From Actinoallomurus bryophytorum (GTDB lineage: Bacteria; Actinomycetota; Actinomycetes; Streptosporangiales; Streptosporangiaceae), in assembly GCF_006716425.1 (NCBI RefSeq), contig NZ_VFOZ01000001.1, positions 7,583,237 to 7,647,236 of the forward strand: a DNA stretch of 64,000 nucleotides, written 5' to 3'. Each line of letters starts with the position of its first letter. Position 1 is the first letter of the stretch. Below the pieces are notes generated by a model. That model ran no database searches and had not been told where the DNA came from. It saw only the letters and a program-made list of their open reading frames with translations. Of this stretch, positions 1 to 64,000 are shown in pieces. Made by a program: the position numbers and the translations under genes.

Positions 1-1
1 G

Positions 2-637
2 ATCCTCGGCCATTCCGGCAGCGGGAAGTCCACGCTGCTGAATCTGATCGCCGGCCTGGACAGGCCCTCCAGCGGCAGTGTCACCGTCGACGGCACCCGC
101 GTCGACCGGCTCGGTGAGGCCGGTTCGGCGAAGTACCGCCGGGCCTCGATCGGCATGATCTTCCAGTTCTTCAATCTGCTCGACGACCTGACCGTGCTGG
201 ACAACGTCATGGTTCCAGCGCAGCTGGCCGGGATGGGCAAGGGCGAAGCGAAGCGGCGGGTCATCGAGCTGCTCGGCTCGCTGGGCATCGACCGGCATGT
301 CAAGGCCTACCCGCAGCGGCTGTCCGGCGGGCAACGGCAGCGGGTGGCGGTGGCCAGGGCCCTGATGAACAAGCCGGCGCTGCTGCTGGCCGATGAGCCG
401 ACCGGCGCTCTGGACTCGAGCTCGGCCGAGGACGTGCGCCGGCTGCTGCTGGACCTGAACAGCGAGGGCCAGACCATCCTGCTGGTCACCCACGACGTGC
501 AGCTGGCCGCGAGCACCGCGCGCCGCACGATCGAGTTGGTGGACGGCGCGGTCGAGCGGGACGTCATCAACTACGGCAACGGTGCCGGCCTGGCCGCCCG
601 CACGCCGCCGACCCGTCAGACGGGAGCGGTCGGATGA
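2..637 (+). CDS. ABC transporter ATP-binding protein (MacB/LolD type), 5' truncated
   Basis: The 211 visible residues form a nucleotide-binding domain open at the window edge, so the true start lies upstream. Walker A (GHSGSGKST) is at visible residues 4-12, the Q-loop (FQFFNLL) near 54, the signature LSGGQ near 107, Walker B (LLLADEP) near 129 and the H-loop (VTHD) near 163. The order and the TGALD after Walker B are typical of the LolD/MacB/FtsE group, which works with FtsX-type permeases. The stop overlaps the next small ORF (ATGA), and a two-FtsX-domain permease follows, so ATPase and permease form one exporter operon. Substrate unknown. Confidence 0.95.
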   Translation: MLGHSGSGKSTLLNLIAGLDRPSSGSVTVDGTRVDRLGEAGSAKYRRASIGMIFQFFNLLDDLTVLDNVMVPAQLAGMGKGEAKRRVIELLGSLGIDRHVKAYPQRLSGGQRQRVAVARALMNKPALLLADEPTGALDSSSAEDVRRLLLDLNSEGQTILLVTHDVQLAASTARRTIELVDGAVERDVINYGNGAGLAARTPPTRQTGAVG

Positions 638-723
638 CACTGCGCAAGCCGCCGATGCCCCGGCGCCTCTTCGAGGTCGGATTCCATGCCATGGCCCGCC
701 TGCTGCCGGCGGTGAGCCGGTGA
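634..723 (+). CDS. Tiny ORF (29 aa) linking ABC ATPase and permease
   Basis: An ATG at 634 overlaps the ATPase stop (ATGA). The ORF ends at TGA 721-723, which overlaps the GTG start of the permease (GTGA). The product (MTLRKPPMPRRLFEVGFHAM, then ARLLPAVSR) is basic, with a short amphipathic stretch. Two four-base overlaps fit translational coupling, so ribosomes probably pass through this ORF whether or not the peptide is functional. No family recognised. It could be a coupling device or an accessory micropeptide. Confidence 0.5.
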   Translation: MTLRKPPMPRRLFEVGFHAMARLLPAVSR

Positions 724-3128
724 GCGCCTTGGGCAAGGTCGTACGCTCCGGCGTGGGCCGTCGTCGGGTCCAGTCCCTCGTCATGGCCCTGACGACGTTC
801 GCCGCGGTGACGTCATCAGTACTCTCCCTCGGCCTGCTGGCCGTCGTGCAGGCCCCGTTCGACCACGCCTTCAGTGCTCGGAACGGGGCGCACCTGGCGG
901 TCCAGTTCGACGGCTCGAAGGCCACGGCCGCGCAGGCCGCCGCCACCGCGCACGCCGCCGGCGTCACCGAGGCGGCCGGACCGTACCCGATCGCCGCCGC
1001 CCTGGACACGACCGTCGGCATGGACTGCTCCAAGAAGGATTGGGCCGGTCACGACAACGGTCCGATCACCGTCACCACCCGGCCCGACCTGGGTAGCACC
1101 TCCGGGATGGACCAACTGGTGCTGACCCAGGGGCGCTGGCCGACGAGCTCGGGCGAGATCGCCCTGCCGTGGCAGCACTATGCCACCGTCTGCTTCGGCG
1201 ATTCGGTGGTGTTCTCCTCCCTGCCGGGCAAGCCGTCGTTCAAGGTCGTCGGCTTCGGCGGCTCGGTGACCAACAGCGCGACCGCCTTCGCCACCGCCGA
1301 CGGTTTCGCGCGGCTCACCGCTGCCGGCGCCAAGTCCGACGAGCAGATGCTCTACCGGTTCGCCAAGGCCGGGACCAACGCCGACATCGCCACCGACAAG
1401 AAGGCGGTGGCCGCCGCCGCGCCGGCCGGCGCGGTCGAGGGCGGACAGACGTACCTGACCGCGGAGCAGCAGGCGACCGGCAACGCCAAGGCCTACGTGC
1501 CGTTCCTGATCGGCTTCGGGTTCCTCGGGCTGTTCATGTCGGTGCTGATCATCTCGATCGTGGTCAGCGGGACTGTGGCCTCGGGAATCCGGCGCATCGG
1601 GATTCTGAAGTCGTTGGGCTTCACCCCTTCGCAGGTGGCCCGCGCCTACACCGCGCAGGCCATGATCCCGGCGACACTCGGCCTGGTGCTTGGCACGGTT
1701 TTCGGCAACCTCCTGGCTGTGCCGATCCTGGGCGGGGCCACCAAGCAGCTCGGCGCGGGCAATGCCACGATTCCGTTGTGGGTCAGCGCCGTGGTGCCGC
1801 TGGGCACCCTGCTGATCGTCGGCGTCACGGCTTTGATCCCGGCACTGCGGGCCGGCCGGATGCCGACGGTGCGGGCTCTGGTGGTCGGCCGCGCCCCCAA
1901 GGCCGGGGGCGGTCAGACGGCGCAGCGTCTGGCCTCGCGGCTGCCGCTGCCCCGGGCCATGTCGTTGGGGCTGGCCCAGCCGTTCGCCCGGCCGGTCCGG
2001 GCCGTACTGGTCGGTGCGGCGGTGCTGTTCGGCGTGGTGAGTGCCACGTTCGCGGTGGGGCTGGAGACCGGGTTCAATAAGTACCTGGACACCAGCACCT
2101 CAGGCTTCAACGTCGCGTCGGAGTTCGTGGAACCCACCGCCGACGTGGGCGTGCCCTGGGGTCTCTACGGCCCCAACGACCCGCGCAACCCGCACCTGGA
2201 TGCCGCCAAGGTGGCCGCCGCGCTCGCCGGGATCCCGGGCACGAAGGCCGCGTTCGGCTGGGGCGAAAGCGGCGCGACCATGGTCGGCGCCCCGCCCGGC
2301 GGCGAACCGACGCGGGTGTTCACGGTCACCGGCGACTTCTCCTGGACGCACCTGGAGCTGCTGTCCGGCCGCTGGTACTCGGCGCCCGGCGAGGCCGTGG
2401 TCGGCGACAAGCTGGCCTCGGCGGTGGGGATCCACGTCGGTGACGACGTCACCGTGGTGCAGCAGAACAAGCAACTGCCGCTGAAGGTCGTCGGCATCAA
2501 CTTCGACACCAACGTGGGCGACTACACGCTCATGACGGATGCGGCCACCTTCACCGCCGCTGGTCTGACCCCGCACATCGACCAGTTCAACGTCGAGCTG
2601 GCCGACAACGTCAACGGATCGGACTGGTCCACCTCAGCCGCCGCCGCGCTGACCCCGCTGAACGCCTCGGTCCAGCCGAACTCGGGCGGGGGCAAGAACA
2701 TCGTGGTGATCACCATGGGCGCCCTGGTCGCCACGCTCACGCTGATGATGATCGCGGTCGCCGCGCTCGGGGTGCTGAGCATGGTGGTGCAGGACACCCG
2801 GGAGCGGGTCCATGACCTGGGGATCTTCAAGGTCCTCGGGATGACACCCAAGCAGACCATCGCGATGGTGCTGACCTCGGTGTCCCTCACCGGCCTGATC
2901 GCCGGGCTGATCGGGGTCCCGCTCGGGGTCGCGGTGGAGAAGGCGACGCTGAACCCGATGGGGAACGCGATAGGCCGGCACCTGCCGCCGAGCGTGTCCC
3001 ACACCTACACCGCCGGCCTGCTCATCCCCCTGCTGGCCGGCGGGATCGTGATCGCCCTGCTCGGGGCACTGCTGCCGGCCGGCTGGGCGGCACGGACCCG
3101 GACCGCCACCGCGCTGCGGACCGAGTAG
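720..3128 (+). CDS. ABC transporter permease with two FtsX domains
   Basis: 802 residues if the GTG at 720 is used; I prefer it to a longer upstream reading because it overlaps the preceding stop (GTGA) and gives a short basic N-terminus before the first membrane segment (about 22-45). A large extracytoplasmic MacB-like domain follows. A first FtsX domain near 260-380 carries ILKSLGFTPSQVARAY. After a second periplasmic domain, the C-terminal FtsX domain (about 690-800) has the matching DLGIFKVLGMTPKQT. The duplicated plan is that of the actinobacterial MacB/LolC-like exporters that act with the ATPase encoded just upstream. Substrate unknown; lipids or peptides are plausible. Confidence 0.92.
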   Translation: MSALGKVVRSGVGRRRVQSLVMALTTFAAVTSSVLSLGLLAVVQAPFDHAFSARNGAHLAVQFDGSKATAAQAAATAHAAGVTEAAGPYPIAAALDTTVGMDCSKKDWAGHDNGPITVTTRPDLGSTSGMDQLVLTQGRWPTSSGEIALPWQHYATVCFGDSVVFSSLPGKPSFKVVGFGGSVTNSATAFATADGFARLTAAGAKSDEQMLYRFAKAGTNADIATDKKAVAAAAPAGAVEGGQTYLTAEQQATGNAKAYVPFLIGFGFLGLFMSVLIISIVVSGTVASGIRRIGILKSLGFTPSQVARAYTAQAMIPATLGLVLGTVFGNLLAVPILGGATKQLGAGNATIPLWVSAVVPLGTLLIVGVTALIPALRAGRMPTVRALVVGRAPKAGGGQTAQRLASRLPLPRAMSLGLAQPFARPVRAVLVGAAVLFGVVSATFAVGLETGFNKYLDTSTSGFNVASEFVEPTADVGVPWGLYGPNDPRNPHLDAAKVAAALAGIPGTKAAFGWGESGATMVGAPPGGEPTRVFTVTGDFSWTHLELLSGRWYSAPGEAVVGDKLASAVGIHVGDDVTVVQQNKQLPLKVVGINFDTNVGDYTLMTDAATFTAAGLTPHIDQFNVELADNVNGSDWSTSAAAALTPLNASVQPNSGGGKNIVVITMGALVATLTLMMIAVAALGVLSMVVQDTRERVHDLGIFKVLGMTPKQTIAMVLTSVSLTGLIAGLIGVPLGVAVEKATLNPMGNAIGRHLPPSVSHTYTAGLLIPLLAGGIVIALLGALLPAGWAARTRTATALRTE

Positions 3129-3368
3129 GACCGAGTAGAGCCGCCGGCCGCCGCGGCAAAAGCGGTGCTGGGCACTGCACGGCGCGGCAAGAACGCCGAT
3201 GCCGGCCTCCCCTGGTTGACACCCCCGGGAGGTCGGCCCGGGACAGCCGCCCACCAATTGCACGAACACCACGAAACCTGCCACACCACTACGGCTGATC
3301 AGCCATTTTCAAGATGGTGGATCTTCAATGGCGTGCGCGGGACATCTTGGCGAGGTGTCGCGATCGCC

Positions 3369-3662
3369 CTACGCCACGATGTCGTCGAAATGCTCGACGA
3401 CCGGGGCTCCTGCCAGATAGGGACCCAGCAGCGCGCCGAACTTCGCGAACCGCTCGGTGCCGACGAAGTTGTCCAGGTGCTTGTCCTTCGACTCCCATTC
3501 GACCACCCCGACGAACCGGGTCGGTGACTCGCCGCTCTGCAGCATCCGGGCGCTGAGGCACCCGGGAGTCGTGGCGAGGAGTTCGTGCGCCTCCTGATAG
3601 GCGGCTGCGAACGCGGCCTCCTGGCCCGGCTTGGTGTCGATCAGCGCGATCTCTGTGACCAT
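3369..3662 (-). CDS. Antibiotic biosynthesis monooxygenase (ABM) family protein
   Basis: 97 residues of the dimeric alpha-beta ABM/ferredoxin-like fold. The protein opens VTEIALIDTKPGQEAAF, where the family's first strand and helix occur, and contains PGCLSARM and FVGVVEWESKDKH, typical of strands 2 and 3. A start at ATG 3662 is chosen because a GGGGGGA ribosome site lies about 8 bases upstream; a GTG at 3737 would add 25 unlikely residues. Members act as small monooxygenases, heme-degrading enzymes or dimerisation modules. Nothing here fixes the substrate. It stands alone between the exporter operon and the M20 peptidase. Confidence 0.8.
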   Translation of the reverse strand: MVTEIALIDTKPGQEAAFAAAYQEAHELLATTPGCLSARMLQSGESPTRFVGVVEWESKDKHLDNFVGTERFAKFGALLGPYLAGAPVVEHFDDIVA

Positions 3663-3823
3663 CGATGGGTCCCCCCGTCTTGTGCATGTCACGTGGGCGC
3701 ACAGGCCCGCGAGTCGGTCGAGTATTCCACCTGTCACATCGGCACTACCGGCGCGCGGGAGTCGTGAAGGTGACGCGGTGAGGTTTTTTCGGTGATATCG
3801 AGCCCGGAGCGGGCCTGCGGCGG

Positions 3824-4954
3824 TCAGACGGGCGTCGTCATGATGCCCGCGAGGAGCGCGGCGCGTTCGGCGAGGCTCGTGACGTCGACCGCCTCGTCCG
3901 CGGCGTGGGCGCCCCGGCCACGGGGGCCGAAGCCGTCGAGGGTGGGGAGGCCGAGGGAGCCGGGCAGGTTCGTGTCCCCGGCCCCGGCCGCCGGCCGGCC
4001 GGTGATCCGCTGGCCGAACGCCGCCCCGACCCGGGCGACCTCGTCCAGGAGCGGGTCGTCCGCGCGCTCCGGCCAGGTGGGACGGCTGGACAGCACCGTG
4101 ACCTCGACGACGGCACCCGGTCGGCGCGGCTCCGCCCCGGTCAGTGCGGAAAGGACCTGCCGCTCGGCCTCGGCCGAGGCGAACCGCAGGCCGATCTCGG
4201 CGGACGCCTCGCCGGCGATCACATTGGCCCGGCTGCCTCCCGCGATCCGCCCGACGTTGAAGAGCGTCGTGCCGTCGTCGGGGACGGCGGCGCGGGCCGC
4301 CGTGACCTGGTCGAACAGCTCGTCGATGGCGGAGACGCCCTTGCCGGGATCCAGGGCGGCGTGCGCCTCGCGACCGCGTACGGTCAGCAGGATCCGGGTG
4401 CTTCCCCGGCGTGCGGTCTTGAGCGCCCCGTCCGGGTGCGGCGACTCCAGGCCGAGCACGGCCACCGCACCGTCCAGCGCGCGTTCGATCACCGTACGGC
4501 CCGCCGGGCTGCCCACCTCCTCGTCCGCGACCGTGACCAGGCGCACCTGACGGGCGAGAGGCACGTCCAGGGCGGCCAGCGCGCGCAGCGCCATCTCCAC
4601 CGCCACCAGACCGGCCTTCATGTCGTAGGTCCCCGGCCCGGTGATCGTCGTGCCGTCGTCGGTGTACGGCATGGACGCCAGCCGCCCGACCGGCCAGACG
4701 GTGTCGTAGTGGCCGACCAGCAGCAGGTGCCGGCCGTCGCCGGGGCCGAAGACCGTGACGAGATGATCGTCCTCGCGGGTGACGTGGCCCCCCACCTCGC
4801 GGTGGCCCGCCTCGATGAGGGCGGCGCAGCGTCCGAGCGCGGCGGCGTCCCCGGAGGGCGATTCGGCGAAGGCGTACGAACGCAGCCGGTCGCGGCCGAA
4901 GGGCAGCAACCCGGTCGTCGCGTCCGCCAGGGCCGCGGTGAGGTCAGTGTCCAT
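3824..4954 (-). CDS. M20 family metallopeptidase, probable N-acyl-L-amino acid hydrolase
   Basis: 376 residues with the M20 zinc ligands: HYDTV near 85, the bridging Asp in GTYDMKAG, the catalytic Glu pair in VADEEVGS, then LGLESP and a late HAADEAVD. The lid domain between them is present (GREAHAALDPGKG). This is the carboxypeptidase G2/ArgE-DapE branch, which hydrolyses N-acyl amino acids or C-terminal glutamate. ATG 4954 gives a normal N-terminus (MDTDLTAALADATTG). It is divergent to a COG3375-type GNAT followed by an N-acylamino acid racemase. In Geobacillus a peptidase of this kind removes succinyl from N-succinyl-L-amino acids, and I infer the same job here. Confidence 0.88.
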   Translation of the reverse strand: MDTDLTAALADATTGLLPFGRDRLRSYAFAESPSGDAAALGRCAALIEAGHREVGGHVTREDDHLVTVFGPGDGRHLLLVGHYDTVWPVGRLASMPYTDDGTTITGPGTYDMKAGLVAVEMALRALAALDVPLARQVRLVTVADEEVGSPAGRTVIERALDGAVAVLGLESPHPDGALKTARRGSTRILLTVRGREAHAALDPGKGVSAIDELFDQVTAARAAVPDDGTTLFNVGRIAGGSRANVIAGEASAEIGLRFASAEAERQVLSALTGAEPRRPGAVVEVTVLSSRPTWPERADDPLLDEVARVGAAFGQRITGRPAAGAGDTNLPGSLGLPTLDGFGPRGRGAHAADEAVDVTSLAERAALLAGIMTTPV

Positions 4955-5021
4955 ACATTTGATATTAAACTTGCCATCAAGCGAACGAATTGATCGTTTC
5001 AATGTCCGAGACGAGAAGGAT

Positions 5022-5792
5022 TTGCCGCTCTCTCCGCCCATCACCGTACGATCGCTGACCACTGCCGCCGAGATGCGTGCCGGAGTGGAGGTCTACCGCA
5101 CGGCGTTCGCACTCTCCGCGACCGACCCGGCGGTCAGTCCCCGGCTGCTGGCCGCGCTCGCGCGCAACGCAGGCTCGGTGATCGGGGCCTTCGCGGGGGG
5201 CGAACTGGTCGGCTTCACCTACGGCTTCCTCGGCTCGGACAACTCGACCGTCTACCATTACTCCCAGGTGGCGGCGGTGCTGCCGGCCTGGCAGGGCAGG
5301 GGAGTGGGCCGTACACTCAAGCTGAGCCAGCGGGATTACGTCCTGTCCACCGGCATCACGGTGATGCGCTGGGCCTTCGATCCCGTGCGCACCCACAACG
5401 CGCATTTCAACTTCGACGTTCTGGGCGCCACCGGCCGCTGGTTCACCCGCGACCTGTACGGCGTAGAGGACTCGGGCCGCGACCCGGGCATGCGCACCGA
5501 CCGGCTGATCGTCGAATGGGACCTGGTGGCCGGCGCCGCACGTGACCTGCCGCGCCCGCCGCACACCGGCTGGGGCGAGGCGCGACAGGACGAGGACGGC
5601 GACATCCTGCTCGGGATGCCGCGCGACTGGGACGCCCTGGTCGCACGTGACCGCGGCGCCGCCCACCACCTGCGCGACGATCTGGCCGCCGAGATGACGC
5701 GGCTGACCGGCGACGGCTACCGCGCGGTCTCCTGCCAGACGTGCGACGGTCACACGGCCGTCTACCGCTTCCAGCCGGGTACGGGGGGCTGA
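5022..5792 (+). CDS. GNAT acyltransferase (COG3375-like), probable D-amino acid N-succinyltransferase
   Basis: About 256 residues. The acyl-CoA loop is seen as QVAAVLPAWQGRGVGRTLK, followed by the diagnostic WAFDPVRTHNAHFNF and the late TDRLIVEWDL of the COG3375 group, commonly found beside N-acylamino acid racemases. The start is uncertain. TTG 5022 follows GAGAAGGA by only one or two bases, and no in-frame ATG or GTG lies between it and codons inside the divergent peptidase; ATG 5072 would remove the first strand (ITVRSLTTAAE). By analogy with Geobacillus kaustophilus it should succinylate D-amino acids from succinyl-CoA. The acyl donor is inferred, not read from sequence. Confidence 0.8.
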   Translation: MPLSPPITVRSLTTAAEMRAGVEVYRTAFALSATDPAVSPRLLAALARNAGSVIGAFAGGELVGFTYGFLGSDNSTVYHYSQVAAVLPAWQGRGVGRTLKLSQRDYVLSTGITVMRWAFDPVRTHNAHFNFDVLGATGRWFTRDLYGVEDSGRDPGMRTDRLIVEWDLVAGAARDLPRPPHTGWGEARQDEDGDILLGMPRDWDALVARDRGAAHHLRDDLAAEMTRLTGDGYRAVSCQTCDGHTAVYRFQPGTGG

Positions 5793-5797
5793 GTCCA

Positions 5798-6949
5798 GTG
5801 CCAAGGGTGACCATGGTCGAGGCGTTCCGGGTGAGCCTGCCGCTCGTGCACGCCTTCCAGACCAGCTCGCACCGCAAGTCGCACCTCGAGCACATCCTCG
5901 TCCGCGTCCAGGACGCGGACGGCGAGGCCGGCTGGGGCGAGATCGCCTCGCCGAGCGACCCGTACTACAGCCCGGAGACGGTCGACAGCTGCTGGCTGAT
6001 GCTCGAGCGCTACCTCGGGCCCGCGCTGCTCGGCGCGGTGTGGGACCACCCCGCCGACGTCGGCGCCCTCTGGGCGAAGATCCGCGGCCACCGCTTCGCC
6101 AAGGCCGGGCTGGACATCGCGTGCTGGGACATGTGGTCGCGGTCGGCGGGCATGCCGCTGGCCCGTGCGCTCGGCGGTGAGCGTAAGGCCATCGCGGCCG
6201 GCGTGAGCCTCGGCATCGAGCCGACGGTGACCGAACTCCTCGCCCAGGCCGACCGGTACGCCGCCGAGGGATACCGCAGGATCAAGCTGAAGATCGCGCC
6301 GGGCTGGGACGTCGAGCCCGTACGCGCCGTCCGCCGGGCGCATCCCGATCTCGCCCTGCACGTGGACGCCAACGGCGCGTACACCGAGGAGCAGCGGGAG
6401 GTCTTCGCCGAGCTGGACCGCTTGGGCCTGACGATGATCGAGCAGCCGTACCCACCCGGCGCCCTGTCCGCCCACGCGCATCTCCAGTCGCGGCTGGAGA
6501 CCGCCGTCTGTCTCGACGAGTCCGTGGACGACCTCGATCAGCTCGACTCGGCCATCGAGCTGTGCGCCGGGCGCGTCCTCAACATCAAGGTCTCCCGCAT
6601 GGGCGGCCTCACGACCGCGCGCGCCGCGCACGACCGCGCCATCGAGGGCGGATGGCGGGTCTGGTGCGGAGGAATGCACGAGTTCGGCGTCGGCCGCGCC
6701 GCGAACGTCGCCATCGCCTCCCTGCCCGGCTTCACCCTGCCCAGCGACGTCTCCGGCTCGGACAAGTACTACGCGCACGACGTGGTCGAGCCGCCCGTCC
6801 GCGCGATCTTCGGCGGGGTCCCGGTGCCGACCACGCCCGGCCTGGGCCACGAGGTGGACGAGCCGCTGGTACGCCGGATCGCCGCCGCGACGCTGAGGCT
6901 CGGAGAGGCGGCCGTTATCGTCCGGCCGGGCACTTCCCGGCCTGCGTGA
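5798..6949 (+). CDS. N-acylamino acid racemase / o-succinylbenzoate synthase family (enolase superfamily)
   Basis: 383 residues with the complete muconate-lactonising-subgroup active site: the KLK pair near 163-165 (second Lys catalytic), metal ligands in VDANG (about 190), IEQP (about 215) and LDES (about 240), and the opposite-face Lys in NIKVSRMGG. The late CGGMHEFGVGRAAN is typical of N-succinylamino acid racemases. GTG 5798, five bases after the GNAT stop, is preferred; ATG 5813 is the alternative. No other menaquinone genes are nearby, so racemisation of N-succinylamino acids is more likely than MenC function. Its last 35 bases overlap the convergent hydrolase. Confidence 0.88.
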   Translation: MPRVTMVEAFRVSLPLVHAFQTSSHRKSHLEHILVRVQDADGEAGWGEIASPSDPYYSPETVDSCWLMLERYLGPALLGAVWDHPADVGALWAKIRGHRFAKAGLDIACWDMWSRSAGMPLARALGGERKAIAAGVSLGIEPTVTELLAQADRYAAEGYRRIKLKIAPGWDVEPVRAVRRAHPDLALHVDANGAYTEEQREVFAELDRLGLTMIEQPYPPGALSAHAHLQSRLETAVCLDESVDDLDQLDSAIELCAGRVLNIKVSRMGGLTTARAAHDRAIEGGWRVWCGGMHEFGVGRAANVAIASLPGFTLPSDVSGSDKYYAHDVVEPPVRAIFGGVPVPTTPGLGHEVDEPLVRRIAAATLRLGEAAVIVRPGTSRPA

Positions 6950-7832
6950 TGTGCTCGCCGATCAGCCGGGCGATCTCCGCGGGCTGGGTCAGGGGCACCC
7001 AGTGCGGCGCGCGGACCGGGCGTACCTGCAGCCGCTCGGCGAACGGGCGTGCCGCCTCGGCGGCCAGCGCCGGCGTCACGAAGGCGTCGCCGGTGGGCAC
7101 CACGACCTGGGTGGGCACGGTCGTACGGCGCTCGCCCGGGGAACGCCGGGCGGCGAGCACGTTGGCGCGGTAGAGGTTCACCCCGGCCGCGGCGTCCTCG
7201 GCGAGCGTGGGCGCCGGATGGCGGCCACCGGCCGGCACGCCCTCGGTGCGTTCGAGCAGCCCCTCCCAGCGTCGGGCGAGCACGTGCCGCCAGAAGAGCT
7301 CGGGCACCACGGGCACCTGGAACGCCGCGATGTACCAGGAGTGGACCAGCTGCCGCGCCACCGCGCGCACTCCGGAGGGACGGCGCAGGTTGGCACGGCT
7401 CCAGTACGCGGCGTGGTCGAGGCACGGACCCGCGATCGAGGTGAAGGAGGCGAAGCGCTCCGGCATCGCGCTGACCGCCTCCCACGACTGGATCGACCCC
7501 CAGTCGTGACCGGCCAGGTTCACCGGGACACCGGGGCTCACGGCGTCCAGGACGGCCGCCATGTCGGCCACGAGATGCTCGAACCGGTAGTCCTCACGGC
7601 GGCCCGGACGCGAGGACGCGCCCGCGCCCCGCACGTCGTAGGTGATGACGCGGAACCGCACGGCGAGCCGCTCGGCCACGGCGTCCCAGACCGCGTGTGT
7701 GTCCGGGTAGCCGTGCACGAGGAGCACGGCCGGTCCCTGGCCGCGTTCGTAGACGGCCAGATCGACGCCGTCGCCGCGGACGCGCCGCATGCTCACGCCG
7801 GGCGCCGCGTCACCCTCAGTGTTATTGGACAC
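6915..7832 (-). CDS. Alpha/beta hydrolase, epoxide hydrolase-like
   Basis: About 305 residues from GTG 7832 (ATG 7790 is an alternative). The oxyanion motif HGYPDTH is followed by a nucleophile elbow GHDWGS with Asp rather than Ser. An HxPx-type Asp nucleophile with a late catalytic His (PHWVPL) marks the epoxide hydrolase/haloalkane dehalogenase branch. It is convergent with and overlaps the racemase, and no pathway partner is evident, so the substrate cannot be assigned. Upstream, the TGCAATATATGC stretch is the most AT-rich piece of the spacer and may hold its promoter. Confidence 0.85.
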   Translation of the reverse strand: MSNNTEGDAAPGVSMRRVRGDGVDLAVYERGQGPAVLLVHGYPDTHAVWDAVAERLAVRFRVITYDVRGAGASSRPGRREDYRFEHLVADMAAVLDAVSPGVPVNLAGHDWGSIQSWEAVSAMPERFASFTSIAGPCLDHAAYWSRANLRRPSGVRAVARQLVHSWYIAAFQVPVVPELFWRHVLARRWEGLLERTEGVPAGGRHPAPTLAEDAAAGVNLYRANVLAARRSPGERRTTVPTQVVVPTGDAFVTPALAAEAARPFAERLQVRPVRAPHWVPLTQPAEIARLIGEHITQAGKCPAGR

Positions 7833-7872
7833 GGCGTGCAATATATGCCGCCGACGCCCCATCGGGTCAAGC

Positions 7873-8682
7873 TCATCCCGGCAGCCTCTCGGTACCGGTG
7901 TAGACGTTCATCGACGGACCGCGCAGGAACCCGACGAGCGTCATCCCCGCCTCGGCGGCCAGGTCGACCGCGAGAGAGGACGGCGCGGAGACCGCGGCCA
8001 GCACGGGGATGCCCGCCATCAGCGCCTTCTGGGTGAGTTCGAACGACGCGCGCCCGCTGACGAGCAGCACATGCCCGGTCACCGGCACCCGCTTGTCCTT
8101 CAGCGCCCAGCCGATCACCTTGTCGACCGCGTTGTGCCGGCCGACGTCCTCGCGCATCGCCAGGAGCGTGCCCTCGGCGTCGAAGAGTCCCGCGGCGTGC
8201 AGCCCGCCGGTGCGCTCGAAGACCCGCTGCGCCTCGCGCAGCGTCTCCGGCAATCCCACCAGCACCTCCGGGTCGAGGCGCGTCGTGTCCGCCCGGACGT
8301 CGTAGGCCGTCTTCTGCCGGATCGCGTCGATGCTCGTCTTGCCGCAGACCCCGCACGCGCTGGTCATGTAGAACGAGCGCTCGACCGACGCGTCGGGCGG
8401 CTCGACGCCCTCGGCGAGGGCGACGTCGATCACGTTGAGGGTGTCGGTGTCGGCGCAGTAGCGCATCGAGACGATGTCGTCGGCGGTGCGCACGACGCCC
8501 TCGCCGTGCAGGAACCCGCTCACCAGGTCGAAGTCGTCACCCGGAGTCCGCATGGTGACCGACAGAGGCCGCCCCGACAGCCGGATCTCCAGGGGTTCCT
8601 CCACCACCAGCGTGTCCGGGCGCCTGCGGGTCCCGCGCTCGTCGATGTGGGCGATCCGCCGCCGTACCGTCACTCGGCCCAT
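7873..8682 (-). CDS. fdhD: Formate dehydrogenase sulfurtransferase FdhD
   Basis: 269 residues. FdhD moves sulfur from the IscS cysteine desulfurase onto the molybdenum of bis-MGD, a step needed for active formate dehydrogenase. The conserved sulfur-transfer motif SACGVCGK is present, as are [17 protein letters not shown] and the C-terminal block [35 protein letters not shown] 8682 ([14 protein letters not shown]) matches the usual family start. It is divergent from the formate dehydrogenase operon with 73 bases between starts, a common arrangement for this accessory gene and strong support for the identity of its target. Confidence 0.96.
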
Positions 8683-8755
8683 GCCCCCGACGCTACAGCT
8701 CGCCTGGCCCCTCCAGGCAGGGGGTGGTAGCAAGATCGACCCTTGACGATGTTGA

Positions 8756-11700
8756 ATGGGGCACGTGGGCATCGAGTATTGGCCGATACTCCGCCAGCTC
8801 ACCGGTTCCGACCGGCTGGGACGTGGCCAGGCCGCGCGGTCGAAGGGCACGGACGCGCTTCAGGCGCGTACCGGCCGGGCCGACCGCGTCGTGGACTCGA
8901 TCTGCCCCTACTGCGCGGTGGGCTGCGGGCAGAAGGTCTACGTCAAGGACGAGAAGGTCATCCAGATCGAGGGCGACCCGAACTCCCCGATCTCGCGCGG
9001 GCGGCTCTGCCCCAAGGGCTCGGCCAGCAAGCAGCTCGTCACCTCGCCCGGACGCCAGACCCAGGTCCTCTACCGGCGGCCCCACGGCACCGAGTGGGAG
9101 GCGCTGGACCTCGACGACGCGATGGACATGATCGCGGACCGGGTCCTCGACGCGCGGCGGAGCGGCTGGGAGGACACCCACGACGGCAAGCGGGTCCGCC
9201 GCACCATGGGCATCGCCAGCCTCGGCGGGGCGACGCTCGACAACGAGGAGAACTACCTCATCAAGAAGCTCTGGAGCGCGCTCGGCGCGATCCAGATCGA
9301 GAACCAGGCCCGTATTTGACACTCCGCCACCGTCCCCGGTCTGGGGACCAGCTTCGGGCGCGGCGGCGCCACCGGGTTCCAGCAGGACCTGATGAACGCC
9401 GACTGCATCATCATCCAGGGCTCGAACATGGCCGAGTGCCACCCGGTCGGGTTCCAGTGGGTCATGGAGGCCAAGGCGCGCGGCGCCAGGATCTTCCACG
9501 TCGACCCGAGGTTCACGCGGACCAGCGCGGTCGCCCACCGGCATGTGCCCATCCGGGCCGGCAGTGACATCGTGCTGCTCGGCGCGCTGGTCAACCATGT
9601 GCTGAGCGGCGGCCACGACTTCCGGGAGTACGTCCTCAACTACACCAACGCCGCGGCCATCGTGAGCGACGACTACCGCGACACCGAGGACCTCGACGGG
9701 CTCTTCTCCGGCTTCGACGCCGAAAAGCGGGAGTACGACCCGACGAGCTGGGCGTACAAGGAGGCGGACGCGCAGGCGGCGGCAGGTGAGGGCGGCGAGG
9801 AGGGCCGCTCCCACGAGCACGGGCCGGGCGCGACCTTCGAGGCGACCCCGTCGGAGACCGGTCACGCGCCACAGGGCGACGACACCCTCCAGGATCCGCG
9901 CTGCGTCTACCAGGTGCTGAAACGCCACTTCGCGCGGTACACCCCGGAGCTGGTCGAGGAGATGTGCGGCATCGGCCCGGCGGCGTTCGCCGAGATCGCC
10001 GACGCGGTCGTCGTCAACTCCGGCCGTGAGCGTACGACGGCGTTCGTCTACAGCGTCGGCTGGACCCAGCACACCGTCGGCGCCCAGTACATCCGCACCG
10101 CCGCCATCCTGCAGCTCCTGCTGGGCAACATGGGACGGCCGGGCGGCGGCATCCTGGCGCTGCGCGGGCACGCGAGCATCCAGGGCTCGACCGACATCCC
10201 GACCCTGTTCAACCTGCTGCCGGGCTACCTGCCGATGCCGTACGCGCACGAGCACGAGGACCTCGACGGCTATCTCGAGCGTGCGGCCGGCGACACCGGA
10301 TTCTGGGGCAACAAGCGCGCCTACATGGTCAGCCTGCTCAAGGCGTGGTGGGGCGACGCCGCGACCGCCGACAACGACTTCTGCTTCGACTACCTGCCGC
10401 GGCTGACCGGTGACCACGGCACGTACCACACCGTGATGGACCAGATCGCCGGCAAGGTCAAGGGCTACTTCCTCATGGGGGAGAACCCCGCCGTCGGCTC
10501 GGCCGGCGGGCGGCTGCAGCGTCAGGGACTCGCCGCGACCGAATGGCTGGTCGTCCGCGACCTCAACATGATCGAGAGCGCGGAGTTCTGGAAGAACTCC
10601 CCGGAGATCTCCGCCGGTGAGACCACTCCGGAGCAGATCGCCACCGAGGTCTTCTTCCTGCCCGCGGCCTCGCACGTCGAGAAGGACGGCACCTTCACCA
10701 ACACCCAGCGGCTCCTCCAGTGGCACCACAAGGCGCTGGACCCGCCGGGCGACGCGCGCAGCGACCTGTGGTTCATGTACCACCTCGGGCTGCGCGTCCG
10801 TGAGCGGCTGGCCGGTTCCACGGACCCCAACGACCGGCCCGTTCTCGACCTCACCTGGGACTACCCCGTCGAGGGACCGCACGACGACCCGTCCGCCGAC
10901 GCCGTGCTCCGGGAGATCAACGGGTACGACGCGGACGGGAAGGCCCTGCCGGGGTTCACCGCCCTCAAGGACGACGGCTCGACCACCAGCGGCTGCTGGA
11001 TCTACTCCGGCTGCTACGCCGACGAGGTCAACCAGACCGCGCGCCGCAGGCCGGGCCAGGACCAGTCCTGGGTCGCGCCCGAGTGGGGCTGGGCCTGGCC
11101 GGCGAACCGCCGCATCCTCTACAACCGGGCCTCGGCCGACCCCGAGGGCCGGCCCTGGAGCGAGCGCAAGGCCTACGTCTGGTGGGACGGCGAGCAGTGG
11201 ACCGGCCACGACGTTCCCGACTTCGAGAAGGGCAAGCCGCCCTCCTACGTCGCACCCGAGGGCGCCAAGGCGCAGGACGCCATCGGCGGCGCGGACCCGT
11301 TCATCATGCAGACCGACGGCAAGGCCTGGCTGTTCGTGCCGAAGGGACTCGTCGACGGCCCGCTGCCGGCGCACTACGAGCCGCAGGAGTCGCCGGTCGG
11401 CAACCCGCTCTACTCCCAGCAGGCCAGCCCCACCCGCCAGCTCTATCCGCGCCGGGGCAACCGCTACCACCCCGGGGGCGGCACCGTCTATCCGTACGCC
11501 TTCACGACGTACCGGCTCACCGAGCACCACACGGCGGGCGGGATGAGCCGGTTCCTGCCCTACCTGTCGGAGCTGCAACCGGAGATGTTCTGCGAGGTCT
11601 CCCCGGCCCTGGCGGCCGAGCGCGGGCTCGTCAACGGCGGCTGGGCCACGATCATCACCGCCCGTACCGCGATCGAGGCCCGCGTACTCGTCACCGACCG

Positions 11701-11950
11701 CGTCCGGCCGCTGCGCATCCAGGGCCGCACCGTCCACCAGATCGGGCTGCCCTACCACTGGGGTTCCTCGGGCGTCGTGACCGGCGACTCGGCCAACGAC
11801 CTGCTGCCCATCGTGCTGGACGCGAACACCCACATTCAGGAGAGCAAGGCCGCGACCTGCGACATCCAGCCCGGGCGGCGACCCCAGGGCGCCGCGCTGG
11901 GCGCGCTCGTACGCCGCTATCGCCGCCGTGCGGGAATCCCGGAGGACTAG
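8756..11950 (+). CDS. fdhA: Selenocysteine-containing formate dehydrogenase, catalytic (alpha) subunit
   Basis: Read as one 1064-residue protein with TGA 9317-9319 decoded as Sec188. It oxidises formate to CO2 at a Mo/W-bis-MGD centre. An N-terminal 4Fe-4S site uses Cys50, 53, 57 and 85 ([15 protein letters not shown]). The sequence runs ENQARI[19 protein letters not shown], where Sec sits where Sec or Cys ligates the metal in FdnG/FdhF. Molybdopterin motifs continue without a break after the TGA ([39 protein letters not shown]), and the C-terminal MopB domain ends near [15 protein letters not shown]. There is no Tat RR motif at the N-terminus, so the subunit should stay cytoplasmic. ATG 8756 or GTG 8765 could start it. 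Confidence 0.95.
9317..9348 (+). promoter_or_regulatory. Selenocysteine TGA codon and bacterial SECIS hairpin
   Basis: TGA 9317-9319 is followed by a perfect 6-bp stem GTCCCC (9332-9337) / GGGGAC (9343-9348) with a GGTCT loop. The 18-base distance from the TGA to the GGTCT loop and the loop itself equal those of E. coli fdhF as I recall it. Such hairpins recruit SelB carrying Sec-tRNA. The presence of selA, selB, selC and selD in the same window supports recoding. Confidence 0.9.
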
Positions 11951-11953
11951 AAG

Positions 11954-12793
11954 ATGACCAACAGTCTGTTCGGACCGCTGCACGACGTCGCCGAGGAGGC
12001 GGGCTATGCCGATCCGCCGGAACGTGCGGGGTTCTTCACCGACACGTCGGTCTGCATCGGCTGCAAGGCCTGCGAGGTGGCGTGCAAGGAGTGGAACGCC
12101 ATCCCCGAGGACGGCTACGCGCTCACCGGGATGTCCTATGACAACACCGGCGCCCTCGGGGCGAGCACCTGGCGGCACGTCGCGTTCATCGAGCAGTCCG
12201 CGCCGCGCGAGGTCGACCAGGGGGACGGCGCCAGCCGGTGGCTGATGGCCTCGGACGTGTGCAAGCACTGCACGCACGCGGCCTGCCTCGACGTCTGCCC
12301 GACCGGCGCGCTGTTCCGCACCGAGTTCGCCACCGTGGTCGTGCAGCAGGACATCTGCAACGGCTGCGCCTACTGCGTCTCGGCCTGCCCGTACGGCGTG
12401 ATCGACCGGCGCGAGGACGACGGACGGGCGTGGAAGTGCACGATGTGCTACGACCGGCTGGGCGACGGCATGGAGCCCGCGTGCGCCAAGGCCTGCCCGA
12501 CCGACTCCATCCAGTACGGCCCGCTGGACGAGCTGCGCGAGCGTGCGCGCGAACGCCTCGGCGACCTGCACGACCAGGGCGTCACGGAGGCGCGCCTCTA
12601 CGGCGAGGACGAGAACGACGGCGTCGGCGGCGACGGCGCGTTCTTCCTGCTGCTGGACGAGCCGGAGACGTACGGCCTGCCGCCGGACCCGGTGGTCACC
12701 ACGCGCGACCTGCCCGCGATGTGGAAGTGGGCGGGTGGCGCCGCGGCGGCCCTGGCCGGATGCGTCGCCGTTTCGTTCCTGGGCAGGCGCTGA
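11954..12793 (+). CDS. fdhB: Formate dehydrogenase iron-sulfur (beta) subunit
   Basis: 279 residues with four ferredoxin-type clusters expected: CIGCKACEVAC (about 34), CKHCTHAACLDVCPTGA (about 103), CNGCAYCVSACPYG (about 135) and CTMC...CAKACPTD (about 160-175). It would pass electrons from the catalytic subunit to the membrane subunit. The C-terminus has a single hydrophobic helix (MWKWAGGAAAALAGCVAVSFL), as in FdnH/FdoH, which anchors the complex. It starts 3 bases after the alpha stop and ends in a TGATG overlap with the gamma gene. All Cys ligands are intact. Confidence 0.95.
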   Translation: MTNSLFGPLHDVAEEAGYADPPERAGFFTDTSVCIGCKACEVACKEWNAIPEDGYALTGMSYDNTGALGASTWRHVAFIEQSAPREVDQGDGASRWLMASDVCKHCTHAACLDVCPTGALFRTEFATVVVQQDICNGCAYCVSACPYGVIDRREDDGRAWKCTMCYDRLGDGMEPACAKACPTDSIQYGPLDELRERARERLGDLHDQGVTEARLYGEDENDGVGGDGAFFLLLDEPETYGLPPDPVVTTRDLPAMWKWAGGAAAALAGCVAVSFLGRR

Positions 12794-13728
12794 TGCCCCG
12801 CCGCGGTGGCGAGGAGGCGATGGTCCCGCGTGCCGAGTTCGGTTCCTACTACGGACGTCCCATCCTGAAGCGGCCGCGCTGGAAGGCGCCGCACATGCCG
12901 GGCTACCTCTACTTCGGTGGGCTGTCCGGCGCGGCGGCGACCATGGCGGCGATGGCGGACGCGACCGGGCGCCGGCGGCTCTCGCTCACCGGGAGACTCA
13001 CCGCGCTGACTGCCGCCGCGGCCGGCTCCGCGCTGCTCATCGACGAGCTCGGCCGGCCCGAACGCTTCCTCCACATGCTGCGCGTCTTCAAGCCCACGTC
13101 GCCGATGAGCGTCGGCTCATGGGTGCTGGCCGCGCACGGCGGCCTGACCGGCGCGGCGGCCGCCTCCGCGGTCACCGGCATCGCGCCCCGGCTCGGCCGG
13201 GCCGCGGGAGCCGGGGCCGCCCTGACCGGCCCGGTGCTCGCCACCTACACGGGCGTGCTGATCGCCGACACGGCGGTGCCCGCCTGGCACGAGGGCTACC
13301 GGCATCTTCCGCTGCTGTTCGCCGGGAGCGCGCTGGCCAGCGCGGGCGCCGTGGGGATGGCGGCCGTGCCCGGCCGTGAGGGCGCCCCGGCGCGGCGGAT
13401 GGTCGTGCTCGGCGCCGGACTGGAGCTCGCCGCCGCCGGCATGCTCGAACGCGGCAAGGGCATGCGCGAGGAGCCCGAGCTCGTGTCCGAGCCGTACCGC
13501 ATCGGACGCGCGGGCGCGCTGCTGCGGTACGGGCGCGCCCTCACGGCGGCGGGAGCGGCCGGCACCCTGGTCGCCGGCCGCAGCCGCACCGCCGCCGTCA
13601 TGTCCGCGCTGGCGGTCACCGGCGGCGCGCTGTGCACGCGCTTCGCGGTCCTCTACGCGGGGCACGCCTCGGCAGAGGACCCGAAGTACACCGTCGTGCC
13701 CCAGCGCGCTCGTGTCACACGTGCTTGA
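12793..13728 (+). CDS. NrfD/PsrC-type membrane (gamma) subunit of formate dehydrogenase
   Basis: 311 residues from ATG 12793, which overlaps the beta stop (TGATG); ATG 12820 behind GAGGAGG is an alternative. The protein is a polytopic, Ala/Gly-rich membrane protein with the NrfD hallmark GRPERFLHMLRVFKP, SPMSVGSW, then GVLIADTAVPAWHE. NrfD proteins carry no heme and hand electrons to quinone, unlike the cytochrome b gamma subunit of E. coli FdnI. This makes the complex a quinone-linked formate dehydrogenase of the NrfD type. The last 14 bases overlap the convergent next gene. Confidence 0.9.
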   Translation: MPRRGGEEAMVPRAEFGSYYGRPILKRPRWKAPHMPGYLYFGGLSGAAATMAAMADATGRRRLSLTGRLTALTAAAAGSALLIDELGRPERFLHMLRVFKPTSPMSVGSWVLAAHGGLTGAAAASAVTGIAPRLGRAAGAGAALTGPVLATYTGVLIADTAVPAWHEGYRHLPLLFAGSALASAGAVGMAAVPGREGAPARRMVVLGAGLELAAAGMLERGKGMREEPELVSEPYRIGRAGALLRYGRALTAAGAAGTLVAGRSRTAAVMSALAVTGGALCTRFAVLYAGHASAEDPKYTVVPQRARVTRA

Positions 13729-14569
13729 GGCAGAGCACGTAGCTGAGGAAGCTGTACTTCTTGCTCTTGGCCCAGAACGCCGTCGTGTAGCCCGAGACAC
13801 TGCGGCACTTGGTCCGGTCCGCGGTGCCGGTGAACTTCTTGAGCACCTTGTACTGCGCCGAGCCGCAGCTGGCACGGAGCATCTTCAGGTGCGGCGACTT
13901 GCCGGTGATCCGCACGCAGTCGCCGGCCTGCACCAGCATCGACTGGTCCAGGCTGGAGGACGGAGTCGGTAGCGGCGGGATGGTCGGTGGCGAGAAGCTC
14001 GGCAGGGTCGGGAACGCGGTCGGCGGCGGGACGGTCGGCAGGGTCGTCGGCGGAGTGCTCACCGCGACCGGAGGCTTCGGCGCGGGATCGTCCCCGCTGC
14101 TCAGCGCGTAGACGATGGCGCCGCCCCCGCCGAGCAGCACGAGCGCGGCGACGGCCGCGACCGCGATGACCGGACCGGAGTTGTTCTTGCCGGGCGGACC
14201 CGGCGGACCGGTCGGCGGGCCCCACCCGCCGGGACCCATGGGGTCCTGCGGGCCGTACCCTCCGGGGCCCTGCGGGCTCCACGAAGGTCCACCGGCGCCC
14301 GGGTCCTGCGGTCCGTACGCGCCGCCGCCCTGCTGGTCCCAAGGCGATCCGCCGGGCGGCTGCTGGCCGCCGTACGGAGGCTGCTGACCGTACGGGGCCG
14401 GCTGGCCGTACGGGGGCTGCTGTGGCCCGGGCGGCCCGCCCGGATACGGCGGCTGTTGAGAAGGTTGCTGTGGGGGATAGCCCCCGGAACCCTGACCCTG
14501 TGGCTGGTCAGGGTAGGACTCTCGGCCGTAGCCCTCCGGTTGCTCATGCACGAACGGCCGCCCCTTCAT
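13715..14569 (-). CDS. LppU-like membrane protein with long Pro/Gln/Gly-rich N-terminus
   Basis: 284 residues. Residues 1-125 are low-complexity with repeated PPYG, QQPP and GPQD units. One membrane helix follows at about 133-155 (SGPVIAVAAVAALVLL), then a Pro/Thr-rich linker and an extracellular C-terminal domain starting GDCVRITG with paired cysteines (SCGSAQYKV, TKCRSVSGY, VLCLKHV). That domain matches the actinobacterial LppU family, whose role is unknown. The cytoplasmic proline-rich tail is common in actinobacterial envelope proteins. Convergent with the formate dehydrogenase operon; no functional tie is evident. Confidence 0.7.
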   Translation of the reverse strand: MKGRPFVHEQPEGYGRESYPDQPQGQGSGGYPPQQPSQQPPYPGGPPGPQQPPYGQPAPYGQQPPYGGQQPPGGSPWDQQGGGAYGPQDPGAGGPSWSPQGPGGYGPQDPMGPGGWGPPTGPPGPPGKNNSGPVIAVAAVAALVLLGGGGAIVYALSSGDDPAPKPPVAVSTPPTTLPTVPPPTAFPTLPSFSPPTIPPLPTPSSSLDQSMLVQAGDCVRITGKSPHLKMLRASCGSAQYKVLKKFTGTADRTKCRSVSGYTTAFWAKSKKYSFLSYVLCLKHV

Positions 14570-14737
14570 TTCCCCGCAAAACGTGTCCTCATACCCAACT
14601 AGGACTCCGCCTGCTGTGCAAATTCTGCTTTACCTATAGACGGTAGGTTTCGCCGTTCGGATCCCACTGATTGCGACATGTCCAAGTTCGGTCAGTGTTC
14701 GGATGATTAATGGCTGCCAGTGAGGGGTTCGCGGAGT

Positions 14738-16228
<1,491 letters not shown>

Positions 16229-16284
16229 GCGGTCTCCCCCGAATCTCCGCAGCGGCCATGCGAGTGTTTCGTACCCTCGGTGAT

Positions 16285-17271
16285 CTATCGGCGAACGATC
16301 AACGTGGACGTTTCCCGGCCGACGAGCTCACCGACGATCGGCGCGCCGGGGACCTCGCCGGCGACGAGAAGCCCGCCGGAGGTCTGGGCGTCGGCCAGGA
16401 GCAGGCGGTCCTCTTCGGAGACCTCGCCGAACTCGGTGTGCGGTGTCACCCACGCGAGGTTCCGCTGGGTGCCGCCGGAGACGTAGCCGTCGCGTACGGC
16501 CGCCCGCGCGCCGTCCAGGTAGTCGACCGCCGACGCGTCGACGACGGCCGTGACCCCGCTGGCGCGGGCCATCTTGTACAGGTGACCGAGCAGGCCGAAG
16601 CCGGTGACGTCGGTGGCGCAGCCGTGGCCACGCTCGAGTGCGGCGCGTGACGCCGCCGCGTTGAGAGTCGTCATCGTCTCGACCGCCTGGGGGAAGACCT
16701 CCCCGGTCGCCTTGTGACGGGTGTTCAGCACGCCGACGCCCAGCGGCTTGGTCAGGCAGAGCGGCATCCCGGGGCGCCCGGCGTCGAGCCGCAGCAGGCG
16801 GTCCGGGTCGGCGAGCCCGGTCACGGCCATGCCGTACTTCGGCTCCGGGTCGTCCACGCTGTGACCGCCCGCGACATGACAGCGCGCCTCCCGCGCCACG
16901 TCGAGCCCGCCGCGCAGCACCTCGCGTACGAGGTCCATCGGCAGGGTGTCCCGCGGCCAGCCGAGGAGGTTCACCGCGACCAGGGGACGGCCGCCGACCG
17001 CGTACACGTCGGACAGCGCGTTGGCCGCGGCGATGCGGCCCCAGTCGTACGGGTCGTCGACGACCGGGGTGAAGAAGTCGGCGGTGGCGACCACGGCCTG
17101 CCCGCCCTCGATGCGCACCACCGCGGCGTCGTCACCGTCGTCGAGGCCGATGACAAGATCGTCCGGGCGGGTGGTGTCGATGAGGCCGGCCACCACCGCC
17201 TCGAGCTCTCCTGGGGGGATCTTGCAGGCGCAGCCACCACCGTGGGCGTACTGCGTGAGGCGATACTTCAT
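16285..17271 (-). CDS. selD: Selenide, water dikinase SelD
   Basis: 328 residues. SelD makes selenophosphate from selenide and ATP, the selenium donor for SelA. The N-terminal motif HGGGCACKIPPGELE places Cys14 and Lys17 at the positions of E. coli Cys17 and Lys20. The protein itself therefore uses Cys, not Sec, at the active site. The AIRS-like ATP domain shows IGLDDGDDAAVV, ATADFFTPVVDD and NALSDVYAVGG with the metal-binding aspartates. It is the only gene in its unit and reads opposite to the acyl-CoA synthetase. The formate dehydrogenase four genes away is the obvious consumer. Confidence 0.96.
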   Translation of the reverse strand: MKYRLTQYAHGGGCACKIPPGELEAVVAGLIDTTRPDDLVIGLDDGDDAAVVRIEGGQAVVATADFFTPVVDDPYDWGRIAAANALSDVYAVGGRPLVAVNLLGWPRDTLPMDLVREVLRGGLDVAREARCHVAGGHSVDDPEPKYGMAVTGLADPDRLLRLDAGRPGMPLCLTKPLGVGVLNTRHKATGEVFPQAVETMTTLNAAASRAALERGHGCATDVTGFGLLGHLYKMARASGVTAVVDASAVDYLDGARAAVRDGYVSGGTQRNLAWVTPHTEFGEVSEEDRLLLADAQTSGGLLVAGEVPGAPIVGELVGRETSTLIVRR

Positions 17272-17291
17272 CGGACCCTCCGAATAGGTGT

Positions 17292-17313
17292 TCCACGATT
17301 ATCCTGTCGTGGA
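17292..17313. promoter_or_regulatory. Inverted repeat in the selD / acyl-CoA synthetase divergent spacer
   Basis: TCCACGA (17292-17298) and TCGTGGA (17307-17313) form a 7-bp perfect inverted repeat with an 8-base spacer, 21 bases upstream of the selD start. It could be an operator for either divergent gene. No regulator can be named. Confidence 0.35.
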
Positions 17314-17383
17314 CCTTGTCCGAATCACGTTCTACATGGTGCGATGCTGCATTGTAAGCGGGCACTGACGACGGAGGCATGGA

Positions 17384-19177
17384 ATGGGTGTGCTGGAGGA
17401 ACGGGCCGAGGTCGAAAAGGAGATCGAGGGCGAGACGATCGCCGATGTCCTTCAATCGACGGCGTCGCAGTACCCGGACGCTCCCGCCTTCACCCAGGGT
17501 GAGGAGACCCTGACCTGGTCCGACGTCCGGCAGCGGGTGCTGCGGATCGCCGCCGCGTTCACGGCGCTCGGGCTGGAGCCCGGCGAGACCGTCGCGCTCA
17601 TGATGCCCAACCGCACCGAGCACGTGCTGGCCGACCTCGGAGTGGTCCACGCCGGGGGGATCCCGACGACCTTCTATGCCACCCTCGCGCCGGAGCAGGT
17701 GGCCTACGTCGCCGCCGACTGCACCGCGCGTTACGCGGTGCTGGACGGCCCGGACCAGCTCGAACGCTGGCGGCCGATCCTGTCGCAGCTGCCCGACCTG
17801 CGGGCGGTCATCGTGCTGAACGACTGCCCCTCGGGCTCGCCGTACCTGTCATGGGAGTCGTTCCTCGACCTCGGCGAGGGGACCTGCGACCGCTGGCGCG
17901 ACCTCACCCCCGACTCCACGCTGACCATCCTCTACACCTCCGGCACGACCGGACGGCCGAAGGGCGTGGTGATCAGCCACAGCATGGCGCTGTACGAGTG
18001 CCGCGTGTCGGAGCGCACCGCGAGCCTGCCGTCCCAGAGCGTCGGTGTCTCCTACCTGCCGTTCGCGCACATCGCCGACCGGGTCGTCAGCATCTACGTG
18101 CCGCTCGTACGCGCCTCGCACGTGTATTTCTGCCCGGACCCGGCCCAGCTGGCGGCCGTACTCGCCAAGGCACGCCCGCACGGCTTCTTCGGCGTGCCAC
18201 GTGTGTGGGAGAAGATGATGGCCGCCATCCAGGCGGCGCTCGGCGCGGAGCAGGACGAGTCACGGCGCGATGCCGTCGCCGCCGCGATGGAGGCCGGGCG
18301 TGCCTATGTCGAGTCGTGCGAGTACGGCCGGTCGACCACGCCGGAGGTGCTGGAGGCGTTCTTGCGCGCCGAGGAGGCCGTGCTGTCGCCGATCCGCTCC
18401 CTCATCGGCCTCGACCGCGCCCAGCACACGCTGAGCGCCGCCGCGCCCCTGCCCATCGAGGTCGCGCGCTTCTTCGCCGGCCTGGGCCTGCGCATCCTGG
18501 ACGTGTACGGGATGACGGAGACGACCGGCGCGGTCACCGCGAACACGCCGGACGCCTTCAAGCTCGGCACCGTCGGCCGTGCCATGCCGGGCATCGAGAT
18601 CCGGCTGGCCGAGGACGGCGAGATCCTGGTGCGGGGCGGCACGTGCACGCACGGGTACCTGAACCTCCCCTCGGCCACCGCCGACTTGCTCGACGCGGAC
18701 GGCTGGGTGCACACGGGTGACCTGGGCGCGATCGACGCGGACGGGTTCCTGAGCGTCGTCGACCGCAAGAAGGAGATCATGATCACGGCGGGCGGGGAGA
18801 ACATCGCGCCGTCGCTGATCGAGAACCTGCTCAAGGAGCACCCCCTGGTGGGCCAGGCGCTGGCGTACGGTGACGGCCGGCGCTACGTCGTCGCCGTGCT
18901 GACGCTGGACCCGGAGGTCGCCCCCGTATGGGCGGCGGCGCACGGCGTTCCGGCGGACCTGGCGGCGATGGCCACCGACCCCGCCGTGCTCGAGGAGATC
19001 TCTTCGGCCGTCGACGCCGCCAACGCCCGGCTGGCGCGGGTGCAACAGGTCAAACGCTGGCGCCTGCTGCCGGACCAGTGGACCGCGGAGAGCGAGGAGC
19101 TGACGCCGACGCTGAAGCTCAAGCGCCGCGTCATCCACGCCAAGTACGCCGGCACCTTCGACACCTTGTACCCGTGA
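17384..19177 (+). CDS. AMP-dependent long-chain acyl-CoA synthetase
   Basis: 597 residues. The ATP/AMP signature LYTSGTTGRPKGVV is at about 183-196, the adenylate motif DVYGMTETTGAV at about 373, the hinge WVHTGDLGAIDADGFL near 443, and DRKKEIMITAGGENIAPS carries the Lys of the C-terminal domain. The spacing and the long N-terminus match the FadD15-like long-chain acyl-CoA ligases of Actinobacteria. It activates fatty acids to acyl-CoA for degradation or lipid synthesis. ATG 17384 lies about 10 bases behind GACGGAGG. Chain-length preference cannot be told from sequence alone. Confidence 0.93.
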   Translation: MGVLEERAEVEKEIEGETIADVLQSTASQYPDAPAFTQGEETLTWSDVRQRVLRIAAAFTALGLEPGETVALMMPNRTEHVLADLGVVHAGGIPTTFYATLAPEQVAYVAADCTARYAVLDGPDQLERWRPILSQLPDLRAVIVLNDCPSGSPYLSWESFLDLGEGTCDRWRDLTPDSTLTILYTSGTTGRPKGVVISHSMALYECRVSERTASLPSQSVGVSYLPFAHIADRVVSIYVPLVRASHVYFCPDPAQLAAVLAKARPHGFFGVPRVWEKMMAAIQAALGAEQDESRRDAVAAAMEAGRAYVESCEYGRSTTPEVLEAFLRAEEAVLSPIRSLIGLDRAQHTLSAAAPLPIEVARFFAGLGLRILDVYGMTETTGAVTANTPDAFKLGTVGRAMPGIEIRLAEDGEILVRGGTCTHGYLNLPSATADLLDADGWVHTGDLGAIDADGFLSVVDRKKEIMITAGGENIAPSLIENLLKEHPLVGQALAYGDGRRYVVAVLTLDPEVAPVWAAAHGVPADLAAMATDPAVLEEISSAVDAANARLARVQQVKRWRLLPDQWTAESEELTPTLKLKRRVIHAKYAGTFDTLYP

Positions 19178-19240
19178 TCCTCGGTCCGGTTCATACCGGT
19201 CTGGCGGGAACCCTGGGAGATCGGCGGGCGTCTTAGGGGC

Positions 19241-19534
19241 ATGACCCGGATCCTGGCCGTCACCGTGACGGCACTGATCGCGAGCTGGAACGCCGCCGAC
19301 GCGCTGACGCCGTCGACCGTCCTGCTCGCCGCGGCGGCCCTCGCCGTCGCCGGGTTGGTCATCCTGGCCGCCCGTCGCCCCGCGGCGAGCGTCGCTCCCG
19401 GCGTCCCGGCCGGTCACGCGTCACTGCGTGAGCGCGCCGGCCGTACGGTCTTCATCCGGCTGCGCGACCCCGACGCCGCCGGCCGGCCACGCCCCCGAGC
19501 ACCGTCGGCCCTGGCCAGGGCCGCACACGCGTAG
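19241..19534 (+). CDS. DUF6412 family small membrane protein
   Basis: 97 residues: two hydrophobic segments (about 3-20 and 27-44), then a basic, Pro-rich tail with RAGRTVFIRLRDPDAAGRPRPRAPS, the conserved tail I associate with the actinobacterial DUF6412 family. Members usually stand directly before a YidC/Oxa1 paralogue, as here (72 bases apart, same strand). Function unknown; pairing suggests a partner or client of the insertase. Confidence 0.65.
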   Translation: MTRILAVTVTALIASWNAADALTPSTVLLAAAALAVAGLVILAARRPAASVAPGVPAGHASLRERAGRTVFIRLRDPDAAGRPRPRAPSALARAAHA

Positions 19535-19606
19535 CTTCTGCCTTTCCTCGCACGCCCGTACGGCCCTTCCGTGTGTCCTCCCGCAGACAGACCTGAAGGG
19601 TTCCAG

Positions 19607-20311
19607 ATGTCGCATCTTTGGGACGCCGCCGTCGGCGTCGCGTACGACCTCGTCACCGGACTGACGTCCGCTCTCACCCCCGTCGCCGGAGGCCTGGCCG
19701 CCGCCGTCGCCATCGTCGTCTTCACCGCCTGCGTACGGCTCGCCCTGCTGCCGCTGAGCCGCCGCCAGGCCAGGGCGGGCCAGGCGCGGCTGAGGCTCGA
19801 ACCACGGGCCAGGAAGATTCGTGAACGCCACCGCGCCGACCCCGTACGTGCCCACCAGGAGCTCGCGGCCCTCTACCGGGCGGAGGGCACCTCGATGTGG
19901 GCCGGGATCGGCCCGTCACTGCTCCAGCTCCCGGTCTTCTCCGTCGTCTACCGGATGTTCCTGTCCCCGGCCGTCGGCGGGCACGCCAACCTGCTGCTGG
20001 CCCACACGCTGCTCGGAGCCCCGCTGGGGGAGCGCTGGCTGTTCGGAGCGGGCGCCTTCGGCCCCCACGGGCTGGTGTTCCTGGCCCTCTTCGCCGCGCT
20101 CGCCGTGGTCGGCTGGTGGACCTCCCGCACCATGTACCGCTACCAGGCGCCACCGCCGGGCGCCCTCGGCAAGGTGATGCGGGTGGTCCCCTTCACCACG
20201 CTCGCGGTCGCGGCGTACGTCCCGCTCGCCGCGGGCCTGTACCTCCTGACCACGACCATCTGGACCGCGGCCGAACGCGCCCTCCTCTGGCGCGGCCCGG
20301 TCACGGCGTGA
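19607..20311 (+). CDS. YidC/Oxa1 family membrane insertase paralogue
   Basis: 234 residues from ATG 19607. It has the core Oxa1 plan: an amphipathic N-terminus, helix 1 with a polar start (VRLALLPLSRRQARAGQARL), a cytoplasmic helical hairpin (RLEPRARKIRERHRADPVRAHQELAALYR) and four further hydrophobic segments. The expected hydrophilic-groove Arg is probably in the FTACVRLALLPL segment. It lacks the large C-terminal tail of the housekeeping actinobacterial YidC, which is normally beside rnpA/jag near oriC, so this is a secondary paralogue. It follows DUF6412 and ends just before a strong terminator. Confidence 0.88.
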   Translation: MSHLWDAAVGVAYDLVTGLTSALTPVAGGLAAAVAIVVFTACVRLALLPLSRRQARAGQARLRLEPRARKIRERHRADPVRAHQELAALYRAEGTSMWAGIGPSLLQLPVFSVVYRMFLSPAVGGHANLLLAHTLLGAPLGERWLFGAGAFGPHGLVFLALFAALAVVGWWTSRTMYRYQAPPPGALGKVMRVVPFTTLAVAAYVPLAAGLYLLTTTIWTAAERALLWRGPVTA

Positions 20312-20315
20312 CCGC

Positions 20316-20360
20316 GCGCGGCGGCTCTCCCGGTCTTCCCAGCCGGGAGAGCCGCCGCGC
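20316..20360 (+). terminator. Strong hairpin after the YidC gene
   Basis: An 18-bp perfect stem (20316-20333 with 20343-20360, core GCGGCTCTCCCGG / CCGGGAGAGCCGC) with a 9-base loop begins 5 bases after the stop. It has no T-run, as is usual for high-GC actinomycete terminators. Confidence 0.8.
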
Positions 20361-20364
20361 TTCC

Positions 20365-20424
20365 GCCGGCGGCCCCCGCAGGCCGCCGGCCGCCCGAGAA
20401 GCCGCCTGCCCTCCCGTTAACGGG
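20365..20424 (-). terminator. Hairpins after the LPVTG secreted protein gene
   Basis: A perfect 10-bp stem GCCGGCGGCC (20365-20374) / GGCCGCCGGC (20381-20390), and a palindrome CCCGTTAACGGG (20413-20424) 17 bases past the stop. Both lie downstream of the minus-strand gene and back-to-back with the YidC terminator. Confidence 0.6.
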
Positions 20425-20441
20425 CGGCTCGTCGCGTGGGG

Positions 20442-21107
20442 TCAGCCGGTGACCGGCAGGTCGCTGTCGACCGGGGTCGGGGCGGGAGCCTCGCCCGGCG
20501 AGGTGGAGGTGCTCGGCGTCGGGGAGGGCGTGCCCGTGTCGGTCGTCGTCGGGGTGGGGGTCGGCTTCGGCTGGTGCGGCCGGCACTTCAGGCCCGCGAG
20601 ATGCCCCGTCGTGCCCGCGACGCTGTCCTCGGACATGTGCTCCCGGCACGTCCGGTAGTCCCAGTGCCACGGGTCGATGCCACTCGTCGTCGCGGCCGTG
20701 AAGTAGTGCACGGGCCACTGGCCGGTCGCCGGCCCGGCGCTGCCGGAGTAGTGCTCGCCGGGTACGCAGTGCGGCTTGGCGGCCGAGGTGACCGTGTAGT
20801 CGCCCCGCCCGGCGAACACGCCGGTGACCGCGTTCTGGATCGTGTCGCCGGAGTCGGACCTGGTGCCGGCGATCGTCGTGAAGTGCCCGAGGTCGGTGAT
20901 GTGCGCCTTCCACGTACCCTCACTCGCGGCCCGGATCGTGGTGATGCGGACGAACGTGTCGTTCGCCCACGGCGGGCTCGCGTTCTCCGGATGCGCCGTG
21001 AACGTGGCTCTGCAGGTCACGGCCCCGCTGCTGTGCGCGTAGGCGACGGCCGGCACGGCGAGAACACCGAAAGCCGCTGCCGCCGGCAGGGCGAGGAACT
21101 TGTTCAT
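20442..21107 (-). CDS. Secreted protein of unknown function ending in LPVTG
   Basis: 221 residues. A signal peptide is clear (MNKFLALPAAAAFGVLAVPA, cleavage near AYA-HSS). The mature part has paired Cys and many Trp/His (HWDYRTCREH), then a Pro/Thr/Ser-rich linker (PKPTPTPTTTDTGTPSPTPS) and the final residues DSDLPVTG directly before the stop. LPxTG is the sortase recognition motif, but the hydrophobic segment and basic tail that must follow it are missing. The protein is probably released or shortened by mutation; frame-shifted reading of the next 60 bases does not restore a tail. Family unknown. Confidence 0.75.
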   Translation of the reverse strand: MNKFLALPAAAAFGVLAVPAVAYAHSSGAVTCRATFTAHPENASPPWANDTFVRITTIRAASEGTWKAHITDLGHFTTIAGTRSDSGDTIQNAVTGVFAGRGDYTVTSAAKPHCVPGEHYSGSAGPATGQWPVHYFTAATTSGIDPWHWDYRTCREHMSEDSVAGTTGHLAGLKCRPHQPKPTPTPTTTDTGTPSPTPSTSTSPGEAPAPTPVDSDLPVTG

Positions 21108-21332
21108 GTCGGACCTTCTCCGCTGGGTGTACAGACGGAGACGCTGCGGAGTGACGGCTGGTTGTCGTCGTGGCCCGATCAGGACAGGCTGACGGCCGAG
21201 TCGGATGGGACGGAGGAGGCGGCCGCCGCCTTCCGTTGTGACCGAGGCGCGCCCCGATGACCTTCCGGGAGCGGCGCCGGCGACCCGTCACGGCACCGGA
21301 TGTGCGCAGGTGGGTGCACTAGGGTGACGCGT

Positions 21333-21428
21333 GGAGGCGTGAGGGTGCCTGGTGGCCCTCCTGGTCTTCAAAACCATTGGACGGCGCTCGGCGTCGTCGG
21401 CGGGTTCGATTCCCGTACGCCTCCGCCA
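21333..21428 (+). tRNA. selC: tRNA-Sec (anticodon TCA)
   Basis: 96 bases including an encoded CCA. The 8-bp acceptor GGAGGCGT / ACGCCTCC (21333-21340 / 21417-21424) plus a 5-bp T stem (loop TTCGATT) give the 13-bp acceptor branch typical of bacterial tRNA-Sec. The D stem has 6 bp (GAGGGT 21341-21346 / GCCCTC 21355-21360). The anticodon loop is CTTCAAA with TCA at 21368-21370. The long variable arm has an 8-bp stem (21380-21387 / 21391-21398). Discriminator G. The first anticodon-stem pair is a C-T mismatch. It reads the UGA in the formate dehydrogenase gene. Confidence 0.97.
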
Positions 21429-21970
21429 CTCTCCACCGGCAGCGGTTCCGTGCCGGCGGGTTCGATGTCCACCACGACCATCTTCTCCAGCCGGTAGAGC
21501 TCGAGGTCGGCGCGATCGGACTCTTCGCCCGCACGGATCTGGTGGAAGCGGAAGGTCGCGTTCGTCTCGTTCGCGGACAGGACGCAGCGCACCGGGCCGG
21601 GCTCGTCCAGCCGGTGGACCAACGTGGCGAACTCCAAGGCGAACGCCATGCCATGGAGGAGCAGCGTCCGCTGGTCGTCCTCCGTGATGACCGGTGCGTC
21701 ATCGACGATCTCCACCCTCACCGGGACGACGTCCTCCAGGTGAAACGAGCTGTCCGCGTCCTCCCACGCGGTGAGATCGGCGGAGCCCGCGGACCCGCGA
21801 TCGGCGGCGCCGGACGAGTCCGCCCAGGTGAGCACCTTCCCGCGGCGGACGATCCCCGTACTGATGCGCTGCCGGAGACCGGGCGCCAGGCCACCGGGCG
21901 GCGCGAGCGAGGGAGACCCGGCCACCATCCCGAGCATCAGCGCGGCGGCGTCGTTCATCCTCAGCGACAT
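21368..21970 (-). CDS. Hypothetical protein overlapping selC antisense
   Basis: 200 residues from ATG 21970 (ATG 21958 also possible). No family recognised. The middle reads like a folded acidic domain (HLEDVVPVRVEIVDDAPVIT, ALEFATLVHRLDEPGPVRCV, LELYRLEKMVVVDIEPAG). The C-terminal 20 residues are encoded by the complement of the tRNA-Sec gene. The stop codon TGA is the complement of the TCA anticodon. Natural coding composition stops around PLPVES, so the final segment may be tolerated read-through into selC rather than selected protein. Convergent overlap of about 61 bases. Confidence 0.6.
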   Translation of the reverse strand: MSLRMNDAAALMLGMVAGSPSLAPPGGLAPGLRQRISTGIVRRGKVLTWADSSGAADRGSAGSADLTAWEDADSSFHLEDVVPVRVEIVDDAPVITEDDQRTLLLHGMAFALEFATLVHRLDEPGPVRCVLSANETNATFRFHQIRAGEESDRADLELYRLEKMVVVDIEPAGTEPLPVESGGGVRESNPPTTPSAVQWF

Positions 21971-22111
21971 CACGCGGCAAATGATCGCAGCGAAGCCCGT
22001 CCCGCGCGTCCGCCGGACCGTCCGGGACCATGCGCGGCGAGTGAAAACGGTTTGCGGTGGGGCCGGGACGGAAGGTAGGACTGGCGGCCGGCACCTCACA
22101 AGAGGCCCGTA

Positions 22112-22154
22112 GTGGTGAAAGGAGGGACGAGCCGATGAGTCCGCATTTCACCAC
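22112..22154 (+). promoter_or_regulatory. Hairpin enclosing a ribosome site and short-ORF start
   Basis: GTGGTGAAA (22112-22120) and TTTCACCAC (22146-22154) are a perfect 9-bp inverted repeat. The loop between them contains GGAGGG and the ATG at 22135. In RNA the stem would take part of the AAAGGAGG ribosome site out of use. It may control the short ORF and, through it, the downstream GNAT gene. Confidence 0.45.
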
Positions 22155-22188
22155 GCTCGGCCCCTCCCGGGGCGCGGAAGGCCGCTGA
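22135..22188 (+). CDS. Possible 17-aa leader peptide
   Basis: ATG 22135 is preceded by AAAGGAGGG at about 8 bases, the best ribosome site in this spacer. It encodes MSPHFTTLGPSRGAEGR and stops at 22188, 41 bases before the GNAT start. The ORF is too short to judge by composition. Its strong ribosome site and the hairpin around its start suggest an upstream regulatory ORF rather than a functional peptide. Confidence 0.4.
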   Translation: MSPHFTTLGPSRGAEGR

Positions 22189-22229
22189 CCTCGGGAACGG
22201 ACGGCGTGCTTCTCCCCGGAGAGTCCGTA

Positions 22230-23153
22230 ATGAACGACCTGACCGTGCGTCCGATCACCGGATCGGACGAGCTCGACCTGTTCAACCGGCTGCCCTATGT
22301 CCTCAACGACGAACTGGCCGGCGATCTCGCCGCCGGCCGCCGGCGGCCCGAATGGATGTGGATGGCCCTGCGGGGCGATCGGCCGATCGCCAGGGCCGCG
22401 TGGTCGGCGCGGCCGTCGCACGACGAGCCGTGGCTCCTGGACATCTTCGACCTGGCCGGCGGGCCGGAGGCCACGGACGCGGGTGTACGCCTGCTGAAGA
22501 CGGCGATGGCCGAGGTCGGAGCGACACCGCCCTACGTCCGTTTCGTCGGCCCGCGCTGGCGCGAGGACCCGGAGGAACGCCGGGAGGCCGAGGTCCGCAT
22601 GTCCGCACTCGAACGCACCGGCGCCCGGCTGTTCGTCGAGCGCCTGCGGCTCGAGTGGCGGCGCGGCGGGCCCGTGCCGGAGCCGGGCGAGCGGCTGGTG
22701 TTCCGGCCCGCCGGCGACGCCGGGGAGCTCATCGCGCTGATGACCGAGGTCCTCGAGGGGACCCTGGACGCCTACAGCCGCCAGGAGCTGACCCGCGGGT
22801 CCGCGCGCGAGGCGGCCGGCGCGCAGTACGAGGACGAGCTGGCCGGCTACGAGGGTCCGCGTGAGTGGTGGCGGATCGCGGCACTGCCGGGCGGAGAGCC
22901 GGTGGGGTTCGTGATTCCCACGCGTAACGCCTACGGCGCGATCATCGCCTACCTCGGCGTACGGCCCGCGCATCGCGGCAACGGCCACGTCGACGCGATC
23001 CTCGGCGAGGGCACGAGGATTCTCGCGAACGCGGACGTGCCGCGCATCCGCGCGAACACCGACCTCGGCAACGTGCCGATGGCACGGGCGTTCGCGCGCG
23101 CCGGTTATGTCGCGTTCGAGCACCAGATCGACATGACGTGGAGCCGGACCTGA
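22230..23153 (+). CDS. GNAT family N-acetyltransferase
   Basis: 307 residues. A tandem GNAT plan is likely: a degenerate N-terminal half (DLTVRPITGSDELDLFNRLP) and a C-terminal half with the acetyl-CoA strand-loop AYLGVRPAHRGNGHVDAIL and the late IRANTDLGNVPMARAFARAGY, where the NxxMxxxNxxLGF pattern is kept as NVPMARAFARAGY. The Q/RxxGxG/A loop reads HRGNGH, with G-N-G replacing GxG/A. Substrate unknown. ATG 22230 is used. The leader hairpin upstream hints at translational control. Confidence 0.85.
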   Translation: MNDLTVRPITGSDELDLFNRLPYVLNDELAGDLAAGRRRPEWMWMALRGDRPIARAAWSARPSHDEPWLLDIFDLAGGPEATDAGVRLLKTAMAEVGATPPYVRFVGPRWREDPEERREAEVRMSALERTGARLFVERLRLEWRRGGPVPEPGERLVFRPAGDAGELIALMTEVLEGTLDAYSRQELTRGSAREAAGAQYEDELAGYEGPREWWRIAALPGGEPVGFVIPTRNAYGAIIAYLGVRPAHRGNGHVDAILGEGTRILANADVPRIRANTDLGNVPMARAFARAGYVAFEHQIDMTWSRT

Positions 23154-23211
23154 CCGTGGGCCGTCGAAACGCCGTCCCGGCTGGGGACGGTGCGCGCCGT
23201 ATGCTGACGCC

Positions 23212-23775
23212 GTGCCCAAGCTGTGGAACGAGACGATCGAGGCACACCGCGCGGCGGTGCGTGACGCGACGCTGGACACCACCGCGGCGCTGGTGGCCGA
23301 GCACGGGCCCGCGTCGGTGACGATGTCGAAGATCGCCGAGCGGACCGGCATCGGCCGCGCCACGCTGTACAAGTACTTCCCGGACGTCGAGACGATCCTC
23401 ACCGCCTGGCACGAGCGCCAGATCGGCGCCCATCTCGACCACCTCGCCCAGATCCGCGAACACGCGGCGAACCCACTCGAGGCGGTGCTCGAGGCCTACG
23501 CGTTCATCGCGTACGAGCACGACGCCGGCGACCCGCTCGCCGCGATGCTGCACCGCGGCGAGCACGTCGCCGAGGCCCAGCGACGGCTGCGCGGCTTCGT
23601 CCGCGACCTGCTCGCCGAGGGCGCGCGTGCGGGCGAGGTCCGCGGCGACGTGGCCCCCGACGAGCTCGCGGGTTACTGCCTCCACGCCCTGACGGCCGCC
23701 GCCGGCCTGCCCTCGAAGGCCGCCGTCCAGCGGCTGGTGACCGTCACGATGGCCGGGCTCCGCGGACCGGCCTGA
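23212..23775 (+). CDS. TetR/AcrR family transcriptional regulator
   Basis: 187 residues from GTG 23212. The DNA-binding domain spans residues 10-58: TLDTTAALVAEHGPASVTMS, then KIAERTGIGRATLYKYFPDVETIL, the standard TetR recognition helix followed by YKYF. The C-terminal ligand domain is divergent. The neighbour on the same strand is a GNAT and the next gene is convergent with a 4-base gap, so the target is not obvious from position. Confidence 0.92.
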   Translation: MPKLWNETIEAHRAAVRDATLDTTAALVAEHGPASVTMSKIAERTGIGRATLYKYFPDVETILTAWHERQIGAHLDHLAQIREHAANPLEAVLEAYAFIAYEHDAGDPLAAMLHRGEHVAEAQRRLRGFVRDLLAEGARAGEVRGDVAPDELAGYCLHALTAAAGLPSKAAVQRLVTVTMAGLRGPA

Positions 23776-23779
23776 CGTC

Positions 23780-24232
23780 TCAGGGGCCGCTCCGGCCCTC
23801 ACGCAGCATCGTGACGGTCTCGTCCACGCGCCTGCGCCGCGTCTCGTCCTTCTTGGCCTGCTCGATCCGCAGGACGAACCACTGCTTCCTGCTGTAGGAG
23901 AGCCCGTCGAAGAACCGCCTCGCCTCGGGCTCTCCGTCAAGGATGGCCGCGAGGTCCTCGGGCACGGCCACCTCACGGGGCTCGGTGTCGAGCTCGAGGT
24001 CGACGTCCACCTCGTCCCCGGCCGCGACGGCGGCGGCCTCACGGTTCTGCGCGCTGACCCCGACCATGAACCGCCCGCCCATGGACGCGACCGTGCTGCG
24101 GTAGGTATGGCCGCCGATCGTGACCCGGACCGGCGGGCGCCGGCCGGCGCCGAGCGCGGTGACGACGTCATCGGGAACCTGGAAACCCGTCGCGGTCTTG
24201 CCGCCCAGCTCGATCGTCGCGCGGAACCGCAT
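23780..24232 (-). CDS. DUF1905 / YdeI-OmpD-associated family protein
   Basis: 150 residues in two parts. The DUF1905 beta-barrel domain (MRFRATIELGGKTATGFQVP, GAGRRPPVRVTIGGHTYRST, GRFMVGVSAQNREAA) is followed by a YdeI-type helical C-terminus (LDGEPEARRFFDGLSYSRKQ, then VLRIEQAKKDETRRRRVDETV). These proteins are widespread in Actinobacteria with no established function. Length is normal for the fused form. Stand-alone gene. Confidence 0.85.
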   Translation of the reverse strand: MRFRATIELGGKTATGFQVPDDVVTALGAGRRPPVRVTIGGHTYRSTVASMGGRFMVGVSAQNREAAAVAAGDEVDVDLELDTEPREVAVPEDLAAILDGEPEARRFFDGLSYSRKQWFVLRIEQAKKDETRRRRVDETVTMLREGRSGP

Positions 24233-24301
24233 CTACCCGACCTCCCAGGAGGTTTTCGGCCTGTGGGCGTTCGCCCGGATGAGCAGACTACCTCCGGTCC
24301 C

Positions 24302-25330
24302 TCAGCCGAGGGCGATCCTCGCCAGGGTGGCGCGGGCGATGCGCTCCACGCCGCTCGGGGAGGCCAGGCCGGCACGCGTGGTGACCAGCCTCACCGTCAC
24401 GATCACGTTGGCCTTCCGTACGATCACGTCGGCCGCGGTGCGCCGGGGCCGGGTCCCGCCGCCGGTGAGCTCCCGCGCCTCGTCGCCCAGGCCCGCCAGC
24501 GCTGTCACGGTACGGTCCGGGCCGCGGGCGCCGGCCACCGTACGGACGAAGCCGTCGTGCGCGGTCGCGCACGCGTTGTGCAGCAGGTCCTTGCGTGTCA
24601 GCCCCAGCCCGATCGAGAAGGTGTCCACGTCGCCGGCCCGCCAGGTGCACCCCTCCTGTGTGTCGATCGAGCCCGGCAGGAGTATGTCGGCGTCGGGCGT
24701 CTCCTCGCCGGCGGGCAGCAGCGTACGAGCGACGGAGCCGAAGCCGGAACACACGTCGGGCAGCCGGCCGGCCTCGTGGCGCCACGGCCACGAGGCGTCA
24801 TTCCACGGGGCGTTCAGGGGGGCCAGGAGGCCGAGGCAGGCGAGCCACAGGACCCAGAAGGCGGTGATCCGGCCCAGCCCGTGCCGTACCGGTCGTGGCC
24901 GGCATCGGCTCCGGCGTGCCAGCTCGGCCACGGCCGCGTCGAAGTCCGCGTCGGCGCGGTGCCGGAACCTCGCGGGCGCGAACAGCACCTCGGGGCGGTC
25001 CGTCGTGATTCGCACCCTCTCCAGGAGCAGGCCGTGCCGCAGCTCGACGCCGGTGACGCTCGCCCACCCGATCCACGGCCCCGCCGGGCCGTGGGGCCAC
25101 CGGGCCTGGAACGCCCTGGCGGTGACGGCCACCCGGCCGCGCACCAGGATGACCGGGTAGACGGCCAGGAAGCTCTCGGTACCGACCGACATCACCACGG
25201 CGGGGGAGGAGGCCACGGACGCCAGCCACACGCTCACGGCCAGCGCGGACAGCGCCAGCGCACTCCACGCCGTGCACCAGCGGCGGAACCGGCGTGAGGA
25301 GGTGAGCACCACGGCCGGGCAGGGGTCCAC
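24302..25330 (-). CDS. Hypothetical membrane protein with PH-like segment
   Basis: 342 residues from GTG 25330. Two membrane helices lie near 20-65 and one near 150-172. Between them a soluble part (AVTARAFQARWPHGPAGPWI, then GVELRHGLLLERVRITTDRPEVLF) looks like a PH-like bacterial domain. The exported C-terminal domain (CSGFGSVARTLLP, EGCTWRAGDVDTFSIGL, VRKANVIVTVRLVTT) resembles the sensor-like extracytoplasmic domains found in actinobacterial lipoproteins. I cannot name a family. Divergent from the PP2C gene with 122 bases between. Confidence 0.6.
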   Translation of the reverse strand: MDPCPAVVLTSSRRFRRWCTAWSALALSALAVSVWLASVASSPAVVMSVGTESFLAVYPVILVRGRVAVTARAFQARWPHGPAGPWIGWASVTGVELRHGLLLERVRITTDRPEVLFAPARFRHRADADFDAAVAELARRSRCRPRPVRHGLGRITAFWVLWLACLGLLAPLNAPWNDASWPWRHEAGRLPDVCSGFGSVARTLLPAGEETPDADILLPGSIDTQEGCTWRAGDVDTFSIGLGLTRKDLLHNACATAHDGFVRTVAGARGPDRTVTALAGLGDEARELTGGGTRPRRTAADVIVRKANVIVTVRLVTTRAGLASPSGVERIARATLARIALG

Positions 25331-25452
25331 CGCAGAACCTCTCGATCGCGGACTACTCCGTCGAGTCGGACTCTGTCAGATTCTCTGTCATCGGACGAGA
25401 GCGCAGGTCCGGTCCGTCTTCGCGCGCAGCCCTCGCTACCATCGCGGACGAC

Positions 25453-26247
25453 ATGGCGACTCCACACGAGGCGGCCGCAGGGCCGTCCGACATCACCTTC
25501 GCGACCCGGGCGGCGCCCGGCGTCGTCAACGAGGACTATGTGGCGGCCGGCCCCGACTGGGCGGTCGTGCTCGACGGGGCGACGGCGCCGGCCGGGGTCG
25601 ACAGCGGCTGCGTGCACGACGTCGCCTGGCTGGTCCACCGGCTCGCGGCGGCGCTGAGCGCCGGCCTGACCGGTACGGCCGGGGAGGCCGGCGGGTCACT
25701 CGGCGATGTCCTGGCCGCCGCGATCAAGCAGGTCTGCGCGGCGCACGCCGACACATGCGATCTGGCGAACCCGGACAGCCCGTCGTCGACCGTCGCACTG
25801 GCCCGCTGGGGCCGGGGCCGCCTCGAATGCCTGGTGCTGGCCGACTCGCCGATCGCCGTCCACCTTCGTGACGGCTCGATCGCCGTGGTCGAGGACGACC
25901 GCATCATGCGCCTGCCGGGCGGGCCGCCGTACACGCTCGAACTGGTGCGTGCCCGGCGCAACCGGCCGGGCGGGTTCTGGGTGGCGAGCACCAGCCAGGC
26001 CGCCGCGTACGAGGCGGTGACCGCGACGTTCCCCGAGGAGGAGGTCGACGCGGTCGCGATGCTCACCGACGGGGTCACGCGCCTGATCGATCGTTACCGC
26101 CGTACGTGGCGCGACGTGATGGAGGAGCTGAGGACGGGCGGGCCGGACCACGTGATCGATCTTGTCCGGGCGGCGGAGCGGGCCGAGCCGGCCGGTCGTG
26201 GCAAGGCACACGACGACGCCACCGCGCTGCTCGTCACACGCCGCTGA
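25453..26247 (+). CDS. PP2C-like serine/threonine phosphatase domain protein
   Basis: 264 residues. Family signs are NEDYVAAGPDWAVVLDGATAP near 30-50 (metal-binding Asp and the DGxT of PP2C), SPSSTVALARWGRGRLECLVLADSPI (the second block), AMLTDGVTR (the GxxD-type block) and a late AHDDATALLVTRR, the DDxT/S end motif. The first metal motif is shortened compared with classical PP2C (NEDY instead of RxxNED), so activity is likely but not certain. It precedes a GTG-started ORF by 2 bases in an apparent operon. Confidence 0.8.
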   Translation: MATPHEAAAGPSDITFATRAAPGVVNEDYVAAGPDWAVVLDGATAPAGVDSGCVHDVAWLVHRLAAALSAGLTGTAGEAGGSLGDVLAAAIKQVCAAHADTCDLANPDSPSSTVALARWGRGRLECLVLADSPIAVHLRDGSIAVVEDDRIMRLPGGPPYTLELVRARRNRPGGFWVASTSQAAAYEAVTATFPEEEVDAVAMLTDGVTRLIDRYRRTWRDVMEELRTGGPDHVIDLVRAAERAEPAGRGKAHDDATALLVTRR

Positions 26248-26249
26248 CC

Positions 26250-27062
26250 GTGGCACCGGACCCGAGGAGCCTCGCCGCGCTCGGCCTGACGCGAGATCCG
26301 GTCGCGTACCCGCTGACCTATCCCGGGCGCCTGCCGGCGGAGTCCGGACTGCTCGACGGCGACCGCTTTCTCGCCCTGCGCGAGCGTACGGGCGCGTTCC
26401 CCGGCGGCTGGGCGCTGGACGCCGCCACGACGCTCGACGACCTGCTCCGGAGCAGGGGCGCCCCGCCGCTGGCGGACCGGCACCCGATCCTGGCCGTGGG
26501 CTCCAACGGCTCGCCCGCCCAGCTGCGCCGCAAGCTGGCCGGCCACGCGAGCGTCCTGCTTCCGCTGACGTACGCGACGGTCCGCGGCCTGGTCTGCGGC
26601 GTGTCGGCCCACGTCAGCGGGCCCGGGTACGTTCCCGCCGCCCCGGTTCGCGTCGGTGGCGCGACCGGACGCCTCGTGGTGCTGTGGCCGGACGACGCGC
26701 AACTGTCCGTCATCGACGCGACCGAGCCGAACTACCACCTGCTTCCGCTGCCGGGCACGGTGACCGTGTCCCTCGACGGGGGCGCGCCGCTCGCCGGATG
26801 TCGCCTGTACGCGGGCCGTCACGGCTGCCTCGTCGACCGGGACGGCGACCCGTTCCACCTCACCGGGCAGGCCGAGCTCCTGACCGCCCTGCTCGCCGAT
26901 CTGCCCGGGCTCGGCCGTCTCACCGGAGCGCGGGACCCGGGGGAGTTCGCCGCCCGTGCCCGTCGCGACCCCGGGCTGCGTGAGCGGATACGCGTATTGT
27001 GGCGCCGTGAAGGCAGGGTCCTCGAACAGCCCGAACTCAGCAGGAAAGAGACGCCATCCTGA
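26250..27062 (+). CDS. Hypothetical protein with GGCT-like AVGSN motif
   Basis: 270 residues from GTG 26250, two bases after the PP2C stop and probably co-translated. The segment HPILAVGSNGSPAQLRRKLA resembles the nucleotide-like YGSNL loop of gamma-glutamylcyclotransferase-fold proteins, followed by strands VLLPLTYATVRGLVCGVSAH and LVVLWPDDAQLSVIDATEPNY. Beyond this resemblance no family is clear. No membrane segments. Confidence 0.6.
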   Translation: MAPDPRSLAALGLTRDPVAYPLTYPGRLPAESGLLDGDRFLALRERTGAFPGGWALDAATTLDDLLRSRGAPPLADRHPILAVGSNGSPAQLRRKLAGHASVLLPLTYATVRGLVCGVSAHVSGPGYVPAAPVRVGGATGRLVVLWPDDAQLSVIDATEPNYHLLPLPGTVTVSLDGGAPLAGCRLYAGRHGCLVDRDGDPFHLTGQAELLTALLADLPGLGRLTGARDPGEFAARARRDPGLRERIRVLWRREGRVLEQPELSRKETPS

Positions 27063-27126
27063 CCATGGGATACCGATTCACCAGCGAAGCCATACTTTTC
27101 CGCGGCTTAGGCCATACCATGGGCCC

Positions 27127-27372
27127 ATGGCGACGGAGAAGATCACGGTGACGGTGCCGGCGGAGGTGCTGGAGAGCGCACGCGCGGCGGTCGCGTCGGG
27201 CGTCGCGCCGAGCGTCTCGGCCTACGTCTCCGAGGCGGTACGCGACCGGGCCGAGCGTGAGCGGCTCGTGGCCGCGGTCGAAAACCGCTGGGGTCCGTTC
27301 GACGATGAGGCGACCGACTGGGCGCGCCGGATCTTCGAGAGTGGCGACGGGGACGGCCGGCGGACTTCGTGA
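27127..27372 (+). CDS. Ribbon-helix-helix antitoxin
   Basis: 81 residues: a short beta strand (EKITVTVPAEVLESARAAVA) followed by two helices (SVSAYVSEAVRDRAERERLV), the CopG/MetJ ribbon-helix-helix pattern, and an acidic C-terminal tail that would wrap the toxin. Its last four bases overlap the GTG of the PIN gene. Type II antitoxins of this kind neutralise the toxin and repress their own operon. ATG 27127 is the only good start. Confidence 0.82.
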   Translation: MATEKITVTVPAEVLESARAAVASGVAPSVSAYVSEAVRDRAERERLVAAVENRWGPFDDEATDWARRIFESGDGDGRRTS

Positions 27373-27764
27373 ACCTCTCCGGTCGCGTACTGGACGTTCC
27401 CGCCCTGGTGGATCTCGCGAGTGGCCACAGCCAGCACATGCGCGCGCTCGTCGGCTTCGTCGCCGCCCGCGGCTACAGCCTGGTCACGCCGGCGACCGCC
27501 CTGACCAAGGCGGCGGTCGTGGCGGACGAACGAGGCCTGCAGGAGCTGGCATGGGCGGTCGAGAGCGCCTCGGTGGTGGTGCTGGCCCTGGATGAGCGCA
27601 ACGCCTTCACGATCGGCGACGCCGCCCGGCAGGCGGGGATCCGCGACATCGTCGACGCCCACATCGCGCGCGCCGCGGCCGACCGTGGCTGGCCGATCGT
27701 CACCAGCGCGGAGGCCGCGCTCAAGTGGAGGACCCTCGGCCTGGCGGTGCAGAGCCTGCCCTGA
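27369..27764 (+). CDS. PIN-domain ribonuclease toxin (VapC-like)
   Basis: 131 residues from GTG 27369. The PIN fold acidic residues are visible as LDVPALVDLA near the N-terminus (D9, D15), a central Glu/Asp region (ADERGLQELAW) and DIVDAHIARAAADRGWPIVT, where the D-x-x-x-A-x-A-x-x-x-x-x-x-xVT pattern of VapC toxins appears as VDAHIARAAADRGWPIVT. It would cleave RNA when released from its antitoxin. The first Asp motif is slightly degenerate (DVPALV rather than DTSALL). Confidence 0.78.
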   Translation: MNLSGRVLDVPALVDLASGHSQHMRALVGFVAARGYSLVTPATALTKAAVVADERGLQELAWAVESASVVVLALDERNAFTIGDAARQAGIRDIVDAHIARAAADRGWPIVTSAEAALKWRTLGLAVQSLP

Positions 27765-27776
27765 GCGTGCCGTCCG

Positions 27777-28247
27777 TCAGTGCGCCTGATCCGTCGTGGA
27801 CAGGACGGCCGCGAGCAGCCGCCGTGCCTCCTCGGCGAACTCCGCGTCGACCAGGATGTCGTACCGGTCGGCCACGACCGAGGGCGCGGACATGTACGCA
27901 CGCTTCTGCAGGAAGTAGGCGGCGGCGGAGAAGATCGCGCCGAACACCACGCCCAGGATGATGGCGGAGATCACCGCGCCGACCACCCAGGGGCTGACGA
28001 TCCAGAAGATCACGCCGATCAGCAGCCCGATCCAGGCGCCGGCGCTCGCGCCGGTCAGCACCGCACGGCCGAGCGTCCATCGGCCGAGGATGCGTTCTTC
28101 CAGCTTCAGCCCGGTGCCCACAATGGTGACGTGTTCCACCGGAAACTTGTGCTCGGCGAGGATGTCCACGGCGTGCTGGGCGGCTCCGTGATCGCTGTAC
28201 GTGCCCAGTACGACCTTGTGCGGACCGATGGTGTTCCGATCGCTCAT
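27777..28247 (-). CDS. General-stress-protein-17M-like membrane protein
   Basis: 156 residues. The N-terminal half matches the small alpha-beta domain of general stress protein 17M/YflT relatives (VVLGTYSDHGAAQHAVDILA, FPVEHVTIVGTGLK). A glycine-zipper-like hydrophobic hairpin follows (LTGASAGAWIGLLIGVIFW, VVGAVISAIILGVVFGAIF), then a DILVD strand with a helical end. Such proteins are stress-regulated in Actinobacteria, and the one behind it (DUF2795) often is too. Confidence 0.75.
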   Translation of the reverse strand: MSDRNTIGPHKVVLGTYSDHGAAQHAVDILAEHKFPVEHVTIVGTGLKLEERILGRWTLGRAVLTGASAGAWIGLLIGVIFWIVSPWVVGAVISAIILGVVFGAIFSAAAYFLQKRAYMSAPSVVADRYDILVDAEFAEEARRLLAAVLSTTDQAH

Positions 28248-28284
28248 GCCCGTCCCCCGTTTCTCTTCACTTGTACGCGCCGCG

Positions 28285-28650
28285 CTATTCCTCTTCCTCG
28301 GCGATGGCGTCGCTCACCGCCTCGGGCCGGTCATAACGCCGGTCGGGAATCCGCCTCAGTGCCTCCAGCACCGGCCGGGCGGCGTCCTGGCGCTCGGCGT
28401 AGGAGACGAGATCCTCACGCCGTGCCGGATACGGCATTCCGTCGAGATACTCGCTCGCGAGCTCGGCGAACGTCCTGCTCACGTCCGCCGGCCTCACGTA
28501 TCGGCGGTCGGGGAGCTGCTCCAGCGCGCCGACCACGCGCTCGCATTCGTCACGGGCGTGCGCGATGAGCTCGGCGCGGGTGGCCGGATAGCCGGCCTTG
28601 TGAAGGTGCCGTTGCAGCAGGGCCGGGCTGATCAGTTTGGTATTGCCCAT
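28285..28650 (-). CDS. DUF2795 repeat protein
   Basis: 121 residues from ATG 28650, behind GGGGGG at about 10 bases. Two copies of the DUF2795 module are visible: YPATRAELIAHARDECERVV with LPDRRYVRPADV, and YPARREDLVSYAERQDAARP with IPDRRYDRPEAV. Function unknown; often found with stress or membrane-associated proteins. Same strand as the 17M-like gene, which starts 34 bases after its stop. Confidence 0.82.
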   Translation of the reverse strand: MGNTKLISPALLQRHLHKAGYPATRAELIAHARDECERVVGALEQLPDRRYVRPADVSRTFAELASEYLDGMPYPARREDLVSYAERQDAARPVLEALRRIPDRRYDRPEAVSDAIAEEEE

Positions 28651-29699
28651 GACTCGGTCGCCCCCCGATCTCAAGCATGGTGGCCGCGCAGGGTGACCGG
28701 CGCGGGTGAATACCGGAGGCCGCGGGGCCGAAAGGCGCGGCCCGGCCGCCCTCGTCTGTACTTTTTCCCGTTTTGACTGCTTTTCCGGATTCTACCGTCG
28801 CCGGTGTCACGCTGGGAAGTCGTCCCAGGTCAAGGTGGGGTTTTCCGGTCCGTACCGGATCGCCGAGGTTCAGTTGTCAAGGAGGTGCTGGAAAACGAGC
28901 CGAGTGGGTGGCCGGCCGCGGCCGGAAAGCGCCGTCGCGCGGCCGTGGTCCATCTCGCCGGCCGGCCGGACGGAGCCGGACGCACCGTCGCCTCACCGCC
29001 CGGCGTGAGCGGATCGCCCCGCGACGTCGCCGGGGCCGTACGCCCCGGCGCCGCGGATCGCGTGCGGCCTTGCACGGTGCGGTACCCGGGTGGGCGCTCG
29101 ACGGAGCCGTCGTCGCGGTGGGGGGATACCGCGTCGTCCCGCCGGGTGGCCGCCGGTTCCCGGGGCCGCGAAGGGAAGGTCCATGGCGGCCTCCGGGGCG
29201 CCCGGTATGGCGGTGATGGGCCTTGCGGCCGGCTCGGGGGTGCCGGCGTGAGCGCCTTGGCTTTGCGGCGGCGGGCGGGAGGATTGGACGATTGTGACCA
29301 TTCGCGAGCGGTCCCGGCGGTGCACCCAGTACGATCTTGCTCGGCCACATCTCGCCGATGAGCCGATCGCTCGCGAGGCCCGGTGGACCCCGTCCATCCA
29401 GCACGAACAGTGTCCATGGGCCTCACGTGTCACACCCTTCCCAGAGGGAAGGAAAGGCACAGGAATCCCAGTTGTGGACGCGTATACCGTTCTACAATCG
29501 TCGCGTGACGCCGATCGCGGATTCGACGTTGGCTCTTAGTTGCTCTGTCCGCTATGGTCGTCTCTGTTCGCAAGTTTCACTAAAAGGTATGGCGGGGGTT
29601 TCTTGACTCCGCTACTTCGTACCTCTATAACAGTTGCGCCCAGATTGTAGAGTTCGGCTGACGGGAACACGCCATCGGCCCGGGTGGGAGAGGATCAGG
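28651..29699. other. About 1 kb without a convincing gene
   Basis: Several overlapping frames are open on both strands, but none shows a known family, a good ribosome site with sensible spacing or typical third-position GC. The last 240 bases (about 29460-29699) are clearly AT-richer and hold the promoter of the XRE gene. The rest may be decayed sequence. A minus-strand reading from 29404 (MLDGRGPPGLASDRLIGEMW) is the least unlikely coding start, but it soon turns into Arg/Pro-rich shadow-like sequence. Confidence 0.4.
29603..29631 (+). promoter_or_regulatory. Consensus sigma-70 type promoter
   Basis: TTGACT (29603-29608) and TATAAC (29626-29631) are separated by 17 bases in an AT-rich stretch about 70 bases upstream of the XRE start. 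This fits the HrdB-type vegetative promoter well. Confidence 0.7.
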
Positions 29700-30581
29700 G
29701 TGCCCCGGCCCGGAAGTGCCACTGTCCGCAATCGTCGTCTCGCCGCAGAGCTGAGGCGTTTGCGGGAGTCAGGCGATTTCACTGGTGATGACGTCGCCGA
29801 GCGGCTGGGATGGTCCGCCTCCAAGGTCAGCCGGCTCGAGAACGCCCGGCAGGCCCCGCGTTTCGCCGACGTCCGGCGCCTCCTGGACCTGTACGGCGTG
29901 GAAGGCACCTATCGCGAGCAGCTGCTCCAGCTGGCTCGCGACGCCGTACGCCGTGGATGGTGGGAGGCGTTCTCCGACGCACTGCCCGAGCAGTACGCGT
30001 CCTATATCGGCCTGGAGATCGAGGCCGAGGAGATCTGTCAGTGGGAGACCCAGGTGGTCCCGGGTCTGCTCCAGACGGAGGCGTACGCACAGGCCGTCGA
30101 GCAGCGGTCCCACTCGACGGAGGTCATTCCCCCTAGCCGCGTGGACGCACGGGTCGAGGCGCGGCTGGAGCGCCAGTCGGTGCTCACCCGCGAGAACCAC
30201 CCCCTGCGGCTGTCGGTCGTCCTCGACGAGTCTCTCCTGCTCCGGCGCCATGGCGACGCGGCCGTCATGGTCGACCAGCTACGGCATCTCCAGGAGCTTT
30301 CGGCCCTGCCGAACCTCAGCCTCCAAGTTCTTCCACTTGATGGGCCCCATCCGATCGCGACGGGGTCCTTCACGCTTCTGCAGTTCCCGCATGTGGGTGG
30401 GATTAAATTTCATGATGTCGTATATATAGAACACCTCAACGGGTGTTCATATTTGGAAGAAGAGACCGAAACCTACCGGCATAGGCTCAGTTTCGAACGA
30501 CTCAGAGCAGAGGCGCTCGGGCCATCGGAATCCTTGGAGCGAATATCCAGGATTGCCCGGGAAGCGTGGATAGTTGGTTAA
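29700..30581 (+). CDS. XRE family regulator with DUF5753 (WhiJ-like)
   Basis: 293 residues from GTG 29700, behind GGGAGAGGA. The helix-turn-helix lies at about 8-65 (LAAELRRLRESGDFTGDDVA, then RLGWSASKVSRLENARQ). The C-terminal DUF5753 domain shows YIGLEIEAEEICQWETQVVP, GLLQTEAYAQAV, LSLQVLPL and GSFTLLQFP. This is the large actinomycete family of WhiJ-type regulators, normally paired with a DUF397 protein encoded just downstream, as here. Such pairs affect development or antibiotic production in Streptomyces. The 3' part of the gene uses more AT than its neighbours, a sign of transfer. Confidence 0.93.
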   Translation: MPRPGSATVRNRRLAAELRRLRESGDFTGDDVAERLGWSASKVSRLENARQAPRFADVRRLLDLYGVEGTYREQLLQLARDAVRRGWWEAFSDALPEQYASYIGLEIEAEEICQWETQVVPGLLQTEAYAQAVEQRSHSTEVIPPSRVDARVEARLERQSVLTRENHPLRLSVVLDESLLLRRHGDAAVMVDQLRHLQELSALPNLSLQVLPLDGPHPIATGSFTLLQFPHVGGIKFHDVVYIEHLNGCSYLEEETETYRHRLSFERLRAEALGPSESLERISRIAREAWIVG

Positions 30582-30596
30582 CGAAAGGAGGTGAAT

Positions 30597-30746
30597 ATGG
30601 TGGAGAAGACAATTGAGCGCCTCGCGATCGACTGGAAGAAGAGTTCCCGCAGCATGGCTAACGGGAACTGTGTCGAAGTTGCTCCGGTATCTTTGACGAG
30701 CATGGACATTGTGTCGAATGTACTGCCGGTGAGCACGTCCGGTTGA
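30597..30746 (+). CDS. DUF397 small protein, short C-terminus
   Basis: 49 residues from ATG 30597 behind AAAGGAGGTG, an excellent ribosome site. WKKSSRSMANGNCVEVAP matches the DUF397 core (WxKSSxS...GNCVEVA). The usual second half (RDSKDPxGPxLxFTxxEWxAF) is absent and replaced by VSLTSMDIVSNVLPVSTSG, so the protein is about 15 residues short and probably altered by an old frameshift or recombination. Partner of the XRE regulator 15 bases upstream. Confidence 0.85.
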   Translation: MVEKTIERLAIDWKKSSRSMANGNCVEVAPVSLTSMDIVSNVLPVSTSG

Positions 30747-30810
30747 CGTTAATAATATGCGGACGATCCGTGCAAAACTAATCTGTTGTGGCACGTCGCC
30801 CGTGTTCAAG

Positions 30811-30860
30811 GTCCACTTCCTCCGCTGCGAGATCGGCGGAGGAGGTGGACTTATATTTTT
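30811..30860 (+). terminator. Rho-independent terminator after XRE/DUF397
   Basis: A 15-bp stem GTCCACTTCCTCCGC (30811-30825) / GCGGAGGAGGTGGAC (30836-30850) with one T-G pair and a 10-base loop is followed by TTATATTTTT. A T-run is uncommon in this genome. The remainder of the 360-base spacer (30747-31106) shows nothing else recognisable. Confidence 0.8.
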
Positions 30861-31106
30861 GTGTCAACGCTGCTCGTGACGGGTGCCGGGCGCGCCGCCG
30901 CCCCCTTTCCTGGGCCCGCCCCCCCGGGTCCTCGTCCCCGCGAATTCCGCGTCCCGTACGCCGTATCACGCTCGCGGCCCGCCTTCTTGCCTGCATGCGA
31001 CGGCGGGGGCGCTGGGGCTGGTGTTGCCCGTCGACCCTGTGGGTATGCAATCAGTAACAGTGTGTCTTTTGGGGGTTCTGATCGCTGCGAATACGGGGGA
31101 GTCGCC

Positions 31107-31376
31107 ATGACAGTCGGTGGTGTCATCACCGCGATCATCTTCGGCGCCATCATCGGAGCGCTGGCGCGCCTCCTGGTGCCGGGCAGACAACATATGCCGA
31201 TCTGGCTGACCGTCGTGGTCGGCATCGTGGCCGCTCTCATCGGCACCTGGATCGCGCGGGCGCTGCATCTCAAGACGCACGGCTTCAACTTCTGGGAAAC
31301 GATCTTCCAGGTCGGACTCGCGATTATCGGTGTGCTCCTCGTGACGGCGCTGTGGCCCCGAAAAGCGGGCCGCTAG
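31107..31376 (+). CDS. GlsB/YeaQ/YmgE family stress-response membrane protein
   Basis: 89 residues with three hydrophobic segments: VGGVITAIIFGAIIGALARL, WLTVVVGIVAALIGTWIARA and FQVGLAIIGVLLVTALW. The glycine spacing and LLVPGRQHMPIW loop match the transglycosylase-associated (Tgt-assoc) family. Small stress-linked inner membrane proteins. Stand-alone, with ATG behind GGGGGA. Confidence 0.9.
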   Translation: MTVGGVITAIIFGAIIGALARLLVPGRQHMPIWLTVVVGIVAALIGTWIARALHLKTHGFNFWETIFQVGLAIIGVLLVTALWPRKAGR

Positions 31377-31495
31377 GGTCTCTGGCCGTCGACGGTCAGG
31401 GCTGGCGGGCATCGGACGGCGGACACCCTGCCCGGCCATGAGGACGCGCGCGCCGGCGAGGCACGGCGCTTTCCTGGAGCGCCGCTCCGGCCGGC

Positions 31496-32101
31496 TCAGG
31501 ACTCGGCGCGGTCCCGCGGTTGACGCAGTCCTGCGATGAGGAGCTCGACCAGCCGGCGTGCGTCGTAGTGGGGATCGTTGTGCGCGCCGATGCAGAGGTT
31601 CCCGACGCCGCGCATGAGCTCATAGGCCTTCACGTCGGAGCGAATCTCGCCGGCACCCGCGGCGGCGTCGAGCAGCCGGGTGCACACGGGCACGAGGCGG
31701 TCGAGGAAGTAGGCGTGAAGGGTGTCGAAGCCGGCGTTGTCGGACTGCAACACGGCGGCGAGTCCGTGCTTGGTGACCAGGAAGTCGACGAAGAGGTTGA
31801 TCCATCGCCCCAGCGCCGCGTGAGGGGTCGCGGAGGTCTCCAGCAGGGCTGGACCCGCCTCGGCGCAGGCGTCGACCTGGTGCCGGTAGACGGCGATGAT
31901 GAGATCCGATCGGGTCGGGAAGTGGCGGTAGATCGTGCCCATCCCGACACCGGCCTTGGCCGCGATGTCGCGAACCGGGGCCTCCACGCCTGACGTGACG
32001 AAGACCGCGGCGGCCGCGTCGAGCAGAGTCTTCTCGTTGCGCCGGGCGTCCGCCCGCTTCGACCGGGCGGCGCGCCCCGCGCCCTCGTCGCCGTCGCTCA
32101 A
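31496..32101 (-). CDS. TetR/AcrR family regulator of the divergent LLM flavin enzyme
   Basis: 201 residues. The DNA-binding domain is at about 18-66: TLLDAAAAVFVTSGVEAPVR, then DIAAKAGVGMGTIYRHFPTR, a textbook TetR helix-turn-helix followed by YRHF. The C-terminal domain resembles those with the SBP-like TetR_C_33 pattern (YELMRGVGNLCIGAHNDPHYD). Between it and the divergent oxidoreductase are two matching palindromes, so it probably represses both itself and that enzyme. Confidence 0.93.
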   Translation of the reverse strand: MSDGDEGAGRAARSKRADARRNEKTLLDAAAAVFVTSGVEAPVRDIAAKAGVGMGTIYRHFPTRSDLIIAVYRHQVDACAEAGPALLETSATPHAALGRWINLFVDFLVTKHGLAAVLQSDNAGFDTLHAYFLDRLVPVCTRLLDAAAGAGEIRSDVKAYELMRGVGNLCIGAHNDPHYDARRLVELLIAGLRQPRDRAES

Positions 32102-32133
32102 AGCGCCACTCCCTCCACTACCGAGCTTGCCAA

Positions 32134-32174
32134 ACGGAACAACGCTCCGTATCTTTTAGCGGAACAAGGTTCCG
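32134..32174. promoter_or_regulatory. Two TetR operator-like palindromes
   Basis: ACGGA-N7-TCCGT (32134-32150) and the near-perfect CGGAACAAGGTTCCG (32160-32174) share the half-site CGGAAC and have centres 25 bases apart. They lie in the divergent spacer between the TetR gene and the LLM flavin enzyme, the expected place for autoregulation. Confidence 0.75.
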
Positions 32175-32280
32175 TTTGCTCATGATGCCAGAGCAGGGGC
32201 CCCACGGCCAAACCCCTCCCTCGAACCTCGGTGGCGCGCCCTCACTCGCACTGCCTCGTGCCGAAAGGACCGACAGCCCC

Positions 32281-33156
32281 ATGCCGCGAACACCCCAGCC
32301 CCGTTTCGGGATCATGACCGCCCCCATGCAGGTCGACTACCACGACATCCTGCGGGTCTGGCGCGAGGCGGACACGATTCCCGAGATCGAGCACGCCTGG
32401 CTCTTCGACCACCTCATGCCGATCGGCGGCGACCCGAGCGGACCGATCCACGAAGGCTGGACCCTGCTCTCGGCCCTCGCCGCACAGACCCGGCGACTGC
32501 GCCTCGGCCTGCTCGTGACCAGCAACCGCTTCCGGCCGCCCGCGATGCTGGCCAAGATCGCCGCAACCGTCGACATCGTCTCGGGCGGACGGCTCGACTT
32601 CGGTATCGGCGCGGGTTCACGGCCCAGCCACCCCCTGGCCCGGCGCGAGTACGAGGCGAACGGCCTGCCCTTCCACGACTCCGCCCACGCCGTGGGAAGC
32701 CTCGCCGAAGCCTGCACGGTGATCCGTCGGTTGTGGACCGAGGAGGAGCCGTTCGACTTCCACGGCACCTACGTCGACCTCACCGGAGCGTTCTGCAACC
32801 CCAAGCCCGTCCAGCACCCCCACCCGCCGGTCCTCATCGGCGGACGCTCGGCCGCCCTGCTACGGGTCGCCGCCGAGCACGCCGACCTGTGGAACATCCC
32901 CGGCGGCGACCTCGGCGACGTCGTCCAGCGCAGCGCACTGCTGGACCGCTACTGCGCCGAGATCGGCCGCGACCCCGCCACCATCACCCGCTCGATCCAC
33001 CTGCCGGTCTCCTACGACCGGCCCGGCACCACCCGCGACGCGATCGACGGCGCGATCGAGGCCGGCTTCGGCCACCTCGTCCTCGGACTGCCGTCGCCCT
33101 ACCCCACCAACGTCGCACGGTGGGTCACCGACGAGCTCATCAGCACGTCGATCTAG
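32281..33156 (+). CDS. LLM class flavin-dependent oxidoreductase
   Basis: 291 residues from ATG 32281. The luciferase-like TIM barrel shows FGIMTAPMQVDYHDILRVWR at the start, HAWLFDHLMPIGG, LGLLVTSNRFRPPAMLAKIA, ATVDIVSGGRLDFGIGAGSR and the late PVLIGGRSAALLRVAAEHAD. It could bind FMN or F420; the ADLWN segment with its preceding GG is common in F420-dependent members of Actinobacteria. Substrate unknown. Transcribed away from a TetR regulator with paired operators, so probably induced by a small molecule. Confidence 0.9.
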   Translation: MPRTPQPRFGIMTAPMQVDYHDILRVWREADTIPEIEHAWLFDHLMPIGGDPSGPIHEGWTLLSALAAQTRRLRLGLLVTSNRFRPPAMLAKIAATVDIVSGGRLDFGIGAGSRPSHPLARREYEANGLPFHDSAHAVGSLAEACTVIRRLWTEEEPFDFHGTYVDLTGAFCNPKPVQHPHPPVLIGGRSAALLRVAAEHADLWNIPGGDLGDVVQRSALLDRYCAEIGRDPATITRSIHLPVSYDRPGTTRDAIDGAIEAGFGHLVLGLPSPYPTNVARWVTDELISTSI

Positions 33157-33199
33157 AGCCTGCCTCGAAGTCCTCGGTCTGGGGTCCGTTCGGTCTGGC

Positions 33200-33301
33200 C
33201 CCGCCCGTCGTGGAGCCCGCCCGTCGTGGAGCCCGCCCCGTCGTGGAGCCCACCCCCCTGGAGCCCACCCCCTGGAGCCCACCCCCCTGGAGCCCACCCG
33301 C
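33200..33301. repeat. Short tandem repeats between LLM gene and IS110 left end
   Basis: Three copies of about 16 bases with core CCGTCGTGGAGCCCGC, then four of about 15 with core CCCCTGGAGCCCAC. They share GTGGAGCCC/CTGGAGCCC. The units are not a clear protein-coding pattern. They stop just before the IS110 left end and may mark its insertion site. Confidence 0.75.
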
Positions 33302-33417
33302 CAGTGAGAATGGTGGGGCAGGCGATGCTGGTGTGGTTTGGCTCTTTGCCCGCCCGACCTCGTGAGTGAGTGTCTTTCCCCGGATCTGTCGGCCGTGCTG
33401 GTGTGTCTGCGGGGTGT

Positions 33418-33498
33418 GCGCTGGGCCGGTGCCGTGACTTGATAAGAGCTCGGCCTAGGAGCCTCATCACTGGTCTGTCCGATGCACCGGCCCAGCGC
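33418..33498 (+). ncRNA. Candidate IS110 bridge RNA scaffold
   Basis: GCGCTGGGCCGGTGC (33418-33432) and GCACCGGCCCAGCGC (33484-33498) are a perfect 15-bp inverted repeat enclosing 51 bases. Within these, GTGA/TCAC and GCTC/GAGC can form inner stems. It lies 43 bases upstream of the transposase start, the position where IS110 elements encode their bridge RNA. Guide-loop sequences are not identified. Confidence 0.55.
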
Positions 33499-33540
33499 GT
33501 GCCACGTCTCGTTTCCCTCACGAGGATTGGCAGGTTCAGG

Positions 33541-34623
33541 ATGGCACGCAGGAGCAGGCGACCGGACAAGCGGCGGGTCGTGGGTGGGGTCGACACCCAC
33601 CACGACACCCATCACGCCGCGGTGGAGTTGATGAACGGCGGCCGGATCGCGGACGCGCAGTTTCCCGCCACGGTTGAGGGCTATGCGCGGTTGCTGGCCT
33701 GGATGGAAGGCTTCGGCCGGATCCACGCGGTCGGGGTGGAGGGCACCGGCTCCTACGGAGCGGGCCTGACCCGGTACCTGCGCGGTCAAGGTGTCACCGT
33801 GGTGGAGGTGAACCGGCCCGACCGCCGTCAGCGCCGCAGTGTCGGTAAGTCCGATCCGTTGGATGCTTATGCCGCCGCTGATGCGGTGCTGGCCGGCCGC
33901 GCCCGCGCACTGCCCAAAGGCAACGACGGGATCGCCGAATCGATCCGGGTGCTGCACCTGACCCGGACCGGAGCCATCAAGGCCCGCACCGCAGCCATCA
34001 ACGAACTACGAGCCGTGCTGGTCACCGCACCGGCACAACTTCGCGAACACCTCACCGGCAAACCCACCCCGGCACTGATCAGCGCATGCGCACGGCTGCG
34101 CCCAGGCACCGACCTGACCGACCCGCTCCACGCCACCAAACACGCCCTCCGCGCGCTGGCCCACCGCCACCAGCACCTGACCACCGAAATCGATGGTCTC
34201 AACCTGCACCTGAAAGCCTTGATCACCCAGACCCGCCCCGACCTGCTCGCCATTTACGGCGTCGGGGTCGAGACCGCCGCACAGCTGCTGATCACCTGCG
34301 GCGACAACCCCGACCGCCTCACCACCCCAGCCGCCTTCGCCGCTCTGTGCGGGGTGGCCCCGATCCCTGCTTCCAGTGGCAAGACCACCCGGCACCGGCT
34401 CTCACGCGGCGGAGACCGCCAAGCCAACCGCGCCCTCTACCTGATCACCATCACCCGCATGAGCCACTGCGCCCGAACCCGAACCTACGTCCAACGCCGC
34501 ACCAGCCAAGGCAAACCCAAACCCGAGATCATCCGCTGCCTCAAACGCTACCTCGCACGCGAACTCTTCAAAGCCCTCACCAGCACAAACACCACCAACA
34601 AACAGCTACCAGCCGCCACTTGA
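33541..34623 (+). CDS. IS110 family transposase (RNA-guided recombinase)
   Basis: 360 residues from ATG 33541, behind ACGAGGA. The N-terminal DEDD RuvC-like domain is visible in VVGGVDTHHDTHHAAVELMN (first Asp), VGVEGTGSYGAGLTRYL (Glu) and VEVNRPDRRQRRSVGKSDPL with DAYAA (the Asp pair). The C-terminal transposase_20 domain carries the catalytic Ser region GVAPIPASSGKTTRHRLSRG and GDRQANRALYLITITRMSHC. All key residues seem intact, so the element may still be active. IS110 recombinases use a bridge RNA to pair donor and target DNA. Confidence 0.95.
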   Translation: MARRSRRPDKRRVVGGVDTHHDTHHAAVELMNGGRIADAQFPATVEGYARLLAWMEGFGRIHAVGVEGTGSYGAGLTRYLRGQGVTVVEVNRPDRRQRRSVGKSDPLDAYAAADAVLAGRARALPKGNDGIAESIRVLHLTRTGAIKARTAAINELRAVLVTAPAQLREHLTGKPTPALISACARLRPGTDLTDPLHATKHALRALAHRHQHLTTEIDGLNLHLKALITQTRPDLLAIYGVGVETAAQLLITCGDNPDRLTTPAAFAALCGVAPIPASSGKTTRHRLSRGGDRQANRALYLITITRMSHCARTRTYVQRRTSQGKPKPEIIRCLKRYLARELFKALTSTNTTNKQLPAAT

Positions 34624-34732
34624 CACCACATAAGAGCATCCGGGGGTGCCATCCCACTCTCATTGTCCAGCCAGAACAGCAGCGGGCGAAAGTAGAGCGG
34701 GGATCTGTGGATAACACCGGGGTGGCGGCACC

Positions 34733-34765
34733 CAGGCGTCGCCCGGGCGTCGCCCAGGCGTCGCC
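34733..34765. repeat. Three 11-bp tandem repeats
   Basis: GCGTCGCC recurs at 34736, 34747 and 34758 (period 11) between the IS110 right end and the acyl-CoA synthetase stop. Noncoding and of unknown role; the period excludes protein repeats. Confidence 0.6.
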
Positions 34766-34796
34766 ACACGGCGGCAGCAGGACCCTGAGACAGGCC

Positions 34797-36695
34797 CTAC
34801 GGCTGCCGCTGGGGTGGGCGCAGGATCGGGCGCAGGTGGTCGAGGACGGTGGCGTCCTCGATCGTGGACGGCACCGCCACGTCGTCGCCGTCCGCGATGC
34901 CGCGCATCGTGCCGCGCAGGATCTTGCCCGACCTCGTCTTCGGCAGCGCCTGTACGACCGCGACCTCCTTGAACGCGGCGACCGGGCCGATCTGCTCGCG
35001 GACCGCGCGTACCAGCTCCCCGCGCAGTGTCGGCTCGTCCACATCCGTCCCGCTCTTCAGCACCACGAACCCGCGCGGCACCTGTCCCTTCAACTCGTCG
35101 CGCACTCCCACGACGGCGGCCTCGGCCACCGACGGATGGGCGCACAGGACCTCCTCCATCACCCCGGTCGACAGCCGGTGCCCGGCCACGTTGATGATGT
35201 CGTCCGTACGGCCCAGCACCCGGATGTAGCCGTCCTCGTCGATCGTGCCGCCGTCGCCGCTCAGGTAGTGGCCCGGATACCGGGACAGGTACGACTCGAC
35301 GTACCGCTCGTCGTCCCTCCACAGCGTGAGCAGGGTGCCCGGCGGCAGCGGCAGCCGGATCGCGATGTCGCCCTCGACGCCCGGCGGGGCCACCGCCCCC
35401 TCGGGCAGCATCACGCGTACGTCGTAGCCCGGGACCGCGACGCTCGGCGAGCCCGCCTTGATCCGCATCGGCTCCAGGCCCCGCAGGTTCGCCACGATCG
35501 GCCAGCCGGTCTCGGTCTGCCACCAGTGGTCGATCACCGGACGGCCGAGGATCTGCGTCGCCCATTCGTACGTGCCCGGGTCCAGGCGCTCGCCGGCCAG
35601 GAACAGCGTGCGCAGCGCCGACAGGTCATGCGGTTTGAGCAGCCTGCCCTCCGGGTCCTCCTTCTTGATCGCCCGGATCGCGGTGGGGGCGGTGAACAGG
35701 GCGTTCACCCGGTGCTCGGCGGCGACCCGCCAGAACGCCCCGGCGTCCGGCGTGCCGACCGGCTTGCCCTCGTACAGGACGGTCGTGCAGCCGGCCAGCA
35801 GCGGCGCGTAGACGATGTAGGAGTGCCCGACCACCCACCCCACGTCCGACGCCGCCCAGAACACCTCACCGGCCGAGACGCCGTAGACGTTCGTCATCGA
35901 CCAGCGCAGGGCGACCGCGTGCCCGCCGTTGTCGCGTACGACGCCCTTGGGCCGTCCGGTCGTACCCGAGGTGTAGAGGATGTACAGCGGGTCGGTCGCC
36001 GCCACCGGCACGCACTCGGTCGGCCGCGCGTCCGCCATGGCATGGTCCCAGTCGACGTCGCGGCCGCTCACCAGCGTGGCGTGCGCCTGGGGGCGCTGCA
36101 CGATCACGCAGTCGCCCACCTTGTGCGTGGCGCGTTCGAGCGCCTCGTCGAGCAGTGGTTTGTACTCGATGACCCGGCTGCCCTCGATGCCGCACGAGGC
36201 GGAGACGACCACCTTGGGCTGCGCGTCGTCGATGCGGACGGCCAGCTCGCGCGGTGAGAAGCCGCCGAACACCACCGAGTGCACGGCACCGATGCGCGCG
36301 CAGGCGAGCATCGCCACCACCGTCTGCGGGATCATCGGCAGGTACAGGATGACGCGGTCGCCGCGCTCGACGCCGAGACCGCGCAGCACCCCGGCGAAGC
36401 GTGCCGTCTCGTCGCGCAGCTCCCGGTACGTGAAGCGGGCCTGCGTTCCGGTCACCGGGCTGTCGTAGATCAGCGCGAGCTGGTCGGCCCGGCCCTGCTC
36501 CACGTGCCGGTCGAGGGCGTTCTCGCAGGTGTTGAGCTCACCCCCGGTGAACCACCGGTAGAAGGGCGCGGCGCCGTCGTCGAGGACCCGCTCTGGCGGC
36601 GTACGCCAGCGGATGTCACGAGCGGCCTCCGCCCAGAACCGTGCCGGATCACCGAGACTGCGTTCGTACGCGGCCGCGTAGGGGCCCATGTGCAC
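34797..36695 (-). CDS. prpE: Propionyl-CoA synthetase-like acyl-CoA synthetase
   Basis: 632 residues (ATG 36695; ATG 36689 is also possible). The acetyl-CoA synthetase plan is complete: an N-terminal AMP-lid-like region (YAAAYERSLGDPARFWAEAA), ATP motif YILYTSGTTGRPKGVVRDNGG near 255, DHWWQTETGWPI near 415, SGDGGTIDEDGYI near 490 and the C-terminal KTRSGKILRGTMR with the Lys that is acetylated in this family. VFGGFSPRELAVRIDDA and the overall alignment favour PrpE over Acs. It makes propionyl- or another short-chain acyl-CoA. Confidence 0.88.
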   Translation of the reverse strand: MHMGPYAAAYERSLGDPARFWAEAARDIRWRTPPERVLDDGAAPFYRWFTGGELNTCENALDRHVEQGRADQLALIYDSPVTGTQARFTYRELRDETARFAGVLRGLGVERGDRVILYLPMIPQTVVAMLACARIGAVHSVVFGGFSPRELAVRIDDAQPKVVVSASCGIEGSRVIEYKPLLDEALERATHKVGDCVIVQRPQAHATLVSGRDVDWDHAMADARPTECVPVAATDPLYILYTSGTTGRPKGVVRDNGGHAVALRWSMTNVYGVSAGEVFWAASDVGWVVGHSYIVYAPLLAGCTTVLYEGKPVGTPDAGAFWRVAAEHRVNALFTAPTAIRAIKKEDPEGRLLKPHDLSALRTLFLAGERLDPGTYEWATQILGRPVIDHWWQTETGWPIVANLRGLEPMRIKAGSPSVAVPGYDVRVMLPEGAVAPPGVEGDIAIRLPLPPGTLLTLWRDDERYVESYLSRYPGHYLSGDGGTIDEDGYIRVLGRTDDIINVAGHRLSTGVMEEVLCAHPSVAEAAVVGVRDELKGQVPRGFVVLKSGTDVDEPTLRGELVRAVREQIGPVAAFKEVAVVQALPKTRSGKILRGTMRGIADGDDVAVPSTIEDATVLDHLRPILRPPQRQP

Positions 36696-36743
36696 CTCCG
36701 CCAGAGGGGAAGTTCCACTATGGCGAGCGCGGGCGCCCCTACG

Positions 36744-38192
36744 TCAAGACGTCTGGAGCGCTTCGATGCGGTCGGTGTGCGCCGGGTGCCGCAGGCCGTG
36801 CACGACCGCGACCCCCGCGGCGAGCCACGCGCCGATGGCGACGACCACGAAGCACAGCACGTAGGCGTGCAGCGTGGGCACGCCGGGCAGCCCGCGGATC
36901 GTCTCGCCGGTGAGCACGGCGGCGATGACCGCGCCGGACACACTGCCGCCCGCGGTGCGTACGAGGGAGTTGACGCCGCTGGCGATGCCGCTCTGGTCCA
37001 TCGGCACGTGCTGCACGGCCAGCGTGCCGAGCGCGGCGTACGCGATGCCGAAGCCGATGCCCTGGACGGCGCTGAAGCCCAGCATGTCGTACACGTGCGA
37101 GTGCGAGAGCGCGAGCCACATGTAGCTGAGCCCGGCGAACACCGAGCCGATGGCCATGGAGTACGCGGCGCCGATGCGCCCGGCGATGCGCCCGGCCAGC
37201 GCGGAGAACACCAGCATCGTGACCGTGCTGGGCAGCATGTACAGGCCGACGTCCAGGACGTTGCCGCCGAGGCCGTACCCGACCGACTTCGGCGTCTGCA
37301 CGAACGTGGCGATCAGCGTGAACGCGGCATACATCGAGAAGCCCAGCAGCAGCGAGGCGAAGTTCGCCGACAGCGACTGACGGCCGACGAGCAGGCCCAG
37401 CCGTACGAGCGGCTGGGCCACCCGGAGCTCGACGAGGACCCACGTGACGGTGAGCACGACCGTGCCGGCGAACAGCGCGAGCACGCCGCCCGACGCCCAG
37501 CCCCAGGCGTTGCCCTCGCTGATCGCCAGCAGCAGGCACACCAGCAGCCCGGCCAGGAGCGTCGCGCCGGCGTAGTCGGGACGGCCGCCCGTGCGGACGC
37601 CGACGTCGCGGGCGGACACCGCCACCATCACCAGGCCCGCGGCGGCGAGCGCCGCGGCGATCCAGAACTCGGGCCGGTAGCTGTCGATGTGGTCGGCGAT
37701 CAGACCCGTCACGATCATGCCCATGCTGCCGCCGACGCCCATCGTGGCGGAGACGATGCCGATACCCGAGGTCACCTTCTCGCGCGGGAAGCTGTCGCGG
37801 ATCATGCCGATGGCGAGCGGGATCAGCGCCGACGAGGTGCCCTGCAGGGCGCGGCCGACGATGAGCACGCCGAGCGAACCGGACAGCGCGCACACGATCG
37901 AGCCGGCCAGCAGCAGGACCATCGTGACGAGGATGAGGTTCTTCTTGCCGTACATGTCCCCGAGCCGTGCCAGCAGGGGAGTGGCGACCGCGCCGGCCAG
38001 CAGCGACGCGGTGAACACCCAGGTGACCGAGGCGACCGAGGTGTTGAAGTGCCGCATCAGCTGGGGGAGCAGCGGCAGCACCAGAGTCTGCTGTACGGAC
38101 ACCACCATGCCGGACACGGACAGGGCCAGCAGCGTCAGCCCGGTATGGGTGGGCGTGCTGCTCGGGCGCGGTGTGGTGGCGACATCGACCAT
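36744..38192 (-). CDS. MFS transporter, DHA2 (EmrB/QacA) family
   Basis: 482 residues with 14 predicted membrane helices. The family motifs are visible: LLARLGDMYGKKNLIL (motif A variant after helix 2), VLIVGRALQGTSSALIPLAI (motif B) and GVGGSMGMIVTGLIAD (motif C, the antiporter signature). Drug or metabolite efflux by proton antiport is likely. Transcribed divergently from a MarR regulator, with a palindromic operator in the 77-base spacer, so it is probably derepressed by its substrate. Confidence 0.93.
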   Translation of the reverse strand: MVDVATTPRPSSTPTHTGLTLLALSVSGMVVSVQQTLVLPLLPQLMRHFNTSVASVTWVFTASLLAGAVATPLLARLGDMYGKKNLILVTMVLLLAGSIVCALSGSLGVLIVGRALQGTSSALIPLAIGMIRDSFPREKVTSGIGIVSATMGVGGSMGMIVTGLIADHIDSYRPEFWIAAALAAAGLVMVAVSARDVGVRTGGRPDYAGATLLAGLLVCLLLAISEGNAWGWASGGVLALFAGTVVLTVTWVLVELRVAQPLVRLGLLVGRQSLSANFASLLLGFSMYAAFTLIATFVQTPKSVGYGLGGNVLDVGLYMLPSTVTMLVFSALAGRIAGRIGAAYSMAIGSVFAGLSYMWLALSHSHVYDMLGFSAVQGIGFGIAYAALGTLAVQHVPMDQSGIASGVNSLVRTAGGSVSGAVIAAVLTGETIRGLPGVPTLHAYVLCFVVVAIGAWLAAGVAVVHGLRHPAHTDRIEALQTS

Positions 38193-38235
38193 CGGGGCTC
38201 TCCTCGAAGGGTGGAGGGTCTCGGGCGATCTTATA

Positions 38236-38254
38236 CTTACTTAACTTAAGTAAG
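38236..38254. promoter_or_regulatory. MarR operator between MFS and marR genes
   Basis: CTTACTTAA (38236-38244) and TTAAGTAAG (38246-38254) form a perfect 9-bp inverted repeat with a one-base centre. It is AT-rich in a 70% GC genome and lies 15 bases before the MarR start, a good fit for an autoregulatory MarR box. Confidence 0.85.
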
Positions 38255-38269
38255 CATATAGTCAGACGT

Positions 38270-38758
38270 ATGGCCTATTCCGAGGACAATCCCGAGGACA
38301 TGGTCGAGCTGGAACGGGCTCTCATGCGGATCTCCCACCTCCTGACGCGGGCCAAGCAGCACGACCAGACGATCGTCGAGGCCGGGGTCGCCGTCGACCG
38401 GGCGAGCACCCCGCTGCTGCGCGTGCTGGCCGACGCGCCCGAACCCGTACGCCTGGGAGCGCTGGCCGACCGCCTCGCCGTCGAGGCGCCGCACGTGACC
38501 CGGCAGGTCCAGCGGCTCGAACGCGCCGGCTTCGTCGAACGGGTCCCGGACCCCGACGACGGGCGTGCGCAGCGCGTGCGCATCACCACCAAGGGCGCCG
38601 AGACCGTGGAGTGCGTACGCGCCGTGGGCCGCCGCCAGATGGCCGCGGCCCTGGCCGGGTGGTCGGACGAGGATCGCCATCGCCTGGCCGTGCTCTGCCA
38701 TCGCATGGTCGACGACTTCCTCCGGCACGCCGACGACGAGGGCCTGCTCGGCCGCTGA
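38270..38758 (+). CDS. MarR family transcriptional regulator
   Basis: 162 residues from ATG 38270. The winged helix is at about 45-115: TPLLRVLADAPEPVRLGALA, DRLAVEAPHVTRQVQRLERA (recognition helix) and FVERVPDPDDGRAQRVRITT with the basic wing and the DxRAxxV pattern. N- and C-terminal helices form the dimer domain. Divergent to a DHA2 exporter with a shared operator, the classic MarR-efflux arrangement. Confidence 0.94.
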   Translation: MAYSEDNPEDMVELERALMRISHLLTRAKQHDQTIVEAGVAVDRASTPLLRVLADAPEPVRLGALADRLAVEAPHVTRQVQRLERAGFVERVPDPDDGRAQRVRITTKGAETVECVRAVGRRQMAAALAGWSDEDRHRLAVLCHRMVDDFLRHADDEGLLGR

Positions 38759-38767
38759 GTGGCCGGT

Positions 38768-39679
38768 TCAGGCCAGGAAGTCAAAGCGCGTTCCCGTGCC
38801 CGCGGCCCGGTAGGCGACCCAGCTGAGCACGAGGTCCTGCCAGGGCAGTCCGACCGGGGCGTACACGGTCACCTCCGCGTCGCGGGTACGGCCGGCCGCG
38901 CCGCCGAGCACCTCGGCGATCGTCCCGGCGGCGTGCTCGCGGGTGAGGCCCGCGTTGCCGAGCGCGCCCATCTCCTCGGCCAGGTCGAGGTCGTCGACGA
39001 AGGTACGGCTCGCGCGCAGCAATCCCGGGGCCAGCTCGGCCTTGCCGGGCTCGTCCGCGCCGAGCGAGGTCACGTGCGTACCCGGTGCCACGTCGTGCAG
39101 GACCGGTTCTCGTGCCCACGTGGCGGCCACGACGATGTCCGCCGGTCCGATCTCCTCCCGCGGTACGGCGCGCCCGCCGTGCCGCGCGGCGAACTCCGCC
39201 GCACGCACCGGGTCCAGGTCGGTCACCAGGAGCTCGCGCACCGGCCGGAGGCGGCGCAGGCCCGTGACCACCAGGTCGGCCTGCGCGCCCGCACCGATCA
39301 CCGCCACCGTGCCGGCGCCGGTCCGTGCGAGCGCGTGCGTGCCCAGGGCCGCCGCGAGGCCGGTACGCCAGGCGGTGACGGTCGCCGAGTCCAGCAGCGC
39401 GAGCAGCTCGCCGGTGGCGAGGTCGTGCAGGCAGACCACCCCGCGCAGGGCCGGGTACGCGCCGGGGAACTTGGCGTTGACCTTGACCGTGTACGCCGGC
39501 ACGCCGTCGGCCAGCCCGGGCAGCAAAGCCGCCGCGGTGCCGGGTCCGGGCAGGCCGGTGCGTACTCGCCGGGGGAGTACGCCGCCGGGCGGCAGGAGGA
39601 ACCCGGCACGGAGTGCGTCCAGGCACGCGTCCGGGTCCAGGAGCCCTTCCAGATCGGTGCGGTTCAGCAGGAGTGTCAC
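38768..39679 (-). CDS. Ornithine cyclodeaminase / mu-crystallin family protein
   Basis: 303 residues from GTG 39679 behind AAAGGA. The NAD-binding motif TVAVIGAGAQADLVV is at about 127-141. The substrate part shows AYTVKVNAKFPGAYPALRGV (the Lys of the family) and SATVTAWRTGLAAALGTHAL with the conserved Arg. LLSLGADEPGK-type signature appears as VTSLGADEPGKAEL. Members include ornithine cyclodeaminase, alanine dehydrogenase-like and ketimine reductases; the exact reaction is uncertain. It is convergent with the MarR gene. Confidence 0.85.
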   Translation of the reverse strand: MTLLLNRTDLEGLLDPDACLDALRAGFLLPPGGVLPRRVRTGLPGPGTAAALLPGLADGVPAYTVKVNAKFPGAYPALRGVVCLHDLATGELLALLDSATVTAWRTGLAAALGTHALARTGAGTVAVIGAGAQADLVVTGLRRLRPVRELLVTDLDPVRAAEFAARHGGRAVPREEIGPADIVVAATWAREPVLHDVAPGTHVTSLGADEPGKAELAPGLLRASRTFVDDLDLAEEMGALGNAGLTREHAAGTIAEVLGGAAGRTRDAEVTVYAPVGLPWQDLVLSWVAYRAAGTGTRFDFLA

Positions 39680-39718
39680 ATCCGCTGATCCTTTCAGGGG
39701 CACGGAAACGCCGGGCTG

Positions 39719-39862
39719 GGGCGTGTCCGACGGATGGCGTGCGTAGCGAGCGGTGTCCAGGCGGCGCGTCGCAAGGCGGAGGAGGGAACCGGCCGGCGAC
39801 AACCGCGGCGAGGCGTCGTCCGGGCGCCGCGTAGCAGGACGGGCATCTGTCGGGACACGCCC
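39719..39862. repeat. MITE-like 144-bp element with 19-bp inverted ends
   Basis: The left end GGGCGTGTCCGACGGATG (39719-39736) and the complement of the right end, GGGCGTGTCCCGACAGATG (39844-39862), match apart from one inserted base and one mismatch. The interior is GC-rich, noncoding and contains mirrored pieces (GCGTAGCGAG; GCGTAGCAGGACG). It occupies most of the spacer upstream of selA. Resembles noncoding inverted-repeat elements found in many copies in actinomycetes; copy number cannot be judged here. Confidence 0.55.
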
Positions 39863-39902
39863 TGGCGTGGCGTCGGCCGTGCCGCGGTCATAGGTTTCTG
39901 AC

Positions 39903-41189
39903 ATGGACTCCCGACGCCGAGTGCCGCGTACCGACGCCGTGCTCGCCGACCCGCGGCTCGCCGCCGCGGCGGACCGGCTGGGGCGCGGCATCGTCAAGGC
40001 GGCCGTCACCGGCGCGCAGGAGCGTGCCCGGTCGGGGGAGATCGCCGCCGAGCGGGTGGCGGACGCCGCCGTGGCGGCGCTGCCCGCGACCGCCGCGAGT
40101 CTCCGGCCGGTCGTCAACGCGACCGGAGTGCTGCTGCACACCAACCTCGGTCGTGCGCCCCTGTCGGCCGCCGCGCGGGAGGCCGTGTCGGCCGCCGCGG
40201 GATGCACGGACGTGGAGTTCGACCTGGCCACCGGGCGCCGCGACCGGCGCGGACGCGGCACGCTGGCCGCCCTCGCCGAGGCGTGCCCGGCGGCCGAGGC
40301 GGTGCACGTGGTGAACAACAACGCCGCGGCCCTGGTACTCGCCGCCACGGTCCTCGCGCAGGGCCGCGAGATCGTGATCAGCCGCGGCGAGATGGTGGAG
40401 ATCGGCGACGGTTTCCGGCTGCCGGCGCTGCTCGCCTCGACCGGTGCGCGCCTGCGCGAGGTCGGCACCACCAACCGCACCACCGCCGCCGACTACGCCG
40501 ACGCGATCGGGCCGGAGACCGGCTTCGTGCTCAAGGTGCATCCCTCCAACTTCCGCATCGAGGGGTTCACCGCCGAGGCCGCCGTACGCGACCTGACCGG
40601 CCTGGGCGTGCCGGTCGTCGCCGACATCGGTTCCGGCCTGCTCGCGCCCGAGCCGGTGCTGCCCGGCGAGCCCGACGCCGCGACCGTGCTCGCCGAGGGC
40701 GCCGACCTGGTCACCGCCAGCGGCGACAAGCTGCTGGGCGGCCCTCAGGCGGGGCTGCTGCTCGGCCGGTCCGAGCTGGTCGAACGCCTGCGCCGCCACC
40801 CGCTCGCCCGCGCGCTGCGGGTCGACAAGCTCACGCTCGCCGCGCTGGAGGCGTCCCTGCGCGGACCGGAGCCACCGACCGCCCAGGCGCTGCACGCCGG
40901 CCTCGCCTCGCTCCGCGAGCGTGCCGTGCTCCTGGCCAAGGAGCTGACCGGCTACGACGCCGTGGTGGTCGACTCCGTCGCCCGGGTCGGCGGCGGCGGA
41001 GCACCGGGGGTCGAGCTGCCCAGCGTGGCCGTCGGCCTGCCGGAGACCTGTGCCGTGCCCCTGCGCCGCGCCGGCATCGTGGGCCGCGTCGAGTCCGGCC
41101 GCCTGCTCCTGGACCTGCGCGGGATCCCGGCGGATCTCGGTGTGACGGTGCTCGCCGCGCGGATACGGGAATCCCTCCAGTGCATGTGA
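39903..41189 (+). CDS. selA: L-seryl-tRNA(Sec) selenium transferase SelA
   Basis: 428 residues. SelA converts Ser-tRNA(Sec) to Sec-tRNA(Sec) using selenophosphate and PLP. VVNATGVLLHTNLGRAPLS near 70-88 is the family's signature, VNNNAAALVLAA and SRGEMVEIGDGFRLP follow, and the PLP Lys is Lys276 in TASGDKLLGGPQAG. GTTNRTTAADYADAI is the usual substrate loop. ATG 39903 fits. The gene overlaps selB by 10 bases, so the two are co-translated. A MITE-like element lies directly upstream and may affect its promoter. Confidence 0.97.
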   Translation: MDSRRRVPRTDAVLADPRLAAAADRLGRGIVKAAVTGAQERARSGEIAAERVADAAVAALPATAASLRPVVNATGVLLHTNLGRAPLSAAAREAVSAAAGCTDVEFDLATGRRDRRGRGTLAALAEACPAAEAVHVVNNNAAALVLAATVLAQGREIVISRGEMVEIGDGFRLPALLASTGARLREVGTTNRTTAADYADAIGPETGFVLKVHPSNFRIEGFTAEAAVRDLTGLGVPVVADIGSGLLAPEPVLPGEPDAATVLAEGADLVTASGDKLLGGPQAGLLLGRSELVERLRRHPLARALRVDKLTLAALEASLRGPEPPTAQALHAGLASLRERAVLLAKELTGYDAVVVDSVARVGGGGAPGVELPSVAVGLPETCAVPLRRAGIVGRVESGRLLLDLRGIPADLGVTVLAARIRESLQCM

Positions 41190-42928
41190 TCGCCACCGCG
41201 GGCCACGTCGACCACGGAAAGTCGACGCTCGTCCGCGCGCTCACCGGCATGGAGCCGGACCGCTGGGCCGAGGAGCGGCGGCGGGGCATGACCATCGACC
41301 TGGGCTTCGCCTGGATGACGCTGGACTCGGGGGAGCGGCTCGCGTTCGTGGACGTCCCCGGGCACGAACGCTTCGTGACCAACATGCTCGCCGGCGTCGG
41401 CCCGGTGCCCGCGGTCATGATCGTCGTGGCGGCGGACGAGGGCTGGATGCCGCAGTCCGCCGAGCACCTCGCCGCCGTCGACGCGCTCCGGGTGCGCCAC
41501 GGCCTGCTCGTCGTCACGCGTTCGGACCGCGCCGACCCTGCCGCCGCGCTGGCCCAGGCGCGAGCGGAGATCGCCCGGACCACCCTCGGCGACGTCCACG
41601 CGATCGCGGTCAGCGGCGCGACCGGCCAGGGGCTGCCGGAGCTGCGGACCGCCCTCGGCGACCTGGCCGCCCGCCTGCCGGCGCCGGACCCTCGCGCGCC
41701 GGTGCGGATCTGGATCGACCGGGCGTTCACGATCAAGGGCAGCGGCACGGTCGTCACCGGCACGCTGCCCGCCGGCAGCCTGCGCTCCGGGGGTGAGCTG
41801 CTCCTGGAGGGCAGGCCGGTGCGCGTACGTTCCCTGCAGACGCTGAAGGAGACCACCCGTGAGGTGACCGGCGTCGCCCGGGTCGCGATCAACCTGCGCG
41901 GCGTCGAACGCGACGACGTCTCCCGTGGCATGGCCCTCACCGGCAGCGAATGGACCGTCACCGATGTCATCGACGTACGCGTCGAGGGCGTGGACCGGCT
42001 GCCCCGCGAGCCGGTCCTGCACATCGGGTCCGCCGCCGTGCCGGTACGCCTGCGCCCGCTCGGCGAGGACGCGGCACGCCTCACGCTCGCCCGTCCGCTG
42101 CCGCTGCACATCGGCGACCGGCTGCTGCTGCGCGACCCCGGTGCCCGCCGGGTCGCCGGCGCCGACGTGCTCGACGTGCGCCCGCCGGCCCTGCGGCGGC
42201 GCGGCGCGGCCGCCGCCCGAGCGGACGAGCTCGCCGCCGGCGTCCCGTCCGCCGCCGAGCTGGTCCGGCGGCACGGCCTGATCCGCCGGCCCGACCTCGT
42301 CGCGATGGGCGTCGCCCCGGAGGGCGAGCCGGTGGCGGCCGACTGGCTCGCCGACCCGGCGCACTGGGAGTCCCTGCGCCGCCGGCTGGCCGAGGAGGTC
42401 GCCCGGCACGCCGCCGCCGACCCGCTCGATCCCGGCCTGCCGGTCGAGGCCGCCCGGTCCCTGCTGGACCTGCCCGACCGGCGCCTGGTCGACGCGCTGG
42501 CACGGCCACCGCTGCGGCTCGAGTCCGGCCGGGTGCACGCGTCCGCCGCCGCCGGCCTGCCGCCCGCGATCGCCGAGGCGCTACGGCTGCTCCGCGCCGA
42601 CCTGGACCGGAGCCCGTTCCGTGCGCCGGAGTCCGGCCGGCTCGCCGAGCTGGGACTCACCGGGCGTGCGCTGGGCGCGGCCGTACGCGCCGGCGCGCTG
42701 CTCAGGGTGGCCGAGGGGATCGTGCTGCTCCCCGGCGCCGACGCCGAGGCGGCACGTGTCCTCGCCTCGGTGCCGCAGCCGTTCACCGTCAGCGAGGCAC
42801 GCCGGGCACTCGACACCAGCCGCCGCGTCGCCGTCCCGCTGCTCGAACATCTCGATCGCCAGGGGCTCACGACCCGGGTGGACGATGCCCGCCGTACCCT
42901 CGCCAGGGGCGGCGCGGACGACCGCTGA
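41180..42928 (+). CDS. selB: Selenocysteine-specific elongation factor SelB
   Basis: 582 residues from GTG 41180, inside the selA 3' end; GTG 41186 is an alternative but loses the MHV start typical of SelB. G motifs are AGHVDHGKSTLV (8-15), DVPGHERFVTNM (G3) and VVTRSDRADP (G4, TRSD in place of NKxD). EF-Tu-like domains 2 and 3 follow (RAFTIKGSGTVVTGTLPAGS). The C-terminal third carries winged-helix repeats that bind SECIS RNA (PFRAPESGRLAELGLTGRAL, PFTVSEARRALDTSRRVAVP). It delivers Sec-tRNA to the UGA of the formate dehydrogenase mRNA. Confidence 0.97.
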   Translation: MHVIATAGHVDHGKSTLVRALTGMEPDRWAEERRRGMTIDLGFAWMTLDSGERLAFVDVPGHERFVTNMLAGVGPVPAVMIVVAADEGWMPQSAEHLAAVDALRVRHGLLVVTRSDRADPAAALAQARAEIARTTLGDVHAIAVSGATGQGLPELRTALGDLAARLPAPDPRAPVRIWIDRAFTIKGSGTVVTGTLPAGSLRSGGELLLEGRPVRVRSLQTLKETTREVTGVARVAINLRGVERDDVSRGMALTGSEWTVTDVIDVRVEGVDRLPREPVLHIGSAAVPVRLRPLGEDAARLTLARPLPLHIGDRLLLRDPGARRVAGADVLDVRPPALRRRGAAAARADELAAGVPSAAELVRRHGLIRRPDLVAMGVAPEGEPVAADWLADPAHWESLRRRLAEEVARHAAADPLDPGLPVEAARSLLDLPDRRLVDALARPPLRLESGRVHASAAAGLPPAIAEALRLLRADLDRSPFRAPESGRLAELGLTGRALGAAVRAGALLRVAEGIVLLPGADAEAARVLASVPQPFTVSEARRALDTSRRVAVPLLEHLDRQGLTTRVDDARRTLARGGADDR

Positions 42929-42947
42929 ACAGCGCAGGGAGATGAGA

Positions 42948-43259
42948 ATGGCCGAGGAGCACGCGCCGCCGAAGGTGGTACGCAACGACGAGGAGAAGCG
43001 GTACGAGGCGTGGGTCGGAGACGACCTCGCCGCGATCGCCGTCTACCGCGAGCGTGGTGACCGCACGATCTTCACCCACACCGAGGTGGAGCCGGACTAC
43101 GAGGGCAGGGGCATCGCCAAGGCACTGGCCGCGGCGGCTCTCGACGACGTGGTGCGCCGTGACCGGGTGATCGTCCCGCTGTGCCCGTTCATCGCCTCGT
43201 ACCTGAAGAGGCACCCCGAGTACCAGGACCACGTGCGCAGCCCCCAGGTGGCCGAATGA
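42948..43259 (+). CDS. GNAT-like N-acetyltransferase, YjdJ/COG2388 type
   Basis: 103 residues. It carries the short GNAT core of this group: KRYEAWVGDDLAAIAVYRER, IFTHTEVEPDYEGRGIAKAL (acetyl-CoA loop EGRGIA) and VIVPLCPFIASYLKRHPEYQ, the diagnostic CPFxxxYxxxHPEY ending. ATG 42948 is preferred because AGGGAG lies 6 bases upstream; ATG 42942 is too close. It follows selB by 19 bases on the same strand and ends in an ATGA overlap with the pirin gene, so it may be transcribed with the sel genes by chance of position. Confidence 0.9.
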   Translation: MAEEHAPPKVVRNDEEKRYEAWVGDDLAAIAVYRERGDRTIFTHTEVEPDYEGRGIAKALAAAALDDVVRRDRVIVPLCPFIASYLKRHPEYQDHVRSPQVAE

Positions 43260-44212
43260 GCGACCTCGACGCACGGCCCGCGGTGACGGAGACCCACGCG
43301 GTGGCCGGTGACGGCGCGGTGGTGGAGGTCTTCGAGTCCCGGCGGGTCCCGCTCGGTGGCATCCGCGACATGCGCGTCGACCGCGTGCTCCCGCACCGGT
43401 CGCTGCCCACCGTCGGCGGCTGGTGTTTCCTGGACCAGTTCGGCCCACAACGTACCGACATGCGCGTGCTGCCGCATCCGCATACCGGCCTGCAGACGGT
43501 CACGTGGCCACTGCGGGGTGAGATCCGGCATCGCGACAGCCTCGGCAGCGACGTACTCGTACGCCCCGGCCAGCTGAACCTCATGACCGCGGGCCACGGC
43601 GTGGCGCACTCGGAGCTGTCGATCGGCGACGCGCCGCTGCTGCACGCCTTCCAGCTGTGGCTGGCACTGCCGGCGGACCGGGCCGGCATCGAGCCCGCCT
43701 TCGAGCAGCACACCGAGCTGCCGATCTACGAGCACGGCGGCGTACGGGCGACCGTCATCGTCGGGACGCTGGGGGACGCCGTGTCGCCCGCGACCGTGCA
43801 CACACCGCTGGTCGGCGCCGACCTGGAGATCGCCGCCGGCGCGGTGGCGGGCATTCCGCTGCGCCCCGGCTTCGAGCATGCCCTGCTGGTCGTCGAGGGC
43901 GAGGTAGAGGTGGGCGGCACCACGGTCGCGGCCGGACCGCTGGTCTACCTCGGCACCGGACGCGACACCCTGCCGGTGTCCGCGCCCGGCGGCGCACGCG
44001 CCCTCCTGCTCGGCGGCGAGCCGTTCCCCGACGAGCTCGTCATGTGGTGGAACTTCGTCGGGCGCAGCCATGAGGAGGTCGCGGCCGCCCGCGCCGACTG
44101 GGAGCGCGGCGACGCCCGGTTCGGGAAGGTCGCCGGGCACGGCGACGAGCGCATCCCCGCCCCCGCGCTGCCCGGCGTCCACCTGCGGCCCCGTGGCCGC
44201 AGGCCACGTTGA
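43256..44212 (+). CDS. Pirin family protein
   Basis: 318 residues in two cupin domains. The N-terminal domain has the metal ligands HPHTGLQTVTW (two His) and TAGHGVAHSELS (His, Glu), as in human and bacterial pirins. VDRVLPHRSLPTVGGWCFLD is the typical lead-in. The C-terminal cupin begins around LHAFQLWLALPADR. Pirins bind Fe and some degrade quercetin, but roles in Actinobacteria are mostly unknown. ATG 43256 overlaps the preceding stop. Confidence 0.92.
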   Translation: MSDLDARPAVTETHAVAGDGAVVEVFESRRVPLGGIRDMRVDRVLPHRSLPTVGGWCFLDQFGPQRTDMRVLPHPHTGLQTVTWPLRGEIRHRDSLGSDVLVRPGQLNLMTAGHGVAHSELSIGDAPLLHAFQLWLALPADRAGIEPAFEQHTELPIYEHGGVRATVIVGTLGDAVSPATVHTPLVGADLEIAAGAVAGIPLRPGFEHALLVVEGEVEVGGTTVAAGPLVYLGTGRDTLPVSAPGGARALLLGGEPFPDELVMWWNFVGRSHEEVAAARADWERGDARFGKVAGHGDERIPAPALPGVHLRPRGRRPR

Positions 44213-44245
44213 CCTCGAGCGGGGTCGAGGTTCTAGGTTGATTCC

Positions 44246-45070
44246 ATGAGCCCGGACGATCCCGCGTACGGCTGGCACGGAGACCTGCTGGATCTGGACG
44301 CCTACCTGGCCCGGATCGGGGTCGAGGGGGAGCTTCCGCCGACCGTGGGGACCCTGCGGGTCCTGATGCGCGCCCACGCCCTGGCGATCCCGTTCGAGAA
44401 CCTGGAGATCGTGCTGGGCCGCCCCATCCTGCTGGGCGTCGAGGACCTCCAGGCCAAGATGGTCCGCGCGTCGCGCGGCGGCTACTGCTTCGAACACGTC
44501 ACGTTGTTCGCGGCGGTGCTGGAACGCCTGGGCTTCGGCGTGACCGGGCTGTCGGCGCGGGTCCGGATGGGCTCGGGTGCGCTGCGGCCGGCCACACACG
44601 CGCTGCTGCGCGTGGCGGCCGAGGACGGCGGGGACTGGATCTGCGACGTGGGCTTCGGGCACGGCCAGCTGGAGCCGATCGAGCTCGCCGACGGCGCCGG
44701 GACGACGCGGGACAGGTGGGCGTTCCGGCTGGAGCGCGGCGTCGAGGGGTGGCTGCTGTACGCGGGCCCGCTCGACCTGCACTCCTTCACGCTCGACCCG
44801 CGTTACGCCATCGACTACGTCGTGTTCGACCACTACGTCTCCACGCATCCCCGGTCGCCGTTCGTCGGGCGGCTGATCGCCCAGTGCGTACGGCCCGAGA
44901 TCCGTTACGCACTGGACGGCACGACCCTCACCTCGACCCGGGTGGACGGGACCGACGAGACCGTACGGCTCGAACCGGGCGAGGTGCCGAAGGTGCTGGA
45001 AGAGGTGTTCGGGATCGTCCTGGACGAGCAGGACACGGCGCGGCTCGTCGCCGTGCTCGCGGCGGGGTAG
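44246..45070 (+). CDS. nat: Arylamine N-acetyltransferase
   Basis: 274 residues. The Cys-His-Asp triad of NAT enzymes is complete: RGGYCFEHV (Cys near 76), PATHALLRV (His near 113) and DWICDVGFGHG (Asp near 131). The N-terminal helical domain opens DLDAYLARIGVEGELPPTVG, then LRVLMRAHALAIPFENLE, a strong family match. It transfers acetyl or another acyl from CoA to aromatic amines and hydrazines. In Actinobacteria it may handle endogenous acyl-CoAs. Monocistronic. Confidence 0.95.
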   Translation: MSPDDPAYGWHGDLLDLDAYLARIGVEGELPPTVGTLRVLMRAHALAIPFENLEIVLGRPILLGVEDLQAKMVRASRGGYCFEHVTLFAAVLERLGFGVTGLSARVRMGSGALRPATHALLRVAAEDGGDWICDVGFGHGQLEPIELADGAGTTRDRWAFRLERGVEGWLLYAGPLDLHSFTLDPRYAIDYVVFDHYVSTHPRSPFVGRLIAQCVRPEIRYALDGTTLTSTRVDGTDETVRLEPGEVPKVLEEVFGIVLDEQDTARLVAVLAAG

Positions 45071-45189
45071 CCGCCTGACCTGGTGGAATGCGAATTATCG
45101 GGTGTTCTGCCCGGAAAACCGGTTGAAACCGGTGATCATCTTCTGGCGTCATAGTCACGGCACACCGGACGTCTGGAGAGGAGATGGTG

Positions 45190-46380
45190 ATGCCGTACAC
45201 AATGCGAGGCGGTCACATTCCGATCCGGATGTGGGCCGACCCCGCCGACGTCGAGTCGGGCGCGCTCGACCAGCTCCGCAACGTCTCGAACCTGCCCTGG
45301 GTGCACGGAGTCGCGGTCATGCCGGACGTGCACTACGGCAAGGGCGCGACGGTCGGCTCGGTCATCGCGATGCGGGACGCCGTCGCTCCGGCCGCGGTCG
45401 GCGTGGACATCGGCTGCGGGATGACCGCGGTCAGGTCCAGTCTCACCGTCGACGACCTGCCCGACGACCTGAGCCGCCTGCGCGCCAAGATCGAGAAGGC
45501 GGTGCCGGTCGGACGCGGCGCGCACAAGACCGCGGTCGACCCGTCGGCCGTACCGGGGCTGAAGGAACGCGGCTGGTACGAGTTCTGGAAGGCCTACGAC
45601 GAGCTGGCGCCGGTCGCCCGTTCCCGCCGTGGCCGTGCGACGTCGCAGCTGGGCACCCTGGGCTCGGGCAACCACTTCCTGGAGCTGTGCGCGGACGTGG
45701 ACGGCACGGTCTGGCTCGTGCTGCACTCGGGCTCGCGCAACATCGGCAAGGAACTCGCCGAGCACCACATCGAGGCCGCGATGCGGCTGCCGCACAACCA
45801 GGACCTGCCCGACCGCGACCTGGCCGTGTTCGTCAACGGCACGCGCAAGATGGAGGAGTACCGCCGGGACCTGTTCTGGGCGCAGGACTACGCGCGGCGC
45901 AACCGCGCCGTGATGATGGCCCTGACGCAGAACGTCGTCTCACGGTTCTTCACCGGCAAGCGGGTCCGCTGGGAGGACGTCATCTCCTGCCACCACAACT
46001 ACGTGGCGGAGGAGACCTACGACGGCGTCGAGCTGCTCATCACCCGCAAGGGCGCGATCCGCGCGGGCGAGGGCGACCTCGGCATCATCCCGGGCTCGAT
46101 GGCGACGGGGACCTACATCGTCCGCGGCCTTGGCAACGAGAGCGCGTTCAACTCGGCGTCCCACGGCGCGGGCCGGAAGATGAGCCGTTCGAAGGCCAAG
46201 AAGTCCTTCACCGTCGATGACCTCATCGAGCAGACCCGGGGCGTCGAGTGCCGCAAGGACCCGGGCGTCATCGACGAGATCCCGGGCGCGTACAAGGACA
46301 TCGAATCGGTGATCGAGGCGCAGACCGACCTCGTCGAGGTCGTCGCCCACCTGCGCCAGCTGATCTGCGTCAAGGGCTAG
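45190..46380 (+). CDS. rtcB: RNA-splicing ligase RtcB
   Basis: 396 residues. RtcB joins RNA 2',3'-cyclic phosphate or 3'-phosphate ends to 5'-OH ends using GTP and Mn2+. Metal and guanylate residues are seen in MPDVHYGKGATVGSV, GVDIGCGMTAVR (Cys), LGSGNHFLEL, LHSGSRNIG, SCHHNYV and the His nucleophile motif SASHGAGRKMSRSKA. ATG 45190 sits 6 bases behind GAGGAG; ATG 45184 is too close. No archease or RNA cyclase gene is adjacent. The length is that of the bacterial RtcB1 group. Confidence 0.95.
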   Translation: MPYTMRGGHIPIRMWADPADVESGALDQLRNVSNLPWVHGVAVMPDVHYGKGATVGSVIAMRDAVAPAAVGVDIGCGMTAVRSSLTVDDLPDDLSRLRAKIEKAVPVGRGAHKTAVDPSAVPGLKERGWYEFWKAYDELAPVARSRRGRATSQLGTLGSGNHFLELCADVDGTVWLVLHSGSRNIGKELAEHHIEAAMRLPHNQDLPDRDLAVFVNGTRKMEEYRRDLFWAQDYARRNRAVMMALTQNVVSRFFTGKRVRWEDVISCHHNYVAEETYDGVELLITRKGAIRAGEGDLGIIPGSMATGTYIVRGLGNESAFNSASHGAGRKMSRSKAKKSFTVDDLIEQTRGVECRKDPGVIDEIPGAYKDIESVIEAQTDLVEVVAHLRQLICVKG

Positions 46381-46447
46381 CCAGGGGCTACCCCGTGCTG
46401 GGGAGGCTCTGCCGGCGCGAGCCGGTGTCGTGTTCCGTCTCAGCGGC

Positions 46448-46487
46448 GTTGCCCCGCCGCCGGCCTGCGAGCCGGTGGCGGGGCAAC
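46448..46487. terminator. Bidirectional terminator between rtcB and the small membrane gene
   Basis: A 17-bp stem GTTGCCCCGCCGCCGGC (46448-46464) / GCCGGTGGCGGGGCAAC (46471-46487) with one G-T pair and a 6-base loop. It lies 67 bases after rtcB and 20 bases after the convergent small gene, so it can serve both. Confidence 0.8.
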
Positions 46488-46507
46488 ACCGTCGTCCTGG
46501 GCTTATG

Positions 46508-46696
46508 TCAGAGCTCGTCCTGGTCGGCGCGCTGCCACCAGGACATGATGCGGTCCGTGACGTGCCAGCTCGCGTAGGCGGCCAGAATGGCGGCCAGGAC
46601 GGCGGCGGCGACACCGATGAGCGGTCGGACGTCGGCGGTGACGGCCACGCTTCGCATGAGCAGGACGGCGGGGACCTCGAACAACCCGTTGGGCAC
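46508..46696 (-). CDS. Small single-pass membrane protein (62 aa)
   Basis: From GTG 46696 behind TGAGGAGAGACC, a strong ribosome site. MPNGLFEVPAVLLMRSVAVT precedes a long hydrophobic helix (LIGVAAAVLAAILAAYASW) and a charged end (RIMSWWQRADQDEL). No family recognised. The good ribosome site, typical composition and following terminator make it a likely real gene. Confidence 0.65.
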   Translation of the reverse strand: MPNGLFEVPAVLLMRSVAVTADVRPLIGVAAAVLAAILAAYASWHVTDRIMSWWQRADQDEL

Positions 46697-46808
46697 GGTC
46701 TCTCCTCAGGGGGCATCCGGCAGGGGGGCGAGCCCGCATCGCACGGCACGGCACACGCGAAGCGCGAGGCTACCAGGACCGACCTGCTAAAACTGACATA
46801 AACCTTGT

Positions 46809-47051
46809 CTATGTCACATATCGGACATCGGGTGGATCGGCCATCCGAAGTGACCTGAGCCCTGTCCGGCGCGGAACCGGTCGACGGGTAGGTGACGACA
46901 CAGTGAACGCCAGGTCGGAGGGTTCCCCCATCGCAGCCGAGATCGCGGAGACCAGCGCGTCCCGGGTGTCGGCGGGAAGAGTCCTCGCGGCGTAGGTGAC
47001 TACGGCCACCCCTTCTTCGAACACCGCCGCGGACGGCGTGTCGATCGGCAA
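46809..47051 (-). CDS. Hypothetical protein (80 aa), weak
   Basis: From TTG 47051, 22 bases after the lipase stop on the same strand. The first half (FEEGVAVVTYAARTLPADTR, LVSAISAAMGEPSDLAF) looks like a folded alpha-beta piece; the second half is basic and low-information. No family recognised and no strong ribosome site. It may be a remnant. Confidence 0.35.
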   Translation of the reverse strand: MPIDTPSAAVFEEGVAVVTYAARTLPADTRDALVSAISAAMGEPSDLAFTVSSPTRRPVPRRTGLRSLRMADPPDVRYVT

Positions 47052-47073
47052 GGCGGCTTCATGTCGCGGGTGT

Positions 47074-47871
47074 TCAGCTTTCCACGTGGCGGGCGATGAA
47101 GCCGGTGACGTCGGCCAGGACCTCGTCCTTGTTGGTCTCGTTGAAGACCTCGTGCCGCGCGCCCGGGTAGATGATCTCGGTCAGGTCCTCGCCGCGGATC
47201 TCGGCGATGCCGCCGCGCGTCGCGTCCAGTGGGACGAGTTCGTCGGCCTCGCCGTGCACCCACAGTGTCGGCAGTGCGCCGAGCCGGCCGGCCGCGGAGA
47301 TCGTGGCCATGCAGCGGTCGAACGCCTCGACCGTCGCGCGCTTGAACGGGCCGTGCCACACCAGTGGGTCGGCCGCGTACGCCTCGCCGACCGGCAGGTC
47401 CCGCGACAGCGTCGCGATGTCGATGGGGATGTCCGGAATCTCTTCGAGCTCGAGCAGCATCTTGATCGGACCCCACCTGCCGAGTACCGGCCCGGACAGC
47501 ACGAGGGCGGTGAGTCCGGTGCCGTACCGCTGTGCGTACCGGGCCGCGATCATCCCGCCCATGGAGTGGCCGATCAGGACGACGGGCAGTCCGGGATGGT
47601 CCGTACGCGCACGGTCCTCGACGGTGTGCAGGTCGGTGACGACCTCCTCGAAGTCGTGGACCAGCACGCGCTCGCCGCCTGACCTGCCGTGGCCCATGTG
47701 GTCGGGCCCGTACACGACCGCACCGTGCCGGAGCAGCGTGTCCGCGACGTGCTCATAGCGTCCGATGTGCTCGCCGTACCCGTGCGCCAGCAGCGCGATC
47801 CAGCGCGGTTCCTCGGCCGGCCAGACGTGAGTGGTGATCTTTTCGCGTTCGCCGTTGAACTCCCATTCCAT
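47074..47871 (-). CDS. Alpha/beta hydrolase, monoacylglycerol lipase-like
   Basis: 265 residues. The oxyanion motif LLAHGYGEHIGRYEHVADTL and the catalytic nucleophile elbow LIGHSMGGMIAARYAQRYG are those of the monoacylglycerol lipase/lysophospholipase (PldB, Hydrolase_4) family. The cap region lies between, the Asp is in WVHGEADELVPLDATR and the His in PGARHEVFNET. No signal peptide, so it acts in the cytoplasm. Substrates are probably monoglycerides or lysophospholipids. Divergent from moaA. Confidence 0.92.
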   Translation of the reverse strand: MEWEFNGEREKITTHVWPAEEPRWIALLAHGYGEHIGRYEHVADTLLRHGAVVYGPDHMGHGRSGGERVLVHDFEEVVTDLHTVEDRARTDHPGLPVVLIGHSMGGMIAARYAQRYGTGLTALVLSGPVLGRWGPIKMLLELEEIPDIPIDIATLSRDLPVGEAYAADPLVWHGPFKRATVEAFDRCMATISAAGRLGALPTLWVHGEADELVPLDATRGGIAEIRGEDLTEIIYPGARHEVFNETNKDEVLADVTGFIARHVES

Positions 47872-47977
47872 GACCCCTCATGATCGGGCCGGGCGGGCTG
47901 GAACACCAGATGTCGGTGCCGGGTTGTATACAGGTCATAGGCTGGAAAGATCGGCAGCTACTTAAGGGGCACTTCCT

Positions 47978-48961
47978 TTGCTCGTTGACGGTTTCGGCCG
48001 GGTCGCGACCGACCTCCGGGTCTCCCTCACCGACCGCTGTAACCTCCGGTGCACTTACTGCATGCCGCCCGAAGGCCTGGACTGGCTGCCAAAGCCCGAG
48101 CTGCTCACCGATGACGAGGTGATCCGGCTCGTGAGCATCGGCGTCGAGCGGCTCGGCATCACCGAGGTGCGCTACACCGGCGGCGAGCCGCTGCTGCGCC
48201 GTAACCTCACCGGGATCGTCGCCGAGACGGCCGCCCTGGGTGCGGAGGTGTCGCTGACCACCAACGGCATCGGGCTGGCGCGGCTCGCGGCTCCGCTGGC
48301 CGAGGCCGGGCTCAGCCGGGTCAACGTCTCCCTGGACACGCTCGACCGCGAGACGTTCAAGCGGCTCGCCCATCGTGACCGCCTCTCCGACGTCCTCGAC
48401 GGGCTGGCCGCCGCCGAGCGCGCGGGCATGAGCCCCGTCAAGGTCAACACCGTCCTCATGCGCGACGTCAACGACCACGACGCCGTCGCGCTGCTGCGCT
48501 ACTGCCTCGACCAGGGGTACGAGCTCCGCTTCATCGAGCAGATGCCGCTGGACGCCCAGCACGGCTGGACCCGCGAGGGCATGGTCACCGCCGACGAGAT
48601 CCTTCAGCGCCTGTCGGCCGCCTTCGACCTGGCCCCGGAGCCCGACGAGGCTCGGGGGAGCGCGCCCGCCGAGACGTTCCTCGTCGACGGCGGCCCGGCC
48701 AAGGTCGGCGTCATCGCCTCGGTGACCAGGCCCTTCTGCGGCGCGTGCGACCGCGTACGGCTCACCGCCGACGGTCAGGTCCGCAACTGCCTGTTCGCGC
48801 GGGAGGAGTCCGACCTGCGTGCCGCGCTGCGTACGGGCGCCTCCGACGACGATCTCGTCGAGCGCTGGCTCGCCGCCGTGGCCGGCAAGCGCCCCGGGCA
48901 CGGCATCGATGATCCGACTTTCCTGCAGCCGACACGTCCGATGTCCGCCATCGGGGGGTAG
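47978..48961 (+). CDS. moaA: GTP 3',8-cyclase MoaA (molybdenum cofactor biosynthesis)
   Basis: 327 residues from TTG 47978. MoaA starts molybdopterin synthesis from GTP as a radical SAM enzyme. The SAM cluster motif is CNLRCTYCMPPEG (CxxxCxxC near 21-28), with GGEPLLRRNL (SAM binding) and the second 4Fe-4S motif CGACDRVRLTADGQVRNC near 249-266. The C-terminal Gly-Gly needed for activity is present. It heads a row with a DUF3467 protein, MobA and DUF6457. The molybdenum cofactor it feeds is needed by the formate dehydrogenase. Confidence 0.96.
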   Translation: MLVDGFGRVATDLRVSLTDRCNLRCTYCMPPEGLDWLPKPELLTDDEVIRLVSIGVERLGITEVRYTGGEPLLRRNLTGIVAETAALGAEVSLTTNGIGLARLAAPLAEAGLSRVNVSLDTLDRETFKRLAHRDRLSDVLDGLAAAERAGMSPVKVNTVLMRDVNDHDAVALLRYCLDQGYELRFIEQMPLDAQHGWTREGMVTADEILQRLSAAFDLAPEPDEARGSAPAETFLVDGGPAKVGVIASVTRPFCGACDRVRLTADGQVRNCLFAREESDLRAALRTGASDDDLVERWLAAVAGKRPGHGIDDPTFLQPTRPMSAIGG

Positions 48962-48971
48962 AAAGGACGGC

Positions 48972-49283
48972 GTGACGGAGCAGCCGCAGGAACACCGGGT
49001 CGAGATCACGGTCCCACCGGACCACGAGGTGGGAGTGCACGCGAGCTTCGCCTCCGTCTGGCGCACCCAGGACTCCTTCGTGATCGACTTCTCCACCGAG
49101 GTACGCCCGCCCGAGGTCGAAGAGGATCCCGAGAGCGGCACCCCGTACCTCCACGTCCCGGCTCGCGTCGTGGCTCGCGTCCGCATCCCGCCCGGCCAGG
49201 TGTGGGAGCTGATGAAGTCCCTCGAACAGAACCTCAGCGCGTACGAGCGGGAGAACACCAAGAGCTCTCATGACGAGCAGTGA
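48972..49283 (+). CDS. DUF3467 family protein
   Basis: 103 residues from GTG 48972 behind GAAAGGA, ten bases after moaA. VGVHASFASVWRTQDSFVID is the family's first block and PARVVARVRIPPGQVWELMK the second, with a helical end SLEQNLSAYERE. The family is conserved but uncharacterised. The last 14 bases overlap mobA, so it is part of the moaA operon. Confidence 0.8.
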   Translation: MTEQPQEHRVEITVPPDHEVGVHASFASVWRTQDSFVIDFSTEVRPPEVEEDPESGTPYLHVPARVVARVRIPPGQVWELMKSLEQNLSAYERENTKSSHDEQ

Positions 49284-49845
49284 GGCCTACGACGCCGTGG
49301 TGCTCGCCGGCGGGGGAGCCCGGCGTCTGCGCGGCGCCGACAAACCAGGCCTTCTGGTCGGCGGACGGCCGCTGGTGGCCTGGGTCGGTGCGGCGGTGGC
49401 CGGCGCGGGACGGCTGGTGCTCGTCGGCCCCGAACGCCCCGAACTCCCGCGGGCGGTCACCGTACGGGAGGATCCGCCCGGCGGAGGCCCGGTTCCCGCG
49501 CTGCGCGCCGGCCTGGCCCTCGTACGTGCGCCATGGGTCGCGGTGCTCGCCGCCGACCTGCCGTTCCTGCGGGCCGAGCACGTCGATGAGCTTCGGCGTT
49601 CGGCGTACGGGCGGGCCGGAGCCGTGCTCGTCGACGCGGACGGGCGATCCCAGTGGCTGGCGGGTGTGTGGAGTACGGCCGCCCTGGCCGGCGCCCTCGC
49701 CCGCCATCACGGCGACTCCCTCCGTGGTCTGATGGACCCGCTCGGGCCGGTGCGCGTGGCGGCGCCGGGGCGGCCCTGGTACGACTGCGACACACCTTCC
49801 GACGTCGAGGCGGCGTCCCGGATGATCGAGGAGAACAGTGCTTGA
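49270..49845 (+). CDS. mobA: Molybdenum cofactor guanylyltransferase MobA-like
   Basis: 191 residues. The nucleotidyltransferase motif VVLAGGGARRLRGADKPGLL (LAGGxSRRxGxDK) is complete, followed by VLAADLPFL (DxPF/L, the metal-binding Asp) and the late WYDCDTPSDVE (D-x-N/D-TP), typical of MobA. It would attach GMP to Mo-molybdopterin, giving MGD for the formate dehydrogenase. It is a short form, common in Actinobacteria, where DUF6457 follows or is fused. Confidence 0.88.
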   Translation: MTSSEAYDAVVLAGGGARRLRGADKPGLLVGGRPLVAWVGAAVAGAGRLVLVGPERPELPRAVTVREDPPGGGPVPALRAGLALVRAPWVAVLAADLPFLRAEHVDELRRSAYGRAGAVLVDADGRSQWLAGVWSTAALAGALARHHGDSLRGLMDPLGPVRVAAPGRPWYDCDTPSDVEAASRMIEENSA

Positions 49846-50080
49846 CGAGTGGATACAGGCGACCTGTGAGGAGCTCGGCCTCGAGCCCGGCGACATGCAC
49901 CGCGATCTGATCCTCGACGTGGCACGCGACGTCGCGCACGGAGTGGCGAGGCCGGCCGCACCCCTGACCGCCTACCTCATGGGCCTGGCCGTCGGGCGGG
50001 GCACGCCCGTACGCGACGCCGCCGCCCGGATCACCGAGATGGCCGAGGGGTGGAACGACCGGCCTCCGAAGGCTGAGTAA
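49838..50080 (+). CDS. DUF6457 family protein
   Basis: 80 residues from GTG 49838, overlapping mobA by 8 bases. LDEWIQATCEELGLEPGDMH, DLILDVARDVAHGVARPAAP and LTAYLMGLAVGRG match the DUF6457 helical domain, which in other actinomycetes is fused to the C-terminus of MobA. Its separate frame here suggests the two halves work together in cofactor maturation. Function unproven. Confidence 0.75.
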   Translation: MLDEWIQATCEELGLEPGDMHRDLILDVARDVAHGVARPAAPLTAYLMGLAVGRGTPVRDAAARITEMAEGWNDRPPKAE

Positions 50081-50164
50081 ATCCCGGCCGGTCATCATGT
50101 GTAGTCGTCCGATGACGTGGTAGGTAGGGCCAGTCGAGACACACCAACGATCACGGAGGCTGGC

Positions 50165-50713
50165 ATGGCCGATTTCCTGACCGATATCAAGACGCTGAGG
50201 GAGCGTGCGCGGGCGGAGATCGACAAGGGGCCGGTCACCGAGGCGTACGGCGCCGACCTGAAACGCGTCATCGAGGTGTGCAACGAGGCGCTCGCCACCG
50301 AGATCGTCTGTGTGCTGCGGTACAAGCGGCACTACTACACGGCGACCGGCATCCATTCAGAGTCGGTGGCGGCCGAGTTCCTCGAACACGCCGCCGACGA
50401 GCAGCGCCACGCCGACCTGCTGGCCGAGCGCATCGCCCAGCTGGGCGGTTCCCCCGACTTCGACCCGGCACGGCTGTCGAGCCGGTCCCACACCGAGTAC
50501 AACGCCAGCTCGGACCTGGTCGAGATGATCAGGGAGGACCTGGTCGCCGAGCGCATCGCGATCGCCTCCTACACCGAGATCGCCCAGTGGATCGGCGACG
50601 GTGACCCCACGACGCGGCGGCTCTTCGAAGAACTCCTCGCCGACGAGGAGGAGCACGCCGACGACCTCAAGTCCCTGCTCGAACGCCTGCCGGCGGATCT
50701 GGCGCGTTCCTGA
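50165..50713 (+). CDS. Bacterioferritin-like / Dps-like ferritin
   Basis: 182 residues from ATG 50165. A four-helix ferritin fold with metal ligands: EVCNEALATEIVCVLRYKRH (Glu of helix A), LEHAADEQRHADLLAERIAQ (ExxH, helix B), MIREDLVAERIAIASYTEIA (Glu, helix C) and LLADEEEHADDLKSLLERL (ExxH, helix D). Iron storage or protection against peroxide is likely. No heme-ligand Met can be placed. Single gene, 69 bases between preceding gene and its probable promoter region. Confidence 0.88.
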   Translation: MADFLTDIKTLRERARAEIDKGPVTEAYGADLKRVIEVCNEALATEIVCVLRYKRHYYTATGIHSESVAAEFLEHAADEQRHADLLAERIAQLGGSPDFDPARLSSRSHTEYNASSDLVEMIREDLVAERIAIASYTEIAQWIGDGDPTTRRLFEELLADEEEHADDLKSLLERLPADLARS

Positions 50714-50771
50714 TCCTTCCGCCCGGGCCGCCGTCCTCCTTGAGGGCGGCGGTTTCTTTTCCGGGGTCTGG

Positions 50772-53051
50772 TCAGCGGCGGCCGACCAGGAGGACGACCG
50801 CGAGTGTGGCGGCGAGCGGCAGCGCCGGCGCGGCCGGCCGGGCCCAGGTGAGCAGCACCGCGTCCAGCCCGGCCCCGGCGAGCGCGGCCGCCAGCACGGC
50901 GAAGCGGCGGCGCATGGTCGAGGGCACGCCACTGGTGGCGAGTTCCGTGGTCAGGGCCGTGAGCGTGCCGGTGAGGTAGGTGGTGGCGGCCCCGGCGAGG
51001 GGGAGCGTGTTCACCCCGGCGCTCTGCACTCCCATGGCGAACGCGGACGGGACGAGCAGGAGGATCTGGGCCGTCCCGTCCGGGTGTCCACCGGTACCGA
51101 GCCACCCGACGAGCACGAGCGCCTGCGCGAACGGCACGAGCACGAGCACCCGGTGTACGCGGCCGGTCCACTGTTCGCCGTCGCTCCCGCTCTCGCGCGG
51201 AGCCATGGGGCCGCGCCATCCGAAGCGACCGCCCGTCCCACGCCGCCCGCGCGCAGGTGAGAGCCGGTTCTCGGCGTGGCCACGGCGCGCTCGGGCGAGA
51301 TGTGCCCACCGGAGAAGCCCACGTTGCGTGCCCACGGGACGGAGGGACCGCCCACGCCGACGTGTGCCGACCGGGCGGATGGGCAGTGAGCGCCGACGTG
51401 TGCCGACCGGGCGGATGGGCAGTGAGCGCCGACGTGTGCCGACCGGGCGGATGGGCAGTGGGCGCCGACGTGTGCCGACCGGGCGGATGGGCCGTGGGCC
51501 GCGACGCGTGTCCACCGGACGGATGGGCCACGGGCGGCCGGGCAGTCCACGGCGCGTTCGTGCGGCCCGCGCCCACCGCGATTGGTGCCGTGCCCGCGCG
51601 GGCCGGCGGAGACGAGGCAGGCCCCGGCGCGTAGGGGCGGCGCGTGTCCACCCGCGGGATCCACGCCGTGCCCGCGCGGTCCGCCCAGACCACGCACGGC
51701 GGGGCATCTTGCGGCGTGAGGGGGCGGCCTGTGAGTCCCGGCGCAGACTGGTGGGCGGGCCGGGCCTGGCGCGGCGGGGCAGTCCGCGGCGTGCGGGCCC
51801 GGGGCGGCCGGCATGCCTGCGGCGTGCGGGTGCGGGGCGTCCTCGCCGGGGGAGTCGGCGGCGCAGGCCGGCCGAACCGGGCTGCAGGCTACGGCGCGAG
51901 TGTGCAGGACGACCGAGGTGTCTGCGGCGTGCGGTGGCCTGTGCTCCCCGGCGCAGACCGGTAGGCGGGCCGGGGCTGGTGCGGCGGGGCAGTCCGCGGC
52001 GCACGGGGCCGGGGCGACCGGGGTACCTGCGGCGTGCGGGTGCGGGGCGTGCTCGCCGGGGGAGTCGGCGGCGCAGACCGGTGGGCGGGCCGGGCCGCCG
52101 GGTGCGGGCCCGTGCGGGTGCAGGACGGCCGAGGTACTTGCGGCGTGCGGAGGTGGGGTGTGGTTTCTGGGGGATGCGGCGCTGGCGTCGGCCGGCGCGC
52201 GGGCCGGGCAGTCCGCCGCGCGCCGGTCCGAGGCGGCCGGGATATCTGCGGCGTGCGGAGGCGGGGTCTGCTCGCCGCGGGGTACGGCGCCCGCGCAGGC
52301 CGTCGCGCGGTCCGCGGCGCGTGGGTTCGGGACGACCGGGATATCCGTCGCGTGCGGGGACCGGGCGTGGTCGCTGGGAGGTGCGGCGGCGCAGGCCGCC
52401 TGGCAGGCCGCGCCGGGTACGGCGTGCGGGTCCAGGGCCATCGGGATATCTGCGGCCTGCGGTGGGTTGCGCGTGCCGGAGGAGGCGCCACCGGCGCATG
52501 CCGCCGCGCAGGCCAAGCCGCGTGTGGTGCGTGGCTCCAGGGCGGCCGGGATATCTGCGGCCTGCGGTGGGTTGCGCTCGCCGGAGGAGGCGCCACCGAC
52601 GCATGCCAACGCGCAGGCCAAGCCGCGTGTGGTGCGTGGCTCCAGGGCGGCCGAGGTACCGGCGGCGTGGGGAGCTGGGAGGTGTCCGCCGGAACGGGCC
52701 GGGAGCCGTACTCCCGGGAGGCCCGCCCCCGCGCCCGGCCGGGGAATGCCCGGCGGCGGTGTGGCGGAACCAGGTGGTGGCACCTAACACGCCCGCGACA
52801 TACGCCGCGATGGCGAAGGCGGCCGAGAGCGCCGGATCGGGCCGGGCGTGAACGACGGCGACGCCGAGCAGGACGAGGTTCCCCGTCATCACACTCGCGA
52901 AGACCGCGCCGAGCCCGACGAAACTGAAGGCGTCCACTGCCCCCGAACCCAGCGCCAGCAGAATGACGGCGGCGGTGAGCCTCCCCGCCCGCGGCACCTG
53001 CGGTGGGGCCGCGGTGCCGCCCCCCGACACCTGCGCTTGCCGCTCGGCCAT
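50772..53051 (-). CDS. DUF1275 (YoaK-like) membrane protein split by a large Arg/Pro-rich repeat insert
   Basis: 759 residues from ATG 53051 (MAERQAQVSGGG). DUF1275 proteins are normally about 220 residues with six helices. Here residues 1-98 hold the N-terminal half (GSGAVDAFSFVGLGAVFASV, MTGNLVLLGVAVVHA). Residues 628-759 hold the C-terminal half (SAFAMGVQSAGVNTLPLAGA, TYLTGTLTALTTELA). Between them, about residues 100-625 are very basic repeats: units of about 35 residues built around RRYPGRP, then five 12-residue units (LPIRPVGTRRRS). All repeat periods are multiples of three bases, so the frame is kept. Function of the core family is uncertain; the insert is unexplained. Confidence 0.7.
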   Translation of the reverse strand: MAERQAQVSGGGTAAPPQVPRAGRLTAAVILLALGSGAVDAFSFVGLGAVFASVMTGNLVLLGVAVVHARPDPALSAAFAIAAYVAGVLGATTWFRHTAAGHSPAGRGGGPPGSTAPGPFRRTPPSSPRRRYLGRPGATHHTRLGLRVGMRRWRLLRRAQPTAGRRYPGRPGATHHTRLGLRGGMRRWRLLRHAQPTAGRRYPDGPGPARRTRRGLPGGLRRRTSQRPRPVPARDGYPGRPEPTRRGPRDGLRGRRTPRRADPASARRRYPGRLGPARGGLPGPRAGRRQRRIPQKPHPTSARRKYLGRPAPARARTRRPGPPTGLRRRLPRRARPAPARRRYPGRPGPVRRGLPRRTSPGPPTGLRRGAQATARRRHLGRPAHSRRSLQPGSAGLRRRLPRRGRPAPARRRHAGRPGPARRGLPRRARPGPPTSLRRDSQAAPSRRKMPRRAWSGRTARARRGSRGWTRAAPTRRGLPRLRRPARARHQSRWARAARTRRGLPGRPWPIRPVDTRRGPRPIRPVGTRRRPLPIRPVGTRRRSLPIRPVGTRRRSLPIRPVGTRRRGRSLRPVGTQRGLLRWAHLARARRGHAENRLSPARGRRGTGGRFGWRGPMAPRESGSDGEQWTGRVHRVLVLVPFAQALVLVGWLGTGGHPDGTAQILLLVPSAFAMGVQSAGVNTLPLAGAATTYLTGTLTALTTELATSGVPSTMRRRFAVLAAALAGAGLDAVLLTWARPAAPALPLAATLAVVLLVGRR
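51361..51540. repeat. 36-bp tandem repeats within the DUF1275 gene
   Basis: CGTGTGCC starts units at 51361, 51397, 51433 and 51469, with a degenerate fifth at 51505. The period is exactly 36 bases (12 codons, LPIRPVGTRRRS on the minus strand). Confidence 0.92.
51812..52759. repeat. 99-111-bp degenerate tandem repeats within the DUF1275 gene
   Basis: The anchor (G-A/G-T-A-T-C-TGCGGCGTGCGG and variants) recurs at 51812, 51917, 52022, 52133, 52241, 52340, 52445, 52550 and 52655. Steps are 105, 105, 111, 108, 99, 105, 105 and 105 bases, all divisible by three. The last complete copies (52445 and 52550) are nearly identical, so expansion is recent. Confidence 0.92.
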
Positions 53052-53842
53052 GCCGGCGCCCCCCGACACCTGTACTCGCCGTCGGCCGCTGCGACGCTTC
53101 CGAAGCCCCGGGTCCCGCCATGCCCGCGTCCCCGAACGGCCGCACTCCCCGCCGACCCACGGCGGCGCCCCCTGGACAGCCGTGACCACGGTCGGCCATG
53201 AACGCCGTCCCCTGCCACCTACGACGGCCTTTCCCGTGGGCAATATCCCCGCCCCGTCCCCGAACGACACACAGCCCGCCGACAGACCCGAAGGCCGGCA
53301 GACGCGGATGAGGACGGAACAGCCGCCCGACCACCTGGCCATCGCCGGGGCGTAAGGACCGGGGTGGGGTGGTGGCGGGTGTGTGGTCGATTGGTCGTTG
53401 GCGGGGTGGGGTGGTGGCCGGTGCGCGTTCACCTGGCCGCCATCACGACCGCGTGGTCGTGCTGCTGGGCCAGTCGGCGCTCGGCTTGGCCGTCGGCCTC
53501 CGGGTGCCGCCCGTCGGGCGGAGTTCTGCCAGGGCCTGATCGAGCAGGCCGCGCCGTTCCCGCCGGAGCCCCGCACCGTCGACCGGCCGGAGGCGACCAG
53601 CCGTCCGAACACGCGGGCGTCCTGGTAAATCGACCGTTACATCGCCCTGCTCGCCTCGACGCCCTGTCCATCTCGGGTGGCCGGCCGGCGCTGGCCGATG
53701 GCGGGCGTCCATGCGAGTCGTCCGGGCGGTGGGCCCGTGATGCTCGGCCGCCCTGTCCGTCCGGTGCGACGTCAGGCTCTTCGCCGATCAGGACCCGGCC
53801 TGTACGCGACTACCCGTCCCGGCGGGTATCGGGGTGTGTGGC
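53052..53842. other. Low-information region upstream of the DUF1275 gene
   Basis: The DUF1275 reading frame stays open upstream to 53612, but nothing before 53051 resembles a protein family. Around 53440-53620 the minus strand has pieces such as QAERRLAQQHDHAVVMAAR that look like a decayed gene end, in a frame that is soon lost. No tRNA, IS or clear promoter seen. Confidence 0.35.
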
Positions 53843-54052
53843 TTACGTGGTCTCTTCCTCGACCGGGACGGTTTCGCGGTGGAAGCCTCTACGGGACAGG
53901 AAGTCGGTCAGGGACTCCCGGTGCTCGTCGCAGGCCAGCCAGACCTTGCGCCGGTCAGGGTCGTGGATTTTCGGGTTGTTCCAGCGCAGGGCCCAGCGGG
54001 CGTCGGCTCGGCAGTCCTTGGCCGAACACTGGAGCGGCTCATCGGTGGTCAC
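53843..54052 (-). CDS. Small conserved actinobacterial zinc-ribbon-like protein
   Basis: 69 residues from GTG 54052. CSAKDCRADARWALRWNNPK, RRKVWLACDEHRESLTDFLS and RRGFHRE match a short family common in actinomycetes with four Cys/His ligands (CxxxxC, CxxH), probably binding zinc. It is often found near SURF1-like or ABC transporter genes. Function unknown. Clear coding character contrasts with the poor sequence around it. Confidence 0.75.
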   Translation of the reverse strand: MTTDEPLQCSAKDCRADARWALRWNNPKIHDPDRRKVWLACDEHRESLTDFLSRRGFHRETVPVEEETT

Positions 54053-54948
54053 GGCACCAGTCTGTCCGATCGCCGCACATGTACGGACCGGGCCGTCGCC
54101 GCGCACAACGCCCTCCCGGCCCGCTGGTACGCCGAGCACACCGCACCCCGGAGCGCGAGACCCACGAGCGCCAACGGCAGGACGAGTGAGCGCGGGCGAG
54201 GAAACGCCGGCGGGTCACGGCGGCCTCAGGCGGGGCTGCCAGAGTGTGCCAAATTCGGTGGGCAAGTGCTCTCGACCCATGCAGGGGTGGCAACACGCCA
54301 CGGCTGGTCGACGCCCGGAGGTCCGTCCGAAGGTGACGGTCTGCGGGAGGTACGAGAGGCTGCCGTTGATAAGCCGTGACCCGTGATATACGAATCGACG
54401 CACGCGGGGAATCCGCCGGCACATTAGCGGCACCGGATCCGCACCCCAACTGTCCGGATGTGGCCGCCCTCCCCAAGATCGTGCAGGTCGGGACATACGC
54501 ACCAAGCAGGCCGCCAAGACGCTGAAACCGGAAATACCCCTACAGCCGCGCACGAACGACACCCCGGTCGACCCGTCTTGACAGCCTTGACAAACCCCTG
54601 GCTCCACCGCCAGGCCGACGGCGTAAGCCGAGAAACAGACCCGGCGACCCACCACGCCCGGCCGAGCAGGCAGCCACCCGCGGAGACCGTACCGCAGCCA
54701 ACGAAACCCCTGACCAGGGCCAACACCGGCGAAAATCACGATGACGCCCAAGGACCAAGGTGCGAGACCCCGCGCCCGCAAGCCACCGCCGCGTACTCGA
54801 AGCGCCGGACCCCCGAAACCCCCGCAAAGAACCGACGCACGGCACCCGACCTACTTTCGGCGTGGGCTGAAATGTGCGCACACCGCCGGATGGCGCAGGA
54901 AACATAGCCAGGTGGCGCTCCATATCAACCTAAGGATGGATCCCCCAC
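54053..54948. other. About 0.9 kb without a convincing gene
   Basis: Frames on both strands are open but show no domain, no good ribosome site and no normal codon pattern. The stretch 54370-54900 is richer in A and C than neighbours, as often seen in decayed mobile or plasmid-derived DNA. I could not identify an integrase, attachment site or tRNA. Confidence 0.35.
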
Positions 54949-54962
54949 GTCGTCCGGACGAC
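54949..54962. promoter_or_regulatory. Palindromic operator upstream of the ABC-2 exporter
   Basis: GTCGTCCGGACGAC is a perfect 14-bp palindrome 50 bases before the ATPase start. It has the form of a response-regulator or TetR-type site. No cognate regulator is adjacent. Confidence 0.5.
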
Positions 54963-55012
54963 TAGCGTGATCGTCCTCACGCACCGCCATCAAACGAACT
55001 CAGGACCTGCGA

Positions 55013-55999
55013 ATGATCGAGGCAAAGAACCTCACCAAGCGTTACGGCGACAGAGTCGCCGTTGATGACCTGTCCTTCACGGTCGAACCCGGCAGGGTGA
55101 CCGGCTTCCTCGGCCCGAACGGCGCGGGAAAGTCGACCACGATGCGCCTCATCCTCGGGCTGGACCGCCCCCACCGCGGCGACGCGACGATCGACGGCAA
55201 GCACTACCGTGACCTGCCCCGGCCGCTCCAGACGGTCGGCGCGCTGCTGGAGGCGCGGGCCATCCACACCGGCCGCAGCGCGTACAACCACCTGCTGTGC
55301 CTCGCGCAGACCCAGGGTGTCGGCAAGAAGCGGATCGACGAGGTCATCCGCCTGGTCGGCCTGGACGAGGTGGCCAAGAAGCGCGCCGGCGGGTTCTCGC
55401 TCGGCATGGGACAGCGGCTGGGCATCGCGGTCGCGCTCCTGGGCGACCCCGACGTCCTCATCCTCGACGAGCCGGTCAACGGCCTCGACCCCGAGGGCAT
55501 CGTCTGGATCCGCACGCTGATGAAGCGGCTGGCCGCGGACGGCCGGACCGTCTTCGTGTCGAGCCACCTCATGAACGAGATGGCCGTCACCGCCGACCAT
55601 CTCATCGTCATCGGCAAGGGCAAGCTGATCGCCGACTGCTCCACCGAGGAGTTCATCGAGCGCAGCACGGAAGAGATCGTGGCCGTGCGCAGCCCCGACG
55701 CCGAGCGGCTCGCCGCCGCGATCGGTGAGGACGGCGGCAAGGCCGAGCTGGGCGACGACGGCCTGCTGTCCGTACGGGAGATGGAGGCGGCCCGCATCGG
55801 CGAGCTCGCCGCCGCCGGCGGGCTCGTCCTGCACGAGCTCACGCCGAAGCGCGGGTCACTGGAAGAGGCATTCATGGAGCTGACGCGCGACAGCGTCGAG
55901 TACGGCGGTGGAGGCACGGCACCGGAGGCGCCCCAGGTGGAGCCCGGGACACCCATGCCGGAGATGCCGGCCGCGGAGCCGCAGGAGGACCCCCGATGA
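55013..55999 (+). CDS. ABC transporter ATP-binding protein (ABC-2 type exporter)
   Basis: 328 residues. Walker A GPNGAGKST is at about 36-44, the signature LGMGQRLGIA (with LGMGQ in place of LSGGQ, a frequent variant) near 130, Walker B VLILDEPVNGLDPEG near 153 and the switch His in VFVSSHLMNEM. The C-terminal extension after 230 and the Pro/Glu-rich tail are typical of the DrrA/BcrA-like lineage. ATG 55013; its 3' end overlaps the permease (ATGA). The pair probably exports a lipid-like or antibiotic molecule. Confidence 0.94.
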   Translation: MIEAKNLTKRYGDRVAVDDLSFTVEPGRVTGFLGPNGAGKSTTMRLILGLDRPHRGDATIDGKHYRDLPRPLQTVGALLEARAIHTGRSAYNHLLCLAQTQGVGKKRIDEVIRLVGLDEVAKKRAGGFSLGMGQRLGIAVALLGDPDVLILDEPVNGLDPEGIVWIRTLMKRLAADGRTVFVSSHLMNEMAVTADHLIVIGKGKLIADCSTEEFIERSTEEIVAVRSPDAERLAAAIGEDGGKAELGDDGLLSVREMEAARIGELAAAGGLVLHELTPKRGSLEEAFMELTRDSVEYGGGGTAPEAPQVEPGTPMPEMPAAEPQEDPR

Positions 56000-56823
56000 C
56001 GACGACCACCGCGGACGCCGCCGCCCCCGACATCCGAAAGGCGGGTTTCGGCAGGCTCATGCTCGCCGAGTGGACCAAGATCCGCTCGGTGCGATCGACC
56101 GTCTGGTCCCTCATCCTGCTGATCGTCTTGGATCTGGGCTTCACCGCTCTGCTGACGAGCCTGACCGTTTCGCAGTGGAGCAACGCGGATCGCGGCGACC
56201 GGGCATCGGTCGTGGCCGACCCCGCGAGCACGATTCTGGGCAGTGGGTTCTTTCTCAGTCAGTTGACGGTCTGTGTACTCGGCGTGATGGTCGTCGCCTC
56301 GGAGTACTCCACCGGCATGATCCGGGCCAGTCTCCTGGCGGTGCCGAAGCGGGTGCCGATGCTCGCCGCCAAGTCCGTGGTCTTCGCCGTGCTGATCCTC
56401 GTGCTCGGCACCGCGGTCTCGTTCGCGTCGTTCTTCATCGGCGCCGCGATCCTGCACTCCAAGGCCCCGGTCGCGCTCGGTGACCCCGGCGTCCTGCGCG
56501 CGGTCATCGGCGGCGGGCTGTACCTGGCGATGCTCGGCCTGTTCGCCCTGTCGCTCGGCGCCATCATCCGGCACACCGCGGCGGGCATCACGGGCGTCAT
56601 CGGGTTCGTGCTCGTACTCGCCCCGCTGGCCGCCCTGCTTCCCGGCAAGCTCGGCGACCACATCCACGCGTACCTGCCGTCCGAAGCCGGCCAGCTCATC
56701 GGCCATGCGCGCCAGGGCCCCAACGACCTGCTCACGCCCTGGCAGGGCTACGGGGTCTTCGCCATCTGGACCGCCGCCCTGCTGGTGGTGGCGGGGATAC
56801 TGCTGAAACGCCGCGACGCCTGA
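55996..56823 (+). CDS. ABC-2 type permease
   Basis: 275 residues with about six membrane helices: VWSLILLIVLDLGFTALLTS, LTVCVLGVMVVASEYSTGMI, AKSVVFAVLILVLGTAVSFA, YLAMLGLFALSLGAIIRHTA, ITGVIGFVLVLAPLAALLP and a C-terminal helix before LLKRRDA. ASEYSTGMIRASLLAVPKRV is the conserved loop of this permease family. It overlaps the ATPase gene by four bases and is followed by a strong terminator. Confidence 0.92.
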   Translation: MTTTTADAAAPDIRKAGFGRLMLAEWTKIRSVRSTVWSLILLIVLDLGFTALLTSLTVSQWSNADRGDRASVVADPASTILGSGFFLSQLTVCVLGVMVVASEYSTGMIRASLLAVPKRVPMLAAKSVVFAVLILVLGTAVSFASFFIGAAILHSKAPVALGDPGVLRAVIGGGLYLAMLGLFALSLGAIIRHTAAGITGVIGFVLVLAPLAALLPGKLGDHIHAYLPSEAGQLIGHARQGPNDLLTPWQGYGVFAIWTAALLVVAGILLKRRDA

Positions 56824-56835
56824 GCGACGCGAACC

Positions 56836-56877
56836 AACACTGCGGGCCCGGTCGGCTGACCGGGCCCGCAGTGTTTT
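56836..56877 (+). terminator. Rho-independent terminator of the ABC-2 operon
   Basis: A stem of 17-18 bp (56836-56853 with 56858-56875, core CACTGCGGGCCCGGT / ACCGGGCCCGCAGTG) with a four-base loop GGCT, followed by TTTT. It begins 13 bases after the stop. Confidence 0.9.
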
Positions 56878-56908
56878 CAGCAGGTCAGCGCATCGACCCA
56901 GAAGATGG

Positions 56909-56983
56909 GCGACGCCGGGAGGATACGGGGGCAATCCTCCCGGCGTCGCGTTCATCGGTGTTCCGACGGGGGCCCGGAACACC
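56909..56983. repeat. Two further hairpins after the ABC-2 terminator
   Basis: A perfect 16-bp stem GCGACGCCGGGAGGAT (56909-56924) / ATCCTCCCGGCGTCGC (56934-56949) and a 9-bp stem GGTGTTCCG (56957-56965) / CGGAACACC (56975-56983). They lie downstream of both convergent units (the ABC operon and the DUF3099 gene). Confidence 0.8.
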
Positions 56984-57062
56984 GGCAAGGGCGCCCCGAC
57001 GGGGGACCAGAGCGCCGGTACAAATCGTACACCGAACCCCCCCTGAGTTAGTCAAGACATTG

Positions 57063-57410
57063 TCACGAGCCGATTTGATCCCGAGGCCCGGAAATTGGCT
57101 TTTGGCTCTGGGATTCCGGCTCATACGGCGCAAAACGGGCAGAGCTGTCGGGCTCGCGGCCGCCGTTGGCGAAGATCACTGCAATGTACGGGAGCACCAC
57201 CGCGCCGATCAGCGCCACGATCGCCAGCCACCGCCCGGATCCGTGCAGGGTCACGGCGAACAGGATGCTGAGCAGGAAACACAGGGCGCGGATGCCCATC
57301 GTGATGAGATAGCGCCGCTCGCGATAGCCGATGTCCTCCGACATGGGCCGGTGGGCGTCGGTCAGCGTGTAGACGGCCTCGACGTGGCGCCGCCGGAAGA
57401 TGCGCTTCAC
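57063..57410 (-). CDS. DUF3099 membrane protein
   Basis: 115 residues. VYTLTDAHRPMSEDIGYRER is the family's opening, followed by two hydrophobic segments (IRALCFLLSILFAVTLHGSG, WLAIVALIGAVVLPYIAVIF) and a charged C-terminal tail ending in a Pro/Ser/Gln-rich stretch. DUF3099 is a conserved actinobacterial family of unknown function. Its ATG overlaps the stop of the FMN oxidase (57407-57410), so the two are co-translated. Confidence 0.9.
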   Translation of the reverse strand: MKRIFRRRHVEAVYTLTDAHRPMSEDIGYRERRYLITMGIRALCFLLSILFAVTLHGSGRWLAIVALIGAVVLPYIAVIFANGGREPDSSARFAPYEPESQSQKPISGPRDQIGS

Positions 57411-58468
57411 GTCTCCACGTTATGCCGTGTGTTTTCGAAAGCACACAGGCCCCGGTCGATCCGGGTGACGGAAGTCACCCCCGCCAGTCCCATCGCGTGC
57501 GCGAGGCCCCCGCACAGCTCCGCCAGTCCGTCCGCGACCGCGTCCTCGCCGCCGGTGGCGAGGCACCACAAAGCCGGCCGGCCCACGAACACGGCACGCG
57601 CGCCGAGCGCCAGTGCACGGAGCACGTCCACGCCCGTACGGATGCCGCCGTCGGCGTACACCTCGACGGCGTCGTCGCGTACGGCGCCGGCCACCTCCGG
57701 CAGGGCCTCCGCGGTCGTCACGGCCCCGTCGAGCTGCCGGCCGCCGTGGTTGGACACCCACACCCCGGCCGCCCCGGCGGCGGCGCAGGCGCGCGCGTCG
57801 TCGCCGCGCAGCACCCCCTTCACCACGAGCGGCAGCCCGGAGATCTCCCGCAGCCACGCGATGTCGTCGTAGGTGACGTCGGCGGCCTGCTCGGCCGAGG
57901 CCCGGTCGAAGCCGGGCCCGAGGTTCACGCCGAACATGTCGTCGGGGATCAGGCCCGGGTCGCGGTCGCGCCGCCGCCGTCCGAGGTACGGGGTGTCGCC
58001 GGTGAGCACCAGCGCCGCCGCTCCCGCGTCGGCCGCGCGCCGTACGAGGTCGCGGGTCAGCCCGCGGTCGCGCATCACGTACGCCTGGAACCACCAGGGC
58101 CCCGCCTCGGCCGCCACCTCCTCGATCCGCCGCGAGCTACGTGAGGACATCGTGAACAGCGCACCGGCCCGGCGGGCGCCACGGGCCATGGCCAGCTCTC
58201 CCTCGGGGTGCGCGAGGGTCTGGTAGCCCATCGGGGCCACGCACACCGGAGCGGGCACCTCACGGCCGAGCAGGCGTACGCGTGTGTCGACGGAGGAGAC
58301 GTCGCGGAGCACGTGCGGGCGCAGGGAGACGCGCCGCCACGCCTCGGCGCTGGCGGCGAGAGTGGTCTCATCCCCCGAACCGCCCGCGTAGAAGTCGAAC
58401 ACGGCCGGCTCCAGAGCCCGCCGCGCGCGCTCCTCGAGCCGCGCGTAGTCCGCGTGGCCGGCGAACAC
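57407..58468 (-). CDS. FMN-dependent alpha-hydroxy acid oxidase
   Basis: 353 residues from GTG 58468. FMN and active-site motifs of the glycolate oxidase/lactate dehydrogenase family: FDFYAGGSGDE near 25, VAPMGYQTLAHPEGE near 80, TMSSRSSRRIEE near 107, WWFQAYV (Gln, Tyr), LVVKGVLRGDDA (Lys), VSNHGGRQLDG (catalytic His and Arg) and YADGGIRTG. It oxidises an L-2-hydroxy acid; lactate, glycolate and mandelate are all possible. The Tyr expected near residue 24 is present as FDFYAG. Confidence 0.92.
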   Translation of the reverse strand: MFAGHADYARLEERARRALEPAVFDFYAGGSGDETTLAASAEAWRRVSLRPHVLRDVSSVDTRVRLLGREVPAPVCVAPMGYQTLAHPEGELAMARGARRAGALFTMSSRSSRRIEEVAAEAGPWWFQAYVMRDRGLTRDLVRRAADAGAAALVLTGDTPYLGRRRRDRDPGLIPDDMFGVNLGPGFDRASAEQAADVTYDDIAWLREISGLPLVVKGVLRGDDARACAAAGAAGVWVSNHGGRQLDGAVTTAEALPEVAGAVRDDAVEVYADGGIRTGVDVLRALALGARAVFVGRPALWCLATGGEDAVADGLAELCGGLAHAMGLAGVTSVTRIDRGLCAFENTRHNVET

Positions 58469-58566
58469 GAGCGCTCAGCCCGTACGGGCCCGCGGCGCCG
58501 CATGGCCACGGGGGTCGGCGGGAAGGACGATGATCACCTGCTCATTATCACGGCACAGGAGAAACC

Positions 58567-58779
58567 ATGTCCGAGCGCACCTACCGCGTCACCGAGATCG
58601 TCGGAACCTCGCCCGAGACCGTCGACGCGGCCATCAGGAACGCCGTCCGGCGCGCGAGCGAGACACTGCGCCACCTGGACTGGTTCGAGGTGACCGAGGT
58701 ACGCGGCCAGATCGTGGACGGCGAGGTCGCGCACTACCAGGTGGGTCTCAAGGTCGGCTTCCGCCTCGAGGACTCCTGA
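58567..58779 (+). CDS. Dodecin (flavin-storage protein)
   Basis: 70 residues, the normal length for dodecin. MSERTYRVTEIVGTSPETVD, AAIRNAVRRASETLRHLDWF with the stacking Trp, and VTEVRGQIVDGEVAHYQVGL (Gln) are the family's features. It assembles as a hollow dodecamer that binds FMN or CoA and buffers free flavin. Divergent from the FMN-dependent oxidase 98 bases away, a pairing that makes sense. Confidence 0.95.
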   Translation: MSERTYRVTEIVGTSPETVDAAIRNAVRRASETLRHLDWFEVTEVRGQIVDGEVAHYQVGLKVGFRLEDS

Positions 58780-58791
58780 CCTGGACCCGGT

Positions 58792-59523
58792 TCACCGGGC
58801 CTTCGGGCCGGCGGCGGCCGCAGCCCTGATCTGACGGACCGCCTCGTCGACGCCCTCGCTCCAGGGGGTGCCGTGGCCCGGCAGCAGCCAGGCCGCCTCG
58901 ATGCCGTCCAGGCGGCCGAGGGAGGCGAGGGCCTGGTCCGGGTCGTCGGTGAACGGCGCCGGCTGGGGGCCGCGCCGGCCGGTCAGGACGTGGCGGGTGG
59001 TGAGGGCGTCACCCGCGAAGACGGCGTCGGCGGCGGGGACGTGGACGGCGACACTGCCGGGGGAGTGGCCGGGCATGGCGATGATGCGGGGCGCGCCGGG
59101 GAGGTCGAGGGTGTCGCCGTCCGCCACCTCCGTCACCTCGGTGAGGTAGTCGGTGCTCAGGCCACCCTTGCGGGCCGCGTGCCCCATGAAGCGTGCCGTC
59201 GCGCCGAGCTTCATCGGACCCCAGGTGGCCTTCGGTTTGTCCTCGCCGCGTGAGCGGGCGGCGTCGGCGGCGTGGACGTAGGTCGGGACGCCGTGGTCGC
59301 GGCGGAGGCGTTCGGCGAAGCCGATGTGGTCGGTGTCGCCGTGGGTGAGGACGACGCCGCGGATGTCGCCGACCGGACGGCCAAGTGCGGCCAGTTCGGC
59401 GGTCAGTTCGCGCCAGTGGCCGGAGAGCCCGGCGTCGATGACGGTGATGCCCTCGTCGGTCACGATCAGGTGGACCGCGACGATGTCGTTGCCGATGCGG
59501 TGCAGGTGGTCGCCGAGCTTCAC
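58792..59523 (-). CDS. MBL-fold metallo-hydrolase
   Basis: 243 residues. The zinc motif VLTHGDTDHIGF (HxHxDH variant: HGDTDH, where the first His is kept and the second is Gly) near 58, a further GHSPGS near 132 and AGDALTT near 149, with a late LLPGHGTPW. The missing second His of HxHxDH is noted, as in several glyoxalase II-like members that keep activity with HxxxDH. Substrate unknown. Divergent from a TetR gene with palindromic operators, so probably its target. Confidence 0.88.
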   Translation of the reverse strand: MKLGDHLHRIGNDIVAVHLIVTDEGITVIDAGLSGHWRELTAELAALGRPVGDIRGVVLTHGDTDHIGFAERLRRDHGVPTYVHAADAARSRGEDKPKATWGPMKLGATARFMGHAARKGGLSTDYLTEVTEVADGDTLDLPGAPRIIAMPGHSPGSVAVHVPAADAVFAGDALTTRHVLTGRRGPQPAPFTDDPDQALASLGRLDGIEAAWLLPGHGTPWSEGVDEAVRQIRAAAAAGPKAR

Positions 59524-59566
59524 GGCTGTGCCTTTCCTTCGGGGAGTGGTGCTGATGGCTACGATA

Positions 59567-59597
59567 CATAGCCATCATAGCTATGGGCAATAGCTAT
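59567..59597. promoter_or_regulatory. Operator cluster between MBL hydrolase and TetR genes
   Basis: CATAGC (59567-59572) / GCTATG (59580-59585) is a 6-bp inverted repeat, and ATAGCTAT (59590-59597) is a palindrome. AT-rich AGCTAT half-sites recur three times in 31 bases. Likely TetR autoregulation. Confidence 0.75.
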
Positions 59598-59634
59598 AAT
59601 CGACCTGACACCACCGCCGGCCGGAGGAGCACGG

Positions 59635-60195
59635 ATGCCGACGCCTGAACGGACCTCGCTCGCGGAGATCGTCGAAGCGGCACGGGACATCGTGGAGAAG
59701 GAGGGGCTCGCGGACCTGACCATGCAGGCGGTCGCCGTTCGCGTCGGCGTGCGGGCGCCCTCGCTCTACAAGCGGGTACGCAACCGCGACGACCTCGTAC
59801 GACTGGTCGTGGAGTCCATCGTCCGCGACCTGGGCGAGCGGCTGGACGCGGTGACGGCCGGCGGAGACGCACGCGATGACCTGGGGAGGCTGTGCCGTGC
59901 GTTCCGTGCGTTCGCGCACGCGCATCCGGCCGGCTACCGCCTCATCTTCGCCGCGGGGTCCGAGGAGAGCAGGCCGGACGCCGGCTCGCTCGCCAGGGCG
60001 GTGCGCTCCCTGCTGCGGATCGCCGGGGAGCTTGCCGGGCCGGGGGAGGCGCTCGAGGCCGCCCGCATGGTCACGGCCTGGCTGTACGGCTTCGTCAGCA
60101 TGGAGCTGGCGGGCGCGTTCAACCTGGGCGGGGACATCGACCGCGCCTTCGAGTACGGGATCGCCCGGCTCGTCGACTCGCTCGCGAAGGCGTGA
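59635..60195 (+). CDS. TetR/AcrR family regulator
   Basis: 186 residues from ATG 59635 behind GGAGGAG. The helix-turn-helix is at residues 8-52: SLAEIVEAARDIVEKEGLAD, LTMQAVAVRVGVRAPSLYKR, with YKRVRNRDDLV after the recognition helix. The C-terminal part matches the TetR_C_33/WHG group (HPAGYRLIFAAGSEESRPDA). It probably controls the divergent MBL hydrolase. Confidence 0.93.
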   Translation: MPTPERTSLAEIVEAARDIVEKEGLADLTMQAVAVRVGVRAPSLYKRVRNRDDLVRLVVESIVRDLGERLDAVTAGGDARDDLGRLCRAFRAFAHAHPAGYRLIFAAGSEESRPDAGSLARAVRSLLRIAGELAGPGEALEAARMVTAWLYGFVSMELAGAFNLGGDIDRAFEYGIARLVDSLAKA

Positions 60196-60305
60196 ACGCC
60201 ACCGCGACGCGCACGGCGGTGCGCGTCGCGGCGAAGCGCGGTCTCAGTTGGCCGTGAGGCCGGTCAGCGGCAGCGACTGCGGGTCGACCTCCCGGACGTA
60301 CCGGA
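60196..60305 (-). pseudogene. Decayed copy of the tldE 3' end with its terminator
   Basis: A perfect 13-bp hairpin (60202-60231, core CCGCGACGCGCAC) is followed by CTCAGTTGGCC and then GTGAGGCCGGTCAGCGGCAG with CGACTGCGGGTCGACCTC. The same pieces occur in the real tldE at 60946-60975, 60987-60998 and 61206-61245. About 205 bases of the original (60999-61205) are missing between them, so this is an internally deleted duplicate. No function. Confidence 0.8.
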
Positions 60306-60443
60306 GGACTCCTGACCCGGCGGGACGAGGTGGCCGGCGCGCTTTCGACGTCGCCGGGGCGTGGCCCGCCGGGAACGGCGGGCCACGCCCCGGACCTCGT
60401 TGTCGTTCGTACGGGCCGAGCCGCGACCGAACCTACCGGCGCC

Positions 60444-60836
60444 TCACGAGGGCGAATGGCTCCCGTACGGGCGGGTGATGATCTCCATGCCATGTCCGGC
60501 CGGGTCCATGAAGTACAGGCCACGGCCGCCGTGGTTGTGGTTGATCTCGCCGGGCTGCTTCAGGTGCGGATCGGCGTAGTAGGCGATCCCGGCCCGCTCG
60601 ATCCTCGCGAACGCCGTGTCGAACTCCTCATCGGAGACGAGGAACGCGTAGTGCTGCACGGTGATCGACTCGAGTGGGACGGCGGCGAAATCCAGGGTGA
60701 CCCCGTTGCCGGTGGCGACCGGAACGAACGGGCCCCATGTGGCGCCGACGGAAAGGTCCAGGATGTGGGCGAGGAACTCGGCGGACTCCCGGTTGTCCCG
60801 TGCGTGGACGATGGTGTGATTCAACTCGGCTGACAT
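60444..60836 (-). CDS. VOC (glyoxalase/dioxygenase) family protein
   Basis: 130 residues from ATG 60836. The fold has two beta-alpha-beta-beta-beta units: LNHTIVHARDNRESAEFLAH (His first ligand), VTVQHYAFLVSD-type strand seen as ITVQHYAFLVSDEEFDTAFA, and GGRGLYFMDPAGHGMEIITR with the Glu ligand. Metal ligands His, His and Glu seem complete. Members detoxify, cleave aromatic rings or bind antibiotics; no assignment possible. It stands between the tldE copy and the real tldE. Confidence 0.88.
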   Translation of the reverse strand: MSAELNHTIVHARDNRESAEFLAHILDLSVGATWGPFVPVATGNGVTLDFAAVPLESITVQHYAFLVSDEEFDTAFARIERAGIAYYADPHLKQPGEINHNHGGRGLYFMDPAGHGMEIITRPYGSHSPS

Positions 60837-60945
60837 GTGTGGAGTGCCTCCGTAAGGCAACCTCACGGGCACCTCCATGCCTCACCCGGACGGTGACCGA
60901 CACGCGATGCCGTCCCGCGATCCTAACCACCGTGCAGAGACGTCA

Positions 60946-60975
60946 CCGCGACGCGCGCGCCGGCGCGCGTCGCGG
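60946..60975 (-). terminator. Terminator of the tldD-tldE operon
   Basis: A perfect 13-bp stem CCGCGACGCGCGC (60946-60958) / GCGCGCGTCGCGG (60963-60975) with loop GCCG, starting 11 bases after the tldE stop. A near-identical hairpin stands at 60202-60231. Confidence 0.8.
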
Positions 60976-60985
60976 GAAGAGCGCC

Positions 60986-62377
60986 TCAGTTGGCCTTGCT
61001 CACCGTCGACATGTTGAAGTCGGCGACGCGCAGCGACGGCATCGCCGTGCGGGTGAAGTAGTCCGACCACTCCCGGCTGAGGCAGCGTTCGGTACGGCCG
61101 GCTTCCTTCAGCCGTGACAGCAGGCCCACCGGGCTCTCGTTGAAGCGGAAGTTGTTCACCTCGCCCACGACCTCGCCGTCCTCCACGAGGTAGACCCCGT
61201 CGCGCGTGAGGCCGGTCAGCAGCAGCGACTGCGGGTCGACCTCACGGATGTACCACAGGCAGGTGAGCAGCAGCCCACGGCGCGTGCTCGCCACCATCTC
61301 GTCCAGCGTCGCCGTGGCGCCCGGGACCTCCATGAGGAGGTTGTCCACCCCCGGGGTGAGCGGCAGGCCGGTCAGCGCGGCCGACTGGCGCGTCTGGGGC
61401 AGCGCGGCGAGCCTTCCCTCGGAGATCCAGTCGACGGGGTTCAGCGCGAGGCCGTTGTCGAAGATCGAGGACTCGCGGCCGGACGCGTGGGCGACGACGA
61501 AAGGCGTGCACTCCAGGCCCGGTGCCCTCGGGTCGCTGTGGAGCCGCAGCGGCAGGTTCGACAGGGTGTCGCCGACGCGCGTGCCGCCGCCCGGACGGCT
61601 GAAGACCGTACGGCCGTCCTGGGCGTCGCGCGCGCCCGCCGACCAGTACATGTACATCATCAGGTCCGACACCGCGCCGGGAGGCAGCAGCGTCTCGTAG
61701 CGGCCCGCGGGCAGGCCGACCCGGCGTTCGCCCCACTTCAGCCGCTTGGCCAGACCGGCGGACATGGCCGCGACGTCGACGTCGCGGAAGTCCGGGGTGC
61801 CGGTGCCGGCCCACGCGGACCGGCCCATGTCGGAGGTCTTGGCGTTCAGCTCGAACTTGCCCGTCGGCTCGTCCGATCGCAGCCGCAACCCCGCCGACGT
61901 GCCCACGAAGGTGGAGTTCATCTCGTGGATCGCGAAGCCGTACAGCAGGTGCGAGTCGTCCTGCGCCGCGGCGAACGCCTCGCCGAGCGCCGGCGCGAAT
62001 CCCTCGAACACCCCGACCGACGTCTCGGCCGCCGGGTCGTCCCAGGCGCCGCCCGAGCCTGCCTGAGCGGCGTCGATGAGCGGCGCGGCGTCCTCGGCCG
62101 GGCCGCTCTCCTCCGCGGCACGCTCCGCCGCGCGTACGAGGTCCTCGACCTGGTCCGGAGTGACACCGGCCCGCGACACCATGCCGGTCGAGTCGCCCGC
62201 GATGGCGATGACGGTGAGGCGGCGCGAGCGCGTGACGCCGTTGGTGGTGAGCGTGTTGCCGGCCCAGCGCAGGTTGGCCCCGCTGGACTCGTCCGCGATC
62301 ACGACGCAGCCGTCCGTACGCGAGAGCGCCAGTGCCCGCTCGACCGTCTCCTGCGGGGTGCTCCCCGTGCTGCTCAC
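60986..62377 (-). CDS. tldE: TldE/PmbA family metallopeptidase subunit
   Basis: 463 residues from GTG 62377, which overlaps the TldD stop (GTGA). TldE forms a heterodimer with TldD; it lacks the HExxxH metal site itself. Family features are GRYETLLPPGAVSDLMMYMY, SDPRAPGLECTPFVVAHASG, SIFDNGLALN, LLLTGLTRDGVYLVEDGEVV and the final NNFRFNESPVGLLSRLKEAG. The complex cleaves or processes peptides; in E. coli it matures microcin B17 and degrades CcdA. The gene's 3' end has been copied 700 bases away. Confidence 0.95.
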   Translation of the reverse strand: MSSTGSTPQETVERALALSRTDGCVVIADESSGANLRWAGNTLTTNGVTRSRRLTVIAIAGDSTGMVSRAGVTPDQVEDLVRAAERAAEESGPAEDAAPLIDAAQAGSGGAWDDPAAETSVGVFEGFAPALGEAFAAAQDDSHLLYGFAIHEMNSTFVGTSAGLRLRSDEPTGKFELNAKTSDMGRSAWAGTGTPDFRDVDVAAMSAGLAKRLKWGERRVGLPAGRYETLLPPGAVSDLMMYMYWSAGARDAQDGRTVFSRPGGGTRVGDTLSNLPLRLHSDPRAPGLECTPFVVAHASGRESSIFDNGLALNPVDWISEGRLAALPQTRQSAALTGLPLTPGVDNLLMEVPGATATLDEMVASTRRGLLLTCLWYIREVDPQSLLLTGLTRDGVYLVEDGEVVGEVNNFRFNESPVGLLSRLKEAGRTERCLSREWSDYFTRTAMPSLRVADFNMSTVSKAN

Positions 62378-63873
62378 TGACCGGCCTCCTTGACCGCGTT
62401 GAGGATGTTGACGCCGCGGAACAGTGCCGAGGGCGCGCCGTGGCTGACCGGCGCGACCTGGCCGGGCTGGCCCTTGCCGCAGTTGAACGCGCCGCCGAGG
62501 ACGTAGGTCTCCGGGCCGCCCACGGCCTCCATGGAGTTCCAGAAGTCGGTGGTGACCGCCTGGTACGCCGCGTCCCGTAGCTGCCCCGCCAGCCGGCCGT
62601 TCTCGATCCGGTAGAAGCGCTGGCCCGTGAACTGGAAGTTGTACCGCTGCATGTCGATCGACCAGCTCTTGTCGCCGAGGATGTAGATGCCGCGGTCCAC
62701 GCCGGAGATCAGCTCCTCGGTGGAGGGGCCGCCCGGCGCCGGCTGCAGGGAGACGTTCGCCATGCGCTGCAGCGGCATGCTGGAGGGAGAGTCGGCGAAC
62801 GCGCAGCCGTTCGAGCGCTCCCGCCCGGTCAGGTGCGCGATGCGCCGGTCGGTCTGGTAGCCGACGAACCGCCCGTCGCGGACGATGTCCCAGCTCTGCG
62901 TCTCGACGCCCTCGTCGTCGTAGCCGATCGTCGACAGGCCGTGCTCGGCCGTGCGGTCGCCCACGATGTTCATGACCTTGGAGCCGTACTGCAGGTTGTT
63001 CAGCTTTTCCGGCGTGGCGAACGAGGTGCCGGCGTACGCCGCCTCGTAGCCCAGCGCCCGGTCCAGCTCGGTGGCGTGCCCGATCGACTCGTGGATCGTC
63101 AGCCACAGGTTGGACGGGTCGATGACCAGGTCGTACACGCCGGCCTCGACCGACGGCGCGGCCAGCTTCTCGGCGAGGTATTCGGGGATGCGGGCCAGCT
63201 CGGCGTCCCAGTCCCATGCCGTGCCGGTGAGGTACTCATAGCCCCGCCCGACCGGCGGGGCCAGGCTGCGCATCGTGTCGAAGCCGCCCTCGTACAGGCC
63301 GACGGCGTTGACGACCGGCGTCACGCGTACGCGCTGCTGGGTGGTCACCGTGCCCGCGGCGTCGGCGTAGAACTTGTTCTCCTTGACCTGGAGCAGCGAG
63401 GCGTCGGTGTGGGCGACCCGGTCATCGGCCAGCAGCCGGCGGCTCCAGTCGGCCAGCAGCGCGACCTTGTCGCTCATCGGCACCGAGAACGGGTCGACCT
63501 CGTAGGAGGAGACCCAGGTGCGCTCGCCGTAGGACGGCTCGGCCGCGAGCTCGATGCGCTCGCGGTTGATGGCGGAGGCCACCTTGGAGACCTCGACCGC
63601 CTGTTCGGCCACCCGGGCGGCGGCGTCGGTCGTCAGGTCGATACCGGCCGCGAACCCCCACGTGCCGTCCTTGACGACGCGTACGGCGAAACCGAGGTCG
63701 TCGGCGTCGGCCGCGGTCTCCAGCTGGCCGTCGGACAGTCGGAGGGTCTGCCGCCTGATGCGCTCGAGGCGGAAGTCGACGTGCTCGGCGCCGAGGTCAC
63801 GGGCCCGCGAGAGCGCGGCGTCGGCGAGCGCGCGCAGCGGAAGGGCGGCAAAGTCTGGATCGATCTCTCGCAC
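62374..63873 (-). CDS. tldD: TldD family metallopeptidase
   Basis: 499 residues from GTG 63873. The zinc motif HESIGHATELDRALGYEAAY (HExxxH) is at about 259-264, followed by the C-terminal cysteine in GGAFNCGKGQPGQ. The N-terminal domain shows AADADDLGFAVRVVKDGTWG, the usual opening of the family. It is the catalytic partner of TldE. No RiPP precursor gene was recognised nearby, so the substrate may be housekeeping peptides. The two genes overlap by four bases. Confidence 0.96.
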   Translation of the reverse strand: MREIDPDFAALPLRALADAALSRARDLGAEHVDFRLERIRRQTLRLSDGQLETAADADDLGFAVRVVKDGTWGFAAGIDLTTDAAARVAEQAVEVSKVASAINRERIELAAEPSYGERTWVSSYEVDPFSVPMSDKVALLADWSRRLLADDRVAHTDASLLQVKENKFYADAAGTVTTQQRVRVTPVVNAVGLYEGGFDTMRSLAPPVGRGYEYLTGTAWDWDAELARIPEYLAEKLAAPSVEAGVYDLVIDPSNLWLTIHESIGHATELDRALGYEAAYAGTSFATPEKLNNLQYGSKVMNIVGDRTAEHGLSTIGYDDEGVETQSWDIVRDGRFVGYQTDRRIAHLTGRERSNGCAFADSPSSMPLQRMANVSLQPAPGGPSTEELISGVDRGIYILGDKSWSIDMQRYNFQFTGQRFYRIENGRLAGQLRDAAYQAVTTDFWNSMEAVGGPETYVLGGAFNCGKGQPGQVAPVSHGAPSALFRGVNILNAVKEAGQ

Positions 63874-63988
63874 CGGTGCAACCTATCGCGTCCTACAAAT
63901 ACCGGCAGGTCACCCTTGGCGGTGCCGCGCTCGTGCTACCCGGTGGTAGCCCAATAGGCTCGCCACGATCGAACCTGGAGGTTTCCGA

Positions 63989-64000
63989 ATGACTCGCTCA
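63989..64000 (+). CDS. Start of a further gene, cut by the window end
   Basis: ATG 63989 lies 7 bases behind TGGAGG, a good ribosome site. Only MTRS is visible, so no product can be named. It is divergent from tldD with 115 bases between, which contain an AT-richer stretch. Confidence 0.5.

Follow-up and report, generated by a model that had tools for sequence, protein, structure and literature searches.

Why does a small, conserved membrane domain carry between two of its helices an insert more than twice its own length, and is the sequence of that insert selected or only its reading frame? The question arises from a gene for a DUF1275 protein in the stretch of Actinoallomurus bryophytorum DNA analyzed here, 64,000 nucleotides long and called the window below. 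The gene is read on the minus strand from an ATG at 53051, chosen by alignment with relatives, to a stop at 50772, giving 759 codons (Table 1). A Pfam search of the protein returned two DUF1275 (PF06912) pieces above the cut-off, covering profile positions 2–70 and 73–192 with no stop in between (score 84 bits; cut-off 25.4), and no domain besides DUF1275; the motifs MTGN and TYLTGT are both present. The usual DUF1275 domain is uninterrupted and compact at ~200 residues, which is the habit of the family and not a demand of the Pfam model, whereas here ~531 residues lie between profile positions 70 and 73. The original prediction had placed the halves 525 residues apart: the large split is real, and its length is 531 residues by the boundaries of the window protein or 535 by those of the orthologue alignment. 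The insert was also said to be rich in Arg and Pro, and its 531 residues indeed include 157 Arg (30%), 82 Pro (15%), and 74 Gly (14%).

Table 1. Parts of the DUF1275 gene in window coordinates
Feature	Positions	Strand	Evidence
Entire gene (759-aa DUF1275 protein, helix 3–4 loop enlarged)	50772..53051	-	Open ORF, Pfam match, start by relatives
DUF1275 first half, helices 1–3, profile 2–70	52758..53051	-	Pfam, AlphaFold model, dN/dS
Insert rich in Arg/Pro/Gly, 531 aa, predicted disordered	51165..52757	-	Frame reading, orthologue alignment, model
Nine diverged units of 99–111 bases, basic length 105	51720..52667	-	Unit alignment
75-base repeat, 1.9 copies	51541..51683	-	Tandem-repeat search
36-base array, 4.8 copies, 94% matches	51355..51528	-	Tandem-repeat search
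DUF1275 second half, helices 4–8, profile 73–192	50775..51164	-	Pfam, AlphaFold model, dN/dS

The AlphaFold model of the full protein has eight helices, of which three precede and five follow the insert, in agreement with the predicted placement between helices 3 and 4, and nearly all of the insert falls below a pLDDT of 50. An insert-free relative was likewise modeled with eight helices at a mean pLDDT of 86.6. Fold searches with the full-length model gave a best E value of 2.7 at low confidence. With the insert-free core, the best E value was 0.06, and among the best 50 of 346 matches none reached E ≤ 0.001 and TM was at most 0.49; from their titles, these 50 matches are presumably MFS transporters. 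A PDB profile search up to E 1 returned no solved relative. The transporter classification TCDB places DUF1275 (9.B.143) with the MFS, according to PMC7778945, and PMC12316277 gives it six, sometimes seven, segments and describes its function as unidentified.

The side of the membrane on which the enlarged loop lies can be approached from charged residues. In a set of 38 relatives that excludes L072, the helix 3–4 and helix 6–7 loops carry 2.50 and 2.54 Lys and Arg, respectively, per sequence with letters in the loop, and all other loops at most 1.17. The helix 3–4 loop is the longest, with 95 Lys and Arg vs. 64 Asp and Glu; its net charge of about +0.8 per sequence is no higher than the +0.9 or so of the loop between helices 5 and 6, and net charge does not single it out. 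By the positive-inside rule, both loops rich in Lys and Arg would be cytoplasmic. The Lys and Arg pattern thus suggests a cytoplasmic helix 3–4 loop, and having both rich loops on that side is consistent provided that one of the short helices does not span the membrane, the likeliest candidate being the polar 15-residue helix 6. Both of these loops are enlarged in one orthologue of the genus (L034, below) and, in another genus, in a pair of sister species. The earlier proposal that the insert binds nucleic acid, lipid heads, or wall polymers found no support here, and wall polymers would be unlikely partners if the loop is cytoplasmic.

Comparison within the genus shows enlarged loops at one place but of unrelated sequence. 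A DUF1275 match of some kind occurs in seven of eight Actinoallomurus genomes compared, a set that includes an Actinoallomurus MAG, and six of the eight have a syntenic orthologue with the same neighbors, a 98-residue gene and a DUF6457 gene. Four of these six orthologues have long Arg-rich linkers at the same place, of 535 (window), 96, 169, and 228 aa; the linker net charges of the four carriers are +150, +17, +48, and +42. The other two are insert-free with a linker of 13 aa. We rejected a common ancestral insert sequence, as the best local DNA match in each of the six carrier pairs was equaled by 28 to 78 of 100 dinucleotide shuffles. A tree built from the halves puts both insert-free orthologues together (95/96) and gives the carriers no supported order, so that the first expansion may have happened once or more than once. 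A ferritin-like gene, at 50117–50713 in the window, adjoins the DUF1275 gene in all four carriers, and the surrounding DNA retrieved for both insert-free orthologues showed no such gene; this neighbor common to the carriers probably reflects shared ancestry.

Some further variation was seen in the same genus. The orthologue of A. iriomotensis (NBRC 103681; L034) has a second Arg-rich in-frame insert of ~30 residues in the loop before MRRR, the other loop rich in Lys and Arg. In one of the insert-free orthologues, the 5' end contains a 54-base repeat (L037:1926-2066); its translation, if it occurs, would extend the N terminus by an Arg-rich segment. Four Actinoallomurus genomes (L003, L004, L005, and L006) carry an unsplit DUF1275 gene that covers the whole profile 1–191 and is distinct from the orthologue studied here.

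The repeats of the insert preserve the frame. Its nine diverged units measure 105, 105, 102, 99, 108, 111, 105, 105, and 108 bases as we cut them, lengths that are multiples of three by construction because the cuts were made at codon borders. The gaps in the DNA alignment of the nine units, which are not set by construction, are all multiples of three as well, and so are all 12 of the strongest self-match offsets of the insert, each scoring at least 25.5 against a maximum of 17.5 in 20 shuffles. The original prediction had listed unit lengths close to ours, all divisible by three, and it is the gaps and offsets, not the unit lengths, that agree with it independently; the five 36-base units it described are an array of 4.8 copies. 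The window gene thus contains an intragenic tandem repeat with periods in multiples of three. Among the other linkers, the single self-match offset above shuffles in L035 (84) and both of those in L036 (165 and 168) are multiples of three, and L034 has no offset above the shuffled controls. Openness by itself is weak evidence: the other two sense frames of the window insert contain zero and one stop, and of 1,000 dinucleotide shuffles the coding frame stayed open in 45 for the window insert, 390 for L034, 496 for L035, and 225 for L036.

Selection on the halves differs from that on the insert. Computed by the Nei–Gojobori method between the window gene and the three other carriers, dN/dS was 0.13–0.17 for the first half and 0.29–0.32 for the second; both halves together ranged from 0.13 to 0.34 over the 6 carrier pairs and from 0.13 to 0.43 over all 15 orthologue pairs. 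Compared with dN among the other carriers, that of the window gene is slightly higher in the C-terminal half and lower in the N-terminal half. By these ratios, the flanking halves are under purifying selection. The nine repeat units show 0.283, 0.273, and 0.335 differences per codon at positions 1, 2, and 3, and their dN/dS is 0.86 (bootstrap 0.56–1.33) in the coding frame against 1.20 and 1.03 in the other two. Five duplicate pairs chosen from the strongest self-matches gave 0.52, 0.53, 0.80, 0.53, and 1.08. A weak constraint on the insert is possible from these values, far below that on the flanks. The GC content at codon positions 1 to 3 is 0.82/0.81/0.75 in the insert and 0.79/0.58/0.94 in the C-terminal half, and the insert is thus without the high third-position GC of its flanks; its Arg codon use is near that of reference ORFs of the window, its Pro codon use is different, and its Gly codons include more GGA.

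The earlier argument had been that random expansion of DNA would not keep multiples of three and that selection at the protein level was therefore likely. For the frame this holds, given the in-frame linkers in four species, the offsets, and the conserved halves; for the amino acids of the insert it does not, as the dN/dS interval includes 1 and no shared sequence is detectable between the linkers of different species. The bias against other lengths requires constraint only on the downstream half, and the frame would be kept because the second half is needed. The frame is thus selected, and the insert sequence is mostly free of visible selection.

Tandem arrays are common in the host genome. 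A sample of 464 kb, consisting of 400 kb of sampled genome and the window, contains 98 nonoverlapping arrays, 14 of them at least 200 bp long and two of these 14 within the DUF1275 gene. Periods are multiples of three in 77 of the 98 arrays and in 10 of the 14 long ones, and such a period is therefore usual for arrays of this genome. When seven long arrays were read in open frames, several resembled low-complexity linkers in long frames. Other large arrays in the genome include 21 copies of 18 bases encoding PVTSSV repeats in a 762-codon frame (L132:16851-17228) and 13.2 copies of 41 bases (L139:5817-6358). A mobile or dispersed repeat was rejected, as insert DNA matches elsewhere in the genome only three times, over 42–63 bases (40 of 320 first-look candidates scored).

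The DUF1275 gene is nevertheless an outlier within this repeat-prone genome. We compared 53 window ORFs, some of them spurious overlapping frames, with the matching A. iriomotensis stretch, a comparison that sees only gaps between matched pieces, and found such a gap in five. In three of the five the pieces do not share one open frame in A. iriomotensis, and in one other the gap is near equal (79 vs. 75 residues); DUF1275 is the only one of the 53 with a large in-frame difference, 522 vs. 83 residues. General repeat-proneness alone is thus insufficient. The GC content of the insert, 0.79, is also beyond the range of the 400-kb sample, in which none of 920 segments of 1.6 kb exceeds 0.77. Elsewhere in the window, the ORF at 39905–42925 has domains of SelB, the selenocysteine-specific elongation factor.

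Across the family, our search covered 297 genomes, 181 of them with a match, and loci were drawn from among the matches listed. A second search took in 40 genomes selected by visual inspection because their best scores were weak, with every one of their 47 matches listed and with G036 and G062, also weak, outside it; further long loops could have escaped the survey. Both motifs were found in one open frame at 67 of 78 loci from named genomes, the other 11 being without one motif in the form of the pattern used. The span from MTGN to TYLTGT is 116–119 residues in 61 of the 67 and 123–129 in three; the remaining spans are 163, 202, and 275, the last two from Actinoallomurus, and the window protein has 641. 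At the locus with a span of 163 (L116) the loop is longer without being rich in Arg, and G014, from another genus, has an Ala/Gly/Thr-rich stretch in the same loop, its matched pieces lying 58 residues apart. In another genus, two sister species (L151 and L152, 91% identity) carry Gly-Arg-rich repeats in the helix 3–4 loop and more repeats in the loop before helix 7, unequal between the two; in G128, of the same genus, the matches skip the first stretch. Among the 40 genomes of the second search, only a partial DUF1275 domain was found in G256, G220, G178, and G183, and neither G223 nor G139 shows a normal second half when the frame of the first part is followed onward.

In composition, each of the four linkers is least hydrophobic when read in the coding frame rather than in either of the other two sense frames; the small second insert of L034 does not follow this pattern. 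The coding frame is also the most Arg-rich sense frame in three linkers, with a near tie in the remaining one. For L034 and L036 the margins are narrow and the other sense frames nearly as Arg-rich, and each linker has some antisense frame that is equally or more Arg-rich. Three linkers contain no Cys, and L036 has a single one. As array copies repeat one unit, such counts amount to few independent observations, and the frame pattern is compatible with a demand for a hydrophilic loop and no more.

Taken together, we consider it probable that the insert arose by frame-filtered expansion of tandem repeats in a tolerant, disordered loop of a repeat-rich genome. An intact half-MFS-like DUF1275 protein would have its helix 3–4 loop repeatedly enlarged as GC-rich DNA duplicated in tandem; changes that break the frame would be lost, helices 4–8 downstream being needed; and the loop, presumably translated through all its repeats, would be disordered and almost unconstrained in sequence, perhaps with the requirement to be hydrophilic and positive to stay inside. 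Long linkers of unrelated sequence at one site in four species, next to conserved flanks, accord with tolerance rather than function. This reading is weakened by the uniqueness of DUF1275 among the 53 ORFs, by the coding frame being the most hydrophilic and having the lowest dN/dS, by the values of 0.52–1.08 for the five recent duplicate pairs, by the ordinary use of Arg codons, though not of Pro codons, and by a net charge that does not mark out the helix 3–4 loop. An alternative is a selected polycationic disordered domain, whose charge (+17 to +150) would be maintained while its sequence turns over and which would bind anionic components of the cell (nucleic acid, polyphosphate, or lipids of the inner leaflet) or serve as a tether for the transporter. 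We regard such a domain as unlikely: the linkers are net positive in all four carriers, their coding frame is the most hydrophilic sense frame in all four and the richest in Arg in three, Gly-Arg repeats occupy the same loop in the two sister species of another genus, and the gene stands apart from its neighbors, but GC-rich DNA gives Arg, Pro, Gly, and Ala in most frames, including the antisense ones, two orthologues do without an insert, the loop of G014 is rich in Ala/Gly/Thr and that of L116 is longer without Arg-richness, and the repeat units are compatible with neutrality. Doubtful, too, is its broader implication that a long polycation is selected without selection on its sequence, lineages rebuilding the loop from unrelated GC-rich repeats, which would make the loop a disordered domain defined by composition only within a transporter core.

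The protein might instead be made as separate halves, by re-initiation within the insert, or lose the insert by removal at the RNA or protein level. An ATG lies 14 codons ahead of the C-terminal half in the window gene and cleavage is compatible with the sequence, but the first half runs on without a stop in all four carriers, no Met occurs in the linkers of the remaining three (considering ATG starts only), frame keeping would be superfluous for re-initiation, Pfam shows nothing but DUF1275, and no Rfam family reached the gathering score within 50000–55000, by which an RNA element was also rejected; we hold this improbable. Decay of the gene or an assembly error is very improbable. The insert is unlike its flanks in composition and repeats are hard to assemble, but the motifs are conserved, both halves keep their low dN/dS (0.13–0.32) against the other carriers, and dN of the window gene is not clearly higher. 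Assembly error, named at the outset as what might refute the insert, is made unlikely by three other assemblies with inserts at the same place.

A membrane domain of ~200 residues has been kept under selection while one of its loops grew to more than twice the domain size, with growth in several lineages and by unrelated sequence. The loop offers a natural test of how much disordered, highly charged sequence is tolerated between the helices of a membrane protein and of whether selection can act on charge alone. A search of the literature on the DUF1275/PF06912/YoaK family, Actinoallomurus, and in-frame or intragenic repeats, carried out mostly outside subscription journals, found no such inserts. 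The window protein resembles other members of DUF1275 (PF06912; TC 9.B.143, half-size MFS-like) in that both halves score over the Pfam cut-off and MTGN and TYLTGT are kept, and it departs from them in its span between the motifs; the core model of a relative bears a weak likeness to MFS proteins, with no match at E ≤ 0.001 among the best 50. Bacterial intragenic tandem repeats, for example those of Legionella pneumophila (PMC2639597), are similar in being in-frame arrays in a coding gene that vary between lineages, whereas the array described here lies within a conserved membrane domain, between two helices, and exceeds twice the length of that domain.
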